Source of the DNA: Clostridia bacterium
GTDB lineage: Bacteria; Bacillota; Clostridia; Oscillospirales; Acutalibacteraceae
NCBI GenBank assembly: GCA_017480115.1
Contig: JAFVBH010000058.1
Coordinates: 1-64,000, forward strand
Direction: 5' to 3'
Length of the DNA: 64,000 bases
Shown: positions 1-64,000 of the stretch, piece by piece
Layout of the letters: every line of letters begins with the position of its first letter
Numbering within the stretch: the first letter of the stretch is position 1
Translations under genes and position numbers: made by a program
The notes under the pieces: model-generated
Told to the model about the DNA's origin: nothing
Databases searched by the model: none
What the model saw: only the letters and a program-made list of their open reading frames with translations

Positions 1-322
1 ATTTTCTAATAAATGCCCGTAGGGCTTAACCTTATTCCAAAGTCGGGGAAGGCATGCTGATCTACCCGGCTTTCCGTATGGTGGGCGCTGTCGCGCCTCA
101 TTATAAAAATTCCGCAACGAGGGAAATATGTGGCTTTACCAAAATTTATCCCGTCGTTGCAGAATTTAAACGGCGCAGTGCGCCGTGCTACCCGTTTTCG
201 CAAATTTGTAGGGATGGCCATTGGCCATCCGCCAGGTTATGCGCAAAATCGACGGATGCCCACTGGGCATCCCTACAGGATCGTGTGACGATCTTCCTGC
301 GATAAATCAGAATTTACCCGCC
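1..322. repeat. Mosaic intergenic repeat, locus 1
   Basis: No gene is evident here. The block from about 1 to 205 recurs almost unchanged at about 52804-53020, including the shared string ATTTTCTAATAAATGCCCG at its start. It ends in the GCGCAGTGCGCCGTGCTACC module near 175-198. Positions 210-283 form an inverted repeat that begins GTAGGGATGGCCATTGGCC and ends GGGCATCCCTACA. Positions 303-317 are the right half of the TAAATCAGAATTTA palindrome. The same modules occur in at least six other gaps of this window. Open frames across it are products of the repeat. Confidence 0.85.
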
Positions 323-351
323 TTGACTTTTTTCGTCGCTTCCTTTATTAT
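323..351 (+). promoter_or_regulatory. Sigma-A type promoter of the YfhO-like gene
   Basis: TTGACT (323-328), 17 nt spacer, TATTAT (346-351). It lies just after the repeat block and 33 nt before the start codon at 384. Confidence 0.6.
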
Positions 352-383
352 TAAAACTGATATTACAGACGGGAAGTGGTCTT

Positions 384-2999
384 ATGGCGGAAAAGACGGC
401 AAAAACGGGTCGTTTGTCCGATCAAAATAAAAATACGCGGCTGTTTTTCCTGGCAGCATTTTTGATCCCGGTGGTGGCGATCCTGATTTCCTTTATCCGC
501 ATGGGGATTCGCCCGTTCGGGGATAACTCTCTGCTGGGCATGGATCTGTGGAGCCAATATTTCCCCATGCTGCGGCACCAATATCTGTCGCGACGGGAAT
601 TTGCCGCCAGTCTGTTCTCATGGGACGGCGCGCTGGGCACAGATACCTTTGTACAGAACGCTTATTACTGCAACAGTCCGTTTAATTTTTTGCTTTTGCT
701 GGCGCCGGTCAAGTATCTCGTGGACGCATTGGATTATCTGATCTTATTGAAATTCGGGCTTGCGGGCTTTAATTTTGCCGTTTACTGCCGGTATAAATAT
801 AACAAAATCGATATTTATACCGTAGTCTGCGCCGGGGCGTATGCGCTTTGCTCCTATTGCCTTGCATTTATCAGCCAGATCATGTGGTTTGACGCGGTAC
901 TCTTTTTCCCGATCATTCTGATGGGCTTTGAGCGGCTGATGCAAGAGAAAAAGCCGCTGCTGTATTGCATTATGCTGGCGGTCACCATGTATTCCGGATT
1001 TTACATCAGCTTCAGCGTCTGTCTGTTTCTGGCGCTCTATTTCTTTGTCTATGCGGCGGAAAATTACAATACGCTTACGCTGAAAGGCGTGCTGACGGGC
1101 GGTTTGCGGTTTGCGCTGTATTCGCTTTTGGCGGCAGGTATGGCGGCTTTTGTTCTGCTGCCGGTGTATTTCGGACTGGGAACGACCATCGCCTCGGATA
1201 TTCCCGCCCCTACAAGCGCGGAATTTTATCATAAGATTTGGGAGTATCTTGCCAAGACACTGCCGTTGACCAAAACTTCGCTGCAATACGGCGTGCCGAA
1301 CATCTACAGCGGATGCTTTATGCTGGTGATGCTGCCGCTGTTCCTGATGAATAAAAAAATCCTGCCGCTGAAAAAAATCCTGTATACGGCGCTGGTTGTC
1401 TTTATGTTCTTTTCCATGAATCTGAATTTCCTCGACTATGTCTGGCACGGCTTCCACTTCCCCAACCAGTTGCCCGGCAGATGGACGTTTATTTTCTCGT
1501 TTATTATAATCATAATGTGCTATGATGTGCTGCGAAATCTCAAGAGTATCAATATCCCATCGGTGCTGATCTCGGCGGGTATTGCGGCGGCGATTCTGAT
1601 CGTTGTTAAGGTTTTGCCGGGCAAGGAACCGGCAACGCCCCGCTCTCTGCTTTTGGGCGCATTCTTTGTTGCGATGTACACGCTGATTCTGGTTCTCACC
1701 GTAAAGTACAGAACCGACGGGGCGAAAACCTTTTGCATTTTACTGGCTGCCGCCATGGCGGCGGAAATGTTCATGAACGCCGCCGTCGTGCTTGCGGAAA
1801 ACACCGAGGTCGGCGACGTGCCGAAGTACATTGCCTATGACAAGGATATGGATCGATTCAGCGAGACCTATGCCGCTCCCGACGATGATTTTTACCGTAC
1901 CGACATGTATTACAACTGGACCTTTGACCACTGCCAGATGTTCCGGCTGCGGGGGATCACCTATTATTCCTCCACCATGAGCGGCGGGGCGTACCGTTTC
2001 TTTCAGGACATCGGCTACCGCGTCTACGCGAAAAACGTCAGCACTGTCTACTGCCCCTATTCGCCGGTACTGAACGCAGTGCTGAATATCGGTTATGTGG
2101 CGGATCTTGCCATGCAGTATATTCCCGATTATCTGACGGAAACAGAGAAGCTGCGTACAATCTCCGTGTTGAAAAATGAAAAACGCCTGCCGGTGATGTT
2201 TGCCGCTTCGGCGGATATTTTATCATGGGAAGCGGACAGCCTGCTGCCGTTTTACGAACAGCAGAACCGGTTCTTCTCCGCCATCGTGGGAGAGGATGTA
2301 CAGGTCTACAAAAAGCTCCCCGACGGTAAGATCGACGCGCAAAACGCGGTGCTGACGGGCAGCAATGCGACATGGACGGCAATCTCGTTCTCCCGGCAGA
2401 ATGCCGCCGCGCCGGTGGTGATCAATTACACCTTTACCCTCGATCGGGACGGACCGGTCTATCTTTGCCATAATTATAAGAAGGGCGATATGACCATTGA
2501 CGTTAACGGCGTGCCGGTAACGCTGATCCTGTACCGAGAGCCGTTAAAATATCTCGGTGCGTATAAAAAGGGCGATACGATCCATGTAAGCGTGACCAAT
2601 ACGGAGTCCGCCGTCGGCACCGCAGGGTTATCGCTGTATACCATGGATAAGCCGCTGTTTGAATCTTATTATGCGCAGCTCGCGGCTGGCGGCGCCACAA
2701 GCGCCAAAACAACAGCGCAAGGCTTGATCTGTACGGTCAACAATGCCGAGGAGCAGCTGATGTTCACCTCCGTACCGGCGCAGGGAATGACCTGTTATCT
2801 GGACGGAGAGACAACGAATATGCAGATCGTAGACGGCTATCTTGCCGCCGTCGCCGTGCCCGGCGGGGAGCACACCGTGGAATTTAAATATACCGTCACA
2901 GGATTAAAGGAAGGCATTCTGGTTTCCGCATGTTCCCTTGCGGCGTTGGCGCTTATCACAGTCGGCAAATATCTGTTCCTGCGAAAAAAGAAAAAATAA
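384..2999 (+). CDS. YfhO-family polytopic membrane protein (probable GT-C fold glycosyltransferase-like)
   Basis: An 871-residue integral membrane protein. The first half is a run of hydrophobic helices. An extracytoplasmic region of roughly 370 residues follows, then a last membrane helix near 845-863 and the basic tail RKKKK. The first loop carries the FGDNSLLGMDLWSQYFP-type motif (about residues 45-65) that I associate with the YfhO family (PF09586). Family members in Bacillus are linked to glycosylation of lipoteichoic acid or other surface polymers, probably using a lipid-linked sugar. The specific substrate here is unknown. It is monocistronic: its own promoter lies at 323-351 and a long hairpin follows at 3010-3040. 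ATG 384 is chosen because it is the first Met after the promoter and a purine-rich GGGAAGTGG lies just upstream. Family call good, activity inferred. Confidence 0.85.
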   Translation: MAEKTAKTGRLSDQNKNTRLFFLAAFLIPVVAILISFIRMGIRPFGDNSLLGMDLWSQYFPMLRHQYLSRREFAASLFSWDGALGTDTFVQNAYYCNSPFNFLLLLAPVKYLVDALDYLILLKFGLAGFNFAVYCRYKYNKIDIYTVVCAGAYALCSYCLAFISQIMWFDAVLFFPIILMGFERLMQEKKPLLYCIMLAVTMYSGFYISFSVCLFLALYFFVYAAENYNTLTLKGVLTGGLRFALYSLLAAGMAAFVLLPVYFGLGTTIASDIPAPTSAEFYHKIWEYLAKTLPLTKTSLQYGVPNIYSGCFMLVMLPLFLMNKKILPLKKILYTALVVFMFFSMNLNFLDYVWHGFHFPNQLPGRWTFIFSFIIIIMCYDVLRNLKSINIPSVLISAGIAAAILIVVKVLPGKEPATPRSLLLGAFFVAMYTLILVLTVKYRTDGAKTFCILLAAAMAAEMFMNAAVVLAENTEVGDVPKYIAYDKDMDRFSETYAAPDDDFYRTDMYYNWTFDHCQMFRLRGITYYSSTMSGGAYRFFQDIGYRVYAKNVSTVYCPYSPVLNAVLNIGYVADLAMQYIPDYLTETEKLRTISVLKNEKRLPVMFAASADILSWEADSLLPFYEQQNRFFSAIVGEDVQVYKKLPDGKIDAQNAVLTGSNATWTAISFSRQNAAAPVVINYTFTLDRDGPVYLCHNYKKGDMTIDVNGVPVTLILYREPLKYLGAYKKGDTIHVSVTNTESAVGTAGLSLYTMDKPLFESYYAQLAAGGATSAKTTAQGLICTVNNAEEQLMFTSVPAQGMTCYLDGETTNMQIVDGYLAAVAVPGGEHTVEFKYTVTGLKEGILVSACSLAALALITVGKYLFLRKKKK

Positions 3000-3009
3000 G
3001 GCAATTACA

Positions 3010-3040
3010 CAGCCCCCGAAGCGATAAGCTTTGGGGGCTG
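3010..3040 (+). terminator. Hairpin after the YfhO-like gene
   Basis: CAGCCCCC (3010-3017) pairs with GGGGGCTG (3033-3040), extended inward by GAAGC/GCTT. There is no strong T-run, so termination may depend on the next hairpin at 3058-3085. Confidence 0.55.
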
Positions 3041-3057
3041 CTATACAGAGGATAAAG

Positions 3058-3085
3058 AAAAAAGTCACCCGACGGTGACTTTTTT
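3058..3085. terminator. Bidirectional terminator shared with the tRNA
   Basis: AAAAAAGTCACC (3058-3069) and GGTGACTTTTTT (3074-3085) form a perfect 12-bp stem with a 4-nt loop, with U-runs in both directions. It abuts the 3' end of the minus-strand tRNA-Val and also faces the upstream plus-strand gene. Confidence 0.85.
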
Positions 3086-3160
3086 GGTGGTCGCTAACGG
3101 GCTCGAACCGCTGACCCTTCGCACGTCAAGCGAATGCTCTACCAACTGAGCTAAGCGACC
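3085..3160 (-). tRNA. tRNA-Val (anticodon GAC)
   Basis: The minus strand reads as a full 76-nt cloverleaf. The acceptor arm GGTCGCT pairs with AGCGACC. The D arm is GCTC/GAGC, the anticodon stem TTCGC/GCGAA encloses the loop TTGACGT, and the T arm carries GGTTCGAGCC. The anticodon is GAC (valine, reads GTC and GTT). The 3' CCA is encoded (positions 3087-3085). A strong terminator follows immediately. Confidence 0.95.
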
Positions 3161-3213
3161 TCAACGGGAACTATCATACACTATTTTTTATAGTTTGTCA
3201 AGGGGATAATGAA

Positions 3214-3570
3214 AAAATTCTGATTTATCGGGCTGACGCCCGCTAAATCGAGTGAGGAGTTAAGAGAGAGAAGAGAGGAGTTTCGGAAGCCGCTTCGCAG
3301 CTTGGATTTATAGACATAAATGGGCACACCATCCTGTAGGGACGGCCATTGGCCGTCCGCCGATTTTGCGCGTAACTTGACGGATGCCCAATGGGCATCC
3401 CTACAAATTTGCGGTAATGGGTAGCACGGCGCAGTGCGCCGTGCTACCCGTTTCCGCAAATTCGTCTATAAATCCAAATCGCGCAGCGATTTCCGAACCT
3501 TCTACCTCTTCCCTCCTACCTTCTACCTAAATTATGATTTATCGGCTTCGCCGACAAATCATAATTTACA
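3214..3570. repeat. Mosaic intergenic repeat, locus 2
   Basis: It contains a degenerate AAATTCTGATTTATCGG half-palindrome (about 3218) and an inverted copy of the pyrimidine-rich module (3241-3312). Next come the GTAGGGACGGCC inverted repeat (3337-3405) and the GTAGCACGGCGCAGTGCGCC palindrome (3419-3450). A direct copy of the TATAAATCCAAATCGCGCAG module spans 3464-3530. An AAATTATGATTTATCGG palindrome (about 3533-3568) ends just before the M23 peptidase gene. No gene is seen. Confidence 0.8.
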
Positions 3571-3609
3571 CTTCCTGCTCATAAACTCTTATGAAAGGAA
3601 GGATATTTT

Positions 3610-4389
3610 ATGGCGAAGAAAGAAACAAAAAAGGACTTTTTCGTACGAATTACCACAGTGCAGCTGATTCTGTTTACGGCAATTTTTTTGACCGTATATT
3701 TATATGCGCGATTTTCCGCAGACAAGGGAGAAGCGCTCATAGCGGAGTATTTAAGCTATATGGAAAAGGACATGAGCGCGGAGGATTTCAAAGCGCTGTT
3801 TGTCAAGGAGGATACGGAGGAAACGCCGCCTGCGGAAAATACCACCGCAGCCGCAGCGGTCAAGGAGGAAGGCACCACCAACGTCTTTGCATTTGAGGGC
3901 AGTGAAAGCGCGGAAATGCGCAATCTATTCGTCAGTGAAGATACGGCGGTATCCTTTTTATCCGCCCAGATCAGCGCCGGTCCCGTTTTGCCGGTGTCAG
4001 GGCGCGTCAGCTCCTCGTTCGGCGGCAGAATTTCCCCGATCTACAATTACAGCGAGCAGCATAAGGGGGTCGATATTGCGGCGGCAAGCGGCACGCCCAT
4101 CAAGGCGGTCATGGGCGGTGTGGTATCCGACGTGGATTACACCCCCGGGCGGGGAAATTTTCTGATCATTGATCATGGCGAGACCGACGAGGGAAGCGTG
4201 CAGACCCTGTATCAGCATTGTTCCGAGATCCTTGTCGCGCAAGGTACGGTCGTCCGCGCAGGAGAAACCATCGCGCTTGTGGGCAGCACAGGAGACAGCA
4301 CGGGACCGCACCTGCATCTGGAATACCGCGTTGACGGCGAATGCCGCGACCCGATGCAGCTGTTCACCGATGAAATCTATGCGCTGTAA
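3610..4389 (+). CDS. Membrane-anchored M23 (LytM) family protein, SpoIVFA/SpoIIQ-like
   Basis: 259 residues: a short basic N-terminus, one membrane helix (about 15-32), an acidic linker (35-115), then an M23/LytM domain (about 125-250). The zinc-site pattern looks intact, with HxxxD in EQHKGVD near residue 149 and HxH in GPHLHLE near 233. It could therefore be an active endopeptidase or a zinc-binding scaffold. The next gene encodes an M50-type intramembrane protease and overlaps this one. That order matches spoIVFA-spoIVFB, where a LytM-like membrane protein holds the protease that processes pro-sigma-K in the mother cell. SpoIIQ is another single-pass M23 sporulation protein and is the main alternative. 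The ribosome site AAAGGAAGGATATTTT supports ATG 3610. Confidence 0.8.
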   Translation: MAKKETKKDFFVRITTVQLILFTAIFLTVYLYARFSADKGEALIAEYLSYMEKDMSAEDFKALFVKEDTEETPPAENTTAAAAVKEEGTTNVFAFEGSESAEMRNLFVSEDTAVSFLSAQISAGPVLPVSGRVSSSFGGRISPIYNYSEQHKGVDIAAASGTPIKAVMGGVVSDVDYTPGRGNFLIIDHGETDEGSVQTLYQHCSEILVAQGTVVRAGETIALVGSTGDSTGPHLHLEYRVDGECRDPMQLFTDEIYAL

Positions 4390-5005
4390 GCTGGGCAAAA
4401 CAACGGTCTCGTTCGGTTTTTCCGAGGCAGCCGCCATAGCGGTACTGCTCTATCTGGGCAAGGGGCGAACCTTGTTGATCGCCCTCTGCTCCGCGCTTTT
4501 GCATGAAGCGGGACACCTGCTTGCCATACGGCTTTGCGGCGACAGCGCGAAACGCCTGCAGTTCAGTCTCACCGGCGGCGATATATTGCCGGCGGCATCT
4601 ACGTTGTCCTACAAAAAGGATATGTTTACCGCAGCCGCGGGGCCGGCAATCAGCGCGGCTGCGGCGGCGGTCTTTTTTTTGCTCTGGGCACGGCTGCAAA
4701 ATCAAATTTTTCGGGAGCTGTTCCTTACCAACGCCGTTTTTGCCGCAGTCAATCTTCTGCCCGCCCGCCCCTTGGATGGGGAAAGGCATTTGCGGGCATT
4801 TCTGCTGCAACACGAGATACCGGACACAGAAAAGCGCCTGCAAAATGCAGGCGCCGTTACCGTACTTCTTTTGGAAATTTTATATGCCTGCATCGCCGCC
4901 TATGACGGCGTCAATCCGTCGGTGGCGATCTTTGCGGGAGTGGTACTGGTAAATTCTGATTTGTCGGCGTTGCCGACAAATCAGAATTTAATGAATGATG
5001 AATAG
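4370..5005 (+). CDS. M50-family intramembrane zinc metalloprotease, SpoIVFB-like
   Basis: 211 residues from ATG 4370, overlapping the upstream M23 gene by 20 bases; a second in-frame ATG at 4379 is also possible. A membrane helix carries HEAGH (about residues 44-48), the zinc-binding HExxH of M50 proteases. The partner aspartate is in ARPLDGER (about 131-138), a variant of the family's NPxDG. These features and the upstream LytM protein support a SpoIVFB-like role, or another site-2 protease role. The last ~20 residues (from VNSDLSALPTNQN) are encoded by the AAATTCTGATTTGTCGG palindrome of the intergenic repeat, so the original stop may have been displaced. The reading frame stays open through it to TAG at 5003-5005. 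Confidence 0.8.
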   Translation: MKSMRCKLGKTTVSFGFSEAAAIAVLLYLGKGRTLLIALCSALLHEAGHLLAIRLCGDSAKRLQFSLTGGDILPAASTLSYKKDMFTAAAGPAISAAAAAVFFLLWARLQNQIFRELFLTNAVFAAVNLLPARPLDGERHLRAFLLQHEIPDTEKRLQNAGAVTVLLLEILYACIAAYDGVNPSVAIFAGVVLVNSDLSALPTNQNLMNDE

Positions 5006-5271
5006 TGAATGATGAATGATTGCGGAACCGCTGCGCGGTTGAATTTATAAATTAAAATATCGGACTTCGCTTGTAGGGATGGCCATTGGCCATCCGCCGG
5101 GTTATGCGCAAAATCGACGGACGGCCGGTGTGGCCGTCCCTACAAGCGGGTGCGCCCATTTTGCGTCTATAAATCCAAATCGCGAAGCGATTTCCGAACC
5201 TCCTACCTCTTCCCTCCTACCTTTTCCCTAAATTCTGATTTAGCTGCTGCGCAGCTAAATCAGAATTTACT
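4945..5271. repeat. Mosaic intergenic repeat, locus 3
   Basis: It starts inside the 3' end of the M50 gene with a perfect palindrome (about 4949-4991). A GAATGATGAATGAT block and an inverted CGGAACCGCTGCGCGGTT fragment follow. The GTAGGGATGGCC inverted repeat spans 5071-5144 and the TATAAATCCAAATCGCG pyrimidine-rich module 5164-5230. A final palindrome with an AGCTGCTGCGCAGCT centre (5231-5271) overlaps the galT stop codon. No independent gene is seen. Confidence 0.85.
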
Positions 5272-6763
5272 TTACGCTTTCCGCGAAGCGGACGAACTGC
5301 GACTGCCCTTCCGCGGTGCGGGCAAAGACGCCGCACTGTTCGAGAATGGACGCAAATACGATGCCGATCTCGGTACGAAGAATCTCATGCACATTTTCAG
5401 CGGTCACGTCATATTTCGCCATAATCTCCTTTGCCCATGCCGCATGGCTCGCGAGAACGGGATCGACGGTCAGATCCGCGCCGCTGATCATCGCGTCGGC
5501 AAGGGCGGACATTTCCTTTTTCAGGCGGGACGGCAGCACCGCCAGCCCCATGACCTCGATCAAGCCGATGTTTTCCCGCTTGATGTGGTGATATTCCGGG
5601 TGAGCGTGATAGACGCCGTCGGGATACTGCGCGGTGGTGATATTGTTGCGCAGAACGAGATCGATCTCAAAATTCTCGCCGCGCTTACGCGCGATGGGGG
5701 TAATGGTGTTATGGGGTTTACCGTCCGTTTCGGCGTAAATAAACGCGTCCTCGTCGGTATACGCGCGCCATGCGACCAAAATCTTATCCGACAGTTCCAC
5801 AAGACGGTCGGTATCCTTTCCGGAAAGGCGGATCACGGACATCGGCCATTTCACAATGCCCGCCTTTATATCGTCGAAGCCATCAAAATGCAATGCCTTT
5901 TCCACCGGCGCTTTTGCCATGGCAAACTCGTAATTTCCCCCCTGGAAATGTTCGTGAGTCAGGATCGAGCCGCCCACAATGGGAAGATCGGCGTTGGAAC
6001 CGATAAAATAATGAGGGAACAGTTTTACAAAATCAAACAACTTGCGGAACGCCGAACGGTCGATCACCATGGGCACATGGGCGCCGTTAAAAGCGATGCA
6101 ATGCTCGTTGTAATAGACGTAAGGGGAATACTGCATAAACCACGGGGAGCCGTCGATGGTCAGCGGAATGATACGGTGATTTTCCCGCGCAGGGTGATTG
6201 AGTCTGCCCGCATAGCCCTCGTTTTCGGGACAAAGCATGCACTTGGGATAGGCGATGCTGCTCGTCGGCTTGGCGTTGCGCGCCGCAGCGATCGCCTTTG
6301 GATCCTTTTCGGGCTTGGAGAGATTAATCGTAATATCAATATCGCCGTATTCTGTTTCGGCGATCCACTTCCTGTCGTTTTTGATACGGTAGGTACGGAT
6401 ATAGTCCGACGCGCGCGAAAAATCATAATACCAGTCGGTGGCTTTTTTCGGAGACTCTTCATACAGCGCGAAAAACTTCTTTCTGACCTCGGACGGTCGG
6501 GGCATCAGACAGTTCATGAGCTTGGTATCAAACAGATCGGCTGCAACAACGCCCTCGTCAATAATCCCCGCTTCTCTTGCGTAATCCAGCATGCAGGCAA
6601 GAATCGTTTCGATCTCCTGCGAAACGGGCGCGGCAGGCTCATAGGCGTCCAACTTCAGAACGTCCAGCAGCAGATTCACGGTATACAGCCTGTCCGCCTC
6701 TTCCAGTAAGCCTTTATCAATACCATACTGCACCAAAGAGGAAATAGATTCGTAAATTGTCAT
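5267..6763 (-). CDS. galT: UDP-glucose--hexose-1-phosphate uridylyltransferase, class II GalT
   Basis: 498 residues, matching the longer Firmicutes class II GalT rather than the ~350-residue class I enzyme. It exchanges UMP between UDP-glucose and galactose-1-phosphate in the Leloir pathway. Recognisable blocks are the N-terminal helical region, CMLCPENEGY (about 180), and the catalytic THEHFQGG motif, which replaces HPHGQ of class I. ATG 6763 is chosen because AAAAAAGGAGATACT precedes it; an upstream in-frame Met has no such site. The cytosolic enzyme would feed galactose into glycolysis and UDP-galactose supply. No galK or galE is in the window. The upstream gap (6764-6934) holds inverted repeats, so it may be transcribed alone. 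Confidence 0.93.
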   Translation of the reverse strand: MTIYESISSLVQYGIDKGLLEEADRLYTVNLLLDVLKLDAYEPAAPVSQEIETILACMLDYAREAGIIDEGVVAADLFDTKLMNCLMPRPSEVRKKFFALYEESPKKATDWYYDFSRASDYIRTYRIKNDRKWIAETEYGDIDITINLSKPEKDPKAIAAARNAKPTSSIAYPKCMLCPENEGYAGRLNHPARENHRIIPLTIDGSPWFMQYSPYVYYNEHCIAFNGAHVPMVIDRSAFRKLFDFVKLFPHYFIGSNADLPIVGGSILTHEHFQGGNYEFAMAKAPVEKALHFDGFDDIKAGIVKWPMSVIRLSGKDTDRLVELSDKILVAWRAYTDEDAFIYAETDGKPHNTITPIARKRGENFEIDLVLRNNITTAQYPDGVYHAHPEYHHIKRENIGLIEVMGLAVLPSRLKKEMSALADAMISGADLTVDPVLASHAAWAKEIMAKYDVTAENVHEILRTEIGIVFASILEQCGVFARTAEGQSQFVRFAESVK

Positions 6764-6837
6764 AGTATCTCCTTTTTTAATAAAATTCGGAATCCGGCGT
6801 TCAGAACGCGGAGATTCGTTCATTGCCCGGGGCAATT

Positions 6838-6882
6838 TGATCGGTCATAACACGGCATATGCCGTGCTGCATTATCGATCAA
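6838..6882. repeat. Nested inverted repeat between hydrolase gene and galT
   Basis: An outer arm pair TTGATCG (6837-6843) and CGATCAA (6876-6882) encloses the 16-nt palindrome CACGGCATATGCCGTG (6851-6866). Smaller inverted pieces lie on both sides (AATTCGGAATCCG, GGATTCCG, AACGGCAAAGCCGTT). Function is unknown. It lacks a T-run, so it is not an obvious terminator. Confidence 0.6.
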
Positions 6883-6934
6883 CGGCAAAGCCGTTCCGAA
6901 ATTCCGTATGCCGCATGTCGGATTCCGCATTGTT

Positions 6935-7873
6935 TTACAGTGTTGCGAGGGTCTCTTTCAGCCAGCTTTCCACATCTTTATACACAAGGCGTTTATCGTC
7001 CTCGTTGAGAATTTCATGTCGGTCGCCGGGATAAAGGATGACCGTCGGCTCGTTACCGGCGCGTTCCAGCTCCTCGGCAGCCTTTAAGACCCACTTGCCG
7101 TTACCGCCGACAGGATCCTTTGCACCGGAGATAAACAGAATCGGCAGCCCCACGGGGATCTTCAGCGCCCAATCGGGGCCGGAGATCTTGATCGCCACAG
7201 CGGAAAGATCACGGAAACCGCCCGCCGTCAGCCCGAAGCCGCAGAAGGGATCGTTGGCGTACTTTTCACGGTTTTCCGCATTTTTGCTCAGCCATGCGAG
7301 GGGATCCTTCTCGTCCTTATAATCTTTATTATACGACGCGCTGTTCATGGCAAAGAAATCGATCTTCCGGCTGGCGGGTCCCAGTTTATTGATAACCGCG
7401 TCCAGCGCGGGCTTGACCGTGGACAGGACGGCGGGCACATTGCCGGTGCCGCAGAAGATCGCGCCGCTCAGTTCATAACCGAACACGGTGCAATAGTGCC
7501 TTGCCAGCATCGAACCCATGCTGTGACCGAACAGGAAATAGGGTTTGCCGGGATATTTTTTAGACATGATATTATATAGAATATGCATATCATCGACCAT
7601 GCGGACGTCGCCGTCTTTTGCGGCAAAGAAGCCAAGTTCATCAATGGTATTGACGCTCTTGCCGTGCCCAAGGTGGTCGTTGCCGGCGACAACGAAACCG
7701 AGGGAGACAAGGAAACGGGCAAAGTCATCGTACCGCTCGATATGCTCGGCGACGCCGTGCGCCAGCTGCACAACGCCGACAGGCTCCTGCGCGTCGTCTT
7801 TCCACACCAGCGTGTGGATTTTATGGATTCCGTCAGAGGAATTAAAAAAGGCATCAGTTACAGTAACAGCCAT
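6935..7873 (-). CDS. Alpha/beta hydrolase, lysophospholipase / monoacylglycerol lipase-like
   Basis: 312 residues without a signal peptide. The nucleophile elbow GHSMGS (about residues 116-121) and the oxyanion-side segment LAHGVAEHIERYDDFA are typical of the S33-like hydrolase_4 family. The acid SGAKDPVG and the histidine PGDRHEILNE lie where the Asp and His of the triad are expected. It probably hydrolyses lysophospholipids or monoacylglycerols in the cytosol. The substrate cannot be read from sequence. A good ribosome site (AAAGAAAGGAAATTTACC) supports ATG 7873. It follows the GH13 gene by only 30 nt on the same strand, suggesting co-transcription. Confidence 0.88.
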   Translation of the reverse strand: MAVTVTDAFFNSSDGIHKIHTLVWKDDAQEPVGVVQLAHGVAEHIERYDDFARFLVSLGFVVAGNDHLGHGKSVNTIDELGFFAAKDGDVRMVDDMHILYNIMSKKYPGKPYFLFGHSMGSMLARHYCTVFGYELSGAIFCGTGNVPAVLSTVKPALDAVINKLGPASRKIDFFAMNSASYNKDYKDEKDPLAWLSKNAENREKYANDPFCGFGLTAGGFRDLSAVAIKISGPDWALKIPVGLPILFISGAKDPVGGNGKWVLKAAEELERAGNEPTVILYPGDRHEILNEDDKRLVYKDVESWLKETLATL

Positions 7874-7903
7874 GGTAAATTTCCTTTCTTTGCGTTGATT
7901 CGA

Positions 7904-9589
7904 TCAATCAAACAGATAGACTCTGGTCTCGTAGGGCTTGAGCACGCAGCCTACGGCGTTGGCCTTGGGATCGTCGTAGTTGCAGATCATGCAGGTACCC
8001 TTGCTCAGGTCGTAGCCCTCCGGCGCTCTGAACGCGGCGGTCTTATCATTAAAGGAGCAGATGACCAGCATTTTCTTGCCCTCGTAGCTTCTGCCGTAGC
8101 AAAACAGCTTATCATTGTCGTGATAATACTCCTCGTAATCGCCGTAGATCACGATCTCGTTTTCCTTACGGAATTTCAAGAGCTTTCTGTAGAAATTCAG
8201 CACGGAATCCGGATCCTGATCCGCTGCCTCCACATTGATCTCGGTATAATTGGGATTGATATAGAACCAGGGTTTATCCGCTGTGGTAAAGCCGGCGTTC
8301 TTGCCTGCCGTCCACTGTACCGGTGTACGCGCGTTGTCACGGGAGGCGTATTTCGCGATCTTCATGATGGTATCGTTCTTTACGCCGAACTTACGCACCA
8401 TGTTATAGATATTTTTCGTAGAAACGTCCTCGTACATATCAATGTCGGGCAGGTTGATATTGGTCATGCCGATTTCCTGTCCCTGATAAATAAAGGGCGT
8501 GCCGCTCTGGCAGATATACATGGTCGCCAGCATCTTGGCGCTCGCCTCTCTGTATTCAAGGCTGCCGTAACGGTCGATCACGCGGGGCTGATCGTGGTTT
8601 TCGATATACAGCGCGTTCCAGCCCTTGCCGTACAGGGATTTCTGCCAGTTGGTATAAACCTTTTTCAGTTTTTTCAGGTTAAAGGGCATCTTGATCCAGC
8701 TGACGAACATACAATCCGCCTCCATATGCTGGAAGTGGAACATCATATTCAGCACCTGCTCGGGACCCTCTGCGATGTGCTTAAGCGCTTTTTTAGGCGT
8801 CATCATAGGCGCCTCGCCCAAGATCATGCAATCATACTGCGACCAGACCTCTTTAAACTCCATCAGATACTGATGCAGATTGGGGCCGTCCATATAATGC
8901 TCGAAACCGGCGGCCACGGGCAGGGGGATACCGTCGGGCAGCCCTTCCCGCTTGGAGATAAAGGTAATCACGTCCTCGCGGAAGCCGTCCACGCCCATAT
9001 CCAGCCAATAGCGCATGATATCCTTGACTTCCTCGCGCACCTTGGGATTGTCCATATTCAGATCGGGCTGCGCCTCCGCGAACAGGTGCAGATACCACTC
9101 GTCGCGCTCGGGGACATATTTCCAGCCCGGCTCGGCAAAGGTGGATTTCCAGTCGTTGGGCGGCATTTTGTTGCCCATTCTGCCCTTGCGCCAAATGTAA
9201 TAATCTTTATAAGGGTTATCCTCGCCGCCCTTTTTGCTCTCCAAGAACCAGGGGTGCTGATCCGAGGTGTGGTTGACGACGAGATCCATAATGACCTTCA
9301 GCCCGCGTTCATGCGCGCCGTCCAGCACCGCCTTGAAGTCCTCCAGCGTGCCGTACTCGGGGGCAATATTTCTGTAATCGGCAATGTCGTATCCATAGTC
9401 TTTCTGCGGGGATACATAGAGCGGAGAAAACCAGATCGCGTCGACGCCGATGCTCTTGATATAATCAAGCTTGGACAGCACGCCCTTGAGGTCGCCGATA
9501 CCGTCGCCGTTCCCGTCGCAGAAGCTGCGGGGCCATACCTGATAGACAGACATTTCTTTATACCAATGTTTTTTAATTTCCGGTGCCAT
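7904..9589 (-). CDS. GH13 alpha-glucosidase (oligo-1,6-glucosidase / alpha-glucosidase type)
   Basis: 561 residues, the usual size for this GH13 group. The family blocks are present: QVWPRSFCDGNGDGIGDL, DLVVNHTSDQHPWF, the nucleophile Asp in DGFREDVI (residue 206), the acid/base Glu in ILGEAP (259), and ENHDQPR (Asp 333). The C-terminal beta domain follows. No signal peptide is present, so it acts on imported isomaltose, maltose or related alpha-glucosides. ATG 9589 is preceded by CGGAGGTTCTT. An upstream in-frame Met would place the start in an A/T-rich promoter region. Exact linkage preference (1,6 versus 1,4) is not resolved by the motifs I can see. Confidence 0.92.
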   Translation of the reverse strand: MAPEIKKHWYKEMSVYQVWPRSFCDGNGDGIGDLKGVLSKLDYIKSIGVDAIWFSPLYVSPQKDYGYDIADYRNIAPEYGTLEDFKAVLDGAHERGLKVIMDLVVNHTSDQHPWFLESKKGGEDNPYKDYYIWRKGRMGNKMPPNDWKSTFAEPGWKYVPERDEWYLHLFAEAQPDLNMDNPKVREEVKDIMRYWLDMGVDGFREDVITFISKREGLPDGIPLPVAAGFEHYMDGPNLHQYLMEFKEVWSQYDCMILGEAPMMTPKKALKHIAEGPEQVLNMMFHFQHMEADCMFVSWIKMPFNLKKLKKVYTNWQKSLYGKGWNALYIENHDQPRVIDRYGSLEYREASAKMLATMYICQSGTPFIYQGQEIGMTNINLPDIDMYEDVSTKNIYNMVRKFGVKNDTIMKIAKYASRDNARTPVQWTAGKNAGFTTADKPWFYINPNYTEINVEAADQDPDSVLNFYRKLLKFRKENEIVIYGDYEEYYHDNDKLFCYGRSYEGKKMLVICSFNDKTAAFRAPEGYDLSKGTCMICNYDDPKANAVGCVLKPYETRVYLFD

Positions 9590-9741
9590 AAGAACCTCCG
9601 ATAAAATAAAATAATTATACGGTATTAGTTTAGCAATTTTTCCACAAAAAGTAAAGAGGAAACGGCAGGTTTTATCAATTTTTATGAAAATCAGCATTTG
9701 CCCGGCGATTCCCGCATCGGCGGTTCCCTGCCCTCCTTTTC

Positions 9742-9770
9742 TTGACAATTCTTTCTATAAATGCTAGAAT
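9742..9770 (+). promoter_or_regulatory. Promoter of the polysaccharide operon
   Basis: TTGACA (9742-9747), 17 nt, TAGAAT (9765-9770). The predicted transcript start near 9777 lies downstream of the first in-frame ATG at 9761. This rules that ATG out and supports a later start at TTG 9839. Confidence 0.8.
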
Positions 9771-9838
9771 GTTTGGAGATATTATCTTATAAAAATCCCT
9801 TTCCGTCCCCGAGGCGGAGCCAAAGAGGTCATGATAGA

Positions 9839-11731
9839 TTGAAAGGTCGCAGCGATACATTCGGCAGGCTGAGGGTACTGCTCTTAGTTTTTGCGGATAT
9901 TATAATTCTGAACGCCACCAATATACTGGCAGTCCTCGTCCGACTGGAGTTTAATCTCACGGATTTTGAAGAAAGCCCGTATCTGCACAATATTCTTCTG
10001 TTCGCGGTATTCAACACCGCCCTTACGCTTTTGATCTTCAAATTCTTTAATATATATAAGATTCTGTGGGAATACGCCGGGCTTTTGGAGGCGTTTATTC
10101 TTGCGGGCGCTTGCGCGTTGTCCACCAGTATGCAGTACATTCTTATGCAAACTGTGTTTGCCCGCATCATCGGCACTACGGATCTGGTACTGCCGCGCAG
10201 TTATCCCGTGATCGCTTTTTTCCTGCTGCTGCTTGCGGAGGCGGTATTCCGCTTCTCCTACCGGCTGCGGGAAATGATGCGCACCACTTACGGAAAACCC
10301 CGGGAGGAAGCCAAGGCGCGCACGCTGTTGATCGGCGCCGGACAGGCAGGCGCGCTGATTTTGCGCGATTTAAAAAACAATCCCCGTACCTCCCGCAACA
10401 ACATCGTCTGCGTGATCGACGACGATCCTCATAAGGCGGGGCACTTTCTAAACAACGTCCCCATCGTCGGCGGCAGAGACGCGATTAAGGGCGCGGTGGA
10501 AAAATACAATGTCAGCGAGATCATCATGGCGGTGCCCAGCATCTCCGCCCACGACAGGCGCGAGATCATCGACGCCTGCCAGGAGGTCAACTGCCGTCTG
10601 CGTACCCTGCCCTCGCTCTATCAGCTTGCGGGCGGCGAGGTCAGCCTGCAGCAGCTGCGCGACGTGAAGATCGACGACCTGCTGGGCAGAGACAGCGTAA
10701 ATGTCAATGTGGACGAGATCATCGGCTATGTCAGCGGCAAGACCGTGCTGGTCACGGGCGGCGGCGGCTCCATCGGCAGCGAGCTGTGCCGGCAGATCGC
10801 CCGCCACAGCCCGAAAAAGCTGATTATTTTTGACATTTATGAAAATAACGCCTACGCCATTCAGCAGGAGCTGCTGACGGAAAATCCGCAGCTTGACCTT
10901 GAGGTGCTGATCGGTTCCGTGCGCGACAGTGCGCGCGTAGACATGATTTTTGCGCAGTACAATCCCGACGTGGTCTATCACGCGGCGGCGCACAAGCATG
11001 TGCCGCTGATGGAGGATTCTCCCAATGAAGCGGTCAAAAACAACGTATTCGGCACGAAAAACGTCGCCGAGGCGGCGCATAAACATCAATCCGGCACCCT
11101 TGTATTTATTTCTACGGACAAGGCGGTCAACCCAACCAATATCATGGGCGCGTCCAAGCGGCTGTGCGAAATGATCATCGAATACTACTCCCGCCTCTCC
11201 GAGACGAAATTCGTCGCGGTGCGGTTCGGCAACGTGCTGGGCAGCAACGGCAGCGTGATCCCCCTGTTCCGCAAGCAGATCGCGGCGGGTGGCCCCGTTA
11301 CGGTTACCCATAAGGATATTATCCGCTATTTCATGACCATTCCCGAGGCGGTGTCCCTTGTTCTACAGGCGGGCGCGTATGCCAAGGGCGGCGAAATTTT
11401 TGTGCTGGACATGGGCAACCCCGTGCGCATTGACGATCTGGCGCGAAAAATGATAAGACTTTCGGGATACGAGCCGGATAAGGAGATCAAAATAGTATAT
11501 ACGGGACTGCGTCCCGGCGAAAAGCTGTATGAGGAGCTGCTGATGCGCGAGGAGGGGCTGCAAAAGACCCCGAACAATCTGATTTTCATCGGCAAGCTGA
11601 CGGATATTGATACGGCGGCATTTTCCGCGCAGCTGGAATCGCTGCACCGTCTGTGCGACGACAACGCCGCGGACATCAAGCAGGTCGTGGCGGACATGGT
11701 GCCCACTTATACGATCAGGAATGAGGAATAA
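9839..11731 (+). CDS. Polytopic nucleotide-sugar 4,6-dehydratase (CapD/EpsC/PglF family)
   Basis: 630 residues from TTG 9839, preceded by AGAGGT. Four membrane helices (to about residue 130) are followed by a CoA-binding-like Rossmann domain (LLIGAGQAGALILRDL). The C-terminal SDR domain carries GGGGSIGSE, the segment STDKAVNPTN and the YYSRLSE region. Family members convert UDP-GlcNAc to a UDP-4-keto-6-deoxy sugar. These sugars lead to bacillosamine, FucNAc or QuiNAc, so it probably makes the first sugar of a surface polysaccharide or glycan. The next gene, 3 nt downstream, is the matching initiating phosphoglycosyl transferase. The SDR motif SxDKAVNP replaces the usual YxxxK, as is normal in this group. 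Confidence 0.9.
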   Translation: MKGRSDTFGRLRVLLLVFADIIILNATNILAVLVRLEFNLTDFEESPYLHNILLFAVFNTALTLLIFKFFNIYKILWEYAGLLEAFILAGACALSTSMQYILMQTVFARIIGTTDLVLPRSYPVIAFFLLLLAEAVFRFSYRLREMMRTTYGKPREEAKARTLLIGAGQAGALILRDLKNNPRTSRNNIVCVIDDDPHKAGHFLNNVPIVGGRDAIKGAVEKYNVSEIIMAVPSISAHDRREIIDACQEVNCRLRTLPSLYQLAGGEVSLQQLRDVKIDDLLGRDSVNVNVDEIIGYVSGKTVLVTGGGGSIGSELCRQIARHSPKKLIIFDIYENNAYAIQQELLTENPQLDLEVLIGSVRDSARVDMIFAQYNPDVVYHAAAHKHVPLMEDSPNEAVKNNVFGTKNVAEAAHKHQSGTLVFISTDKAVNPTNIMGASKRLCEMIIEYYSRLSETKFVAVRFGNVLGSNGSVIPLFRKQIAAGGPVTVTHKDIIRYFMTIPEAVSLVLQAGAYAKGGEIFVLDMGNPVRIDDLARKMIRLSGYEPDKEIKIVYTGLRPGEKLYEELLMREEGLQKTPNNLIFIGKLTDIDTAAFSAQLESLHRLCDDNAADIKQVVADMVPTYTIRNEE

Positions 11732-11734
11732 GCA

Positions 11735-12346
11735 ATGAGGAATTACGCCAAAGTGAAACGCCTGCTCGACGTTACCGCCTCCGGCGCGCTTTTGGTCGCG
11801 GGCGCGCTGCCCATGGCGGCGGTAGCGGCGGCTGTAAAGCTGGATTCCCCCGGGCCCGCCATTTTCAGGCAGACGCGCTTGGGGCTTGACGGCAAGGCGT
11901 TTACCATGTATAAATTCCGCTCCATGCAGGTGGGCGCGGAGCATACGGGCAGCGGCGTCTATTCCGCCCAAGGCGACCCCCGGGTCACCCGCGTGGGCGG
12001 GCTGCTGCGTAAAACCAGCATCGACGAGCTGCCCCAGCTTTTGAATATTTTCAAGGGGGACATGAGCTTTATCGGGCCGCGTCCCGTGCTGACCTATCAC
12101 CCGTGGACGTTCGATCGGTACACCGCCGCGCAGCGCAAACGCTTCACCGTGCGCCCCGGCGTGACGGGCTGGGCGCAGGTCAACGGAAGAAAGACCGTCA
12201 TGTGGGACGAACGGCTGAAATACGACGCGGAATATGCGGACAATCTGTCCTTAAAATTCGATTTAAAGATACTGAAAATGACCGTCCGTGAGGTACTGTC
12301 CGTAGGGGATAATCTCAACAGCGGCAAGACCGTCGCCGACGCGTAA
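11735..12346 (+). CDS. Initiating sugar phosphotransferase (monotopic phosphoglycosyl transferase, PglC/EpsL type)
   Basis: 203 residues: a short N-terminal hydrophobic segment (about 13-35, probably a re-entrant helix) and the bacterial sugar transferase domain (PF02397). The signatures are [23 protein letters not shown], and [25 protein letters not shown] written in shorter pieces across residues 85-110. It would transfer a sugar-1-phosphate from the UDP-sugar made by the upstream dehydratase to undecaprenyl phosphate. It is in the small single-domain class, without the extra membrane helices of WbaP. ATG 11735 has AGGAATGAGGAATAAGC upstream. Confidence 0.93.
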
Positions 12347-12359
12347 AGGGTCTGATATA

Positions 12360-13178
12360 ATGCTTGCATACATCTACATTACCAACGATCCGGTCGTGGC
12401 GCAGATCGCGGAGACAGCCGGCGTCAGCGAGATTTTTGTCGATCTGGAAAAAATCGGCAAGGAGGATCGCCAGCGCGGCATGAACACCGTAAAGTCCGAT
12501 CATTCCATCGCAGACGTGATCGCTGTCAGAAGCGCGTTAAAAAAAGCCCGCCTTTTGGTGCGGGTCAATTCCATACACGAAAATTCCGAAGAAGAGATCC
12601 GCGCCGTTATCAATGCCGGTGCGGATATACTTATGCTGCCTTACTTTAAAACCGTGGAGGAAGTCGAAACATTTCTTACGTTTTGCGGCGGCAGCGTGCA
12701 GACCCGCCTGCTGGTGGAAACTGCGGAGGCGGCGGAAAAGCTGGAGGAGATTCTTTCTTTGCCGGGCGTCGACAGCGCGTATATCGGGTTAAACGATCTG
12801 CATCTGAGCCTGCATAAAAAATTCATGTTTGAGCTGTTGACGGACGGCACTGCGGATCGCATCTGTAAAATTCTGCAAGCGCATAACCTTCCCTTCGGCA
12901 TCGGCGGCGTGGCAAGCCTCGGCAAAGGAACCCTGCCGGCGGAGTACATTTTGGCGGAGCATTACCGGCTCGGCTCGTCCATGGTGATCCTTTCCAGAAG
13001 CTTCTGCAATCTGGCGGAGCATACCGACCCGGCGGAGATTCGGGAAATCTTCACAAACGGCGTTCACGATCTGCACGCGTATGAACAGAAGCTTGCCGCC
13101 GAAAGCGAGCAATTTTTCATACAATCGCATCAAACCACCGCGCAGATCATAAAACAGATCACGGAGGAGATCGTATGA
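12360..13178 (+). CDS. HpcH/HpaI-type aldolase (citrate lyase beta-like TIM barrel)
   Basis: 272 residues. Family features include VDLEKIGKEDRQ near residue 30, LVRVNS (metal/phosphate side), MLPYFKTVEEVE, LLVETAEA and the glycine-rich YIGLNDLHLSL. HpcH/HpaI enzymes make or cleave carbon-carbon bonds with pyruvate or a similar 2-oxoacid and a divalent metal. Its place between a phosphoglycosyl transferase and a 2-hydroxyacid dehydrogenase suggests it makes a small oxo/hydroxy-acid that decorates the glycan. The C-terminal ~40 residues (helical, Gln/His-rich) extend past the barrel. It overlaps the next gene by four bases (ATGA). Substrate unknown. Confidence 0.82.
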   Translation: MLAYIYITNDPVVAQIAETAGVSEIFVDLEKIGKEDRQRGMNTVKSDHSIADVIAVRSALKKARLLVRVNSIHENSEEEIRAVINAGADILMLPYFKTVEEVETFLTFCGGSVQTRLLVETAEAAEKLEEILSLPGVDSAYIGLNDLHLSLHKKFMFELLTDGTADRICKILQAHNLPFGIGGVASLGKGTLPAEYILAEHYRLGSSMVILSRSFCNLAEHTDPAEIREIFTNGVHDLHAYEQKLAAESEQFFIQSHQTTAQIIKQITEEIV

Positions 13179-14083
13179 ACCTGTTGGTTACCGGCGCGTT
13201 TCCCATCGGGGAACAGGAGCGGCTGTTTTTTTCGGAGCACGGCTATCATGTCACAGTACAGCCGGACGAGCAGGCGCAGACCGCACAGCCCGAACAGTAT
13301 GACGCGGTGATCTGCAACGGTCTGTTCCTTTATAACGACATCGCGCGGTTTCAAAAGCTTTCGGTCATTCAACTGACCAGCGCCGGCAGGGACAGACTCC
13401 CCGCGGACTATATCCGCGCACATGCCGTCAAGGTCTTTACCGCCGCGGACGCCTACAGCGCGCCCATGGCGGAATGGGCGATGTACGGGCTTTTGAGCAT
13501 ATTCAAAAACGCCCGATTTTTCCTTGAAAACCAACAGCGCCGCGTATGGGCAAAAGATCGAAATATCCTTGAGCTATCCGGCAAGCATGCCGTGATCTAC
13601 GGCTTTGGCAACGCGGGACAGGCGGTTGCCCGGCGGCTGAAAGCCTTTGATTGCCGGATCACGGCAGTGGATATAAGAAAAACCCTCTCTCCCTATGCGG
13701 ACGATTTTGTATATATCGGAAACGCGGATACGGTTCTGCCCCGGGCGGATATTGTGATCATCACGCTGCCCCTGACGCGCGACACGACCGGCTATTTTCA
13801 CGCGGCGCGGCTGGATCTGATGAAGGACACCGCCGCCATCGTCAACATTGCCAGAGGGAAGCTGATCGACGAGAACGCCCTTTGCGAAGCGTTAAAAAGC
13901 GGCAAATTTCTCGGCGCGGCGCTGGACGTATGCCAAGAGGAGCCGCTGCTCGACAGCAGCCCGCTTTGGGGCTTTGACAACGTGTACATCACGCCCCACA
14001 ACAGCTTTATCGGCGACGGCAATCGCAACCGGCTGTGGACGATCATTCAAAAAAATCTGACGGAAAGCAGGAACGCCCAATGA
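13175..14083 (+). CDS. D-isomer-specific 2-hydroxyacid dehydrogenase family protein
   Basis: 302 residues. The NAD-binding fold begins at FGNAGQAVARRL (about residues 145-156), followed by the acidic VDIR that selects NAD. The catalytic set is present: Arg in NIARGKLID, Glu in CQEEPL and His in TPHNSF. The enzyme interconverts a 2-oxoacid and a D-2-hydroxyacid, or a related serine/phosphoglycerate-type substrate. Paired with the aldolase just upstream, it could supply a lactyl-like or glyceryl-like substituent for the polysaccharide. It overlaps the neighbours on both sides by 4 nt, so translation is probably coupled. Confidence 0.85.
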   Translation: MNLLVTGAFPIGEQERLFFSEHGYHVTVQPDEQAQTAQPEQYDAVICNGLFLYNDIARFQKLSVIQLTSAGRDRLPADYIRAHAVKVFTAADAYSAPMAEWAMYGLLSIFKNARFFLENQQRRVWAKDRNILELSGKHAVIYGFGNAGQAVARRLKAFDCRITAVDIRKTLSPYADDFVYIGNADTVLPRADIVIITLPLTRDTTGYFHAARLDLMKDTAAIVNIARGKLIDENALCEALKSGKFLGAALDVCQEEPLLDSSPLWGFDNVYITPHNSFIGDGNRNRLWTIIQKNLTESRNAQ

Positions 14084-15267
14084 AAAAGCTGTGTATTATC
14101 ACCACTCGCGCCAGCTCCATCGATAACTGGATCAAGCCTTTTTTACCGTTGTATCACAAGGAAAACGTCGCCGTTACCGTTGTTGCCGGCATGACCGAGG
14201 ACGATAAAGCCGCGTTGCTGGCGGACTACCCGTACGTTACCGCTTACAATGTGGATATGCCCCGGGGCGCGGATCTGCTCGGCACATTAAGATCCATTCC
14301 CGCCTTGTATCGGATCTTCAAACGCGGAAAATTTGACATGCTGCAATATTCCACCCCCAACGCCTCTTTTTACAGCGCGATTGCGGGCAGGCTGGCGCGG
14401 GTTCCCGTTCGCCTGTACTGCCAGTGGGGCATGGTATTTGCAGCGCAGACGGGCGTGAAACGGGCGATATTCAAAACGATTGAAAAAATCACCTGTCGCC
14501 TGTCCACCCACGTGCAGCCGGACAGCTTCGGCAATCTGAAATTCTGCCGCGCCCGGGGATTTTATAACGAAAAGAAAAGTGCGGTCATCTGGAACGGCAG
14601 CGCCAAGGGCGTTGACCTTAAAAAATTCGATATTACAAAAAAAGAACAGTGGCGCAGGGAAATCCGCGTGCAGTACGGCATCGCGGACAGCGACCGGGTG
14701 CTGGGCTTTGTGGGCAGACTCGGCAGAGACAAGGGCTGTAATGAGCTGTTTGCGGCATTCAGAGCGTTGGCAAAAGACGATCCCTCGCTGAAGCTGCTGT
14801 TTGTCGGTCCGATTGAAAAAGAGGATACCATTGAGGATATAGACTATTTCCGCGCCGAGAACAGAATCATCAAAACCGGCCGCGTGGGGGACGTGCAGCG
14901 GTATCTTGCCGCCATGGATCTGTTTATTCTGCCCAGCTATCGAGAGGGCTTCGGCATGTCCGTGGTGGAGGCGGAGGCGATGGGCGTGCCCGTGATCGTC
15001 ACCGATATTCCCGGCCCCACCGACGGCATGCTGCGGGATAAAACGGGCAAGGTCATTCCCGTCAGGGACAGCGGCGCGATCATCGAAAGCGTGACCGCCT
15101 TGTTGGCGGACAGCGCGCAGCTGCGGCAGATGTCGGCGGCGGGCGCCCGCTTTGCGGCGGACAATTTTGACAGCAAAATTTTCGCCCAAAAGCTGCTCGA
15201 CAACAGAAAACAACTGTTGGGTATGGAAGCAAACGCAGCGCAGCGAGCAATGCGCGTCGCGCCATAA
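14080..15267 (+). CDS. GT4-family glycosyltransferase
   Basis: 395 residues with two Rossmann-like halves (GT-B fold). The C-terminal signatures are GFVGRLGRDKGCNELFAAF, KLLFVGP, and LPSYREGFGMSVVEAEAMGVPVIV split across residues 285-310, which include the E-x7-E motif (EGFGMSVVE). It probably adds the second sugar to the undecaprenyl-linked intermediate on the cytoplasmic face. ATG 14080 overlaps the previous stop (ATGA). This is the last gene of the five-gene operon. No flippase or polymerase follows, so the pathway must use genes elsewhere. Confidence 0.9.
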   Translation: MKKLCIITTRASSIDNWIKPFLPLYHKENVAVTVVAGMTEDDKAALLADYPYVTAYNVDMPRGADLLGTLRSIPALYRIFKRGKFDMLQYSTPNASFYSAIAGRLARVPVRLYCQWGMVFAAQTGVKRAIFKTIEKITCRLSTHVQPDSFGNLKFCRARGFYNEKKSAVIWNGSAKGVDLKKFDITKKEQWRREIRVQYGIADSDRVLGFVGRLGRDKGCNELFAAFRALAKDDPSLKLLFVGPIEKEDTIEDIDYFRAENRIIKTGRVGDVQRYLAAMDLFILPSYREGFGMSVVEAEAMGVPVIVTDIPGPTDGMLRDKTGKVIPVRDSGAIIESVTALLADSAQLRQMSAAGARFAADNFDSKIFAQKLLDNRKQLLGMEANAAQRAMRVAP

Positions 15268-15351
15268 ACATCGCATTTACGATATGCGCGCATATCAAAA
15301 GTAAGACCGTATACACAAACAGATAAGTCCCAAGCTAAAAAACAAGGATCA

Positions 15352-15459
15352 TTAAAACCCAAAGAAGCCATGTTTTTGCCCGAGGCGGTACCATCCGGTA
15401 CCGCCTCGGCACAAAAACACGGCTTCTTCCTGCTCTCCCCGGCAGCCTATGGTTTTAAT
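15352..15459. repeat. Long multi-armed inverted repeat between convergent genes
   Basis: Outer arms ATTAAAACC (15352-15360) and GGTTTTAAT (15451-15459) enclose AAGAAGCC/GGCTTCTT, TGTTTTTG/CAAAAACA and CGAGGCGGTACC/GGTACCGCCTCG, giving a stem of about 29 bp. It sits between two convergent operons, so it may stop transcription from both sides, though a T-run is weak. The arms AGCCxTGTTTTTGC and CAAAAACACGGCT recur at 28839-28896, so this is a dispersed element rather than a one-off terminator. Confidence 0.75.
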
Positions 15460-15465
15460 ATGCGA

Positions 15466-16605
15466 TTACCTTGCGCCTGCGGCGGCAGCGGCTGCCGCAG
15501 TGGGGGTAAAGATTGATGCAATATCCTCGTCGGAAAGCTCCACGCCAAACACGTCCTGATAATAGCTCTTCGCTTCAGCGGTCACGTCTATATCCGCAAA
15601 CAAATCGGGATAAACGCTCTTTGCAAGCCAAAGCAGCGTGACCGGCGTATCCGCGCCGGGGGTGTAGGAACGATACATACCCAGCGGCATTTTGAAAATT
15701 CTGCCGTTCTGCGCGGCGGTCACGGTGCTCCAATCGTAGTTGCCGATGGTATTATTGAGAATATCCTCCGGCTGCGCGGGGGTGAAATTGGTAATAATCA
15801 TCGTATCGGGATTCCACGCGTATACCTGTTCCATGTTCACGGGAACCGCGTTATCCTTTTCGATCTCCTCCGCGACATTGACAGCGCCGACAGCGTCGCA
15901 CCACCACTGCCCGAAGAAATTTTTACCGGACGAGAAAATGCCGTTTTCATCATACCGGAACAGTACGAACATGCGGGCTTTGTCCGCATCGGCGATTCCT
16001 GACACGCGGGACTGCACCAGTTCATACATCTGCTCGCTGCGGGCGCGGACAATATCCGCTTTTGCATCCGCGGGGAACATCTGCGAGATCAGATCGATCC
16101 AGTGATTCAGCGTCTCGATGCAGTTATAGCCCCATTTATTCACTGAGATCATCACAACGCTAAAACCGGCGTTGGTGAGACGCTCGCCCAGTTCCGCGTT
16201 GGCTTCGTTGCAAAACACCACATCGGGGGTCTTCGTCGCCAGTTCCTCGGCGTTGATGTCCTCATCATTGGTGTCAACGTCCAAAATTTCAGGATACAGC
16301 TTGCCCAGCAAACCGTTCCGCGCGGCGGACATGCTTGCCTTGGGAATGGAAACCAGCTTTTCAGCGGAATTGAAAAACACCGTCAGCACGGAGGGCAGCG
16401 GCAGAATACCGACCACCGCGATCCGTTGAATATCCGCAGGAACCGTAACCTCCCTGCCCAGATGATCCACCACCGTGATCTCATCTGCTGTCAGCGCGTC
16501 CGTCGTCGGCTCGGCGTCAACGGAACCGGGTACTGTTTTTTTCGCGCAGCCTGTAAATGCAAACAGCAGGCACAGCGCAAGAAAGAATGCAATTGTCTTT
16601 TTCAT
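15466..16605 (-). CDS. ABC-transporter substrate-binding lipoprotein (FecB/BtuF-type, Peripla_BP_2)
   Basis: 379 residues. The N-terminal signal ends in the lipobox FTGC, giving a lipid-anchored protein. The mature part opens with VVDHLGREVTVPADIQRIAV, the usual start of cluster III binding proteins for iron chelates, heme and cobalamin. Later segments (PDVVFCNEAN, WNPDTMIITNF, WSTVTAAQNGRIFKMPLG) fit the family. The C-terminus ends in an alanine run. ATG 16605 has AAAAGAGGTTGATCTG upstream. It is the last gene of the operon, separated from its permease and ATPase by the three nitrogenase-like genes. This arrangement ties transport to that enzyme. Ligand unknown. Confidence 0.88.
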   Translation of the reverse strand: MKKTIAFFLALCLLFAFTGCAKKTVPGSVDAEPTTDALTADEITVVDHLGREVTVPADIQRIAVVGILPLPSVLTVFFNSAEKLVSIPKASMSAARNGLLGKLYPEILDVDTNDEDINAEELATKTPDVVFCNEANAELGERLTNAGFSVVMISVNKWGYNCIETLNHWIDLISQMFPADAKADIVRARSEQMYELVQSRVSGIADADKARMFVLFRYDENGIFSSGKNFFGQWWCDAVGAVNVAEEIEKDNAVPVNMEQVYAWNPDTMIITNFTPAQPEDILNNTIGNYDWSTVTAAQNGRIFKMPLGMYRSYTPGADTPVTLLWLAKSVYPDLFADIDVTAEAKSYYQDVFGVELSDEDIASIFTPTAAAAAAAGAR

Positions 16606-16673
16606 CAGATCAACCTCTTTTGAATCAGAATTTATTTGCAAACATCTGTGGGAACGGAAATCCCGACAGATAG

Positions 16674-17813
16674 TTACAGCAGTGTAATTTTTTTACCGAT
16701 CAGATTCGGAATTTCCCGGCGGAAGATCCTGCCGGAAAAGCCCTCTGACGGCAACGGAAGAAAGCGCGCGCCCGCAGGACAAACCGGCCGGTACAACGGG
16801 TCCGCGATCACGGTATCCTCCGCGCGCAACAGCGAAACCAGATCCGTTTCATCGGGGCACTGAGCGTCCGCCGCAGTCAAAAGCGGCGCTTCCGTTTCCA
16901 ATGGGCAAAGCACCCGCGCGGTTTTCCCCGTCTGCGCGGAGATCGCCGCCGCCAACGAACCGCAGGTGATACTCTCGCCGATAATCGTATAATCCGCATG
17001 ATCGCCGCCTACACGGTCGGTAAACGCATGTATGACTGTTTGCTGCCGGGCGGCGGTTTTTATATGCGCAAGTAAATTCCCTGAAAAATTCTCCCCGAAC
17101 GGCACGCCCGTTACGTACGGTATGCCATACGTTTTTTGCAGGTATTTTGCCGTTGCCATACCGGCGTAGGAGACTACCAAATTTACATGTGCCGCGGCGG
17201 CGCCTGCAAGTTCCTCCAATGTGGCGCCCATCGCCCATGCGGAAACGACCCGTATCCCGTTTGCTTCCAAAAACGTTTTTATATCTTCCGCGCTGCCGTT
17301 AACAGAAAAATCCAGCGGCGTCAGCCCGAGGATATTGGCGGAGAGTGTATCCGTTTTTTGCGCATCGGCGTTCACAAAGCGTTTTGCCAGCGCGGCAAAC
17401 GCCTCTCCCGCCCCCATAAGGTAGGAACGCATACCGTTGGCGGCAATGCCGAAAGACGGGATTCCCGTTCGTTTTTCGATCACCGCCGCGATCGCGGACA
17501 GATCCGTCCCCACGACCATGGGGATCGGCGATCCCGCCAGCGCGATAAACCGTGGGTGCAGCGCGTTTGCCGCGTCCACCGTATCACGAATCAGCTTCTC
17601 GTCATCTCCCATGATGGCCTCGGTCTCAGAAAGTCCCGAGAGAAAGACCATGCTGTCCGTATCATACCAGCGCGGCTCATCATGGGTATTGTAGGTGGAA
17701 TTGCACCCCGACGCATCGTGCATGATGCTCATACCCCCCAGCTCAAACAGCGCGGAGCAAACCCCCATAGTGTCGGAGGTATACGTTGAAATAAAGGCAG
17801 ATGTTTGTTTCAT
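16674..17813 (-). CDS. Nitrogenase component 1-like protein, subunit B
   Basis: 379 residues of the oxidoreductase/nitrogenase component 1 family (NifD/NifK/BchN/BchB superfamily). The N-terminus carries Cys19 (MGVCSALF) and Cys37 (HDASGCNSTY) at the positions of the first and second cluster ligands. The third ligand position reads AGSPIPMVVGTD, with Ser replacing Cys. A middle Rossmann-like region (WAMGATLEELAGAAAAHVNLVVS) and PYVTGVPFGENF follow. It lacks any FeMo-cofactor-type Cys/His pair that I can recognise. ATG 17813 is preceded by CACGGTGATAGT; an earlier in-frame Met has no such site. It lies 26 nt after subunit A, which it probably dimerises with. Confidence 0.8.
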   Translation of the reverse strand: MKQTSAFISTYTSDTMGVCSALFELGGMSIMHDASGCNSTYNTHDEPRWYDTDSMVFLSGLSETEAIMGDDEKLIRDTVDAANALHPRFIALAGSPIPMVVGTDLSAIAAVIEKRTGIPSFGIAANGMRSYLMGAGEAFAALAKRFVNADAQKTDTLSANILGLTPLDFSVNGSAEDIKTFLEANGIRVVSAWAMGATLEELAGAAAAHVNLVVSYAGMATAKYLQKTYGIPYVTGVPFGENFSGNLLAHIKTAARQQTVIHAFTDRVGGDHADYTIIGESITCGSLAAAISAQTGKTARVLCPLETEAPLLTAADAQCPDETDLVSLLRAEDTVIADPLYRPVCPAGARFLPLPSEGFSGRIFRREIPNLIGKKITLL

Positions 17814-17839
17814 ACTATCACCGTGTTCTGAATTACGCG

Positions 17840-19162
17840 TTAAAAGCAGCAGCCGCACCCCAGCCCTTTAATCTGGATCAGCGATTTTGTATCCTTTTCA
17901 TGCATGTATGCATCTTGGATCAACCCGCACAGCCGGACAATGCCGTCAAAGCCCAGCATACCGCCGGTCTCCACCACGTTGACAAAATGGCGGGAGGCGG
18001 TAAAATACGCCGCCTTTTGCCCAATGGCAAGGATTCTCTCCTGCGAGGCTTGCGGACGGGCAAACCGCATGGCTGCATGCGCCGTGGGGTACAGCATCAG
18101 CGAGGGACAAAGCGTCCGTATGCTTTCAAAATCGGATGCTTCCTCTGCCAGAAAGCCGTCTGCATAAACGGTTTTGACCTGAACACCGTACCGCAGCAGC
18201 AACCTCGCCAGACTCAGCGGTCGAAACGTTGCGGTATAGTCGATGGCAACGGGTGTATTCCCCAGCAGCGCTTTTGTTTCCCGCAGCGCCTGATCTGCTT
18301 GCTGCCGCAGGGGGGCGACGTCGGGACAATCCGTATGCAGGATTTCCGCCAAACGGTGAAGCGTCGCTTCAATCTCATCTAAGTCATAAGACGCGGGCAG
18401 ATAATAATGAACGGCGCCCATGCGCCTTGCCAGCGTATCGCCCGCCGGAACCGCGGCGGGATTATAGGTCAGATTGACCGCACTTGCCGCCATTTGTTTA
18501 TATTCTGCATAGCTCTTTACCGTCGTAATATCCCGCAGGGTATAACCGGCATTTTTAATCAACTGCACAAACTCGCTCGACGCCAATGTGGGCAGATCAT
18601 TACCGATGATATTGACCGCCCGCGGATCAAGCGGCAGGGGCGTGAGCGCCGCATACAACTGCCGACGCATCAACTGGTCGGGATTCAGCCCGCTCTTTCG
18701 CATGATCGGGTTCATATAACAATCCGTAAAATCGATCTGCGGGAACCGTTCTCTTAAAATTTTATAAACCCGTTTCAGATTCGTCACAAGAAAATGATGA
18801 ATGCAGCTGGTATAAATCAGCACTGCGGGCGGCTGTTGCGGCAAACGGTGCAGTATATCCGTCACCCCGTCGATGATCAGTTCCTCCATATCCCCTTCAA
18901 GGACGTTGTTTTCTTTGATCGCGATCATCGAAAATCTGTCCTGCGCGTTCATCTCCGCAGCGGTGAGCACCACACCCCGCAGACACCCTTGGGCGCATAC
19001 AAAAATTTCGTGCGCGCCGGGAATCAGCATGCCTGTATGGACAATGTTCCAGGTGCCCCGCGCCGGCGCGCTGTATTCCAGCCCCGCCGGAAACGGCGAC
19101 GGAAAACCCGCGTCTTTGATTTTAACGCCAACCGCTTGGGCGGCTTGTATTCGTTTCAGCAT
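17840..19162 (-). CDS. Nitrogenase component 1-like protein, subunit A, with Cys-rich tail
   Basis: 440 residues, a second and more divergent component 1-like subunit. Near the N-terminus TGMLIPGAHEIFVCAQGC has Cys56 and Cys60 around the second ligand position. The first ligand position is not Cys. The third is present as Cys120 in YTSCIHHFL. Middle segments NIIGNDLPTLASSEF and AVHYYLPASYDLDEIE resemble the family. The last residues read GLGCGCCF (Cys436, 438, 439), an unusual exposed cysteine cluster that could bind metal. Cysteines lost in subunit B are kept here and vice versa, which fits one shared cluster at the A-B interface. ATG 19162 follows CGAGGGGTAAATT, 3 nt after nifH-like. Confidence 0.78.
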   Translation of the reverse strand: MLKRIQAAQAVGVKIKDAGFPSPFPAGLEYSAPARGTWNIVHTGMLIPGAHEIFVCAQGCLRGVVLTAAEMNAQDRFSMIAIKENNVLEGDMEELIIDGVTDILHRLPQQPPAVLIYTSCIHHFLVTNLKRVYKILRERFPQIDFTDCYMNPIMRKSGLNPDQLMRRQLYAALTPLPLDPRAVNIIGNDLPTLASSEFVQLIKNAGYTLRDITTVKSYAEYKQMAASAVNLTYNPAAVPAGDTLARRMGAVHYYLPASYDLDEIEATLHRLAEILHTDCPDVAPLRQQADQALRETKALLGNTPVAIDYTATFRPLSLARLLLRYGVQVKTVYADGFLAEEASDFESIRTLCPSLMLYPTAHAAMRFARPQASQERILAIGQKAAYFTASRHFVNVVETGGMLGFDGIVRLCGLIQDAYMHEKDTKSLIQIKGLGCGCCF

Positions 19163-19165
19163 AAT

Positions 19166-19921
19166 TTACCCCTCGCAGCTGCGCAGTAATGCATCGGCAA
19201 GGGCGCGGTATTGCCCCGCCATGGGCGACTCCGGAAACGCCTCGATCACGGTCTTCCCCAAATCCTCGGCGTCGGTGACGGTATCGCTGCGATCCAGCGT
19301 GCCAACAACCGTCGTATGCACATCGTCCGCCAGCTCACGTACCTTTTCGTCCTCGTTTTTCACATTGCGTCGGTTCAGGATCAATCCGCCCAGCGCAGCA
19401 TAACCACGGTCGCGGAAATTCTCGGTCGCCACGGCGATATTTGCCGCCGCGTGGATCGCCATATTCTCCCCCGAGGTGACGATAAACACCTTATCCGCGT
19501 AGCCGCCGCGCATGGGCATTGAAAATCCGCCGCAGACAACGTCCCCCAGCACATCGTAAAAGACCACGTCGGGCTGATAAACCGCATACGCGCCCTTTTC
19601 CTCCAATTTATCCAGCGCCGCCGCAATTCCGCGCCCCGCGCAGCCCAGCCCAGGCGTCGGTCCCCCCGCCTCAACGCAGACTACGCCGCCATATCCCTCG
19701 GCGACCATCTCTGCCAGCGTGAAATCATTCTGCCTGTCCCTGACAAGGGACAACACCGTGGCAAGGGGCGCCTCCCCGCGCAGCAGCGCCGTAGAATCCG
19801 CCTTGGGATCACAGCCGATCTGCATGACCTTATAGCCTTTATCCGCCAACGCGGCGGCAACATTGGATACAGTGGTGGATTTGCCGATTCCACCCTTGCC
19901 GTAAACTGCAATCTTTATCAT
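19166..19921 (-). CDS. NifH/BchL-like nitrogenase iron protein family ATPase
   Basis: 251 residues. The deviant Walker [10 protein letters not shown] (9-17) and [10 protein letters not shown] follow the Fe-protein pattern. The two cluster-ligand cysteines are present: Cys94 in [11 protein letters not shown] and Cys130 in [16 protein letters not shown]. It should form a homodimer holding one [4Fe-4S] cluster and pass electrons, driven by ATP, to the neighbouring component 1-like subunits. It is shorter than true NifH (~290 residues), lacking the usual C-terminal extension. No nifB, nifE or nifN is near, so it is unlikely to be a real nitrogenase. It lies in one operon with the ABC importer. 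Confidence 0.88.
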
Positions 19922-19982
19922 TGTATCACACCTGCTTTTTATTATAATGGAAAATAAAAAATTAATGATTCATCATTCATTT

Positions 19983-20026
19983 TTCAATCATGGTTTATCG
20001 GCTATGCCGATCAATCAGAATTCACA
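19983..20026. repeat. Small mosaic repeat fragment
   Basis: The fragment TTTATCGGCTATGCCGATCAATCAGAATT, read in pieces, is a degraded copy of the intergenic palindrome. It is preceded by ATGATTCATCATTCATTT, the reverse of the GAATGATGAAT module. It fills the gap between the NifH-like gene and the ABC ATPase and overlaps the ATPase stop. Confidence 0.6.
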
Positions 20027-20818
20027 TATCTCCACCGGCACTACATCCGGCACGGTTTTTCCTTCGGCTTGCATCTGCCCGATCGCCACCTGTACGCCGA
20101 AAGCGTTTCGGATATTTTCTTCGGTAATGATCGCGTCCGCGCCGCCGAACCGGCTGCCTCCGTCTGCCGACAGCAGCAAAGCTTTATTCGCCCGCTGCAA
20201 AGCGTGCGCGGGGAAATGGGTATTAAAGACACAGGTCATACCCTCTGCCGCCAGACTTGACACCGCCTCCAAGACGAGCAACTGATTTTTAAAATCGAGA
20301 TTAGACTCCGGTTCGTCAAGCACCAGGATCTGCGGCTGCGCGGCAAGCGCGCGGGCGATCAGCGTCATTTGCAGTTCGCCGCCGGAGAGCTCCGTACATC
20401 GCTTTTGCGCCAGATGCCCGATACGTAAACGCGACAAAGACGCGTCCGCATACGCAAGGTCTGTTGCGGACGGTTTTGCAAAAGTGCCGATATGGCTGCC
20501 TCTGCCCAGCAACACAAATTCCAGCACCGTCGTCGCGCTTGCCGTTCCCTTTGCCTGCGGCACGTAGGCAACTGTACGCCATAACGCACGATGGGGGATC
20601 TCTTTCATATTTTTCCCGTCCAAAAAACTACCGCCCGACGACCATTTTAAAAATCCCAGTATGCACCGTAACAGCGTGGTCTTTCCCGCGCCGTTCGCGC
20701 CGAGAATAGCGACCACATCACCGGGCGCGGCGGAAAAACTGACGTTTTTCAAGACCTCTTTGCCGCCTCTTTTATAAGAAAAGCAGCCGTTGTCCACGGA
20801 AAGTATCATAAGCGCCAC
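20015..20818 (-). CDS. ABC transporter ATPase (FecE/BtuD-type)
   Basis: 267 residues. It has Walker A GANGAGKTT (about residues 40-48), the Q-loop at AYVPQAKG, the signature ELSGGELQMTLIARAL, Walker B ILVLDEPESNLDF and a switch His in NTHFP. It energises the FecCD-type permease that overlaps its start by 13 nt, importing a metallophore, heme or corrinoid-like compound. The family's usual LSGGQ reads LSGGE. Its stop lies in a repeat fragment, 93 nt before the NifH-like gene. Confidence 0.92.
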   Translation of the reverse strand: MALMILSVDNGCFSYKRGGKEVLKNVSFSAAPGDVVAILGANGAGKTTLLRCILGFLKWSSGGSFLDGKNMKEIPHRALWRTVAYVPQAKGTASATTVLEFVLLGRGSHIGTFAKPSATDLAYADASLSRLRIGHLAQKRCTELSGGELQMTLIARALAAQPQILVLDEPESNLDFKNQLLVLEAVSSLAAEGMTCVFNTHFPAHALQRANKALLLSADGGSRFGGADAIITEENIRNAFGVQVAIGQMQAEGKTVPDVVPVEICEF

Positions 20819-21840
20819 CCTCCGCTTCTGCGCATCAATACAATAAAGAACGGCGCGCCGATCATGGCGGTCAGAATGGAAAGCGGTAATTCCGACGGCG
20901 TCAGCGTCCGCGCAAGGGTATCGACGATCACCGTAAAGGCGGAACCGATCATCACCGACGCGGGCACCAGCGCCAAATGATTATTCCCATAGCGCATGCG
21001 GGCGATATGGGGGACCAACAGTCCGATCCAGCCCACCTGCCCGCACATAGAAACACATGCTGCGGTCACCGCTGTGGCGCAAAGCACGGTCACGGCGCGC
21101 ATCGCCGGCAGGTTCATGCCTGTGGCGCGCGCTTCGTCCTCTGAGAGGGTGAGGATATTCAGCCGCCATCGCAAAATATATAATACGAAAATGCCGATCA
21201 GGACCGCGGGCGCGCCCAGCGCTAACGATCTGTAATTTGCGGCGCTCATGCTGCCCATCAACCAGTAAGTAATAGCTGGCAGCTGCGATTCGGTATCGGC
21301 AACGAATTTTACAAGAGAGATCAACGCGGTGAACAGCGAGCCGACCATAATGCCCGACAGGATCATCATACCCAACGGCGACCGCCCCTTGGACGAACCG
21401 GCAAGATAAGTCAGCAGCACCGCCAGCAGCCCGAACAACATCGCGCTCCCCTGCACCCAAAGCAATCCCGCGCCGAAGAGCAGCGCCAGCGCCGCGCCGA
21501 AACAGGCGCCCGAGGCGACGCCCAGCGTATCGGGCGTCGCGAGGGGGTTTGCGAATAAACTTTGAAAAGCGCAGCCAGAAACCGAAAGTCCCGCGCCCAC
21601 CAACAGCGCAAGCAGAATGCGCGGCAGGCGGTATTTCCAAAGCACGGATTCCAGCTGCGTATCCAGCGCCGCGTCCATGCCGAACTTTTCCCCGACCGAA
21701 CGAAAAATATACGCCGAAGACACCTGCATGCGTCCCACCGCCAAGGCGATCATGACCGCCAGCACAGGCAACAGCAGCAAGACCGCTCGGCTGCCCGCCG
21801 TCAGTCCGCCCGCGTTTTGCAAGGGTGATCGTTTGCTCAT
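20806..21840 (-). CDS. FecCD-family ABC transporter permease
   Basis: 344 residues with about nine or ten membrane helices. The family landmarks are LPRILLALLVGAGLSVSG near residue 75, FANPLATPDTLGVASGACFGA, GxxxG-rich helices, and WIGLLVPHIAR near the C-terminus. It forms the membrane channel of a siderophore/heme/vitamin B12-type importer with the ATPase and the lipoprotein. The start overlaps the stop of the upstream regulator-like gene by 4 nt, so translation is coupled. Confidence 0.93.
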   Translation of the reverse strand: MSKRSPLQNAGGLTAGSRAVLLLLPVLAVMIALAVGRMQVSSAYIFRSVGEKFGMDAALDTQLESVLWKYRLPRILLALLVGAGLSVSGCAFQSLFANPLATPDTLGVASGACFGAALALLFGAGLLWVQGSAMLFGLLAVLLTYLAGSSKGRSPLGMMILSGIMVGSLFTALISLVKFVADTESQLPAITYWLMGSMSAANYRSLALGAPAVLIGIFVLYILRWRLNILTLSEDEARATGMNLPAMRAVTVLCATAVTAACVSMCGQVGWIGLLVPHIARMRYGNNHLALVPASVMIGSAFTVIVDTLARTLTPSELPLSILTAMIGAPFFIVLMRRSGGWRL

Positions 21841-22094
21841 GCCTTTGTCCCCGTGTTGGAATATACCGTTTTTGCGCTTACGCCGTCCAGCCTGCCGATC
21901 TTCCCCGATACGGCGCTGATCTTATCCTGCGGCGCGTCAACGGCAAGACTGATAATATTAATTCCCTTTTCCCGATAAGGAATCCCCATTCTGCCGATGA
22001 TATACGCGCTGTATTCATGCAAAATTTCATTCAGCCGAACGGTAGAATCCGGATTTTCCACAATAATGGCGATGATGGCGACTCTGGTGTCCAT
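21837..22094 (-). CDS. Small ACT-like protein, TM1266 / putative iron-only hydrogenase system regulator family
   Basis: 85 residues with a ferredoxin-like beta-alpha-beta pattern: RVAIIAIIVENPDSTVRLNE, IIGRMGIPYREKGINIIS, and DKISAVSGKIGRLDGVSAKT. This matches small NikR/ACT-like proteins named for TM1266, often found beside [FeFe]-hydrogenase maturation genes. No hydrogenase gene is present here; it leads the nitrogenase-like operon instead. It has no DNA-binding domain, so it may sense a ligand or metal. ATG 22094 has GGAGG five nt upstream; a GTG at 22106 would lie before that site. Confidence 0.72.
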   Translation of the reverse strand: MDTRVAIIAIIVENPDSTVRLNEILHEYSAYIIGRMGIPYREKGINIISLAVDAPQDKISAVSGKIGRLDGVSAKTVYSNTGTKA

Positions 22095-22106
22095 AATATC
22101 CTCCAC

Positions 22107-22250
22107 AAGAAAGCGGGTTGACGCTTTTGTTCTACGCCATCGCCGCTGCCCATTAGGGCAGGTTCGGCGGGCGTTATAATTTTTTTTAAATAGGAAACGA
22201 GTTGTTTCCTATTTAAAAAAATGCCGCACCTGTAACAGATGCGGCATAAA
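22107..22250 (-). promoter_or_regulatory. Structured leader / candidate attenuator of the nitrogenase-like operon
   Basis: Read on the minus strand, a 13-bp hairpin (22247-22221, ATGCCGCATCTGT paired with ACAGGTGCGGCAT) is followed by a run of seven T, a textbook terminator. Its T-run is also the left arm of a second, 18-bp stem (TTTTTTTAAATAGGAAAC with its complement, 22221-22181). A third imperfect stem (ACGCC-GCCG-CTGCCC with its partners, about 22175-22133) and a small AAGCG/CGCTT hairpin lie before the ribosome site of the TM1266-like gene. Overlapping hairpins suggest conditional read-through. I do not recognise a known riboswitch class. Confidence 0.5.
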
Positions 22251-22320
22251 TAGAATGATTCCGTATTATAACCGTATCTTCCGTCTCAAACCGTATTTTT
22301 AACGTCAGAACACAGTCAAA

Positions 22321-22349
22321 ATTATAGCACTGTTTGCATGGTTTGTCAA
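22321..22349 (-). promoter_or_regulatory. Perfect-consensus sigma-A promoter overlapping the XRE stop codon
   Basis: On the minus strand TTGACA (22349-22344), a 17-nt spacer and TATAAT (22326-22321). The -35 box contains the TGA stop of the XRE gene. Transcription would start near 22314 and meet the terminator at 22247 after a leader of about 65 nt. That leader contains three copies of ATACGG. Confidence 0.8.
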
Positions 22350-22543
22350 TCAACCTCCCAGAATAATTCGTCCAGTGTCTTATCCAGCGCCTTGCAGATC
22401 GCGATACACAGTTTGATGGTAGGATTATAATCCCCTTTTTCAATGGCGCTGACTGTCTGTCTGGATACATTTACCGCGTCGGCCAGCGCCTGCTGAGACA
22501 TATCCTTGGCAGCGCGCGCCGCCTTTAAACGCAGGTTTTTCAT
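22346..22543 (-). CDS. XRE-family HTH regulator (short, YozG/YvaO-like)
   Basis: 65 residues that are almost entirely one helix-turn-helix domain: LRLKAARAAKDMSQQALA, then VSRQTVSAIEKGDYNPT and LCIAICKALDKTLDELF. This short form usually sits downstream of a small membrane protein, as here. ATG 22543 is preceded by GGAGGCGGAGGA and overlaps the upstream stop (ATGA). It probably controls its own operon through the palindrome in the promoter at 23088-23116. Confidence 0.9.
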   Translation of the reverse strand: MKNLRLKAARAAKDMSQQALADAVNVSRQTVSAIEKGDYNPTIKLCIAICKALDKTLDELFWEVD

Positions 22544-23055
22544 TCCTCCGCCTCCGCCCGGCTGCCGCCGTACCGCCGTACCAAAAGCGCGATCAGGATC
22601 ACCGTAAACACCGCCAGACATGCCGGCTGCACACATGCCATGGTCAGTACGCCGTTCCGCAGGAACGCGCCGTTTCTGATCTTTGCTGCCGTGCCGACGC
22701 CCTGCGTCACAATATTCACAGCCAGCAGCAGAATATATCCGCCGGGCGTCTGTTTTGCCGTGAAAAACGCATCGTGATGTATACAGTCCAGCGCAAATAC
22801 CGTTACGCCGACAAACATCGCCATCATCATGCCGACGCCGTCCTCCATGACCGGTTTTTCGCTGAACAGTACGATCAGCGCATGCAGCACGCAATAGATC
22901 GTCACCGCAAAAAACGCGCGTTTATAGGCGTTTCCCCGCAGCAGCGCCTGCCGCTCGTCAAACGCGCCGCCGTTCTTCTTTTGGTACCGCCATACTAGGA
23001 TCACGATCACAAGGATAACCGCCGCTGCGACAGCAAAACTGAGATAATCCGTCAT
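22540..23055 (-). CDS. Small integral membrane protein paired with an XRE regulator
   Basis: 171 residues with four or five predicted membrane helices. The first, residues 5-22, is followed by FDERQALLRGNAYKRAF, a cytoplasmic segment I recognise from small membrane proteins co-encoded with short XRE regulators (DUF2178/DUF3796-like). No catalytic motif is seen. Function unknown; a role in sensing or membrane stress is possible. Its promoter is strong and close (23088-23116). Confidence 0.75.
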   Translation of the reverse strand: MTDYLSFAVAAAVILVIVILVWRYQKKNGGAFDERQALLRGNAYKRAFFAVTIYCVLHALIVLFSEKPVMEDGVGMMMAMFVGVTVFALDCIHHDAFFTAKQTPGGYILLLAVNIVTQGVGTAAKIRNGAFLRNGVLTMACVQPACLAVFTVILIALLVRRYGGSRAEAEE

Positions 23056-23087
23056 TTTTATGACCTCCGTTTCTTTTATTTACCCAT

Positions 23088-23116
23088 ATTGTAACATATC
23101 AAACTCAATATGTCAA
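23088..23116 (-). promoter_or_regulatory. Promoter with palindromic operator for the XRE operon
   Basis: Minus strand TTGACA (23116-23111), 17 nt, TACAAT (23093-23088). The spacer region contains ACATAT-8 nt-ATATGT, a perfect inverted repeat placed to block RNA polymerase. The downstream XRE protein is the natural candidate to bind it. Confidence 0.75.
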
Positions 23117-23181
23117 GTATATTTTACGTTTTTCTATTTAAAATTGCATTCGTTATGTTTTGGGAATTTATGATTTTTCTA

Positions 23182-23210
23182 TTGAAAAGCAAAACTTTCC
23201 GTGTTATAAT
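23182..23210 (+). promoter_or_regulatory. Promoter of the ileS T-box transcript
   Basis: TTGAAA (23182-23187), 17 nt, TATAAT (23205-23210). Transcription would begin near 23217, just before the T-box Stem I. Confidence 0.8.
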
Positions 23211-23216
23211 ATTTTT

Positions 23217-23475
23217 ATTATGAATGAAAAACGATGACGGAGACAGTAGTTTTCGGAAGAAAGCAGCAGAGAGCGGGCGGTCGGTGCAAGCCCGCGCCGA
23301 TACGCCGAAACTGAACATCACTCCCGAGTTCCTGCCCGAAAGAGCCCTCAAGTAGACGCAGGCGGCATCTCACCGTTACCGGAGACGCATATTATTTGTA
23401 TGCCGTAAAGGGTGGTTTATAAGCGAAGTATGATCTTCGTCCCTTGTCGGGACGGGGATATTTTTGTCTCTTTAC
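23217..23475 (+). promoter_or_regulatory. T-box leader (tRNA-Ile sensing) controlling ileS
   Basis: Stem I landmarks are AGAGAGC (23268-23274) with GGTCGGTGCAAGCC (23279-23292). The specifier region CTGAACATCACTCCCGAGT (about 23311-23329) presents ATC, an isoleucine codon, at 23316-23318. CACCGTTACCGG (23371-23382) is the conserved Stem III region. The T-box itself reads AAGGGTGGT (23408-23416), whose TGGT pairs with the uncharged ACCA end. The usual ACCGCG that follows is replaced by TTATAAGCG. The terminator stem CGTCCC/GGGACG (23438-23454) precedes ATATTTTT. Uncharged tRNA-Ile should allow read-through into ileS. Confidence 0.9.
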
Positions 23476-23495
23476 GGCAAAGAAAGGAAGAACGT

Positions 23496-26400
23496 ATGGC
23501 AGTGTACAAAAAAGTATCCACAGACCTGAACTTTGTCGCCCGGGAAAAAGAGGTCGAAAAGTTCTGGAAAGACAATGAGATTTTCGAGAAGAGCATGAAG
23601 ATTCGCGAGGGCGCGCCCACCTATATGTTCTACGACGGCCCCCCGACCGCCAACGGCAAGCCCCACATCGGGCATGTGCTGACCCGCGTGATCAAGGACA
23701 TGATCCCCCGTTACCGCACCATGAAGGGTTACGACGTTCCCCGCAAGGCGGGCTGGGACACCCACGGTCTGCCCGTGGAGCTGGAGGTCGAAAAGCTGTT
23801 AGGGCTGGACGGCAAGGAACAGATCGAGGAATACGGCATCGCGCCCTTTATCGAAAAATGCAAGGAGAGCGTCTGGAAATATAAGGGCATGTGGGAGGAT
23901 TTCTCCTTTACCGTCGGTTTTTGGGCGGATATGGAGAACCCCTACGTCACCTATCACAACAATTTTATTGAATCCGAATGGTGGGCGCTGAAAAAGATTT
24001 GGGATAAGGGCCTGCTTTACAAGGGATTCAAGATCGTCCCCTACTGCCCGCGCTGCGGCACGCCGCTTTCCTCGCACGAGGTGGCGCAGGGCTACAAGAG
24101 CGTAAAAGAGCGCTCGGCGGTCGTCCGTTTCAAAGTCAAGGACAAGGACGAATACCTGCTGGCATGGACGACCACGCCGTGGACGCTGCCCAGCAACACC
24201 GCGCTTTGCGTCAATCCCGACGAAACCTATTGCAAGGTGAAAGCCTGCGACGGCTATACCTATATTTTTGCGGAGGCGCTGCTGGATACGCTGCTCGCCC
24301 CCCTTGCAAAAGACGGCGAAGCCCCCTATAAAGTGCTGGCGTCCTATAAGGGCAGCGAACTGGAGGGCATCGAATATGAGCCGCTGTTCGCTTGTGCCGG
24401 CGAGGCTGCCGCAAAACAGCGCAAAAAAGCGCACTACGTTGTCAGCGACCACTATGTCACCATGTCCGACGGTACGGGCATCGTGCATATCGCTCCGGCG
24501 TTCGGTGAGGACGATAACCGCGTCGGGCAGAAATACGACCTGCCCTTCATTCAGTTCGTCGACGGACAGGGCAATATGACAAAGGAGACCCCTTATGCGG
24601 GACTTTTCGTCAAGGACGCCGATCCCAAGGTGCTGGTTGATTTGGACAAGGCAGGGCTGCTGTTCTCCGCGCCCAAGTTTGAGCATGATTATCCCTTCTG
24701 CTGGCGCTGCGACACGCCGCTGATTTATTATGCGCGCGATTCCTGGTTCATCAAGATGACTGCTGTAAAAGAAAATCTGCTTCGCAACAACGACACCATC
24801 AACTGGATTCCAAAGAGCATCGGCACGGGTCGTTTCGGCGAATGGCTCAAAAACGTGCAGGACTGGGGCATCTCAAGAAACAGATACTGGGGCACGCCCC
24901 TTAACATCTGGGAATGCCCGGACTGCGGGCATCAGCATTCCATCGGCAGCATCGAGGAGCTGCGTTCCCTTTCTGGCAACTGCCCCGAGGACGTGGAGCT
25001 GCACCGCCCGTATATTGACGCGGTGACCTTTAAATGCCCGGACTGCGGCGGCGAGATGCACCGTGTCCCCGAGGTCATCGACTGCTGGTTTGATTCCGGC
25101 GCGATGCCTTTTGCCCAGTATCACTATCCGTTTGAAAATCAGGAATATTTTGAGCAGCACTTCCCCGCCGATTTCATCTCCGAAGCCATCGATCAGACTC
25201 GCGGCTGGTTCTATTCCCTGCTGGCGATCTCCACGTTGATCTTTGACAAGGCGCCCTATAAAAACGTCATCGTGCTGGGGCACGTGCAGGATAAGGACGG
25301 CAAGAAGATGTCCAAGTCCAAGGGCAACGCCGTCGACCCGTTCGAAGCGCTGCAGACCTTCGGCGCGGACGCGATCCGCTGGTATTTCTACACCAATTCC
25401 GCCCCGTGGCTGCCCAACCGTTTCCACGACAAAACCGTTACCGAGGGGCAGCGCAAGTTCCTGGGCACCCTGTGGAATACCTACGCGTTCTACGTGCTGT
25501 ACGCGAATATCGATAACTTCGATCCCACCAAGTATACCATCGACTATGCCCAGCTTTCCATTATGGATAAGTGGCTGCTCTCCAAGCTGAACACCATGGT
25601 TAAGACCGTGGATAAGGAGCTGGACGGCTACCATATCCCCGAGGCGGCGCGTGCGCTGGACAGCTTCGTTGACGAGCTGTCAAACTGGTATGTCCGCCGC
25701 TGCCGCGACCGCTTCTGGGCGCAGGGGCTGGAGCAAGATAAGATCAACGCCTACATGACGCTGTACACCGCGCTGGTCACCACCGCAAAGGCCGCCGCGC
25801 CGATGATTCCCTTCATGGCGGAGGAAATTTATTTGAATCTTGTCCGCTCCGTGGACGAAACCGCGCCCGAGAGCATTCACCTGTGCGATTTCCCTGTCTG
25901 CGACGATACGCTGGTAGATACCGATTTGGAAGCCGCGATGGACGAAGTCTTACAGATTGTCATTCTCGGCAGAAGCGCGAGAAACGGCGCAAATATCAAG
26001 AACCGCCAACCGCTTGCCGCGCTGCGGGTCGTGGCAAAGACCGCGCTTTCCGACATTTATACCGATATTATTAAGGACGAGCTGAACGTCAAGAACGTGA
26101 TCTTTGCCGACAGCGCCGATGCGTTCATGAGCTACTCCTTTAAGCCGCAGCTCAAGACCGTGGGTCCCAAGTTCGGCAAAAAGGTGGGCGAGATCCGCAA
26201 CGCCCTTGCCGCGATCGCGGACGGCAATGCTGCCAAGCAGGCGCTGGATACGACCGGCAGCCTCACACTGACACTGTCCGACGGCGAAGTGCAGCTCACG
26301 GTGGAGGATCTGCTGATCGAGACCAATCAGACCGCAGGCATGTTCACCGTTTCCGACAACGGCGTCACCGTTGCGCTGGATACCACGATCACCCCCGCGC

Positions 26401-26657
26401 TGGAAAACGAGGGCTTTGTCCGCGAGCTTATCAGTAAAATTCAGACCATGCGCAAGGAAGCGGGCTTTGACGTTACCGACCATATTAAGGTTACCGTGCA
26501 GACAAGCGAAAAACTGACCGCCGTGATCCGCGCATATGCGGACGAGGCAAAGCGCATCGTCCTTGCGGACAGTCTCACCTTTGCCGCGCCTGCGGGCTAT
26601 GTCAAAGCATGGGATATTAATTCCGAAAAAGCGGAAATTGGTGTTGAAAAAATCTGA
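23496..26657 (+). CDS. ileS: Isoleucyl-tRNA synthetase, long (type 2) form
   Basis: 1053 residues. Class I signatures are HIGH (near residue 56, in NGKPHIGHVLTR) and KMSKS (near 604). DTHGLPVELEVEKLLG, and editing-domain segments such as TTTPWTLPSNTALCV and YVTMSDGTGIVHIAPAFGEDD in shorter pieces, are present. Length and the HIGH-region wording match the type 2 enzymes (Thermus, actinobacteria, eukaryotic cytosol), which as a class resist mupirocin, rather than the ~930-residue E. coli type. Cysteine pairs CPRCGTP and CPDCGHQHS suggest zinc sites. ATG 23496 has AAAGGAAG upstream. The gene is controlled by the T-box leader. Confidence 0.96.
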   Translation: MAVYKKVSTDLNFVAREKEVEKFWKDNEIFEKSMKIREGAPTYMFYDGPPTANGKPHIGHVLTRVIKDMIPRYRTMKGYDVPRKAGWDTHGLPVELEVEKLLGLDGKEQIEEYGIAPFIEKCKESVWKYKGMWEDFSFTVGFWADMENPYVTYHNNFIESEWWALKKIWDKGLLYKGFKIVPYCPRCGTPLSSHEVAQGYKSVKERSAVVRFKVKDKDEYLLAWTTTPWTLPSNTALCVNPDETYCKVKACDGYTYIFAEALLDTLLAPLAKDGEAPYKVLASYKGSELEGIEYEPLFACAGEAAAKQRKKAHYVVSDHYVTMSDGTGIVHIAPAFGEDDNRVGQKYDLPFIQFVDGQGNMTKETPYAGLFVKDADPKVLVDLDKAGLLFSAPKFEHDYPFCWRCDTPLIYYARDSWFIKMTAVKENLLRNNDTINWIPKSIGTGRFGEWLKNVQDWGISRNRYWGTPLNIWECPDCGHQHSIGSIEELRSLSGNCPEDVELHRPYIDAVTFKCPDCGGEMHRVPEVIDCWFDSGAMPFAQYHYPFENQEYFEQHFPADFISEAIDQTRGWFYSLLAISTLIFDKAPYKNVIVLGHVQDKDGKKMSKSKGNAVDPFEALQTFGADAIRWYFYTNSAPWLPNRFHDKTVTEGQRKFLGTLWNTYAFYVLYANIDNFDPTKYTIDYAQLSIMDKWLLSKLNTMVKTVDKELDGYHIPEAARALDSFVDELSNWYVRRCRDRFWAQGLEQDKINAYMTLYTALVTTAKAAAPMIPFMAEEIYLNLVRSVDETAPESIHLCDFPVCDDTLVDTDLEAAMDEVLQIVILGRSARNGANIKNRQPLAALRVVAKTALSDIYTDIIKDELNVKNVIFADSADAFMSYSFKPQLKTVGPKFGKKVGEIRNALAAIADGNAAKQALDTTGSLTLTLSDGEVQLTVEDLLIETNQTAGMFTVSDNGVTVALDTTITPALENEGFVRELISKIQTMRKEAGFDVTDHIKVTVQTSEKLTAVIRAYADEAKRIVLADSLTFAAPAGYVKAWDINSEKAEIGVEKI

Positions 26658-26672
26658 CAGATGTTGTATAAT
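26644..26672 (+). promoter_or_regulatory. Promoter of the secreted lipase-like gene
   Basis: TTGAAA (26644-26649), 17 nt, TATAAT (26667-26672). The -35 box lies inside the last codons of ileS. Confidence 0.75.
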
Positions 26673-26765
26673 ATTTCCGACAAGCGTTGATTAATTCAGA
26701 TCGGCAGGTGAAATTCCGTATTGCCAACCGCCCGCCGATCAGATCATTGAAAGGAGTCAGACTGA

Positions 26766-28697
26766 ATGAAGAAAATCGTATCGCTTTTACTCTGCATACT
26801 GCTGGCGGCGGCCATGCTCGTGCCGGCAATTGCGGCAGACGCCCAAAATGAGGACTTTAACAATTACCCCGTGGTTATCGTCCCCGGCTACAGCTCCACC
26901 CAGCTGCACCTTGTACAGGAGGACGGCAGCTGGAAATCCGTCTGGTGGCTGGATTATTCCAAGATTCTTGACAAGGTCAATGAGGAAAAATGGGAGATCC
27001 TGTACGATCTCGCGCAGTACAAACAGGGCAACAAGCAACGTATGATCGATCATCTGACCCCGATCATGGACGAAATCGCCGGTGTGTTGGCATGTAATCC
27101 CGACGGCTCCAGCAAATACGCTGTGGAGCCGGATCTTCCCCTGACTGCCGAGGGCAGCCGCTGGTCTTCCGTACGCGATAACGACCGTCGCCTGATGGGC
27201 TATATCGATGAGATCTACGACACCGACAACATTTATATGTGCACCTGTGATTTCCGTCTGGGCGCGCTTTACAACGCAGGCAGACTGAACACGCTGATCG
27301 AAAACATCATCGAGACCACCGGCGCTGAGAAGGTCAATATTCTCTGCCAGAGCCACGGCGGTCAGATCACGGCGACCTATCTTGCCGAGTATCACGACAA
27401 TGCGGTACAGCACGTCAACAGCGCGGTTCTCTGCGTTCCCGCAATTGCGGGTGCGGCACTGGCGTACGACACGCTCACCGAACAAATTCAGCTGGACGAG
27501 CAAAAAATTCTTGAGTTTGTGGAATACAATCAGAAAATCAACACCGACCTGCATTGGCTGATAGCCAGCGATCCCTTTGACGTACTGGACGACCTGATCA
27601 AAAATCTGATGCCGGTGGTCAAGAGCATCATCGGTAACTGGCAGAGCCTTTGGGATTTCCTCCCCATGGATAAGCTGGACGAGGCAAAACAGTTCGTGCA
27701 GCCCGGGCAGGAGGCGCTTTGGGACGCGACGATCTATTATCATGAGCATACCATGAAGCATATCGGCGAAAGTCTGCGCAAGGTGCAGGCGGACGGCGTG
27801 AATGTTACGATCATCGCAGGCAGCGGCATTGCTTCCGTTACCGGCATGCAGATCAACTCCGACGGTATCATCACCCTGAACGGCGCGACCGGCGCAACGG
27901 CGGCGCCCTATGGGCAGCGTTTCAACGACGGCTATACCTGCGTCGGCACCGTATGCAGCAATGCTTCCCACAATCACCTGTCCCCCTCCATGGAGGTCGA
28001 CGCTTCCACCTGCTATCTGCCTGAAAACACATGGATCATCGACGGCTATTTCCACGGGCAGGAGCGTATGGACGACATGACCATCGCCCTTGTCCGGCGG
28101 CAGCTGCTTTCCGTCAACCCGCTGAAAGACGTACATGAGGATCCTGCGTTCCCGCAGTTCCATCAAACCGCGAGCATTTCCTCCGGGCTCTTTGCAAAAT
28201 TCAACAACAGTCCCGAGGGGTACCTCTCCTCCGCGGATACCGCGCTGCTGGTCACCAACCCCACCTCCGCGCCGATCTATCTTGCGGATATTTCCGCTAA
28301 AGGTGTGGACTTGGAATTCAACAACCTTTTCGGCAAGATCATTCCCGCCGGCAAGACCGTCAGCATTAAGTTTACAGGCGAAATTCCCGCGGTCAGCCTG
28401 ACCAGAGCCGCGCTTTCATTCTCATTCTCCACCATCGGCAAATCTGCAACGCCCATTGCCGAGCGAACGATGGACTTCACCATTATGAACGGTCCCGCAG
28501 TCGCCTATGACGCAAGCACGCCTTACGTGAATGCGGATTTTGACCTGTTGATTCCTGACGACGCAAATCTTGAATTGCTGAACAAGTTCGGTTTGGGCAA
28601 GATCTTTGAAGCTTTCGTCAAGTTCTTAAACCGCATCCTCACAATCGCGCAGAAGCTCTTCGGCACGATCGGCAGCATTGCGGATCTGATCCCTTAA
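26766..28697 (+). CDS. Secreted alpha/beta hydrolase, LCAT-like lipase/acyltransferase
   Basis: 643 residues. A signal peptide (1-24) ends in IAADA. The mature protein opens with VVIVPGYSSTQLHLV, the oxyanion-side motif of lecithin:cholesterol acyltransferase-type and PGAP1-like hydrolases. The nucleophile Ser is in CQSHGGQ near residue 196 (GxSxG variant SHGG). The region CSNASHNHLSPSMEVD (about 398-413) could provide the catalytic His, followed by an all-beta C-terminal part (470-575) and an amphipathic C-terminal helix. It probably acts on extracellular lipid or ester. Substrate not determined. ATG 26766 follows AAAGGAGTCAGACTGA. Confidence 0.8.
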   Translation: MKKIVSLLLCILLAAAMLVPAIAADAQNEDFNNYPVVIVPGYSSTQLHLVQEDGSWKSVWWLDYSKILDKVNEEKWEILYDLAQYKQGNKQRMIDHLTPIMDEIAGVLACNPDGSSKYAVEPDLPLTAEGSRWSSVRDNDRRLMGYIDEIYDTDNIYMCTCDFRLGALYNAGRLNTLIENIIETTGAEKVNILCQSHGGQITATYLAEYHDNAVQHVNSAVLCVPAIAGAALAYDTLTEQIQLDEQKILEFVEYNQKINTDLHWLIASDPFDVLDDLIKNLMPVVKSIIGNWQSLWDFLPMDKLDEAKQFVQPGQEALWDATIYYHEHTMKHIGESLRKVQADGVNVTIIAGSGIASVTGMQINSDGIITLNGATGATAAPYGQRFNDGYTCVGTVCSNASHNHLSPSMEVDASTCYLPENTWIIDGYFHGQERMDDMTIALVRRQLLSVNPLKDVHEDPAFPQFHQTASISSGLFAKFNNSPEGYLSSADTALLVTNPTSAPIYLADISAKGVDLEFNNLFGKIIPAGKTVSIKFTGEIPAVSLTRAALSFSFSTIGKSATPIAERTMDFTIMNGPAVAYDASTPYVNADFDLLIPDDANLELLNKFGLGKIFEAFVKFLNRILTIAQKLFGTIGSIADLIP

Positions 28698-28715
28698 AGA
28701 TAAAACAGGTATACA

Positions 28716-29050
28716 GCCGAAACCTCCGGGATCTCCGGAGGTTTCGGCGTGTCTACCGTTCTTTCCCGTCATATTTTATTGCAAATGGTCTTACGACTTT
28801 ATCGACACGCCGGCAGGTTGCCGAGAAAGGCTGGAAGAAGCCGTGTTTTTGCTCCGAAGCTGTACAATGGTACCGCGAGAGGGCAAAAACACGGCTAATT
28901 TGCAATTACAATCAATAATCCTTGTCAAATTGTTTTATTTTTCCAAGACCTTTTTCGCGGTGTCTATCGTTCTTTCCCGTCATATTTTATTGCAAATGGT
29001 CTTACGCCTTTATCGACAACCTGAGCCCTCCGGAGACGCCGGAGGGCTTT
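28716..29050. repeat. Hairpin / direct-repeat / inverted-repeat composite
   Basis: Hairpin 28716-28748 (GCCGAAACCTCCGG with its complement) likely ends the lipase-like transcript. A 59-nt unit follows (28749-28807) and recurs at 28960-29018 with only two mismatches. Between the copies is a 14-bp perfect inverted repeat, AGCCGTGTTTTTGC (28839-28852) and GCAAAAACACGGCT (28883-28896), related to the element at 15352-15459. After the second copy, hairpin 29025-29047 (GCCCTCCGG/CCGGAGGGC) precedes TTTGCTTTTTG. No gene is seen in the 360-nt gap. Confidence 0.75.
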
Positions 29051-29058
29051 GCTTTTTG

Positions 29059-29907
29059 TCAATGCCCGCAATTGCAGTTGATATTGGCAAGGTCGCTCGC
29101 ATTGCCGGGGCAGTCGATACTTTGACGGTTGGGCGGGAAAAATTCGTCCACAGGGAAGCTGATGCGGCGGAAGGAATCGCAGGGATCCTCCGTCTCGCAG
29201 CTGCACTCCTTTTTGGGCATGCAGAAGTCGTAGGCTGGAATCAGTATCTGCACGTCGCGCTCCAACTGTACGATGGTAAACAGCCCGATGGTGACTCTGA
29301 CAGCGTTTTCCTGACTGGGATAGACAAACTGCCCATCAAAACAATTTCGGATCGACGCCGGTATTCCGTTGGCGGCATCGGCGATATTATCACAGCAATC
29401 GTGCGGCTGACAGAGCTTCGCGTCCAGACAGATGGGGTCTGCGACGTGTACCTTAGTGCGCGGATTGGTGGTGCTTTTGGGCAACTGATTATCGATCTCA
29501 TTGGCGGAGAACTCTGAGGAGAACACCTTAACCTTGCCCTCACTGCCGTAAAGAATGCACTTTTTGGAGTATACACATAGCCCGTAAACCGTCGTGGGGG
29601 TAGAGGCGGGGGTAGTAAATACGTCCAGCCCCACCATAAAGAAAAACGTCAGATCTACGGTATAGTATCCTCTGTTAAAGGGCAGCCGTTCGGTCTCGGT
29701 GAAAACATTGAGCACCTCGCAGCTTCTGCATCTGACGCTGGTCGCCCTATCGATGACCTCCTGCCCGCGGTCGGTGAAATACACCCGAAGATCCGCAAGG
29801 CAGTCCTTATCGGCACAGGAATCATAGACGCGGTTGGTATCGATGCAGACAGCCTCTTTAACCGTTCTGACAGCGTCGGGACAGGGCTTTTTGTTGTTAT
29901 CCGGCAT
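29059..29907 (-). CDS. Conserved Cys-rich clostridial protein of unknown function
   Basis: 282 residues, about 19 cysteines, no signal peptide or membrane helix. Its N-terminal pattern VRTVKEAVCIDTNRVYDSC and the later CLADLRVYFTDRGQEVID are familiar from uncharacterised clostridial proteins. Cys pairs occur as CRSCE, CCDN, CSCETEDPC and the terminal NCNCGH. Many cysteines and a beta-rich body suggest a disulfide- or metal-stabilised structural protein, for example in the spore coat, but that is a guess. ATG 29907 has GGGAGGATTTTTT upstream. No partner gene is seen. Confidence 0.75.
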   Translation of the reverse strand: MPDNNKKPCPDAVRTVKEAVCIDTNRVYDSCADKDCLADLRVYFTDRGQEVIDRATSVRCRSCEVLNVFTETERLPFNRGYYTVDLTFFFMVGLDVFTTPASTPTTVYGLCVYSKKCILYGSEGKVKVFSSEFSANEIDNQLPKSTTNPRTKVHVADPICLDAKLCQPHDCCDNIADAANGIPASIRNCFDGQFVYPSQENAVRVTIGLFTIVQLERDVQILIPAYDFCMPKKECSCETEDPCDSFRRISFPVDEFFPPNRQSIDCPGNASDLANINCNCGH

Positions 29908-29985
29908 AAAAAATCCTCCCATACTATTTTTCGGAAGCTTCAAACTTCGTTACATAGTATGGGAGGAACGCTTATTTGTTACAAA

Positions 29986-30975
29986 TCAATAGGAGATCGC
30001 GTATCTGTTTTCATAAGTCAAACCGATCGCCGCATTGGAAACACTGGGTACGCCGAGGGGCTTTACAGCGACCTTGCCGAAGGACATGATGCTGGGGCAT
30101 TTGGTGTAAAGCTCGGTAATGTGTTTGGTCGCCGGATCGATCTTCGCGGTGATTTCCGTCTCGAAATAGGAGTTTTTAACGTCCTCAAAGTTAATAAAGG
30201 ATTCCGCCGCATTTGTAATATCAGATACCATAACGATATCAGTCAGCGATCCGACGCCGCCGCTGTTTGCCGTGGGATTGACCTCGGGCGCGGACTGACT
30301 GGTATTCAGCTTGATATGAATCTCATAAACGCCGCCGCTTTCCGTGCAGGTCGCCTCGGCAACCTTGGAGGCGTCGATGCTGATGCTGGTAACGCCCTTA
30401 GGCGCAACATCTGCCGGAGAGAGCTGCGTATTCGGCGTGCTCTCTTTCAGGAAACTGCCCATCAGAGAATTAGCAACGGTTTTCAGCAGGTTCCCGCCGA
30501 TTTCCAAAACATTGGGCGAATTGGTGGTATTGTTATAAGTCAGCGTTGCGGATTTCCCCTCAGCCGCAATCTTTGCGTAAGCCTCGGTATAAAGGGCAAG
30601 CACCTCTTCCTTTGATGTGGGGGCTGCCGCCGGGGTCGCGTTATTGTTTGCAGGTGTTTGCGGCTGCGCATTGGCATCCGGCGTTGCGGGCGTCTGTGCC
30701 CCGGCGGACGTTGCTGCGGGCGTTACCGGCGTTGCGACGCCGTCCGACGGGACAACGGGCGCAACGGGCACAGTCTCAATCGGTGTGACCGGCGTCTGCG
30801 GCACGGCAGCGGCGGTATTTGCAGGAATATAAATCTGTCCGTCCTCCGCAACCAAAGACACGCAAATGATCGCGTCGTCTCCGGGGGCGTTATTCGCGAC
30901 GCCGCAGCCTGCGAAGCAGAGCGCGGTCAATACGCATACAAGGACTGCAGCAATGATTTTTTTTGTGTTTGTCAT
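29986..30975 (-). CDS. Lipoprotein of unknown function with Pro/Thr/Ala-rich linker
   Basis: 329 residues. The signal peptide ends in lipobox CFAGC (Cys24). Residues about 50-125 are a low-complexity linker of PVTP, PATP and QTPA units, likely spanning the cell wall. The globular part (130-329) begins SKEEVLALYTEAYAKIAAEGKS. It has alternating beta strands and the phrase TEITAKIDPATKHITELYTK, which resembles LppX/LprG-like or DUF-type lipoproteins. I do not recognise a definite family. The gene has its own promoter at 31019-31046. Confidence 0.75.
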   Translation of the reverse strand: MTNTKKIIAAVLVCVLTALCFAGCGVANNAPGDDAIICVSLVAEDGQIYIPANTAAAVPQTPVTPIETVPVAPVVPSDGVATPVTPAATSAGAQTPATPDANAQPQTPANNNATPAAAPTSKEEVLALYTEAYAKIAAEGKSATLTYNNTTNSPNVLEIGGNLLKTVANSLMGSFLKESTPNTQLSPADVAPKGVTSISIDASKVAEATCTESGGVYEIHIKLNTSQSAPEVNPTANSGGVGSLTDIVMVSDITNAAESFINFEDVKNSYFETEITAKIDPATKHITELYTKCPSIMSFGKVAVKPLGVPSVSNAAIGLTYENRYAISY

Positions 30976-31018
30976 AGCAATTCCCTTTTCTTTCGGAAGT
31001 ATAAATATTTACATTATA

Positions 31019-31046
31019 ATTATAACAAAACGTCAGCAGGTGTCAA
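31019..31046 (-). promoter_or_regulatory. Promoter of the Pro/Thr-rich lipoprotein gene
   Basis: Minus strand TTGACA (31046-31041), 16 nt, TATAAT (31024-31019). Confidence 0.75.
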
Positions 31047-31234
31047 GTACAGTTTTGCCGCAATCAGTAAATTTTTTATTATATAGGCAATTGTCTGCGA
31101 TGTGCGCGGTTTTGCTTATAACAAAAGACGCCGATCTGCCCCGAGAACAGGAGCCGGAGGATATGACGCGGGCGCGCTTCCTATATCCGCGCAGAGAACT
31201 TTAGCAAAAAAATCGAGATATGGAAAAATCCGCC

Positions 31235-31263
31235 TTGCTTTTAATCGGCAGCCGTGGTATAGT
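31235..31263 (+). promoter_or_regulatory. Promoter of the secreted phosphoesterase gene
   Basis: TTGCTT (31235-31240), 17 nt, TATAGT (31258-31263). It lies downstream of the earliest in-frame ATG (31220), so translation should start later, at 31310. Confidence 0.65.
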
Positions 31264-31309
31264 AAATACGTTGATTATAATACGATACACTATGGAAAGA
31301 AGGCTGTTT

Positions 31310-32257
31310 ATGATATCGCTCCTCAGACAATTTGTCGCCATGCTGACCTCCCTGCTGATGCTGTTCGGCATTTACCACGCCCCCGCAAAGGATGATCCCG
31401 TCGTTGCGCTGGAGCCTGCGGCCGTGCAAACGCAGATCGCGCTGTTTGCCGACACCCAGATCATTGCCAATACGAAGCGTCAGTTTGCCTGCAAGGCAGC
31501 ATTTGAAGACGTAGACAACAACGCCGCCGTGATCGACGGGCTTGTCGTCGCCGGAGACATCTCCGAATCGGGGGACGACATCACCAACGAGATCATTATC
31601 AACATGATAAAAGAAACAACTGTCGGGCGCAAGATCATCGCCTCCGGCAATCACGACGTTCGTTTGAATTATAAACACACCATGGCGCGGTTCATCAATG
31701 ACGTCAACAACCTCGGCTGCGCAGATTATACCGTGGAAAAGCCTTATTATTACACCACGGTCAACGGCTATTATTTCATTGTACTCGGCACCGAAAAGCA
31801 GGTATTGGAAAAAGCGTACATCAGCGATACACAGCTGCAATTTTTAGACGAAATGCTTGCAGAAGCGACCAAAGACGGCAAACCCGCGTTTGTTGTGGTA
31901 CATCAGCCCCTTGCCAATACCAACGGTTTGCCCGGCATCTGGAAAACCGGCGATCTTGGCAACCAGAGCGAGGCAGTAGGCGATATTATGAATAAGTACG
32001 ACAACGTATTCTATCTTTGCGGGCATACCCACGCGGGCTTCTATGAATACACCTACGATACCTATAAAGGCAAAACCCCGTGCATCAATATCCCCACGGT
32101 GGGCAAGGTCAGCTCCCGCGGCTACAAAGACAACGGGCTGGGCTTTATGATGGAGATCTACGAGGATAAAGTGGTGTTCCGCTCCCGTGATTTTGCCGAC
32201 GGATACTATCTCGGCGGCGAACACCCGGACTTTGACAGAACCTATCCGCTGGTCTGA
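31310..32257 (+). CDS. Exported metallophosphoesterase (calcineurin-like)
   Basis: 315 residues from ATG 31310. A hydrophobic N-terminus (about 5-25) acts as a signal peptide or anchor. All metal-site motifs of the calcineurin-like phosphoesterase fold are present in order: FADTQ, VVAGDISESGDD, ASGNHDVR, VVVHQPL and CGHTHAG. These ligate a dinuclear metal centre that hydrolyses phosphomono- or diesters outside the cell. The first Asp motif reads DTQ instead of DxH. Two earlier in-frame Met codons lie at or before the predicted -10 box, so they are not used. A clear terminator follows. Confidence 0.88.
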   Translation: MISLLRQFVAMLTSLLMLFGIYHAPAKDDPVVALEPAAVQTQIALFADTQIIANTKRQFACKAAFEDVDNNAAVIDGLVVAGDISESGDDITNEIIINMIKETTVGRKIIASGNHDVRLNYKHTMARFINDVNNLGCADYTVEKPYYYTTVNGYYFIVLGTEKQVLEKAYISDTQLQFLDEMLAEATKDGKPAFVVVHQPLANTNGLPGIWKTGDLGNQSEAVGDIMNKYDNVFYLCGHTHAGFYEYTYDTYKGKTPCINIPTVGKVSSRGYKDNGLGFMMEIYEDKVVFRSRDFADGYYLGGEHPDFDRTYPLV

Positions 32258-32295
32258 TACAGCCCTTTGCGGCTCGATCTCCCGAACGACTCACG

Positions 32296-32329
32296 AAAAA
32301 ACAGACTGTCTCTCGACAGCCTGTTTTTT
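32296..32329. terminator. Terminator between phosphoesterase gene and ruvX
   Basis: AAAAAACAG (32296-32304) pairs with CTGTTTTTT (32321-32329), with an inner ACTGTC/GACAG stem. T-runs in both directions serve the two convergent genes. Confidence 0.85.
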
Positions 32330-32337
32330 ATATTGAA

Positions 32338-32745
32338 TTAAATTGAATCAATATAATCTTGCAAGATAAACACGGCGCTGACGGCGTCTACGCTTTGTTT
32401 GCGTTTCTTGCCGTAAACCCCCGCGTCGGACAAGGCACGATGGGCGGAAACGGTGGTCAGCCGCTCGTCCCGCAGCACCACCTGCAAACCGGAAGTTTCC
32501 GCTAAAAGCGAGGCGAACGCCTTACAGGCTTCCGCGCGGAACCCCTCTGAGCCGTCCATATTCCGCGGCAGTCCCAACACCAGTCGCTCCGCCCGATACT
32601 CCCGCGCAAGCGCTGTGATCTTTTCCGCCAACGCTGCGGCGTCCGTTTCGCGGATCACGCCCACGGGCGAGGCTAAAATACAGTTTTTATCGCATACGGC
32701 GACGCCTGTTCTGACGTCGCCGTAATCTATTGCCATAATGACCAT
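32338..32745 (-). CDS. ruvX: RuvX/YqgF-type Holliday junction resolvase-like RNase
   Basis: 135 residues, the usual length. The RNase H-like fold shows the first Asp in MAIDYGDVRTGVAV, the Glu-containing strand AERLVLGLPRNMDGSEG, DERLTTVSAHRAL and the final Asp in DAVSAVFILQDYI. YqgF proteins take part in 16S rRNA 5' maturation and possibly recombination. ATG 32745 directly follows the stop of the PBP gene, whose end supplies GAGGAA as the ribosome site; translation is therefore coupled. Confidence 0.93.
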   Translation of the reverse strand: MVIMAIDYGDVRTGVAVCDKNCILASPVGVIRETDAAALAEKITALAREYRAERLVLGLPRNMDGSEGFRAEACKAFASLLAETSGLQVVLRDERLTTVSAHRALSDAGVYGKKRKQSVDAVSAVFILQDYIDSI

Positions 32746-35436
32746 TTAACGTTCCTCATTGGGGTCCACCGGCGGCGCTGCCGTTTCGGTCGGCGGATCT
32801 GTCTCCGTCGGCTTTGCCGTCGTGGGCACGGTTTCCGAGGGCTTCGGATTTTCGTTGCCGCTGTTCGGCTTTTCCGTCGTCGTTGCCGTGGGATCGGTGG
32901 TGGTTGCGTTGGGATCGGTGGTGGTCGCGTCGGTCTCACCCAGCGCGGAATCGTTGCCGCTGCAATAGCCCGGCAGATCGTCCGCATTGTACCAGCCGTA
33001 TGCCGTATCCTGGCAGGTAGAGGTGGCAAGCTTGCCGCTGTTCAGGCAGTAGGAGCGTTTGACCACATTGTCGGACATTTCAAACGTCTTTTCCTCCAGC
33101 CCCTCGTGAATACGGTTAAAGACCGCCTGGAAAATTCTGCCCGACGGCGAATTACCGCCGATATTTTTCAGCTCGCGGTTCCGATCCGCATAGCCGACCC
33201 ATACGGAGCCGACATAATAGGGCGTACCGGCGCAGAACCAGCTGTCGTTATTATCGGTAGTGGTACCGGTTTTGGCAAACATGGTCTGCCCGTCCACAGG
33301 AAAGCGGCGCGCGGTGCCATCGGACGCGGTAACAACCGTTTGCAGCAGCTTGTTCATAATATCCGCCGTCTCCGGCTCGATCGCCTGCTGATAGTCGGAC
33401 GCGTCATGCTCCAAAATTGTTTTGCCGTTGGCGTCCTTGACCTCGTAATAGCTATAGGGCTTGTAATATCTGCCATGGTTGCCGAACGCGGCGTAGGCGG
33501 CTGCCATCTCCAGCGTCGTCGCACCATAGGTCATACCGCCGGTGGCAAGAGGAGAATACGCCTCGTCCCGGGAATCCAGATGCCCCAGATGGAAGCTGTT
33601 TTCCAAATAATTCAGCGAGGTCTCGATGCCCATTTTCCGCAGAATCTGCGCGGGGACAGTATTCAGCGAGGGCGCAATCGCCTGCTGCACGGTTTTAAAG
33701 GAATCGGGCGAACCGGCATCGCCGCCGTAGTTATGCGGCCAAAGCTCTCCACCGACGGTAAAGCCGTAGTTCATGACCTTGGTGGAATAGGTAATCAGTC
33801 CCTCGTTCATCGCGGGCGCGTATACGGACAGGGGTTTTATGGAGGAACCGGGCTGGCGGGGAGAATCCGCCGCCATATTCAACACGCGGTTACCCGCCTT
33901 GGGACCCGCGCCGCCGACGATACCGAGGATTCTGCCGTTATAGTCCATAACCGTCATGGCGGACTGAATTTGCTCGTCGTCGGGGAAGCTGCGCCGATTG
34001 TAATAAATATCCTCCATAATGCTCTGAATATCCATATCCACGGCGCAGTAAATAGAAAGTCCGCCGTAGTTGACCATACGCTCCGCAACGGAATAGGTAA
34101 TGTCGTTTTTGCTCATCAGCGCATCGATCACGTCCTCGATTACATAATCGATGTAATAGCTCTGATACTCCGAATCGTCGTCGGCCACAGTCGTCTCATT
34201 GTTGAGCGAGCTGACCTTGACCTTATTTTCACCGACGTTGAACACCATTTGATAATTCATCGCTTCATTGTATTCGTCTTCGGTGATCATGCCCTGCTCC
34301 AGCATATAGCCAAGGCACAGATGCTGTCTGGACTGATTATCGTCCTTTGTGGGATCGGGGTTGATATAGTTGAGCAGCGGATCATAGGTACGCGGCGCTT
34401 TGGTAATCGCGGCGATACAGGCGCACTCCGCCAGGTTCAGATCCTGCACATGCTTACCGAAATAGTAGTTTGCCGCAGTCTCAACGCCGTAGCAGCCGCC
34501 GTCCAGATACAGCGTGTTTAAATACGCTTCCAGTATTTTTTCTTTGGAGTTATATCGCTGCAGATTCAGCGCCTGAATAATCTCGTTAAACTTACGGCTG
34601 AAGGTGCGGTCATTCTGATTGGTCAGATTCTTGATCAGCTGCTGGGTAATGGTGGAGCCGCCCTGTGTAAAGCCGGACTTTACAACGCCAAGCACGGTAC
34701 GGATCCAGTCGACGCCGTCATGTTTCCAAAAGCGCTTATCCTCCAGCGCGATATATGCGTTCTGCAAATTCTTGGGGATTGTATCCAGATCCGCCCAGAT
34801 GCGGTTCTCCCGCCCATGCAGCCGCTGCAATTCCTTGGGGTTGCCGTTATTGTCATACCCGTAGATAATGGTGGTCTTGCTCTGATTCGCCATGTAAACG
34901 TCAAGGTCGATGATCGCGTCGCCGGAGACGTTCCGCTCCATATACACCAGCACATAGCCGCCGACGATCCCGCCTACCAATACACAGAAAAAAGCAAGAG
35001 AGAGCGCCACGGCAAAAAAACGCCGCAGCCCCTTATACGTTTTTTTCTCCGGCAGCGCCGCCGGCGGACGGCTCTGCGCGGGCGCATTGTTGACCGCTTG
35101 CTGCCTGTGCGGCTGCGGCGCATATGTCTGCCGGGGGGCGCGGTTATACGCGCCGCGGTCAGCGCTGCCCTGCCGCGTGATGGGGCGGTCGCCCGTCTGC
35201 CCGGCGGTACGCTGTGTTCCGCCGGACGCGCTCGATGCGCCGGACGACCTGCGCACCGGCTGCCGCGCGTTGGGATTTGTACGCAGGGGCGGCTGCTTCC
35301 CACCGTTGGCGGTGGAGCGCATCGCCGGACGCTGCTGCGTCTTCTCTTCGGCACGACGCTGCCGCTCTGCCATAGCGTTAAGAATGCTGTCGAGATTTTC
35401 GTCCATACCGTTGTTATTGCCGAAATTATCAGCCAT
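32746..35436 (-). CDS. Class A penicillin-binding protein (GT51 + transpeptidase)
   Basis: 896 residues. A long cytoplasmic N-tail (1-130) rich in Arg, Gln and Pro is followed by one membrane helix (about 135-160). The GT51 domain has EDKRFWKHDG (about 234) and GGSTITQQLIKNL. The transpeptidase domain has the active Ser in GSSIKPL (about 530) and KTGTTT (about 719). The C-terminal 60 residues form a Thr/Asp/Pro-rich tail with ATTTDP repeats that probably threads the wall. It polymerises and cross-links peptidoglycan. It shares its promoter (35501-35528) and transcript with ruvX. Confidence 0.94.
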   Translation of the reverse strand: MADNFGNNNGMDENLDSILNAMAERQRRAEEKTQQRPAMRSTANGGKQPPLRTNPNARQPVRRSSGASSASGGTQRTAGQTGDRPITRQGSADRGAYNRAPRQTYAPQPHRQQAVNNAPAQSRPPAALPEKKTYKGLRRFFAVALSLAFFCVLVGGIVGGYVLVYMERNVSGDAIIDLDVYMANQSKTTIIYGYDNNGNPKELQRLHGRENRIWADLDTIPKNLQNAYIALEDKRFWKHDGVDWIRTVLGVVKSGFTQGGSTITQQLIKNLTNQNDRTFSRKFNEIIQALNLQRYNSKEKILEAYLNTLYLDGGCYGVETAANYYFGKHVQDLNLAECACIAAITKAPRTYDPLLNYINPDPTKDDNQSRQHLCLGYMLEQGMITEDEYNEAMNYQMVFNVGENKVKVSSLNNETTVADDDSEYQSYYIDYVIEDVIDALMSKNDITYSVAERMVNYGGLSIYCAVDMDIQSIMEDIYYNRRSFPDDEQIQSAMTVMDYNGRILGIVGGAGPKAGNRVLNMAADSPRQPGSSIKPLSVYAPAMNEGLITYSTKVMNYGFTVGGELWPHNYGGDAGSPDSFKTVQQAIAPSLNTVPAQILRKMGIETSLNYLENSFHLGHLDSRDEAYSPLATGGMTYGATTLEMAAAYAAFGNHGRYYKPYSYYEVKDANGKTILEHDASDYQQAIEPETADIMNKLLQTVVTASDGTARRFPVDGQTMFAKTGTTTDNNDSWFCAGTPYYVGSVWVGYADRNRELKNIGGNSPSGRIFQAVFNRIHEGLEEKTFEMSDNVVKRSYCLNSGKLATSTCQDTAYGWYNADDLPGYCSGNDSALGETDATTTDPNATTTDPTATTTEKPNSGNENPKPSETVPTTAKPTETDPPTETAAPPVDPNEER

Positions 35437-35500
35437 AGTAACTTCCCTTCAACTTAAACGTTTCTATGCAATCATATAAACAAATGGTTATACAAATTAC

Positions 35501-35528
35501 AGTATAGCATATTTTCCTTAATTTGCAA
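35501..35528 (-). promoter_or_regulatory. Promoter of the PBP-ruvX operon
   Basis: Minus strand TTGCAA (35528-35523), 16 nt, TATACT (35506-35501). Confidence 0.65.
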
Positions 35529-35592
35529 GCAAATCTTGTAAATTCGGCAGCGCGCGTCCCCCTCGGACGGCGCTTCCGCTTCAAATATTAAA

Positions 35593-35630
35593 CTGCCGAA
35601 GCTGGTATTGCAAGCCTCGGCAGCGTTTTT
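35593..35630. terminator. Terminator after the dockerin gene
   Basis: CTGCCGAAGC (35593-35602) pairs with GCCTCGGCAG (35614-35623). The plus strand continues CGTTTTTTAA, while the minus strand, which is the direction of the dockerin gene, continues TTTAATATTTG. Confidence 0.65.
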
Positions 35631-35645
35631 TAATACATTTTTAAC

Positions 35646-36482
35646 TTATTTTTCCAATCTGGCGGCAATACGCAGGATATGTCTTGCGTCGGCGGCGCGC
35701 AGCTTTCCGTCGCCGTCCATATCGCCTGCCGACAGCTGCGAAGCCGTCAGCGATTGCAGCCGTGCGGCGTACCGCAGCGCCAGCCGCGCGTCAACAGATG
35801 TCACCTTACCGTCGCCGTTAATATCCCCCTTAACACCGGGCGCGTCGACCTCTAAATGCTTGGTTCTCGTATCCACAGGGATCAGTCCCAGATACCGCTT
35901 AATGGTGAAATCCGCCGTCGCCCTTGTCCCGCTGAAAGCAGAGGCATGCGCGGTCACCCGCCAGCTATTATCATAAATATCATAGGACTCGTAAGCGGCG
36001 ACACACTGCGTTCCTTCAAATACCGCCAACAGGGTCAGCGTCCACAGTTTTGTATTCTTTGCATCGTAATAGTCATATTTTTTTGCCATCGTGGTGGATT
36101 GCGGGTGCAGACTGTAGACATTCAAAACATTGCCGAGGGTCGAACCCTGCAGATACGTCAGTACTGCGCCGCCGAACAGTTCGGTGATCGCCTCCCGGAT
36201 CTGGCGGTCATTAACCGGCGAATTATGTTTTCCCGGGATCGACGGACGCGCGCCGCCCGTTGTCGGTTCCTCGGGGAACAATCGATCAAAATACGCTTTG
36301 ATGCTTGCCATTACCGCTTCATCAACGTCCGAGACGCGCTCCACGGCATAGCTGCCGTCGGAAAAATATTCCGTATCACCGTTCGCCGCAGCGGGCGCCG
36401 TTGTCTCAGCGCCGAACGCCGACAGACCGCAGCAGCCGAGCAGCATAGCGCACACACAAAACACACAGACTACCCGTTTCAT
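35646..36482 (-). CDS. Secreted protein with C-terminal type I dockerin
   Basis: 278 residues. A signal peptide (1-25, cut after AFGA) leads to a domain I do not recognise (30-205), with IREAITELFGGAVLTYLQGS and mixed strands. The last ~62 residues are a complete dockerin: two calcium loops, DINGDGKVTSVDARLALRYA and DMDGDGKLRAADARHILRIA, each followed by the F-helix end AARL. Dockerins dock to cohesins on scaffoldins or cell-surface proteins; no cohesin lies in the window. Translation overlaps the upstream HAAS-like gene by 4 nt, and the operon starts with a PadR regulator. That is an unusual partner set for a dockerin protein. Confidence 0.88.
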   Translation of the reverse strand: MKRVVCVFCVCAMLLGCCGLSAFGAETTAPAAANGDTEYFSDGSYAVERVSDVDEAVMASIKAYFDRLFPEEPTTGGARPSIPGKHNSPVNDRQIREAITELFGGAVLTYLQGSTLGNVLNVYSLHPQSTTMAKKYDYYDAKNTKLWTLTLLAVFEGTQCVAAYESYDIYDNSWRVTAHASAFSGTRATADFTIKRYLGLIPVDTRTKHLEVDAPGVKGDINGDGKVTSVDARLALRYAARLQSLTASQLSAGDMDGDGKLRAADARHILRIAARLEK

Positions 36483-36880
36483 CGCGCAAAATCCTCCGCG
36501 TAGATCGTAGTGCCGAACTCGATCAGCACCTCTTCCCCGTGACCGGTCGCCTGCTGATGATTTTCAACCAGCTCGGCGATCATCACAATAAGAAAGATCG
36601 CCAGCGCCGCCAGCACGCCGAGCAACACGATCTTACGAACACCGGTTTTCCGCTTGATATAAGTCAGATCGCTGCCCTCGGAAAGAAATCCCTGCGCGAT
36701 CGTTTCCGGTGCGCCGAAACGCGCGTGAAATTCAGCGATGTCCGAAATCGAATCGACGCCTGCGTCAAGCAGCTGCTCACGAAACGCCGTCAGAAACCGC
36801 TTTTTTTCGGCAGACGGACATTGCAGCAGCGCGCCGACCTGCTTTATGTATTTCTCCAGAACCGGATTTTTCTCTCCCAT
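36479..36880 (-). CDS. HAAS-domain-like single-pass membrane protein downstream of PadR
   Basis: 133 residues. The N-terminal helical part (about 5-65, KYIKQVGALLQCPSAEKKRF, then ISDIAEFHARFGAPETIAQGFL) resembles the HAAS/DUF1700 domain commonly co-encoded with PadR regulators. One membrane helix follows at about 82-103, then a short outer tail. It probably transmits a signal or anchors a partner; no enzyme motif is seen. The gene lies 1 nt after padR and overlaps the dockerin gene. Confidence 0.75.
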   Translation of the reverse strand: MGEKNPVLEKYIKQVGALLQCPSAEKKRFLTAFREQLLDAGVDSISDIAEFHARFGAPETIAQGFLSEGSDLTYIKRKTGVRKIVLLGVLAALAIFLIVMIAELVENHQQATGHGEEVLIEFGTTIYAEDFAR

Positions 36881-36881
36881 G

Positions 36882-37223
36882 TCAGTTCTCCTCCGCCTTA
36901 TCGAGGATCAGGTTTACCCCCAGTAAAGTCTCCTCATATTCGTGCTTCAGGACGTCGAGGTAGGCTCTGCCGCTGTCTGTAATGCGGTAAATATGGCGCG
37001 TCCGCTTTTTACCGACAACAACAGTATAGTCGGAGACGTACCCCGCCTTTTCCAACCGGAAAAGAACGGTATATAAAGTACCCTCCAACATAGTATATCT
37101 GCCGCCGCTTTTTTCATTAAAAAGCTGAATCATGCGATAGCCGTACAGATCCTCCGACAACAAAAGATGCAGGACCAGCATTTCGGCAGTACCTCTTTTA
37201 AAATTGTCCTGGCTTTGGCTCAT
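36882..37223 (-). CDS. PadR-family transcriptional regulator
   Basis: 113 residues with the PadR winged-helix fold: AEMLVLHLLLSEDLYGYRMIQ, then YTMLEGTLYTVLFRLEKAGYV and KKRTRHIYRITDSGRAYL, followed by the C-terminal dimerisation helix. It has the PadR subfamily-2 size. ATG 37223 fits the promoter: minus-strand TATAAT at 37260-37255 with a weak -35 TTTACT 18 nt upstream. The palindrome AACATGATGTT (37262-37272) in the spacer is a likely autoregulatory operator. It heads the operon with the HAAS-like and dockerin genes. Confidence 0.92.
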   Translation of the reverse strand: MSQSQDNFKRGTAEMLVLHLLLSEDLYGYRMIQLFNEKSGGRYTMLEGTLYTVLFRLEKAGYVSDYTVVVGKKRTRHIYRITDSGRAYLDVLKHEYEETLLGVNLILDKAEEN

Positions 37224-37300
37224 AACATCCCGCCGTATAAAACTGATATTGCATATTATACAACATGATGTTACGGAAAGTAAACAGATTTTTAAAATAA

Positions 37301-37598
37301 ATCCTGATTTATCGCAAGGAAGATCGTCACACAATCCTGTAGTCCGTCAGGGCTTATGCGGATTTCCGGAAAAGAGTCCTCGCGGCATAGCCGCTTCGGT
37401 CGGAACTAAAAATATGCCGCCGGCATATTTTCTTAACACTCCGACGGCCAATGGCCGTCCCTACAAGCGCGTGTGCCCATTTTGCGTCTATAAATCCAAA
37501 TCGCGCAGCGATTTCCGAACCTCCTACCTCTTCCCTCCGACCTTCTACCTAACTTCTGATTTGCGGGGCGTAAACGCCCCGCAAATCAGAAGTTACAA
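37301..37598. repeat. Mosaic intergenic repeat, locus 4
   Basis: A half-palindrome TCCTGATTTATCG (about 37309) is followed by a GGGCTTATGCGGATTTCCGG module, whose inverse appears at about 39540-39570. Next are the right half of the GTAGGGATGGCC repeat (37442-37465) and the TATAAATCCAAATCGCGCAG module (37489-37550). The final palindrome AACTTCTGATTTGCGGGGCG with its inverse (about 37551-37596) overlaps the stop of the next minus-strand gene. No gene is seen. Confidence 0.8.
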
Positions 37599-38024
37599 AT
37601 ACCCCCGCATATCCGCGCAGAGCTGCTCTTCAATGGAGATCAGCTTCCCGGCAAGGGCTTTTGAGCGGTTATCCGCTGCGGCGTACTGATTGAGATACCG
37701 GCTCAACGATTTAATCCCCATGTTGCAGCCGTCCGTCATCAGATCGGCAATGGAGGCGTCAGACTTATCCACCGCCATGTGCATGCCTGTTTTCAGCTTG
37801 GACATTCCCTTTGCCATGGGATTCGGCGCTTTGCCGTCATCGCCGTAATTTTGCAATTCTGCCTGTATCTCGTCCCGCAGACGTTCATGCTCCGATTTGC
37901 AGTTGTTAAGGCAGGTTTTCAGCTCATCGCTTCTGACATCGTCCAGCACATCGGTGATCGAATCCACACCCATCTGCACCCCCGCGTCACATTCCCGCAG
38001 CAGTTTTACACTGTCATTTTCCAT
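37593..38024 (-). CDS. Four-helix-bundle protein, DUF2383/ferritin-like type
   Basis: 143 residues, all-helical and hydrophilic, starting ENDSVKLLRECDAGVQMGVD. The segments LNNCKSEHERLRDEIQAEL and AVDKSDASIADLMTDGCNM fit the ferritin-like DUF2383/DUF1657-type bundle seen in Clostridia. There is a possible metal site (Glu/His in SEHERLRDE), but I cannot assign an activity. ATG 38024 has AAAGGGCGTTATTCTT upstream. The C-terminus (CADMRGYL) ends inside the repeat palindrome. The gene is divergent from the MATE pump, with about 120 nt between start codons. Confidence 0.75.
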   Translation of the reverse strand: MENDSVKLLRECDAGVQMGVDSITDVLDDVRSDELKTCLNNCKSEHERLRDEIQAELQNYGDDGKAPNPMAKGMSKLKTGMHMAVDKSDASIADLMTDGCNMGIKSLSRYLNQYAAADNRSKALAGKLISIEEQLCADMRGYL

Positions 38025-38084
38025 AAGAATAACGCCCTTTCTTGTTTTTATATTAGAATTTCCGTAAAATTGAGAGTTATACGC

Positions 38085-38113
38085 TTGATTCCCGCAAAAA
38101 ACTGTATTATTAT
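38085..38113 (+). promoter_or_regulatory. Promoter of the MATE transporter gene
   Basis: TTGATT (38085-38090), 17 nt, TATTAT (38108-38113). Confidence 0.6.
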
Positions 38114-38142
38114 ACATATAATCTTTTCCGCAGGTGTTAAAT

Positions 38143-39474
38143 ATGCAAAAAAATCTGACGCACGGCAGTGTGTTTAAAAACCTGATCGCCTTTTCCCTCC
38201 CCTATTTATTGGCGTATTTGCTGCAATCGCTGTATGGCTTGGCGGATTTGTTCATTACCGGACAATTCTGCGGCAAAGACATCATCACGGCGGTCTCGGT
38301 GGGCAGCCAGATCATGCATATGCTGACAGTTATTATCGTCGGGCTCGCCACGGGCGCGACGGTAACCATCGGCAGAGCGGTCGGCGCGGAGGACGGAAAA
38401 AAACTGCCCCGCATCATCGGCAACACCGTCAGCGTATTCACCGTGGTTTCGCTGCTTTTTACAGCAGCGCTTTTGCTGCTTGTTGCTCCCATTGTGAAGG
38501 TGATGGCGGTACCGGCGGAATCCGTGGCGCAGACAAAGATGTATCTGACGATCTGCTTTGCCGGTATCCCCTTTATCACGGCGTATAATGTAATCAGCTC
38601 CGTATTCCGCGGGCTGGGCGATTCCCGCAGCCCGATGTATTTTATCGCCACGGCATGTATTGTCAATATCGGGTTGGACGCGCTGTTTATCGGCATCTTC
38701 CGTATGCAGGCTGCGGGCGCAGCGCTGGCGACCGTTCTGGCGCAAGCGATCAGTGTAGCGATCTCCTTGGCAGCAATAAAAAAATCTGCCGCGTACAAGC
38801 TTGGCAGACAGGATCTGCGCCCCGACAAAGGGATTCTCTCCGAAATATTGCAAATCGGCATTCCCGTCGCGGCACAGGATGGTTTTATTCAGATTTCTTT
38901 TTTGATCATCACCATCATCGCCGATAAACAGGGGCTGGAAGTCGCCTCGGCGGTGGGGATCACAGAAAAAATTATCGGTTTTTTATTCCTGATTCCCTCT
39001 GCGATGCTGTCTTCGATCTCGGCACTGGCGGCGCAAAATATCGGCGCGGACAGACCCGACCGGGCAAAGCGGACGCTGTTCGGCGGCATGACGGTGGCTG
39101 TCGCATGCGGAGGGGTCTTTGCGATCCTGGCGCAGTTCTTCTCTGTGCCGCTGATGACAATGTTTACAAAGGACCAAGCGGTCGTCGCTCTCGCCTGCCA
39201 ATATTTTCGCACCTATGCCATCGACTGCGCGGCGGCGGGGATCCATTTCTGCTTCAGCGGCTATTTTGCCGCAGTGGGAAGGTCGTACATTTCCTTTATT
39301 CACAACTCCGTATCGATTCTGACATTCCGTGTGCCGGGCGCATATCTGGCGTCGAAATACTTCCCCGAGACGCTGACCGTGATGGGACTTGCCGCCCCCG
39401 CGGGTTCGTTTTTGTCGGATATCATCTGTATCGCGGTGTTTTTATATATTGATAAAAAAGACAGAAAATGCTGA
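38143..39474 (+). CDS. MATE-family multidrug/Na+ (or H+) antiporter
   Basis: 443 residues and about 12 membrane helices in two homologous halves. It begins with the family pattern LPYLLAYLLQSLYGLADLFITGQ, and VFRGLGDSRSPMYFIA marks the first half. The second half carries PVAAQDGFIQISF and NIGADRPDRAKRT. It exports cationic compounds in exchange for Na+ or H+; the substrate is unknown. ATG 38143 has CAGGTG six nt upstream; an earlier GTG at 38134 lies inside that site. Confidence 0.93.
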   Translation: MQKNLTHGSVFKNLIAFSLPYLLAYLLQSLYGLADLFITGQFCGKDIITAVSVGSQIMHMLTVIIVGLATGATVTIGRAVGAEDGKKLPRIIGNTVSVFTVVSLLFTAALLLLVAPIVKVMAVPAESVAQTKMYLTICFAGIPFITAYNVISSVFRGLGDSRSPMYFIATACIVNIGLDALFIGIFRMQAAGAALATVLAQAISVAISLAAIKKSAAYKLGRQDLRPDKGILSEILQIGIPVAAQDGFIQISFLIITIIADKQGLEVASAVGITEKIIGFLFLIPSAMLSSISALAAQNIGADRPDRAKRTLFGGMTVAVACGGVFAILAQFFSVPLMTMFTKDQAVVALACQYFRTYAIDCAAAGIHFCFSGYFAAVGRSYISFIHNSVSILTFRVPGAYLASKYFPETLTVMGLAAPAGSFLSDIICIAVFLYIDKKDRKC

Positions 39475-39621
39475 TTTGTCGGCGTTGCCGGGCGCACCCG
39501 CTTGTAGGAACGGCCATTGGCCGTCGGAGCGGCTATGCCGCAAGGGCTCTTTCCCGGCAATCCGCATAAGCTCGACGAACGCCCACCGGGCGTCCCCACA
39601 GGCGCTAAATCAGAATTTATA
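39471..39621. repeat. Mosaic intergenic repeat, locus 5
   Basis: It starts at the MATE stop with TGCTGATTTGTCGGCGTTGC. The GTAGGAACGGCCATTGGCCG arm follows at 39504. An inverted copy of the GGCTATGCCGCAAGGGCTC module occurs next, then GGGCGTCCCCACA. It ends with CTAAATCAGAATTTA, overlapping the stop of the YgjP-like gene. No gene is seen. Confidence 0.8.
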
Positions 39622-40348
39622 TTTGCCCCGGAACGATCCGCACCTGATCCAGCGCGTGCTTGCGGTCTTTCCAATCCGGCAGGATCGACGCAACAAAGGT
39701 GTGGAATTTTTCCGAGTGATCGGGGTGCAGAAAATGCGCAATTTCATGTACGACCACATATTCGATACACGCAGGCGGCGCTTTTATCAACTGCATATTC
39801 AGGGTGATTACCCCTTTTTGCGGGATACAGGAGCCCCAGCGGGAACGCATATCCTTGATCCGCATTGTGGGATATGGTACGCCGCTGCCTTTCATTTTTT
39901 CATAAACATCTTTGACAAATCCGGCAAATACCTTTTCGCAGCGACGGCTGATCCATGCGTGATACAGCCGTTGTTTTTTTGCAAAATCCGCCGTGTCGCT
40001 GACATAAAGATAAATAAAAGCATCATCAAACTGTACCCGTTCGTCGTCGGAGGCAATCACGGCAAGCCGCAGCGCCCGCCCGAGATGCAAAAAAATTTCC
40101 CCGTCCTCAAACCGACGCGGCATCGGCAGATCAGCGGCGCGGGCGGCAACACGGTTCCGAGCGGCAACAATAAAACTGCCCTTGCTGCAAACAAAGGCGT
40201 CGATCTCCCGCGCCGGCGTTTGCGGCGGCGCGGAGACAAAGACGCCGTCGGGCTTTACACGAAGATTGATATTTTTTACCGACTTATATTCTAATGTGTA
40301 GGAAATCTCCACACCGCAGAAATCAACGGTGCGCACAGTATTTTTCAT
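39617..40348 (-). CDS. YgjP-like (DUF45) zinc metallopeptidase
   Basis: 243 residues. The catalytic motif VVVHEIAHFLHPDHSEKF contains HExxH plus a third His six residues on (HEIAH...H), as in YgjP/SprT-like gluzincins. MRSRWGSCIPQKGVITLNMQL just upstream is the family's second signature. The N-terminal half is a beta-rich domain. It is a cytosolic protein of unknown biological role, often found near restriction or repair genes. None are near here. ATG 40348 follows GAGGGCTTTT. Confidence 0.9.
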   Translation of the reverse strand: MKNTVRTVDFCGVEISYTLEYKSVKNINLRVKPDGVFVSAPPQTPAREIDAFVCSKGSFIVAARNRVAARAADLPMPRRFEDGEIFLHLGRALRLAVIASDDERVQFDDAFIYLYVSDTADFAKKQRLYHAWISRRCEKVFAGFVKDVYEKMKGSGVPYPTMRIKDMRSRWGSCIPQKGVITLNMQLIKAPPACIEYVVVHEIAHFLHPDHSEKFHTFVASILPDWKDRKHALDQVRIVPGQI

Positions 40349-40397
40349 AAAAGCCCTCTTTGCGGAATTTTATATATACCAAGGAAACCTATCGTCC

Positions 40398-41303
40398 TCA
40401 GAGGATTTTCCTGTTTTTCAAGTACCGCACGAAGCTCGCCATTGCCTGCCGGGCGGCGGAAGTACGGTACATCAGCTGATAACAATGATTGCGGGTTAAC
40501 CCATTGCAATGCGCGGTGACCACCGAGCGGCAGACGGTCTGCAGCTTTCCCGCCATACGCGCGCCCTGTCCAACACAAAGCATATCCGAATCCGACCACA
40601 TGATATAGACGGGACACCAATTCTCATTCACCAGCGAATATGGAGAAATACGGTCAAACTGCGCCTGCGTCAGCTTTGACAGGTCTTTTTCGACCCGCGT
40701 TCCCAACAGCATCGAGATCGAATCCCGCACCAGCGGGGCGGGCATGCGGGTATAAGTCAGTGCCTGCAGATCAAAAATACCACAGAACAGCGCAGCGGCG
40801 GCAAGCGGAACGTCTACCGCATGCAGCCCCAACGTCGGATCGGCAGCGGCAGCCGCGACAAAGGCGGTCAGGTATCCGCCGGAGGAATCCCCGGCGACCA
40901 CAAGTTTTGCTAAATCGATGGGATATTCCCGCGCCAGCGTCCGCACATAGTTGACCGCGTCGATACAATCGTTGACCATGCCGCGATAATCCACCGCGGG
41001 CGGCATGCGGAAATTAACATTGAACACCAAGCAGCCGTTATGCGCCAGATACTCACAGAACGTGCGGCGGTTCGCTTTGTCGCCCATCACAAAACCGCCG
41101 CCGTGAAAATAAACGATCACGGGAAGTTTGCCGCCCTTGGCAGTCAACGTTTTATCAAAATACAGATCGCCGACGGTCATTGCGCCGCCGTCCCGATAGG
41201 GAAGATCCCGTACGCGTTCGAGATTGGGGAAGCTGAGACCGTTCTGAAAGGGATAGGCGACGACATCGATAGTCTTGAATACCACTTGAGATACAGAGCG
41301 CAT
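40398..41303 (-). CDS. Alpha/beta hydrolase, HSL-type esterase
   Basis: 301 residues without a signal peptide. The oxyanion motif HGGGFVMGD and the nucleophile GDSSGGY mark the hormone-sensitive-lipase (alpha/beta hydrolase_3) family. The expected C-terminal Asp (MWSDSDML) and His (RNHCYQL or TAHCNG) are present in order. It probably deacylates small esters in the cytosol. AGGAAGGTGTCCCC precedes ATG 41303. It lies 49 nt upstream of the YgjP gene on the same strand. Confidence 0.88.
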   Translation of the reverse strand: MRSVSQVVFKTIDVVAYPFQNGLSFPNLERVRDLPYRDGGAMTVGDLYFDKTLTAKGGKLPVIVYFHGGGFVMGDKANRRTFCEYLAHNGCLVFNVNFRMPPAVDYRGMVNDCIDAVNYVRTLAREYPIDLAKLVVAGDSSGGYLTAFVAAAAADPTLGLHAVDVPLAAAALFCGIFDLQALTYTRMPAPLVRDSISMLLGTRVEKDLSKLTQAQFDRISPYSLVNENWCPVYIMWSDSDMLCVGQGARMAGKLQTVCRSVVTAHCNGLTRNHCYQLMYRTSAARQAMASFVRYLKNRKIL

Positions 41304-41693
41304 GGGGACACCTTCCTGTTCTTTTGTGCAGTTTGCAAATTTTCACAATATTTTCTTCATATATTATTCATCTTAATTCAAAATAGACATAAAATCTATA
41401 TTTATACGCAAATAAACTGTGAATTAAATATAAACACATAGACAAACCACAGAAATGTGTGCAAAAAAGAAAAGGACGGGCGATTGCCCGTCTTTTTCTT
41501 AGGGAAGAGAGAATAAAATGAAAAGGAATTGTTATACAGTTCATCGGAAGATGTCTTTCGTTTACAAGAATACTATAGCCCCTTGACTGTACATGGAGTA
41601 TACGAAAATGTGTACTTTTTGTAAATATCCACAAAAACTATTATAAAAACCTATAAAATATATAAGAGTTTTACAAGGCAAACCACAACAGAC
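41304..41693. other. A/T-rich intergenic region with terminator and MerR-operator-like site
   Basis: No gene is supported in this 390-nt gap. A bidirectional hairpin (AAGAAAAGGACGGGC with GCCCGTCTTTTTCTT, 41465-41500) probably ends one or both neighbouring transcripts. CTTGACTGTACATGGAGTAT (41582-41601) has the TGTAC/GTATAC arms and -35 box of MerR-family operators, yet no MerR gene or cognate target is adjacent. Confidence 0.5.
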
Positions 41694-42533
41694 TCACTGT
41701 TTAATCTTCATGGAAATATCCATCGCCTTCACGGAATGGGTCAGGGCGCCGATGGAAATAATATCCACGCCGGTCTCGGCAACGGCGCGAATACGCGCGT
41801 CGGTAATATTACCGGACGCCTCGGTCAAGGCTCTGCCGCCGATATAGTCCACCGCGGCTTTCATCTCGTCAATGGACATATTGTCCAGCATAATGATGTC
41901 AGCGCCGGCAGCCACCGCCTGCTTCACCTCGTCAAGATCGCGCGTTTCGACCTCGATTTTGACGGTATGCCCCGCCTTTTGCCGCAGCAACGCCACCGTC
42001 TTTGCGATGCCGCCGCCCGCATCGATATGATTATCCTTGAGCATTGCCGCGTCAGAGAGATTGTAGCGGTGATTTCTGCCGCCGCCGCACATCACGGCAT
42101 ATTTCTGCAGCGCGCGCAGCCCGGGCAGGGTCTTGCGGGTTTCGGCAACGGTCGCTTTTGTGCCCGCAATCAGCCGGACGCAACGATTGGTCGCCGTCGC
42201 GATACCGGACATGTGCTGCAAGAGGTTCAGGCTCGTCCGCTCGCCCGCCAACAGCTGTACCGCGCTGCCGCTGAATTCCGCGATCAGATCACCGGTTTTG
42301 ATCACGTCGCCGTCCTGCTTATATACGGTCGCTTGAAAAGTGGGATCCAGCAGTTCAAATACCCGCAGCGCGGCGTCAATACCGCAAAGCACGCCGTCCG
42401 CCTTGGCGACAAAATACGCCTCGGTCACAGCGTCCTCGGGAATCACGTAGACCGTGGAAACGTCGAGATAGTTGATATCCTCCGCAAGGGCGCGCTTGAT
42501 AATATCGTCAACATAAAACATGGGAAGTTTCAT
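41694..42533 (-). CDS. nadC: Nicotinate-nucleotide pyrophosphorylase (quinolinate phosphoribosyltransferase)
   Basis: 279 residues, the standard length. Signatures are DIIKRALAEDINYLDVST near the N-terminus, ERTSLNLLQHMSGIAT, TRKTLPGLRALQKYAV, GGGRNHRYNLSDAAMLKDNH in pieces, and DIIMLDNMS. It condenses quinolinate with PRPP to nicotinate mononucleotide and CO2 in de novo NAD synthesis. The start overlaps the nadB stop (ATGA), so it is translationally coupled and last in the operon. Confidence 0.96.
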   Translation of the reverse strand: MKLPMFYVDDIIKRALAEDINYLDVSTVYVIPEDAVTEAYFVAKADGVLCGIDAALRVFELLDPTFQATVYKQDGDVIKTGDLIAEFSGSAVQLLAGERTSLNLLQHMSGIATATNRCVRLIAGTKATVAETRKTLPGLRALQKYAVMCGGGRNHRYNLSDAAMLKDNHIDAGGGIAKTVALLRQKAGHTVKIEVETRDLDEVKQAVAAGADIIMLDNMSIDEMKAAVDYIGGRALTEASGNITDARIRAVAETGVDIISIGALTHSVKAMDISMKIKQ

Positions 42534-43996
42534 CGCTCTTCAACCTCTTTCAATATAATATAGGCGGCGCTCGCCATACTGAGCGCTTCACAATATTCCG
42601 TAGTAACGGCATACTTGGAGCCTTTCAAACGCTTGAGAATATTCTCCAACTGTTTGATGCCGGTACGTACCGCGCTTTCGTCTGCAAAGACGAAATACGC
42701 CCGTTGCATAATGCTCTGGATCTCAGATTTTATATTATCCGGCATAGGCGCGCCGGAAATGTCTCTTGTATAAGGGTGCGCGGAGACTTTGGCATAGCCC
42801 GCCCGTATACAACGCAAAATATCCTCCGCCGCGTGACGGGAGAACACCAGCGCTTCCAGCAGAGAATTACTGGCAAGGCGGTTTTTCCCATGGACGCCGG
42901 TGTTGGCGCATTCCCCCGCCGCGTACAACCGGGGCACAGTGGTACGGGAATCCATATCCACCTCGATACCGCCCATCAGATAATGCTGGCAGGGGAAAAT
43001 GGGGATCAGGTCTTTGGTAATATCCACCCCGTGCTGTCGGCAGCCCTCGGCGATCCCGGGGAAGCGGTTCAACAGATAATCGGCGGGCTTGTACGAGATG
43101 TCCAGATAAAAATGATTACTGCCTGTCCGGCGGTTCTCCAATATGATGGATTTGGAAACCACATCGCGGGGCGCCAGCTCCAGCCGCTCGTCATACCGAT
43201 CCATGAACCGTTCTTTATTGGTATTCAGCAGATACGCGCCCTCGCCGCGAACGGATTCGCTGATCAAAAACTGCTCGCCGTCGTCGGAATTAAACGCCGT
43301 GGGGTGAAACTGGACATAACTCAGATCCTTGATCGACGCGCCCAGTTCATAAGCGATGCGGATACCGTCGCCCGTGGCGGTCTTAGGATTGGTGGTATAG
43401 CGGTAAATTCTGCCGATACCGCCGGTGGCTAAAATACAATAGCTGCAAAAAACGCTGTGGGCTTCGCCGTCGATCAGCAGGTCGGCGCGAAAACCGCTGT
43501 TCACGCGGGCAAGCGCGCAAAGGGAGGTATTCTCGCAAAGTTCGATATTCTCCCGCTCCGCCACACGGGCGGTAAGTACGCGCACCATTTCCGCGCCGGT
43601 GGTGTCCCGATGATGGACGATCCGGCGGCGGCAATGCCCGCCCTCCCGCGTTTTATCCAGCGCACCGTTTTCGTTTTTGTCAAATTCCACGCCGTATTCC
43701 ATGATGCGGCGCACGTCGTCGGGCCCCTCGTGGACCAGCGCGTCCACAGTCTCGATGTTATTGGCATGGTGCCCGGCGATCATGGTGTCGTTGATATGCA
43801 GATCGTAGCTGTCATTCTCAAAGCTCAGCACCGCGGCAACGCCGCCCTGCGCCAGATTGCTGTTAGAGACGGTGCGCTCGTACTTGGACAATACCAATAC
43901 GCTGACGTCGTCGGGGAAGCTTAACGCGCCGTAACAGCCCGCCACACCGGCGCCGACGACAAGGACGTCATAAATTTCTTTTTTGGTCGTTTTCAT
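42530..43996 (-). CDS. nadB: L-aspartate oxidase
   Basis: 488 residues. The FAD-binding start DVLVVGAGVAGCYGAL, ARTREGGHCRRRIVHHRDTTG-like region (catalytic Arg/His) and the C-terminal CANTGVHGKNRLASNSLLEA written in parts identify NadB of the succinate dehydrogenase flavoprotein family. It oxidises L-aspartate to iminoaspartate; in anaerobes fumarate is the likely electron acceptor. NadA (quinolinate synthase), the next enzyme, is not in this operon or window. ATG 43996 follows AAAAGAGGATATGGA. Confidence 0.96.
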   Translation of the reverse strand: MKTTKKEIYDVLVVGAGVAGCYGALSFPDDVSVLVLSKYERTVSNSNLAQGGVAAVLSFENDSYDLHINDTMIAGHHANNIETVDALVHEGPDDVRRIMEYGVEFDKNENGALDKTREGGHCRRRIVHHRDTTGAEMVRVLTARVAERENIELCENTSLCALARVNSGFRADLLIDGEAHSVFCSYCILATGGIGRIYRYTTNPKTATGDGIRIAYELGASIKDLSYVQFHPTAFNSDDGEQFLISESVRGEGAYLLNTNKERFMDRYDERLELAPRDVVSKSIILENRRTGSNHFYLDISYKPADYLLNRFPGIAEGCRQHGVDITKDLIPIFPCQHYLMGGIEVDMDSRTTVPRLYAAGECANTGVHGKNRLASNSLLEALVFSRHAAEDILRCIRAGYAKVSAHPYTRDISGAPMPDNIKSEIQSIMQRAYFVFADESAVRTGIKQLENILKRLKGSKYAVTTEYCEALSMASAAYIILKEVEER

Positions 43997-44018
43997 TCCA
44001 TATCCTCTTTTCGCAGCC

Positions 44019-45473
44019 TTATTCCTCGCTGTTTTCGCCGCGCATACTGCTGATCAGGTCGTTTTTAATATTCCAAAGCTTTTGCGAGAGGTCCACATAA
44101 TAGTTATGCGGATATTCAAACCGCAGGACCTCTTCCCACAGGGCGTCCACCTGCTGGGCGCAGTAGTACCGGATCTCCGGCAGCGGCGGGAACTTATAAA
44201 CGCATTTGCCGTTTTCAAACAGCGGCGTGAGCAGCTGCCGCGCCACAAAGTTGGTAACGGTTTTTCGTTTCCATGTATAATCGGGATCGAACAGGTGATA
44301 TTCCCGCAGCCCGGAAATATCCTCGTCCTCTGTCGTCAGAAGATCCGCCACCGCCTTACCGGTCTCCATATCAAACAACCGCCACAGGAGCTTGGGACAG
44401 GGCGTGGCAATCTTTTCCACATTTTCCGCCAGCTTCAGCACCGGCGCCGCCGCACCGTCCCGCTCCCTTGCGACGATACGATAGATGCCGGGGAACGCGG
44501 GCACGTCGGCGGAGGTGATGAGCTTTTCCCCCACGAGGAAGGTGTCCACCCGCGCGCCGTGCTGGATCATCTCCCGCATAATATGCTCGTCCAGCGCGTT
44601 GGAAGCAATAATATCACAATCGGGAAAGCCCGCTTCATTGAGGATCCGCCGCACTTTTTTGGACAGATACGCCAGATCGCCGCTGTCGATCCTTACGCCC
44701 CGGGGACGCTTCCCCATGGGCACGAGCACTTCGTTGAATACCCTGATCGCATTGGGCAAACCGGCGCTCAACGTGCCGTAGGTATCGATCAGCAGCACGC
44801 AGTCGTCGGGAAACGCCTTTGCGTAGGCGGCAAACGCCTCGTATTCACTGTCGAACAGCTGTACAAAATTATGATTCATCGCGCCGAAAATCGGAATATC
44901 AAAGGCATAGGCGCTTTCGGCACAGGTCGTGGCGGCACAACCGCCGATATAGGCGGCGCGCGCCCCCAGTACAGCGGCAGATGCGCCCTGCGCCCGTCGG
45001 GCGCCGAACTCAATGACCTTCCTGCCCTGCGCGGCGCGAACGATGCGGTTCGCCTTTGTGGCGATCAGGCTCTGAAAATTCATCGTCTGCATCAAGACGG
45101 TTTCGATCAGCATTGCCTGAATGACAGGACCTTTGACCTTGACCACCGGTTCGCCGGGGAATACGGGCGTTCCCTCGGGCACTGCCCAGACGTCACAGGA
45201 AAACTTGAAATTTTTAAGATAGTCGGTAAACGCGGCGGGACAGCCCTGCGCCTGCAAGTAAGCAAGTTCACGGTCGGTAAATTGCAGACCGCACAAGATC
45301 TCCGCCGTCTGCTGCAGCCCCGCGGTAATGCAAAAGCCGCCCAATTTGGGCGTTTTTCTGAAAAAGAGATCGAACCACGCCATCGTTTCGTCAGGCTTAC
45401 CGTCTTTCAACGCGCCCGCCGTCGCGGCGGCGGCGTAAAAATCCATCATCATGGATACGGTACGATTTTCCAT
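44019..45473 (-). CDS. pncB: Nicotinate phosphoribosyltransferase
   Basis: 484 residues from ATG 45473, with GGAG nine nt upstream; a Met two codons earlier lies too close to that site. The family pattern includes MMDFYAAAATAGALKDG, FDLFFRKTPKLGGFCITAG, GARRAQG, GTLSAGLPNAIRV and VRIDSGDLAYL. It salvages nicotinate to nicotinate mononucleotide with PRPP. It is the first gene of a pncB-nadB-nadC operon, mixing salvage and de novo NAD routes. A small ORF with a strong ribosome site lies upstream (45507-45614). Confidence 0.95.
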   Translation of the reverse strand: MENRTVSMMMDFYAAAATAGALKDGKPDETMAWFDLFFRKTPKLGGFCITAGLQQTAEILCGLQFTDRELAYLQAQGCPAAFTDYLKNFKFSCDVWAVPEGTPVFPGEPVVKVKGPVIQAMLIETVLMQTMNFQSLIATKANRIVRAAQGRKVIEFGARRAQGASAAVLGARAAYIGGCAATTCAESAYAFDIPIFGAMNHNFVQLFDSEYEAFAAYAKAFPDDCVLLIDTYGTLSAGLPNAIRVFNEVLVPMGKRPRGVRIDSGDLAYLSKKVRRILNEAGFPDCDIIASNALDEHIMREMIQHGARVDTFLVGEKLITSADVPAFPGIYRIVARERDGAAAPVLKLAENVEKIATPCPKLLWRLFDMETGKAVADLLTTEDEDISGLREYHLFDPDYTWKRKTVTNFVARQLLTPLFENGKCVYKFPPLPEIRYYCAQQVDALWEEVLRFEYPHNYYVDLSQKLWNIKNDLISSMRGENSEE

Positions 45474-45506
45474 ATACATCAGCTCCGAAATCCTGCGAGA
45501 TATTAT

Positions 45507-45614
45507 TTACAGTTTACCACATTCCCGCCTGTTTTTCAAATATAATATATGCAATGCGCGAAAAAACAAGCATTTTTCAGGAAATTTTACAATTTTATCC
45601 GGTATTCTTGTCAT
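45507..45614 (-). CDS. Candidate leader peptide upstream of pncB
   Basis: 35 codons, ATG 45614 to TAA 45507. It is preceded by AGGAGGAATTA, a near-perfect ribosome site better than that of pncB itself. The peptide begins MTRIPDKIVKFPEKC and is basic (10 Lys/Arg). It ends 33 nt before the pncB start and overlaps the candidate pncB promoter, so it may be a leader peptide or a small independent gene. I recognise no homologue. It may also be chance; the ribosome site is the main support. Confidence 0.4.
   Translation of the reverse strand: MTRIPDKIVKFPEKCLFFRALHILYLKNRRECGKL
45511..45539 (-). promoter_or_regulatory. Candidate promoter of the NAD operon
   Basis: Minus strand TTGAAA (45539-45534), 17 nt, TAAACT (45516-45511). 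It lies within the small ORF just upstream of pncB. Confidence 0.55.
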
Positions 45615-45713
45615 TAATTCCTCCTATGAATATTATTTAATGCAACCATTTTTTGCAATATGAATATTTGAGGTGATTTTTTTGACATTTTACAAAAAAG
45701 AAGCATCTGTTCA

Positions 45714-45742
45714 TTGATTTTTACAACACAATATGCTAAAAT
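45714..45742 (+). promoter_or_regulatory. Promoter of the two XRE regulator genes
   Basis: TTGATT (45714-45719), 17 nt, TAAAAT (45737-45742). It lies 35 nt before the first start codon. Confidence 0.65.
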
Positions 45743-45776
45743 GTAGAGCAAGGCAGACAGGAAAGGAGACATAAAT

Positions 45777-46025
45777 ATGAGAATCAGGAAACAAGCGCTC
45801 GGTTCGAGGAATATCTGCGGCGCAAAGATCGAACAAAGGAGAAAAGCCATCGGCATGAAGCAGAAGGATCTTCTGACCCAGCTTCAGATCAAAGGGATCG
45901 ACCTGAATGCCTCCGGGCTTTCCAAGCTGGAGGGACAGCTGCGCAGCGTGAACGATTACGAGCTTGTCGCCATTGCCGAGACCCTCGGCGTCTCTGTCAA
46001 CTGGCTTCTGGGCAAAGAGGACTGA
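45777..46025 (+). CDS. XRE-family HTH regulator (first of two)
   Basis: 82 residues. The HTH spans about 15-78: GAKIEQRRKAIGMKQKDLLT, the recognition helix in NASGLSKLEGQLR, and VAIAETLGVSVNWLLG. GGAAAGGAGACATAAAT precedes ATG 45777. The second regulator follows after 55 nt. No dedicated target gene is evident. Confidence 0.88.
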   Translation: MRIRKQALGSRNICGAKIEQRRKAIGMKQKDLLTQLQIKGIDLNASGLSKLEGQLRSVNDYELVAIAETLGVSVNWLLGKED

Positions 46026-46080
46026 GATTTCCGCCCGCATTCACCTGCAAAACGCTGTGTTATAAGGGAGGAACAGCACG

Positions 46081-46461
46081 ATGGCGTTAAAAGACAGAAT
46101 CAGAAAATGCAGAATCTCCAACGGTTTTACACAGATGCAGGTCGCGCAGGCGCTGGATATCGAGCGGACGGCATATTCCAGTTACGAGCTGGGATACGCA
46201 AACCCCAGCATCGATAATCTCTGCCGCATGTCGCGGCTGTTCGGCGTAACGCTGGACGAGTTGACCAATACCTGCAGCGGAAACTACGAGCTGAACACGC
46301 CGCTGCCGCAGACGGACGAGCCGGATTATACGCCGCCCGCGCAGGTCGGTCAACTGTCAAAAGACGAAAAACGTGTTCTTATGTTGTACCGTTTATGCGC
46401 AGACAAGGAAGAGATCGAGGCATATTTAAAAACAAAAGCCGAAACTTTTGACAATCATTAA
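46081..46461 (+). CDS. XRE-family HTH regulator with C-terminal extension (second of two)
   Basis: 126 residues. The HTH occupies 1-62 (IRKCRISNGFTQMQVAQALD, then ERTAYSSYELGYANPS). A Pro/Asp-rich linker (70-90) leads to a helical tail LSKDEKRVLMLYRLCADKEE. The tail may bind a partner or ligand. GGGAGGAACAGC precedes ATG 46081, and a terminator follows. Confidence 0.88.
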   Translation: MALKDRIRKCRISNGFTQMQVAQALDIERTAYSSYELGYANPSIDNLCRMSRLFGVTLDELTNTCSGNYELNTPLPQTDEPDYTPPAQVGQLSKDEKRVLMLYRLCADKEEIEAYLKTKAETFDNH

Positions 46462-46475
46462 AAGTTTTTATATTC

Positions 46476-46513
46476 GGACATGCCGCTTCTGCCTGCGGCA
46501 TGTCCTTTTATTA
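46476..46513 (+). terminator. Terminator after the XRE pair
   Basis: GGACATGCCGC (46476-46486) pairs perfectly with GCGGCATGTCC (46495-46505), followed by TTTTATTA. Confidence 0.85.
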
Positions 46514-46524
46514 TGTGATGGGAA

Positions 46525-46553
46525 TTGACAGTCCGTGAAGATTATAGTAAAAT
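46525..46553 (+). promoter_or_regulatory. Promoter of the FAD-oxidoreductase operon
   Basis: TTGACA (46525-46530), 17 nt, TAAAAT (46548-46553). Confidence 0.75.
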
Positions 46554-46586
46554 TTAGAATGAAATAGTATAAAACGGGGTGAAAAG

Positions 46587-47846
46587 ATGCAGCATTATGA
46601 TATTATCATTATCGGCGCAGGGGCGTCGGGCTTATGCGCGGCAGCCGAAGCGCAGCGCACCGCCGAAGCGCGCGGCAGACATCTTCAAATCCTGATGATA
46701 GAAAAAGAAAAATCCCCGGGGAAAAAGCTGCTTGCCACGGGCAACGGCAGATGCAATTTGGGGAACAAACATATGGGAGCGGAATATTACCCCTTGGGCG
46801 ACCCGTCGTTTATCGAAAATATATTCGCCGCCTGCCCGCCGCAGGAGAATCTTGATTTTTTCCGCGAGATCGGTATCCCGACGTTCGACGACGGCAGCGG
46901 TCGGCTGTACCCGCTGTCCCGACGCGCGGGCGCGGTGGTGCAAGCGCTGCGTACGGAATGTGAACGCGTCGGCGCGCAGCTGCTTTGCGAAACGGCGGTC
47001 ACATCGATCAAAAAAACGGGACGGGACTATCTCGTCAACGGCGGCTATGCGGCGAATTGTTTGATTCTTGCCGCAGGCGGCAGCGCGGGGCTGCGAAAAA
47101 CCGACGCTTATAACGGCTACGGATTATTGCAGCAAAATCCGGGGATACGCGTAACGCCGACATTCCCCTGTCTGTGCGGCTTAAAGCTGGCGGGCGGCTA
47201 TCCGTCGGGGCTGAAGGGCGTGCGGAATATCAGCCGCGCGGCGGTGTACAGCGGCGATTCCCTGCTGTTTGCGGAAACGGGCGAGGTACAGTTCAACGCC
47301 GACGGCATCTCGGGCATTCCAGTGCTGCAAGCGTCTGTCGAAGCCGCCCGAGCGCTGGCCGACGGCAAGCCGGTCACGGTCGCGCTGGATCTGCTGCCTT
47401 CGCTGGACGCGGACGCCTTGCGCGCGTTTCTCACAGCCGTAGTCCGCCGCTATCCTGCCACGGCGGCGGAGCAGCTGTTCGGCGGATATTTGCCCAAGCC
47501 GCTGTGTGTCTATCTGTTAAAACGGGCGGGCGTCGCGCCGTCCGCGCCGTTCCCGCCGCAAAAAGTTCCCGCGTTTATCCAAACCGTCAAGCGCTGCGAT
47601 TTCCCCGTTGCGGGCACTGCGGATTTGCCTGACGCGCAGGTCACCGGCGGCGGCGCCGACCTTGCGTGCTTCCATGCGGACACTTTGGAGGCAAAGCGGC
47701 TTCCCGGGCTGTTTGCCTGCGGGGAAATCCTGAACGTCACCGGACGCTGCGGCGGATACAACCTTATGTGGGCGTGGAGCAGCGGCAGGCTGGCGGGCAG
47801 AAGCGCGGCGAAAAAAATATGCAACCGACAGGAGTCATCATGCTGA
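46587..47846 (+). CDS. HI0933/YhiN-family FAD-dependent oxidoreductase
   Basis: 419 residues. It starts with the dinucleotide motif IIIIGAGASGLCAAAEA. The family hallmark KSPGKKLLATGNGRCNLGN follows near residue 45. LFAETGEVQFNADGISGIPV, AQVTGGGADL and the C-terminal GLFACGEILNVTGRCGGYNL match the HI0933-like group. The reaction is unknown for most members; they are soluble flavoproteins. It overlaps the next gene, another flavoprotein, by 7 nt. GGGGTGAAAAG serves as ribosome site. Confidence 0.92.
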   Translation: MQHYDIIIIGAGASGLCAAAEAQRTAEARGRHLQILMIEKEKSPGKKLLATGNGRCNLGNKHMGAEYYPLGDPSFIENIFAACPPQENLDFFREIGIPTFDDGSGRLYPLSRRAGAVVQALRTECERVGAQLLCETAVTSIKKTGRDYLVNGGYAANCLILAAGGSAGLRKTDAYNGYGLLQQNPGIRVTPTFPCLCGLKLAGGYPSGLKGVRNISRAAVYSGDSLLFAETGEVQFNADGISGIPVLQASVEAARALADGKPVTVALDLLPSLDADALRAFLTAVVRRYPATAAEQLFGGYLPKPLCVYLLKRAGVAPSAPFPPQKVPAFIQTVKRCDFPVAGTADLPDAQVTGGGADLACFHADTLEAKRLPGLFACGEILNVTGRCGGYNLMWAWSSGRLAGRSAAKKICNRQESSC

Positions 47847-49444
47847 GAATCAACGAGATCAAAGCCCCCATCGGCGCGGGGCATACATATATAAAAAACG
47901 AAGCGGCGAAGATTTTGGGCGTAAAGCCCGCGGACTTCCTGAGCTTTGAAATCGTCAGAGAATCCATCGACAGCCGCCGTAAGGACAATATTTCCATGGT
48001 CTATTCCGTGGACGTGCGGCTGGACGGGCAGGAGGAACAGTTCGCGGCGCGGTTCCCGCAAAACAAAGTGCTGCTGCGCGAGCCGTACGTCTACGCGTTC
48101 CCCCCGATCCGCCGCAACTCCGCGTTCCGCCCGGTGGTGGCGGGCTTCGGCCCGGCGGGTATGTTCTGCGCGCTGTGGCTGGCAATGCAGGGCTTTCGCC
48201 CCATCGTGCTGGAGCGCGGGCATGACGTGCAGACCCGTCTGCGCGACGTGCAGGACTTTTGGAACGGCAGACGGTTACATACGGAATCCAACGTCCAGTT
48301 CGGCGAGGGCGGCGCGGGCACGTTTTCCGACGGCAAGCTGACCACCGGCATCAAGGACGGCAGAACCCGCGAGGTCATCAACGTGCTGCTGAAATACGGC
48401 GCGCCTGCGGACATCGGCTATTCGGCAAGGCCGCATATCGGGACGGATCGTTTGGGAACCGTCGTCAAAAATATCCGGGAGGATATTATCCGCTTGGGCG
48501 GCGAGGTGCGCTTCGGCTGCAAGCTGACGGATATTTACGTTGCCAACGAGTTTTTACACGGCGTGTCCTATCTCGACGAGACCGACGGCGTTCACGATCT
48601 TGAAACCGACTGTCTGGCGCTTTGCGTCGGGCACTCGGCGCGGGACACGGTGGAGATGCTCTATCAAAAAGGGATAAAAATGGAGCAAAAGGCGTTTTCC
48701 GTGGGCACACGGATCGAGCATCCGCAGGAATTGATCAACAAAGCGCAATACGGCAAATTTTATAAAGACAAGCGGTTGGGCGCGGCGGATTACAAGCTGT
48801 CCAACCACCCGTTGCACGGCAGGGGCGGCTACACGTTCTGCATGTGCCCCGGCGGCACAGTGGTCTGCGCCCCCAGCGAGGCGGAAATGGTGGTCACCAA
48901 CGGCATGAGCAACTACGCCCGGGACGGCGAGAACGCCAACGCCGCGATCCTGATCGGCATCGAGCCGGACTGTTTCAGCGATCCAACCCCGCTGGCGGGC
49001 TACGCGTTCCAGCGGGACATCGAGCGCAAGGCGTTTGCCGCCGGCGGCGGCGACTATACCGCGCCCTGCCAGACGGTGGGCGATTTCTTAAAGGGACAAA
49101 AATCAACGAAATTAGGCGCGGTCGTCCCCACCTGTCCCACCGGCACGACCCCCTCGGATATGCGGCTGGTGCTGCCGCCAAAGGTCACCGACGGCATTGC
49201 CGAGGCGATCACCGCCTTTGACAAAAAGCTGCGGGGCTTCGCGCTGCCCGACGCGGTGCTGACCTTCCCCGAGAGCCGCAGCTCGTCGCCCGTCCGTATT
49301 CTGCGGGACGAGTTTTTCCAGACCAACGTCCGCGGACTGTATCCCTGCGGCGAGGGCGCGGGCTACGCGGGCGGAATCGTCTCCGCCGCGGTGGACGGCA
49401 TCAAATGCGCCGAGCATGTGTTTGAGGACGAGACGGACTATTGA
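47840..49444 (+). CDS. FAD-dependent dehydrogenase of the COG2509 type
   Basis: 534 residues. A ~90-residue N-terminal domain (DUF-like, MLRINEIKAPIGAGHTYI...) precedes the FAD fold starting PVVAGFGPAGMFCALWLA near residue 96. Then come NVQFGEGGAGTFSDGKLTTG, the mid-region LSNHPLHGRGGYTFCMCPGG and the C-terminal YPCGEGAGYAGGIVSAAVDG. All are typical of the uncharacterised FAD-dependent dehydrogenase group found in Firmicutes. It is cytosolic; substrate unknown. ATG 47840 has ACAGGAGTCATC upstream. An earlier in-frame Met (47819) lacks a site. Confidence 0.9.
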   Translation: MLRINEIKAPIGAGHTYIKNEAAKILGVKPADFLSFEIVRESIDSRRKDNISMVYSVDVRLDGQEEQFAARFPQNKVLLREPYVYAFPPIRRNSAFRPVVAGFGPAGMFCALWLAMQGFRPIVLERGHDVQTRLRDVQDFWNGRRLHTESNVQFGEGGAGTFSDGKLTTGIKDGRTREVINVLLKYGAPADIGYSARPHIGTDRLGTVVKNIREDIIRLGGEVRFGCKLTDIYVANEFLHGVSYLDETDGVHDLETDCLALCVGHSARDTVEMLYQKGIKMEQKAFSVGTRIEHPQELINKAQYGKFYKDKRLGAADYKLSNHPLHGRGGYTFCMCPGGTVVCAPSEAEMVVTNGMSNYARDGENANAAILIGIEPDCFSDPTPLAGYAFQRDIERKAFAAGGGDYTAPCQTVGDFLKGQKSTKLGAVVPTCPTGTTPSDMRLVLPPKVTDGIAEAITAFDKKLRGFALPDAVLTFPESRSSSPVRILRDEFFQTNVRGLYPCGEGAGYAGGIVSAAVDGIKCAEHVFEDETDY

Positions 49445-49520
49445 TTCCGCAAATTTCAACAATTTCAGACGTCGGCGATCAGTAAAATAGACGTATAACT
49501 TTCAGCAAAGGAGTGATCGT

Positions 49521-51020
49521 GTGCCAACGCTGTCCTTTTCCTACACCGCTCTGCCGTATTTGCTGTTTTTCGCGGCAGTCTTCGGCATATATGCCGTCGT
49601 GCCGAAATCGATGCGCGCCCCCTGGCTGCTGCTGGCGGGCTTCGGCTACGCGATTCTGCTCTCCCCGCAAAGCGCGGTCTTTGCGCTGGGCGTTCTGGCG
49701 GTGACCTACGTCGCCGGGCTGCTGCTGGGCGGAGATATATACAAAAAACAAAAACAGGCGGCGCTGACCGTCTCCCTGCTGGCAATATTCGGGCTGTTGG
49801 GCGCGCTGAAATACGGCGGTCTGCTGGCGGCGGACGCGGTCAAGCTGGTCAATTTCTTCGGCGGCAGTTGGCAACCGAGGATAAAAACCGTCGCGCTGCC
49901 TATCGGCGTTTCGTTCTATTCCTTTGCCGCCTGCGGGTATCTGATCGACGTATACAGAGGCGCGCGCCAAGCGGAGCGGAATTTTCTGAAATACGGGCTG
50001 TTCCTCGTGTTTTTCCCGCTGTTTGTCTCCGGTCCCATCGAACGCGCCGACAATTTTTTAGAGCAGATCGATCATATTGAAACCATCGAAATCATCGACG
50101 CTCCCCGTATCGGCGCGGGCGCGCTGATGATACTTTGGGGCTACTTTCTCAAGCTCGTGATCGCCGACCGGGCGGCGCTGCTGGTCAACAACGTATTTGA
50201 CCGTTTTTGGGCGTACAATTCCTTCGCCCTGTTTGTCGGCGCGGTCACGTATGCAATCCAGATCTACGCCGATTTCGCGGGGGTCTCTTGTATGGCGCTG
50301 GGCGGGGCGCAGATCTTCGGTTTTTCGGTGACGGACAATTTTGACGCGCCGTATTTTTCAACATCGATCAAGGATTTTTGGCGTCGGTGGCACATCTCCC
50401 TGAGCCGCTGGTTCCGGGATTACCTTTATATTCCGCTGGGCGGCAACCGAAAAGGACAAGGGCGGAAATACCTGAATATTCTCATTGTGTTTTTGGTTTG
50501 CGGCATTTGGCACGGCGCGAACCGCACGTTTCTTGCATGGGGACTGCTGCACGGCGTGTATCAGATCGTCGGGGATTTGACAAAAGCAAAACGCCGCGCG
50601 CTGTACGACCGGCTGCATATGGATATGACCCGTCTGCCCTTCCGCGTGATCTCCACGGTTTGCAATTTCCTGCTGGTGACGCTGGCGTGGATCGTTTTCC
50701 GCGCGGATTCGCTGACAAACGCGGGCATTTATATTTTCCGCATGTTCACGCAGATCGATCTATGGAACGTGATGAACGGCAGCATATATAATCTCGGTCT
50801 GGACAATACGGAAATGAACATTCTGTTTATTGCAGCCGCCGTCATGTTCTTTGCGGACTATTGGCGGTATAAAAAGAAAAAGAACGTACCGCAGCTGCTG
50901 ACGGCGCAGCCGCCGCTCGTCAAATACCTGCTGCCGGCGGCGCTGCTGATCGCGGTACTGGTGTTCGGCAGCTACGGCATGAGCTTTCCGGCGCAGGCGT
51001 TTATTTACGCGGAGTTTTAA
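49521..51020 (+). CDS. MBOAT-family O-acyltransferase (AlgI/DltB/PatA type)
   Basis: 499 residues with about 11 membrane helices. The conserved core is present: RRWHISLSRWFRDYLYIPLG near residue 288 and the catalytic His in LVCGIWHGANRTF (about 328). It moves acyl groups, usually acetyl, across the membrane for attachment to surface polysaccharide by a partner SGNH protein, which is encoded next. Translation starts at GTG 49521 with AAAGGAG upstream. The target polymer is unknown. Confidence 0.92.
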   Translation: MPTLSFSYTALPYLLFFAAVFGIYAVVPKSMRAPWLLLAGFGYAILLSPQSAVFALGVLAVTYVAGLLLGGDIYKKQKQAALTVSLLAIFGLLGALKYGGLLAADAVKLVNFFGGSWQPRIKTVALPIGVSFYSFAACGYLIDVYRGARQAERNFLKYGLFLVFFPLFVSGPIERADNFLEQIDHIETIEIIDAPRIGAGALMILWGYFLKLVIADRAALLVNNVFDRFWAYNSFALFVGAVTYAIQIYADFAGVSCMALGGAQIFGFSVTDNFDAPYFSTSIKDFWRRWHISLSRWFRDYLYIPLGGNRKGQGRKYLNILIVFLVCGIWHGANRTFLAWGLLHGVYQIVGDLTKAKRRALYDRLHMDMTRLPFRVISTVCNFLLVTLAWIVFRADSLTNAGIYIFRMFTQIDLWNVMNGSIYNLGLDNTEMNILFIAAAVMFFADYWRYKKKKNVPQLLTAQPPLVKYLLPAALLIAVLVFGSYGMSFPAQAFIYAEF

Positions 51021-51022
51021 CC

Positions 51023-52606
51023 ATGAAAAAAAAGTTATTTACAAAAATACTGTGTCTGCTGTTGGGGTTCGCCGTGATTTTCGGCGGTATTTACGCGGTG
51101 ATGGACTACAAATACGCCGACAGCATCATTCCCATCAAGCGATTTTATCAGCAAAAAGAGAACAGTATCGACGTTTTAGGGCTGGGGACCAGCCATATTT
51201 ACGAGGGATTATGCCCCGCGGTGCTGTATCGGGAATACGGCATCGCCGCTTACGATCTGTGCGCGCCGGCACAGGCAGTGTGGAGCACTTATTACTATTT
51301 CGTGGAAGCGCTCAAGACCCAACGGCCGAAAGCGGTGGTCTTTGATACCTATATGCTCAACACCAATACCGATTTTGACACCACGGCAAACGCCATCAAA
51401 ACCACTTACGGCATGCGGTGGTCGCGCAACCGGCTGAACGCCCTGCAAGCCGCGTTTGAAGCGAAAGACGTCGTCACCGCGCTGAATCCCTTTAACCAAA
51501 TACACTCGCGATATGACGATCTGTCAAGCGCGGATATTCTGCCCTACGCGGGCAATAAAGCATATTACGGCAAGAGCTTTAAGGGATTCGCCACCGGTGA
51601 CGAGATCACGGAGATCACGATCCCCGATGTGACCCAGTGGACGGCGGAACGCACGTTTAACGAAAAACACGAGCGCTATTACCGCGCGATCATCGAACTG
51701 GCGGTCGAAAATAAAATTCCGATCTACGTCATCGCCGTGCCCTACGCCATTGCCTCCGATACGCAAAGCACCGTCAACACCGCCCGCCGGATCGCGGCGG
51801 AATATGACAGCGATTTGGTGCGTTTCATCGATTTCGACGCGCTGATCGACGAAATGGGCGTCGATACGAAAACGGATTTTTCCAACAAACAGCATCTGAA
51901 TTATGCCGGCAGCAGAAAGTTTACGTCCTATTTCGGCAAAATCCTGAAGACAGAGCTGGAGCTTCCCGACCGCCGGACGGACGCGGTCTACGATTCCTGG
52001 GCGGAAAACGCGGATATGTTTTACCGCTGCTATGAAGATTTCCTATTAAAGCATACCGATTCGATGGAGACATACCTGCAAAAGGTGCAGGCGCTGGACG
52101 ACGGATACACCGTGATCCTCGCGGAAAATACCGGAATCACGACCAATGCCGCCGCAGACGACGCACTGATAAAAAACGGCGGGCAGCCCGAGCGACCCGC
52201 CGCGCTGAGCGACGTACAGTATGGCGACCTGCTGAACGCGCGGGCGCAGGCGCAGAAAGCCGCGTTTCCCGACACGTTTTTTTCGCAGCGCTTCGGCATC
52301 GCGCGCCACAGCATGCAAGGCGGCATATGGCTGCGGGCTGCGGGCAATACCGCCTATACGCAGCTGACCGCAGGCGCGGAGAAATATACAAAGTATCTGA
52401 AATTTAAATTTACGGATTCCGCCTATCTCACCTGCACCGCGACGGCAACCGACGACGGCAAGCTGTACACCAACACGATCGCCTTTAACGGCAAAAAATA
52501 CAGCGTCGGCATAAATGAGATCGGCATTTTCGTCTATGATAACCGCGCGGAGCAGTTTGTCGATTTCGTCACCATCGCAAAGAACGAAAAAACGGTGAAA
52601 AGGTAA
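51023..52606 (+). CDS. Membrane-anchored SGNH/DltD/AlgX-like partner of MBOAT
   Basis: 527 residues: an N-terminal membrane anchor (5-27) and an extracytoplasmic SGNH-hydrolase-like domain. The catalytic Ser is in LGLGTSHIYEG (about 55) and the DxxxxxH pair is in DFSNKQHLNYAG (about 284-291). A C-terminal beta domain (430-520) may bind glycan. It begins 2 nt after the MBOAT stop, as expected for a two-part O-acylation machine. The stop lies just before a mosaic repeat palindrome. Confidence 0.88.
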   Translation: MKKKLFTKILCLLLGFAVIFGGIYAVMDYKYADSIIPIKRFYQQKENSIDVLGLGTSHIYEGLCPAVLYREYGIAAYDLCAPAQAVWSTYYYFVEALKTQRPKAVVFDTYMLNTNTDFDTTANAIKTTYGMRWSRNRLNALQAAFEAKDVVTALNPFNQIHSRYDDLSSADILPYAGNKAYYGKSFKGFATGDEITEITIPDVTQWTAERTFNEKHERYYRAIIELAVENKIPIYVIAVPYAIASDTQSTVNTARRIAAEYDSDLVRFIDFDALIDEMGVDTKTDFSNKQHLNYAGSRKFTSYFGKILKTELELPDRRTDAVYDSWAENADMFYRCYEDFLLKHTDSMETYLQKVQALDDGYTVILAENTGITTNAAADDALIKNGGQPERPAALSDVQYGDLLNARAQAQKAAFPDTFFSQRFGIARHSMQGGIWLRAAGNTAYTQLTAGAEKYTKYLKFKFTDSAYLTCTATATDDGKLYTNTIAFNGKKYSVGINEIGIFVYDNRAEQFVDFVTIAKNEKTVKR

Positions 52607-53117
52607 AAACTGCTTTATCGGCGAAGCCGATAAAGCAGTTTTTAATGAATAATGAACGGTGAATGATGAATGATTTCGGAACCGCTCCGCGGTTGGATTT
52701 ATAGACAAAATTGGGAAAACGGGTAGCACGGCGCAGTGCGCCGTTTAATCATGCGGCAAAAACACGATATTGGGTAAAGGCAGAATTTTCCCTTTGCCGT
52801 ATGATTTTCTAATAAATGCCCGCAAGGGCTTAATCAAATTCCAAAGTCGGGAAAAGCATGCTGATCTACCTGGCTTTCCATACGGTGGGCGCTGACGCGC
52901 CTCATTATAAAAATTCCGCAACGAGGGGAATATGTGCCTCTACCCAAATTTATCCCGTCGTTGCAAAATTTAAACGGCGCAGTGCGCCGTGCTACCCGTT
53001 GCCGCCAATTCGTCTACAAATTCAAATCGCGCAGCGATTTCCGAACCTCCTACCTCGTTCCTCCTACCTCCTACCTGAAAACTGCTTTATCGGCGAAGCC
53101 GATAAAGCAGTTTTTCT
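52603..53117. repeat. Mosaic intergenic repeat, locus 6 (largest)
   Basis: Two identical palindromes, AAACTGCTTTATCGGCGAAG with its complement, bound the block (52609-52641 and 53086-53116). Inside are the GAATGATGAATGAT module, the inverted GGTTGGATTTATAGAC fragment, a GTAGCACGGCGCAGTGCGCC piece and the ~200-nt block 52804-53020 shared with 1-205. The TCAAATCGCGCAGCGATTTC module spans 53022-53085. No gene is seen in this 510-nt gap. Confidence 0.85.
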
Positions 53118-53119
53118 TA

Positions 53120-54451
53120 TCACATATTAAAATACGCTTTCAGCCGTTCCACGGAACAGTCCGTTTTTATTTTCTCTTTCTCGGGAATCTCCGGTTTGGC
53201 GACGCCCTCCAAGCTGTTGATTTCCGTTGGCAGTCCCTGCGCGCTCAAAACTTCCATACAGGCGTCAAACCAGCGTCTGTCGCGGTTGGCATACGAGAAG
53301 CAAAGCGACAGGATATTGTTGCAGCTGATGCAGGAACAGGTCACGGCAAGCCCGTAATTTCTGGTATCGCCGTTGACAAATTCCAGCTTTTGCAGCTTTC
53401 CGTCAAGCTCTGGGGGCAGGTCGCATGCGCCGAAATTTGTCAGGATCGTCGTCACAGCGCTGTGAGACTTCTTTTGCATCATCGCCAGCACGGGCTGCTT
53501 GATGAAGTAGGGCACGATTTTCAGCACGGGGTTGCGTTTCAGCGCGCCGTATTTATTCAGCGCCTTATTCAAATTTTCCTTTGTAAGCTGCGTTTTCAAC
53601 TGCCCTTTGACGGCATTGCAAATATCCTCAAACGTATAATCCGCTCTGCCTGCGGGACGGAACGTCACATAGGACTGAATGACGAAATTGCGGATTGATT
53701 TTGTTTCAAAGAACCGCCGCAGATTCACCGGCACGGCAACGGTGATCGGCGCAAGGATCGGCGCGTCCGCAGCGCGGATCACCCCGAGGATCAACACCGC
53801 AAGCAGGTATTCCGTCACGGTCATGCCCTTTGCATGCGCAAGGGCGATCACCTTATCCTCGGGCATTTCGGCAAAAAGCAGACGGATAAAATCCTGCTCA
53901 TACGTTTCATCAAAATGAAACGCTTTTTCGGAATTTTCCGTCGGTTTTTCTCCGCCCTTGACGTAATAGGCATCAAAGGCGTTAACCGCCGTTTCCTCCG
54001 CAGACGCAAAAGGCACATAAGCCTCCGTACCGCCCGCCGAGAGGTAGGTATACCGTTTCAGAATCTCCCCGAAAAATTTCATCATGCCTTTCCCGTCGCC
54101 GAGACTGTGGGACGCCTCCAGTGCAACACGGTTCTCATGGTACACAAGACGAAAATCCGGCAGCCCCCGATATGCTGCGGTGATCGGCAAAAGCGGACGC
54201 GCCGCTTCGCTTCTGACCTGCGGTCTGGCCTCGGAAACCACTTGATATGTCCAAAAAAAACCTTTGTGCAAGCTTGTGGAAGCGCTGGGATAATACCCGA
54301 TCACGTCCCGCACCGCCTGCCGCAGCAGCGCCGGCTGTACGGTCTCATTCAAATAAGCGGCAAAACGAAACGTCCTGCCCCAGTTTTTTGTCGTCAGCGC
54401 CGAGAACATAATCGACGCCGTATCGGTCTTCATCCAGCGATGTTTTTTCAT
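53120..54451 (-). CDS. Condensation-domain/alcohol acetyltransferase-like protein
   Basis: 443 residues. The chloramphenicol-acetyltransferase-like fold is suggested by ASHSLGDGKGMMKF (about residues 114-127), a variant of HHxxxDG in which the first His is replaced by Ser. Later segments DAPILAPITVAVPVNLRRFF and ILTNFGACDLPPEL support the two-lobed architecture. It probably transfers an acyl group to an alcohol or lipid. No NRPS carrier is fused. Its own promoter is at 54482-54510. Its stop abuts the repeat palindrome. Confidence 0.72.
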   Translation of the reverse strand: MKKHRWMKTDTASIMFSALTTKNWGRTFRFAAYLNETVQPALLRQAVRDVIGYYPSASTSLHKGFFWTYQVVSEARPQVRSEAARPLLPITAAYRGLPDFRLVYHENRVALEASHSLGDGKGMMKFFGEILKRYTYLSAGGTEAYVPFASAEETAVNAFDAYYVKGGEKPTENSEKAFHFDETYEQDFIRLLFAEMPEDKVIALAHAKGMTVTEYLLAVLILGVIRAADAPILAPITVAVPVNLRRFFETKSIRNFVIQSYVTFRPAGRADYTFEDICNAVKGQLKTQLTKENLNKALNKYGALKRNPVLKIVPYFIKQPVLAMMQKKSHSAVTTILTNFGACDLPPELDGKLQKLEFVNGDTRNYGLAVTCSCISCNNILSLCFSYANRDRRWFDACMEVLSAQGLPTEINSLEGVAKPEIPEKEKIKTDCSVERLKAYFNM

Positions 54452-54481
54452 TTAAATTTCCCATACAAAAAAATTTGCTTT

Positions 54482-54510
54482 ATTATAACATTCATGAATG
54501 CAAAAAGCAA
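54482..54510 (-). promoter_or_regulatory. Promoter of the acyltransferase-like gene
   Basis: Minus strand TTGCTT (54510-54505), 17 nt, TATAAT (54487-54482). The spacer contains the palindrome CATTCATGAATG. Confidence 0.7.
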
Positions 54511-54642
54511 CAGAAAACTATAATATCCGTAATACTGACCGGAAATGACAGTTCGCCCGGGTCCGCCGACGCATATTTCGATTCCGATACAAATAGACTA
54601 TTGGTATATTATGAAAATATTATAAAATATCACATATTTTTT

Positions 54643-54671
54643 TTGACAAATGACTTTCTTTATGGTATGAT
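54643..54671 (+). promoter_or_regulatory. Promoter of glmS
   Basis: TTGACA (54643-54648), 17 nt, TATGAT (54666-54671). The transcript would have a leader of only about 45 nt, too short for a glmS ribozyme. Confidence 0.8.
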
Positions 54672-54721
54672 TGTTACATACTATTATTTAAAAAAGTTAA
54701 ATAATTCACGGAGGGAACTAT

Positions 54722-56548
54722 ATGTGCGGAATCATCGGCTATTGCGGGAATGAGGACTCTGTCGTCCGCCTGATCGACGGTCTGAAGGCGCTGGAATACC
54801 GCGGATACGACTCTGCGGGCGTATCGCTGTTTGCAGAGGACGGGATCCTGACGGTCAAAGCCAGCGGCCGCATTGCGAATATAGACACGCGACTGGCGGA
54901 CGAACACAGCGGCGTGCATGCGGAATGCGGCATCGGGCATACCCGTTGGGCGACCACGGGCAAGCCCAACGACATCAATTCCCACCCCCACAACAGCGGG
55001 AAGGTGAGCATCGTCCACAACGGCATCATCGAAAATTACAAGGAACTGAAGCGCGCGTGCGAGCAGCAGGGCGTCGTTTTCGCGTCGGAGACGGACTCTG
55101 AGGTCATTGCCGCGCTGATCAATTTAAAATATACCGAGACCGGCGACGTGATGCAGTCCCTGCGCTGGACAATGGCGCAGCTGACGGGTTCTTACGCCGT
55201 TGCGGCGCTGTTTGCCGACAGGGAAAAGCATGTATTCGCATTCCGCCATGACAACCCGCTGATCGCCGCCGCCACCGCCGACGGCAATTATCTGGCGTCG
55301 GACTTTGCGGCAGTCAGCAAATATACCGACCGTTACTACCTGCCCGAGGACGGCGACATTGTGGAAATGACGGCGGACTATATCAAATTCTTCGACGCCG
55401 ACGGCAACGAAAAGCAGATCGAGCCGGTGGTTGTTACGGATATGAACCGCGCCGACGGCAAGCAGGGTTACCCCCACTATATGCTCAAGGAGATCCACGA
55501 GGTGCCCCGCGCGATCCGCGACACCTGCAAGGATCACATTTATGAAAATCTGCCCACATTTGACAAAGAGCTGACGGAAAAATTGGCAGGCGCGGGCCGC
55601 ATCTATATCATCGCCTGCGGCACCGCGTTGAACGCGGGCAAGCTGGGCAAGACGTATTTTGAAAAATACGCGGGGATCCCCGTCTCCTGCGAGACCGCGT
55701 CGGAATTTCGGTATTTCCCGCCGATCCTCAATGAAAACGACAGATTCATCTTCATCAGTCAGTCCGGCGAAACGGCGGACACGGCGGCGTCGCTGCGCAT
55801 GGTGAAGGCGCGCGGGCTGTACACCATCGCGGTGGTCAACACGCCCAATTCCACCATTGCCCGCGAGGCGGACAACGTGATCTACACCCGCGCGGGGACG
55901 GAGACCGCCGTCGCCAGCACCAAGGCGTACAACGCGCAGGCTTCCCTGCTGTTTATCCTCGCGCTGGGCGCTGCGCTGGAAAAGGGGACGGTTTCGGAGG
56001 AAACCGCCGCCGCGCTTGCCGATAAGCTGGTCAATCAACTGCCCGAGGCGGTGGAAACGATCCTCGCAGACACGGAAAAGATCAAAGCGCTGAGCGAAAA
56101 ATACTGCACCGCCCACAGCTGCTTCTTTATCGGCAGAGGTCCCGACTTTTACCTTGCGGAGGAAAGCTCGCTGAAATTGAAGGAAATCTCCTATATCCAT
56201 TGCGAGGCCTACGCCGCCGGCGAGCTGAAGCATGGCACCATTGCGCTGATCGAGCCGGACGTCCCCGTGATCTCCATCATTTCCGGCGACAAGATTCGCA
56301 GCAAAACCATCAATAACGCCGCAGAGGTCAAGGCGCGCGAAGCCAAGGTACTGATGGTGACAGACAGAGACACGGACGAAGCGGAGCATACCGCGGACGA
56401 CGTCTATGTGATCCACTGCCCGGACAGCGATCTGTTCCATATCTGCGCCGCCGTTTTCTTCCAGCTGTTTGCCTACCATACCGCGCTGGGCAAGGGCTGG
56501 GACGTTGACAAACCGCGCAACCTCGCCAAATCGGTTACGGTGGAATAA
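54722..56548 (+). CDS. glmS: Glutamine--fructose-6-phosphate aminotransferase (isomerizing)
   Basis: 608 residues, the usual length. Cys2 begins the Ntn glutaminase domain (CGIIGYCGNEDSV), with LEYRGYDSAGV and HTRWATTGKPNDINSHPH. Two SIS domains follow (ISQSGETADTAASLRM and FIGRGPDFYLAEESSLKLKE). The C-terminus LAKSVTVE is the family's tail. It makes glucosamine-6-phosphate for peptidoglycan and surface glycans. CGGAGGGAACTAT precedes ATG 54722. Confidence 0.97.
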   Translation: MCGIIGYCGNEDSVVRLIDGLKALEYRGYDSAGVSLFAEDGILTVKASGRIANIDTRLADEHSGVHAECGIGHTRWATTGKPNDINSHPHNSGKVSIVHNGIIENYKELKRACEQQGVVFASETDSEVIAALINLKYTETGDVMQSLRWTMAQLTGSYAVAALFADREKHVFAFRHDNPLIAAATADGNYLASDFAAVSKYTDRYYLPEDGDIVEMTADYIKFFDADGNEKQIEPVVVTDMNRADGKQGYPHYMLKEIHEVPRAIRDTCKDHIYENLPTFDKELTEKLAGAGRIYIIACGTALNAGKLGKTYFEKYAGIPVSCETASEFRYFPPILNENDRFIFISQSGETADTAASLRMVKARGLYTIAVVNTPNSTIAREADNVIYTRAGTETAVASTKAYNAQASLLFILALGAALEKGTVSEETAAALADKLVNQLPEAVETILADTEKIKALSEKYCTAHSCFFIGRGPDFYLAEESSLKLKEISYIHCEAYAAGELKHGTIALIEPDVPVISIISGDKIRSKTINNAAEVKAREAKVLMVTDRDTDEAEHTADDVYVIHCPDSDLFHICAAVFFQLFAYHTALGKGWDVDKPRNLAKSVTVE

Positions 56549-56573
56549 ACGACAATTTTAATACATACAACGA

Positions 56574-56603
56574 TTGACACCTGTATTTCTTCCATGATAA
56601 AAT
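56574..56603 (+). promoter_or_regulatory. Promoter of the GH16 gene
   Basis: TTGACA (56574-56579), 18 nt, TAAAAT (56598-56603). A leader of about 145 nt follows, containing GCGCGGCGCGGCCG-rich sequence; no known riboswitch is recognised in it. Confidence 0.7.
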
Positions 56604-56756
56604 ATAGGCGTCAATCTTTTTATTTCAGAAGAAACTTCTCTGTTTCTCAGGTAAAAATACAACGCCCGCAGATCCTGCCCTTCGGACGGCGGCGATGGCG
56701 CGGAACGAAAGCGACAGCGCGCGGCGCGGCCGTTTTCTTGCAAGGAGGCTTTCTTT

Positions 56757-57584
56757 ATGTTCACAAAAGCGGTAGCGCGTTTGATGGCGCTGGTTTCGGT
56801 GATTCTGCAATTTTTCGGGCTCCCCTATTACGCGGTCGGGGAATCCGTGGATATGGACAAATTTACCCTCGCATGGGCGGATGAGTTTGACGGTACGGAA
56901 CTGAACGCGGATAACTGGTCGGGACATTTCGTCTGGGGCGGCACGGAGATACGCCGCGGCGGCTACTGGAACAGTAAAATGGCGACGGTCAAGGACGGCT
57001 GCCTCACCATTCGCACGGCATACCTCGCGGACGGCTTGGACGGCGCGCCTGCCGGATACTATTCCTACGGCATTGATACCAACGGCAAATTCGAGCAGAA
57101 ATACGGCTATTTTGAGGTACGCTGTAAGCTGCCCAAGGGTAACGATCTGTGGGCGGCGTTCTGGCTGCTCAGCGAGGGCGCTTTCGACGAGGCGGATCGC
57201 GGCGTAACCGGCGCGGAGCTGGATATTTTTGAAAGCCCCTACTACGGCACGAAAAGGAGTAACGCCGTCAGCTCCAATATCCATATCGACGGCTACGACA
57301 GCGCGCATCAGTCCATGGGCGCGAAAAAATTCCTGGTCAAGGGCGACCCGTACAGCGAGTTCAATACCTACGGTCTGGAATGGAACGCGGACGGCTATAC
57401 CTTTTATATTAACGGAAAAAAGAGCTTTTCCACCGCCTACGGCGGCGTATGCGCCGTGCCGGAATATATTGTGCTTTCGGTGGAAACCGGCGGCAATAAC
57501 GGCGCGCCCAACACAGATGTGCTGAAGGGCGTCGAAAGCAGCGAATACATCGTGGACTATGTACGGGCGTATACGTATAAGTAA
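56757..57584 (+). CDS. GH16-family glycoside hydrolase (beta-glucanase type)
   Basis: 275 residues. The hydrophobic N-terminus (about 5-28) is a likely signal peptide. The lectin-like beta-sandwich begins ADEFDGTELNADNWSG. The catalytic motif ELDIFES (ExDxxE) gives nucleophile and acid/base Glu near residues 157-162, preceded by WAAFWLLSEGAF. The C-terminal strand ends SEYIVDYVRAYTYK. It should cleave beta-1,3 or mixed-linkage glucans, agar- or galactan-like polymers outside the cell; specificity is unresolved. AAGGAGGCTTTCTTT precedes ATG 56757. Confidence 0.92.
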   Translation: MFTKAVARLMALVSVILQFFGLPYYAVGESVDMDKFTLAWADEFDGTELNADNWSGHFVWGGTEIRRGGYWNSKMATVKDGCLTIRTAYLADGLDGAPAGYYSYGIDTNGKFEQKYGYFEVRCKLPKGNDLWAAFWLLSEGAFDEADRGVTGAELDIFESPYYGTKRSNAVSSNIHIDGYDSAHQSMGAKKFLVKGDPYSEFNTYGLEWNADGYTFYINGKKSFSTAYGGVCAVPEYIVLSVETGGNNGAPNTDVLKGVESSEYIVDYVRAYTYK

Positions 57585-57635
57585 ACGGAAGAAAAACGAT
57601 TTTCGTACGTATTCCCTTTGCCTTATTGCAATGCA

Positions 57636-57679
57636 AAACCGGCAAGGTCGGGGCTTTTTCTCCCCGACCTTGCCGGTTT
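57636..57679. terminator. Strong bidirectional terminator between GH16 and GH38 genes
   Basis: AAACCGGCAAGGTCGGGG (57636-57653) pairs perfectly with CCCCGACCTTGCCGGTTT (57662-57679) around a T-rich loop. It ends both convergent transcripts. Confidence 0.85.
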
Positions 57680-57690
57680 CGGTATTCGTA

Positions 57691-60600
57691 TTAATATTCC
57701 ACTTTCACCGTTTTGATCTCAAACGGTCTGAAGCGCAGGGGTATGCCGTTTTCAAACGCTAACGACGCCTGTTCGTCCTCCAGCATATTGGTGATGCGGA
57801 CGTTTTTCGTATGCGCGGGCACGGTCAGCGTCGCGTTTGTCTGCGTACCCTCCGCCTCGTACAGCCGGACAATATACGCGCGCTGCGCGTCCTCGCAGGG
57901 CTTGACCGTCTCAATAATGATATTACTCCTGTCGATTCTCGCAAGCTCCGGCGCGGAATAATCTCCCTTTGCCGCAAGCACGGGGTAATTCAGCGCATAC
58001 GCGGGGTTGACGACGGTATCGATTGAAAAGCCGTCTCGGCTGTGCGGTAAAAACGAGTACACCGTATGATGCATACCGTCCTTGTCGCCCTCATGGTCGG
58101 GACGCAAACCGCCCTTGTGCAGCGACAGCGTCAGTCTGCCGCCGTCCACGGTGATGCCGTATTTGGAATCATTCAGGATCGCCACGCCGCTGCGCGGCTC
58201 GGACAGATCGGTATACTTATGATTCAGCACCTCAAATTTCGCCTGCTCCACGGTGGTGTTGCGGGTCGTCGGGCGTTTCACATAGCCGAACTGAATTTCC
58301 TGCCGGGCAAAATCCTCGCGAATAGAGGTGTCGAAGCAGGTTTTCAGGAACCGGTGATCGTCGTTCCAATCCATGTAGGTATCAAACCGTACCTCGGCGG
58401 AGTCGACGAAGAAGATCACGTCCTGCGTCAGCGTGCTTTTTTCGGACAACCGATAGGTGTTTCTGATGATATAAGCGACCGCGCCGTCAGAGACGACCTC
58501 GCTGGAGAGCAGCTGCGCGCAGTCGCGGAACTTGCCCGCAATATCGGCGTCAACGTCCCAGTTGTCCCATTCGCTGGGAACGTCCTCCGCCATCAGGAAC
58601 GTATTCAGCGCGTATTCGCCGCTTTGCAGATCTCTGTTATCCGCGACGAACGACGCAAACCCGCCTTTCTCGTTGAACCGAACAACCGCATGCGGCGTGA
58701 TCAAGGTATCGTTCTGCCGTTTAAACGCAGAACCGACGCTGATTTTGTCGGGTTTCAACCGCATATGCACGGCGGCAAACGCGCCAAGGGAAACGCCGGC
58801 GACGATCAGTTTTCTGTTGCCTTGTATATCGATATATTCCTGCTGGCGGCAATCAAGATCAAAAATCATATCCTCCGGCGCGTCAATAAACATCGCGTCA
58901 GACCGCGCCATGGGCAGCGTATTTATCAGCGTAACGCCGTCGCCCGTTCCGTCGATCAGGGCGCGGATCTGCGCGTCCGCATCGGCGATCAGCTTGCCGG
59001 TTTGCGCGCGGGACTCCGCATGGGCGCGGTGGATACAGGTGCCGGGCAATATATCATGGAACTGGTTCTTCAAAAGCACCTCCCACAGCGGCGCGATGGC
59101 GCTGCTGTCGGCGAGTTGATCGTTTTTCAGCGCGTCCATGACCGTCAGCAGCTCCAGATCATGCAGCCGCTGCTCGCTCTTGCGGTTGTGCCGCTTGATG
59201 GTATGCTGGTTCGTCAGTGTGCCGCGATGCAGCTCCAAATACAATTCCCCGCGATAGGTATTGGGGTGACGCGCGGTTTGCTCCAGTCGCGCCATAAACG
59301 CGCCTGCGGACATGTTCTCGGATTTTCCGAGCCCGTCCAGATCGGCGATGCGCCTGCCGCTTTCCACCATATCGAAGGTCGGTCCCCCGCCGCCGTCGCC
59401 GTAACCGTAGGCGCAGTATTTCATGTTGGTGACCGCAGGCTGCTCGATCTTTGTAAACCGGTGCGCAATATCCTTGACGTTGGGGAAATGGTGCGTGGTA
59501 TTGAAATGCGCCAGCACCTCGGAGCCGTCGATCCCCTGCCACAGGAAGGTATCGTAAGGGAAACGGTTGGTGTCGTTCCAGCTGATTTTGGTGGTCATAA
59601 AGTATTTGCAGCCGCAGCCCAGCATGATTTGGGGAATCGCGGCGGAATAACCGAAAGTATCCGGCAGCCAAAATACATCGGCAGTATAATCAAAATATTT
59701 TCTGGTAAACCGCTGTCCCCACAAAAACTGCCGGATCATGGATTCGCCCCCGGTGATATTGCAGTCGCATTCCACCCAGACGCCGCCGTTGGGCTCATAT
59801 CTTCCCTCTTTGACGCGGGCGCGGATACGCTCGAACAGTTCGGGATAGTACCGGCGGATAAAATCGCTGTGGCAGGAGGAGCTTTGAATAAACCGGTATT
59901 CGGGATATTCCTCCATCAGCGCAAGGGCGTTAGAATAGGTACGGGCGCATTTTTTAACCGTTTCATCCATATGCCAAAGCCACGCCGTATCCATATGGCT
60001 GTGACCGGTCAGACCGGCAAAAGGCGCGCTGGCGGCGGATTTTTGCGAAAGCGCCCGTTCCAAAATCGGCTTACAGGCGCGCAGCGCGGCGCGAAACGCG
60101 TCGTCGTCCACAAGATCGGCGTCATAATACAAGATGTTATGGATATCATACAGCGCGCTGACGACCTCGCCGCGGCGGAAATCCTTTTCGGGCAGCACGT
60201 CCGCCAGCTGCAAAACCGCCTGCAGATCGAAATAAAACGCCTGTATCTCATGATCTTTTGTGCAGATATACCCGCCGTTGTAGTTATAGCGGTAGCTTTT
60301 CAACTCCTCATGCTCAAAGGGGTGACAGCCGGGGTACAGATGCCCGCAGTACAGCTCCAGCGTCAGCGCAAGAGTCTGCCCCGCAGCGGGCGTTTTGGCG
60401 ATCAGATCGCAAAAATGGTTGCCGTGCCCGGTAAACTGCGCGTTGATCTTGTTGGCAAACGTGCCGTAGGCCTTGCCGTCCACAAACAGCATACCCTCAT
60501 AGCAGCCGATGGCGGGCATCAGATAGAGGGGCTGCCCGGCAAGATGCGCAGGCACGGTATAGCTGCCGCGGAACCAGCCGTAATGGTTCTCACCGCCCCA

Positions 60601-60777
60601 GCTGTCGCCGTCCCGTATGGGCGCATATCCGCCCTGCGGGATCTCGGTCAGCCATTGCTCGGTCTCAAACAGGTCGAAATCGATTCTGTCCTGTTTTACA
60701 AATATTTTATCAAAAAGTGAATATTCAAAACGCCGAAGCTTGCCCAGCATTTTGCCGATTTGCGGATTGTTCAGCAT
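57691..60777 (-). CDS. GH38 alpha-mannosidase
   Basis: 1028 residues. The zinc motif HSHMDTAWLW (about residue 258) and the nucleophile Asp in FWLPDTFGYS (about 370) identify GH38. The ~230-residue N-terminal sandwich and the long C-terminal beta domains are standard. No signal peptide is seen, so it acts on imported mannosides, such as mannose oligosaccharides from host or yeast glycans. GGAGGTAATACC precedes ATG 60777. It is divergent from a GPH-type transporter that may bring in its substrate. Confidence 0.94.
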   Translation of the reverse strand: MLNNPQIGKMLGKLRRFEYSLFDKIFVKQDRIDFDLFETEQWLTEIPQGGYAPIRDGDSWGGENHYGWFRGSYTVPAHLAGQPLYLMPAIGCYEGMLFVDGKAYGTFANKINAQFTGHGNHFCDLIAKTPAAGQTLALTLELYCGHLYPGCHPFEHEELKSYRYNYNGGYICTKDHEIQAFYFDLQAVLQLADVLPEKDFRRGEVVSALYDIHNILYYDADLVDDDAFRAALRACKPILERALSQKSAASAPFAGLTGHSHMDTAWLWHMDETVKKCARTYSNALALMEEYPEYRFIQSSSCHSDFIRRYYPELFERIRARVKEGRYEPNGGVWVECDCNITGGESMIRQFLWGQRFTRKYFDYTADVFWLPDTFGYSAAIPQIMLGCGCKYFMTTKISWNDTNRFPYDTFLWQGIDGSEVLAHFNTTHHFPNVKDIAHRFTKIEQPAVTNMKYCAYGYGDGGGGPTFDMVESGRRIADLDGLGKSENMSAGAFMARLEQTARHPNTYRGELYLELHRGTLTNQHTIKRHNRKSEQRLHDLELLTVMDALKNDQLADSSAIAPLWEVLLKNQFHDILPGTCIHRAHAESRAQTGKLIADADAQIRALIDGTGDGVTLINTLPMARSDAMFIDAPEDMIFDLDCRQQEYIDIQGNRKLIVAGVSLGAFAAVHMRLKPDKISVGSAFKRQNDTLITPHAVVRFNEKGGFASFVADNRDLQSGEYALNTFLMAEDVPSEWDNWDVDADIAGKFRDCAQLLSSEVVSDGAVAYIIRNTYRLSEKSTLTQDVIFFVDSAEVRFDTYMDWNDDHRFLKTCFDTSIREDFARQEIQFGYVKRPTTRNTTVEQAKFEVLNHKYTDLSEPRSGVAILNDSKYGITVDGGRLTLSLHKGGLRPDHEGDKDGMHHTVYSFLPHSRDGFSIDTVVNPAYALNYPVLAAKGDYSAPELARIDRSNIIIETVKPCEDAQRAYIVRLYEAEGTQTNATLTVPAHTKNVRITNMLEDEQASLAFENGIPLRFRPFEIKTVKVEY

Positions 60778-60800
60778 GGTATTACCTCCGTTCGGCTTCT

Positions 60801-60829
60801 AATATAGCAAAAAAGACGGGGAGATGCAA
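60801..60829 (-). promoter_or_regulatory. Promoter of the GH38 gene
   Basis: Minus strand TTGCAT (60829-60824), 17 nt, TATATT (60806-60801). Confidence 0.7.
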
Positions 60830-60831
60830 GT

Positions 60832-61188
60832 AAATTCTGATTTATCGGCGTTGCCGATAAATCAGAATTTAGGGAGAAGGTAGGAGGGAAGAGGGAGGAG
60901 GTTCGGAAATCGCTTCGCAATTTGGATTTAAATTAAAATATCGGCCTTCGCTTGTAGGGATGGCCATTGGCCATCCGCCGGGTTATGCGCAAAATCAACG
61001 GATGCCCAATGGGCATCCCTACAAATTTGCGGAAACGGGTAGCACGGCGCAAGGCGACAATGTCCCTGACCGTCTCGCAGTGCGCCGTGCTACCCGTTTC
61101 CGCAAATTCGTCTATAAATCCAAATCGCGCAGCGATTTCCGAACCTCCTCCCTCTTCCCTACTACCTCCTACCTAACTTCTGAATTAT
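60832..61188. repeat. Mosaic intergenic repeat, locus 7
   Basis: A perfect palindrome TAAATTCTGATTTATCGG with its inverse (60832-60871) is followed by an inverted pyrimidine-rich module (60872-60930). The GTAGGGATGGCC inverted repeat (60954-61022) is next. The GTAGCACGGCGCA palindrome (61037-61098) has an inserted GACAATGTCCCTGACCGTCT segment splitting its centre. The TATAAATCCAAATCGCGCAG module spans 61112-61175, then AACTTCTGAATTAT. No gene is seen. Confidence 0.85.
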
Positions 61189-61195
61189 CTCAATA

Positions 61196-61224
61196 TTGAC
61201 AATATCTACCTATTTTATTATAAT
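61196..61224 (+). promoter_or_regulatory. Promoter of the GPH transporter gene
   Basis: TTGACA (61196-61201), 17 nt, TATAAT (61219-61224), a perfect consensus promoter directly after the repeat block. Confidence 0.85.
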
Positions 61225-61260
61225 AAAACTGTACAAATTTCCAATTATGGAGGTAGCTGT

Positions 61261-62652
61261 ATGCAAAAATACATGAATTTTAAGGAAATCGCGGCGTATT
61301 CCCTCGGGTTATTCAGCTTTCAGGCGATTGTCGGTTTTCTGAACTCCTATCAGGCGGAATTTTATCATTCCCAAATGGCGGCGAATCTCGCCATCGTCGG
61401 CATTCTGATTCTGGTCGTCAAGGTGGTTTCCGCCGTTTTCGACCCCGTCGTGGGCAATATGATCGAGCGAAAAAACAGCCCAAAGGGCAAGCTGAAGCCT
61501 TTTATTGCCTACTCGCTCCTCCCGCTGTTGGTGATGACCGTGGTACTGTTTATCAAGGTGCCGCTTACGGGCATCGGACTTTATGCATACATATTTATTA
61601 CGTTCCTGCTGTGGAGTATGGCAATGACGCTGGGCGACGTACCCTCGCAGGGCATTGCCTCCGTACTGACGCCGAACCCCACCGAGCGCACCAACGTGAT
61701 CTCCATCGCAAATACTTTTAAGCAGATCGGCTTTTCCGCCGCTGCGGTGCTGGTTCCCGTGGTGTGCATCTTGGTACCCGGCGGCTCGCAGGTATTCGGG
61801 CTGGAAAAGGGACAGCAGGACGCGCCCATCAGCGCGAGCGAATACCTTGTAACGGCGATCGTTGTCGGCGTTCTCGGCTGTCTGCTGTTTTCGTTGATTT
61901 ACTTTATCAATAAGGAAAGAGTCCCCTATACCTCAGAAAAAATGAGCTTCGGGGAAATGTTTGCCGCGCTGAAAGCAAACAAACCGCTGATGCTGGTCAT
62001 TATCTCCTATTTCCTCGGCGCGGGCAGACAGATGGCGATGGCGATCCAGGTGCAGGCGTCCAGCGCGATCATGGGCAGTGAAAATTATGTGATCGTGCTG
62101 GGCATCATGACCGGTATCGGCACGATGATCAGCATGGCGATCACGCCGGTGCTGATCAAGAAATTCGGCGAGAAAAAGACCTTTATCGGGCTGTCGCTCT
62201 ACGGCTTTATCATCTCCATGGCGGCGTTCCTTGTCTATGCGTTTATCACCGCCAACATGATCGTCATGTTTATCCTGCTGTTCCTCGTGGGTCTGCAATT
62301 CGGCGCGGTCACGCTGATGCCCATGATCATGGTGACGGACTGCGTGGATTATTACGAGTATCAGACCGGTAAGCGCGTGGAGGGCCCCGCGTTCTCCGTG
62401 CTGACGCTGACCATTAAAGTCTGTCTTGCCGTCGGCGCGGCGCTGGGACTGATCTTCGTCCAGCTTTCCGGCTATGACGCAAGCGCGGCGATCGTCACCC
62501 AAAGCACAAAGAATGTGGTCTACTTTGCCTATGTGGCGATGCCCGGCATCTTCAGCCTGCTGTCGATCTTCCCCATTCTCAAATATGACCTTGTGGGAGA
62601 AAAGAAACAGCAGATCGCCTTGGAGCTGCAAAAGAGAAGAGAAAACGCATAA
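61261..62652 (+). CDS. GPH-family (MelB-like) sugar:cation symporter
   Basis: 463 residues, about 12 membrane helices. GPH features include YSLGLFSFQAIVGFLNSY in helix 1, FDPVVGNMIERKNSPKGKLKPFI at the cation-binding region split over residues 60-83, and DCVDYYEYQTGKRVEGPAF near 360. The conserved Asp of helix 2 is in SAVFDPVVGN. It should import a glycoside with Na+ or H+. Divergence from the GH38 gene suggests mannoside transport, but that is only context. GGAGGTAGCTGT precedes ATG 61261. Confidence 0.9.
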   Translation: MQKYMNFKEIAAYSLGLFSFQAIVGFLNSYQAEFYHSQMAANLAIVGILILVVKVVSAVFDPVVGNMIERKNSPKGKLKPFIAYSLLPLLVMTVVLFIKVPLTGIGLYAYIFITFLLWSMAMTLGDVPSQGIASVLTPNPTERTNVISIANTFKQIGFSAAAVLVPVVCILVPGGSQVFGLEKGQQDAPISASEYLVTAIVVGVLGCLLFSLIYFINKERVPYTSEKMSFGEMFAALKANKPLMLVIISYFLGAGRQMAMAIQVQASSAIMGSENYVIVLGIMTGIGTMISMAITPVLIKKFGEKKTFIGLSLYGFIISMAAFLVYAFITANMIVMFILLFLVGLQFGAVTLMPMIMVTDCVDYYEYQTGKRVEGPAFSVLTLTIKVCLAVGAALGLIFVQLSGYDASAAIVTQSTKNVVYFAYVAMPGIFSLLSIFPILKYDLVGEKKQQIALELQKRRENA

Positions 62653-62669
62653 CGCATATCGTTATCAAC

Positions 62670-62703
62670 ATCGCAGAGCGTCAATCCTCTGCGATTTTTT
62701 TTT
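62670..62703. terminator. Terminator between GPH transporter gene and rluA-like gene
   Basis: ATCGCAGAG (62670-62678) pairs with CTCTGCGAT (62687-62695), followed by a run of eight T on the plus strand. Confidence 0.9.
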
Positions 62704-62714
62704 GATTTATTATG

Positions 62715-63602
62715 TTAAAAATAATCCGTCAACCCGGCGGCTTGCATCGCCTGCCGCATATCGTCGGGTAAGGCGCAGGAAAAGCGCATCTCTGCCCCCG
62801 TCACCGGGTGCGTAAACCTGACCTCGGCGCAATGGAGCGCGGCTCTGCCGATCAGCTCCCGCGACGCGCCGTACATATCGTCGCCCAACAGCGGCGCGCC
62901 CTCTGAGGCGAAATGGACGCGAATCTGATGCGTCCGTCCGGTTTGCGGCATGACCCGCACCAGCGAACAGGTATCCGACGCGGCAAGACTCTCCCACAGC
63001 GTCAGCGCGTCGTCGCCAACGTCACCCGCCGCTCGCAAGGTTTTCATGGGATCGGGACGGTAGATTTTTTTCTCGATTCTGCCGCTGCCCTCAAAGCGTC
63101 CCGACGGCAAGGCAAGATAGGTCTTTTGTATTTTTCCCGCCAGGGTCGCCGCCGCAAGCGCGTGCAGGGCGCATATAACGATGCCGGACGTGCATTTATC
63201 CAGCCTGCCGACCGCGCGAAATACCGGCGAGTCGCCCTTTTGCGAAAAATAAGCCGCAAACCCGTTGGCAAGGGTATCCCCCTGATGGTTATGGGTCGGG
63301 TGCATGGCAAGCCCTGCGGGCTTATTGACGACGAAAATATCCGCGTCCTCATAAATAATATCCAGCGGAATCGCCTCGGGCGCGATGCCGGTGTGATCCT
63401 CCGGCAGGGTCACGGTCAGGGTATCCCCCGCGCGGAGCCGATCGATGGTGCGGATATGCTGCCCGTTCAGCAGAATCCCGTCCGGCAGATTTTTCAGGCT
63501 TATCACCATATGTGATGATAAGCCTGCGTTTCCGCGCAGGAAATGAACGACTTTCCTGCCGTCATATTCGGTTGGGATCGTATAGGTAATTTTGCGTCTC
63601 AT
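62715..63602 (-). CDS. RluA-family pseudouridine synthase
   Basis: 295 residues. An N-terminal S4-like RNA-binding segment (15-80, LKNLPDGILLNGQHIRTIDR) precedes the catalytic domain. The active Asp is in GRLDKCTSG (about residue 132), with VVNKPAGLAMHPTHNH upstream and TGRTHQIRVHF downstream. It converts specific uridines in rRNA (RluD/RluC type) or tRNA to pseudouridine. The start is 6 nt after the stop of the dockerin gene, without a clear ribosome site, so translational coupling is likely. Confidence 0.93.
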   Translation of the reverse strand: MRRKITYTIPTEYDGRKVVHFLRGNAGLSSHMVISLKNLPDGILLNGQHIRTIDRLRAGDTLTVTLPEDHTGIAPEAIPLDIIYEDADIFVVNKPAGLAMHPTHNHQGDTLANGFAAYFSQKGDSPVFRAVGRLDKCTSGIVICALHALAAATLAGKIQKTYLALPSGRFEGSGRIEKKIYRPDPMKTLRAAGDVGDDALTLWESLAASDTCSLVRVMPQTGRTHQIRVHFASEGAPLLGDDMYGASRELIGRAALHCAEVRFTHPVTGAEMRFSCALPDDMRQAMQAAGLTDYF

Positions 63603-63608
63603 GCGAAT

Positions 63609-64000
63609 TTAAAGGGTCTGCAATCTTGCCGCAACGCGCAGGGCGATCCGCGCGTCGGCGGAATTGACCACGTTGTTGCCGTCCAGATCGGCATAAATCA
63701 ATATATCTTTGTCCAACAGGATCAGTCTTGCCGCTGCGCGCAGCAAGATGCGCGCGTCGGCGCTGGTAAGCTTGCCGTCGCCGTTCACGTCGCCCAAAGT
63801 ACCGGTATAGGCGGGGATCGTCTCGGTCACGGTCTTGCCGCAGCGCAGGCAAACGCCGGTACGCACACCGTCCGCACCGATGGCAGCAGGCGTAACAACC
63901 GTCCAATCCTCAACGAAATGCCCATAGGCAGGGGTGACGGTATCCTCGATTACCGCACCGCAGATCGCGCAAAGGGTTTTGCTGTGCCCGTCGGTTTCGC
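63609..64000 (-). CDS. C-terminal part of a dockerin-bearing secreted protein (cut by the window edge)
   Basis: The frame is open from the window end to TAA 63609 (about 130 residues seen). The visible part starts with two Cys-x-x-Cys modules, GHSKTLCAICGAVIEDTV and GVCLRCGKTVTETI, a repeat type common in clostridial surface proteins. It ends in a type I dockerin: DVNGDGKLTSADARILLRAA and DLDGNNVVNSADARIALRVA with the helix end AARL. In the second loop Asn-Asn replaces Asp-Gly. The N-terminus and catalytic or binding domains lie outside the window. The C-terminal dockerin is very similar in layout to that at 35646-36482. Confidence 0.88.
   Translation of the reverse strand, partial: ETDGHSKTLCAICGAVIEDTVTPAYGHFVEDWTVVTPAAIGADGVRTGVCLRCGKTVTETIPAYTGTLGDVNGDGKLTSADARILLRAAARLILLDKDILIYADLDGNNVVNSADARIALRVAARLQTL

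Follow-up and report, generated by a model that had tools for sequence, protein, structure and literature searches.

A nitrogenase-like reductase operon of Clostridia linked to [FeFe]-hydrogenase maturation genes in genomes that mostly lack HydG

A nitrogenase-like system of gut bacteria, HAB, is encoded alongside [FeFe]-hydrogenase maturation genes in Clostridia and occurs mostly in genomes from which the maturase HydG is missing. It comprises a NifH-like reductase (H) and two component 1-like subunits (A and B), and was analysed here from a 64,000-nucleotide stretch of a Clostridia contig (the window, i.e., the whole stretch of DNA under analysis). We put at roughly two in three the probability that HAB works, in the manner of dark-operative protochlorophyllide reductase (DPOR), in HydG-independent [FeFe]-hydrogenase maturation, acting on a Fe-CN/CO precursor that is either imported or made by HypFCDE. 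HAB may thus represent a route to the [FeFe]-hydrogenase active site that has gone unrecognised. This link to hydrogenase maturation, unseen in the initial annotation of the A and B subunits, outranks in importance the cysteine pattern that the annotation described.

Operon context and the absence of HydG

The operon lies on the minus strand of the window and reads, 5' to 3', TM1266, FecCD permease, ATPase, H, A, B, and binding lipoprotein (Table 1). The TM1266-family gene scored 116 bits against TIGR03959 (cut-off 60.8), the importer is FecCD/BtuC-like, and a profile search identified A and B as the sole two PF00148 proteins of the source genome.

Table 1. Positions in the window of the genes, cysteine codons, and leader elements discussed in the text.
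Feature	Position	Strand	Evidence
Importer substrate-binding lipoprotein	15466..16602	-	PF01497, E 7.1e-16
Component 1-like subunit B, 379 aa counted from ATG	16674..17813	-	PF00148, E 8.7e-28
B Cys37 codon, predicted ligand position 2	17703..17705	-	116/118 pairs; aligns with NifN-domain position 2 cysteine
B Cys19 codon, rejected as a ligand (not conserved)	17757..17759	-	71/90 core pairs; middle of helix 14-25 in model
Component 1-like subunit A, 440 aa	17840..19162	-	PF00148 (Oxidored_nitro), E 1.2e-15
A Cys120 codon, predicted ligand position 3	18803..18805	-	118/118 pairs; aligns with NifE position 3 cysteine (profile alignment)
A Cys60 codon, predicted ligand position 2	18983..18985	-	118/118 pairs; N-terminus of helix 58-70
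A Cys56 codon, core-specific fourth-ligand candidate	18995..18997	-	90/90 core pairs; end of strand 51-57 in model
NifH-like ATP-dependent reductase H	19166..19921	-	PF00142, E 3.6e-85
Importer ABC transporter ATPase	20015..20818	-	PF00005, E 1.6e-30
Importer FecCD-type permease	20806..21840	-	PF01032, E 5.3e-84
TM1266-family putative regulator of the iron-only hydrogenase system	21837..22094	-	TIGR03959, E 4.8e-34
Intrinsic terminator-like hairpin between leader RNA and TM1266	22221..22247	-	Sequence
Conserved 45-nt leader RNA motif, candidate riboswitch	22266..22310	-	Covariance model R1, 53 bits; covariation
Promoter TTGACA-17-TATAAT, TG before second hexamer	22321..22349	-	12/12 matches

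Linkage of the HAB operon to HydE, HydF, or TM1266 was shown across Clostridia. Of 80 loci, 60 link H-A-B to TM1266 and 44 link it to HydE or HydF; every one of the 31 loci that span 20 kb or more carries at least one gene from among HydE, HydF, TM1266, and Hyp. One cluster (L050) contains, in order, HydF, HydE, H-A (fused), B, a second set H', A', B', then HypF, HypD, and HypE, where HydF, HydE, and the three Hyp proteins all score above NCBIfam equivalog cut-offs; another (L179) reads TM1266, H', A', B', HypF, HypD, HypE, H, A, B, HydF. HydE was present in 28/28 core genomes, and an [FeFe]-hydrogenase in all core genomes searched but one 1.2-Mb assembly. Single-frame natural fusions join H with A and A' with B' (L050:7908-10001; L177:4481-6988; L178:12690-15317), which supports the subunits acting together.

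Lactic acid bacteria have the system too: Loigolactobacillus binensis (L096) and L. rennini (L060) encode it along with an [FeFe]-hydrogenase and HydE/HydF. L. binensis has a second A-B pair and a total of six genes for binding proteins; the same stretch in L. rennini contains, as judged by eye, a ModE-like HTH gene and a DUF364-like gene.

HydG (TIGR03955) is a radical SAM H-cluster maturase that uses tyrosine and SAM and has been credited with providing the CO and cyanide of the H-cluster. In a class sample of 291 genomes (195 HydF+, 183 HydG+), all ten core-HAB genomes were HydF+HydG-, core HAB was present in 0/177 HydF+HydG+ genomes (Fisher p = 2.5e-12), and 177 of the 185 other HydF+ genomes contained HydG. 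The same swap was observed within four families (f1, f5, f44, and f46; combined p = 8e-5), and a phylum sample in partial overlap with the class sample also yielded 10/10 core genomes that were HydG-. HydG was kept in three of 28 core genomes (L. binensis, C. drakei, and I. bartlettii), all of them among the ten named core genomes. The combination expected of the proposed HydG-independent maturation, i.e., HydE, HydF, and [FeFe]-hydrogenase present with HydG absent, was found in both samples.

A corresponding gap has been described in acetogens. Five of eight Clostridium acetogens, among them C. ljungdahlii, contain HydE, HydF, and HypCDEF with no recognisable HydG, and the three others have HydG (PMC9431212). 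The same study gives no firm explanation but suggests that HydG may be atypical or that diatomics may be scavenged, and the term 'nitrogenase' matches solely in its reference list (PMC9431212). Nothing found in the open-access literature assigns a nitrogenase-like protein a part in assembling the H-cluster, and this literature leaves the acetogen gap unexplained.

A divergent HydG or ThiH-like tyrosine lyase, with HAB unrelated to the gap, would be another explanation. The atypical HydG proposed for some acetogens (PMC9431212) would fit it, as would matches of approximately 200 bits to the HydG model, likely ThiH, in several genomes. However, one genome (G000) and several other core genomes gave no HydG-model match above HydE level, and the anticorrelation between HAB and HydG would go unexplained; we consider this very unlikely. 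Against our main reading, two complete genomes (G283 and G160) are HydE+ HydF+ and contain neither HydG nor HAB, which requires either a third route or a HydG that has diverged.

Supply modules and leader RNA

HypCDEF assembles the Fe(CN)2CO unit of [NiFe]-hydrogenases and provides the pathway for its cyanide ligands. Of the 80 loci, 59 contained the binding protein, 16 contained H'A'B' with HypF/HypD/HypE, and none contained both (p = 7.5e-13); the five with neither module include some short contigs. At the genome level, HypD was present in 11/11 H'A'B' genomes compared to 0/9 importer genomes, and the core tree requires at least three switches between modules. The large subunit of NiFe-hydrogenase was detected in three of the 11 H'A'B' genomes searched and in none of the other eight, so that hypFCDE must serve something else there. 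Import and Fe(CN)2CO-type synthesis look interchangeable, from which we infer that the imported substrate is an iron-cyanide/carbonyl species, with the caveat that FecCD systems import many things.

These distributions bear on a different role, in which HAB contributes to H-cluster maturation without chemically replacing HydG, e.g., by delivering low-potential electrons to HydE/HydF or by activating the finished cofactor, with CO and cyanide drawn from free cellular pools. Linkage to HydE, HydF, and TM1266 is consistent with such a role, and in vitro activation without HydG of approximately 1% has been cited (PMC9431212). Neither the loss of HydG from the core genomes of the class sample, set against its retention in most other HydF+ genomes, nor the finding of HypFCDE exactly where the importer is missing fits this role, which we regard as unlikely.

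Our statistics were limited to the core clade, leaving out a second group of relatives (group II, Aii/Bii). The core clade was monophyletic in a concatenated tree with a support of 0.74, and the A'B' set had full support. Group II loci (L163-L176 and L113) encode H-A-B, mostly with binding protein, FecCD permease, and ATPase, contain no hydrogenase genes, and mostly lie in HydG+ genomes; a plasmid search mainly returned a copy of this type from Treponema saccharophilum (plasmid pTS1, L113). Treating all relatives as one family was rejected, since group II lacks hydrogenase genes and HydG is kept in 11/14 of its genomes. Group II operons show that a HAB-type module can serve another purpose.

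HAB might instead reduce a tetrapyrrole, a corrinoid, or a siderophore-like compound taken up by the importer, with chemistry similar to that of DPOR or CfbCD, and have hydrogenase neighbours through shared iron or redox regulation. The FecCD/BtuC-like importer, the group II operons that consist of reductase and importer only, and the predicted single-cluster DPOR-like architecture are all compatible with this function. It would, however, explain neither the loss of HydG nor the exchange of the importer for hypFCDE with H'A'B', and we judge it quite unlikely.

The window operon is preceded by a 98-nt leader that folds with a z-score of -4.2 and contains the motif CU-GA-CAUC-GA-AAU..loop..AUU-GA-GAUG-GA-AG. 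Apart from the window, over 30 core loci carry this motif, with 37 sites in all (E < 1e-4), and it stands at the head of importer-type as well as Hyp-type operons (e.g., L033, L034, L035, L046, L053, and L181); a search with covariance model R1 returned none of the group II loci. In the inner stem, 96% of cells are paired and two-sided changes are frequent, covariation across the whole structure was 0.382 compared to 0.199 after shuffling, and the 3' strand of the motif is able to pair with the 5' arm of the terminator. Neither the leader of the window nor those of four related loci matched Rfam 15. The leader RNA is a candidate for a new riboswitch of the HAB pathway. Between its terminator and TM1266 lies an inverted repeat, AATAGGAAAC-aactc-GTTTCCTATT, with an A-run after it (window 22194-22218, minus strand), that is possibly an operator or a plus-strand terminator.

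Conserved cysteines and the predicted cluster of A-B

By Pfam score and fold, A-B is a component 1 type oxidoreductase. A and B scored 57.8 and 97.7 bits against PF00148 (gathering score 28.6), and single-chain AF2 models (pLDDT of 88 for A and 84 for B) matched NifEN, NifDK, MarDK, and BchNB structures in Foldseek. Among known subunits, BchB was the best match to the B model by fold (TM 0.74).

Named contigs, 80 in number, and a series of genome samples yielded 118 A-B pairs, 90 of them core pairs. The five cysteines named in the initial annotation (A Cys56, Cys60, and Cys120; B Cys19 and Cys37) are present as read, and A indeed lacks the position 1 cysteine, with Ser31 in its place and no cysteine nearby. 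Cys60 and Cys120 of A, proposed as ligands 2 and 3, proved invariant, and both lie at helix starts after core strands in the single-chain model. A56, A60, A120, and B37 occur together in 88/90 core pairs; the remaining two, from L. binensis, have Tyr37 and instead contain Cys13. The total of four cysteines is therefore constant over all 90 core pairs, including those with the relocated cysteine, and this constancy is more than chance.

The complementary loss that had been proposed, with B keeping positions 1 and 2 and carrying serine at position 3, did not hold. In 19 of the 90 core pairs, residue 19 of B is Ala, Asn, Pro, or Ser, and Cys19 lies inside a helix of the model; the Cys70-Cys95 spacing of NifK would presumably put position 1 of B near residue 12. 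In a profile alignment, it is the invariant Pro96, rather than Ser95, that aligns with position 3 of B. With Cys19 not conserved and Pro96 at position 3, the conserved set is three cysteines from A and one from B, not two from each. Conservation across the family, on which the annotation had staked its proposal, hence holds for the three A cysteines and B37 and fails for B Cys19. We also rejected the notion that Cys19 compensates for cysteines missing elsewhere, as the four-cysteine total of core pairs holds without it.

The annotation's preference for one DPOR-like bridging [4Fe-4S] cluster over a P-cluster fared better, given four conserved cysteines at homologous interface positions and a BchB-like B subunit. 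Nitrogenase NifDK has six P-cluster cysteines, and four are conserved here. B Ser215, which is serine in 89/90 core pairs, aligns with NifD Cys275, the FeMo-cofactor ligand, and so no M-cluster is expected. Since ligands for both the P-cluster and FeMo-cofactor are missing, the simplest reading is that A-B likely holds one bridging [4Fe-4S] cluster. Some pairs have further cysteines close to the site (A32 or A34, B19), which could be taken to suggest a P-cluster-like eight-iron cluster or a second cofactor cluster, but the shortfall from six ligands, the proline at position 3, and the serine at the FeMo-cofactor position in B make this highly improbable.

The A'B' paralogues contain A59, A60, A120, and B37, usually with B32, and have Ala, Gly, or Ser at A56. 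Group II pairs vary more, some with A31 (position 1), some with A56, some with both, and some with B35, and two have only three cysteines. Hence A60, A120, and B37 form the fixed part of the set, and it is the predicted fourth ligand that moves. The flexible C-terminal tail of A also bears cysteines (KGLGCxCC; window 17840-17857, minus strand); this feature is specific to the core clade, with one or more cysteines among the final 12 residues in 88/90 core pairs and in 0/13 of group II.

Proposed pathway and comparison with known systems

The data establish the fold, the set of conserved cysteines, the linkage to maturation genes, the loss of HydG, and the alternation of the two supply modules. 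On this basis, we propose chemistry that HAB would carry out as follows. H, with one [4Fe-4S] cluster and ATP, would pass electrons one at a time to an A-B heterodimer holding one [4Fe-4S] cluster on A Cys56, Cys60, and Cys120 and B Cys37. A Fe-CN/CO-type precursor would be imported, as in the window type, or made by HypFCDE with the second set H'A'B'. HAB would then reduce or remodel this Fe-CN/CO unit to an iron synthon, which the cysteine-bearing tail of A may pass onward, and HydE and HydF, kept where HydG is lost, would convert the synthon to the [2Fe] subsite. More tentatively, and as a possibility that we favour less, these features may together amount to a second, tyrosine-independent H-cluster pathway in which one or more nitrogenase-like reductases convert a Fe(CN)x(CO)y unit, produced by HypFCDE or taken up from outside, into the HydE/HydF precursor, with regulation by a new riboswitch class and a migrated fourth ligand to the interfacial [4Fe-4S] cluster.

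Such a pathway would give a function to one uncharacterised nitrogenase-like clade, tie [NiFe] to [FeFe] cofactor chemistry via the shared HypFCDE, and add genes for hydrogenase production in other hosts. Its importer form would imply that gut bacteria are able to take up organometallic cofactor parts. For industrial acetogens such as C. ljungdahlii, which carry [FeFe]-hydrogenase genes without a recognisable HydG, HAB is a named gene set that is amenable to knockout and could answer why.

The role proposed for HAB resembles that of HydG in supplying an iron-CO-CN synthon to HydE/HydF, and HydG is usually present where HAB is absent. In contrast to HydG, HAB belongs to an unrelated protein family and would use ATP-driven reduction rather than tyrosine and SAM. 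With respect to HypCDEF, hypFCDE adjoins the H'A'B' and HAB sets in the 16 loci noted above; unlike in its established setting, most H'A'B' genomes lack a NiFe-hydrogenase large subunit.

HAB is NifHDK-like, as are CfbCD, MarHDK, and IsrHDK (group IV). The cysteine set of A-B is uneven, as is that of IsrDK (1+3), for which one [4Fe-4S] cluster was suggested by the authors (PMC11423573). Unlike these systems, the window operon contains no radical SAM NifB-like partner and has another genomic setting. A and B are two distinct subunits and not the single-type homodimer of CfbCD, and H falls below the equivalog cut-offs for CfbC (301.6 bits compared to 402) and nifH. Membership of NifDK is contradicted by the four conserved cysteines and by Ser215 of B.

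The closest parallel is DPOR (BchL/BchN/BchB), whose interfacial cluster is bound by three cysteines from N and one Asp from B. Both systems have three components, with the same 3+1 ligand pattern in the predicted cluster of A-B, a B ligand at position 2 (BchB Asp36 presumably occupies the place of B Cys37), and a B fold that fits BchB. They differ in that the single B ligand is Cys37 rather than Asp, that Cys56, lying four residues ahead of position 2, stands in for the position 1 cysteine of A, and that HAB is linked to hydrogenase maturases and an importer without photosynthesis genes. Scores also fall below the equivalog cut-offs for BchB (67.9 bits compared to 490) and BchL (188.5 compared to 345). 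As judged from scores and ligands, HAB would work like DPOR yet stand outside DPOR, nitrogenase, and CfbCD.
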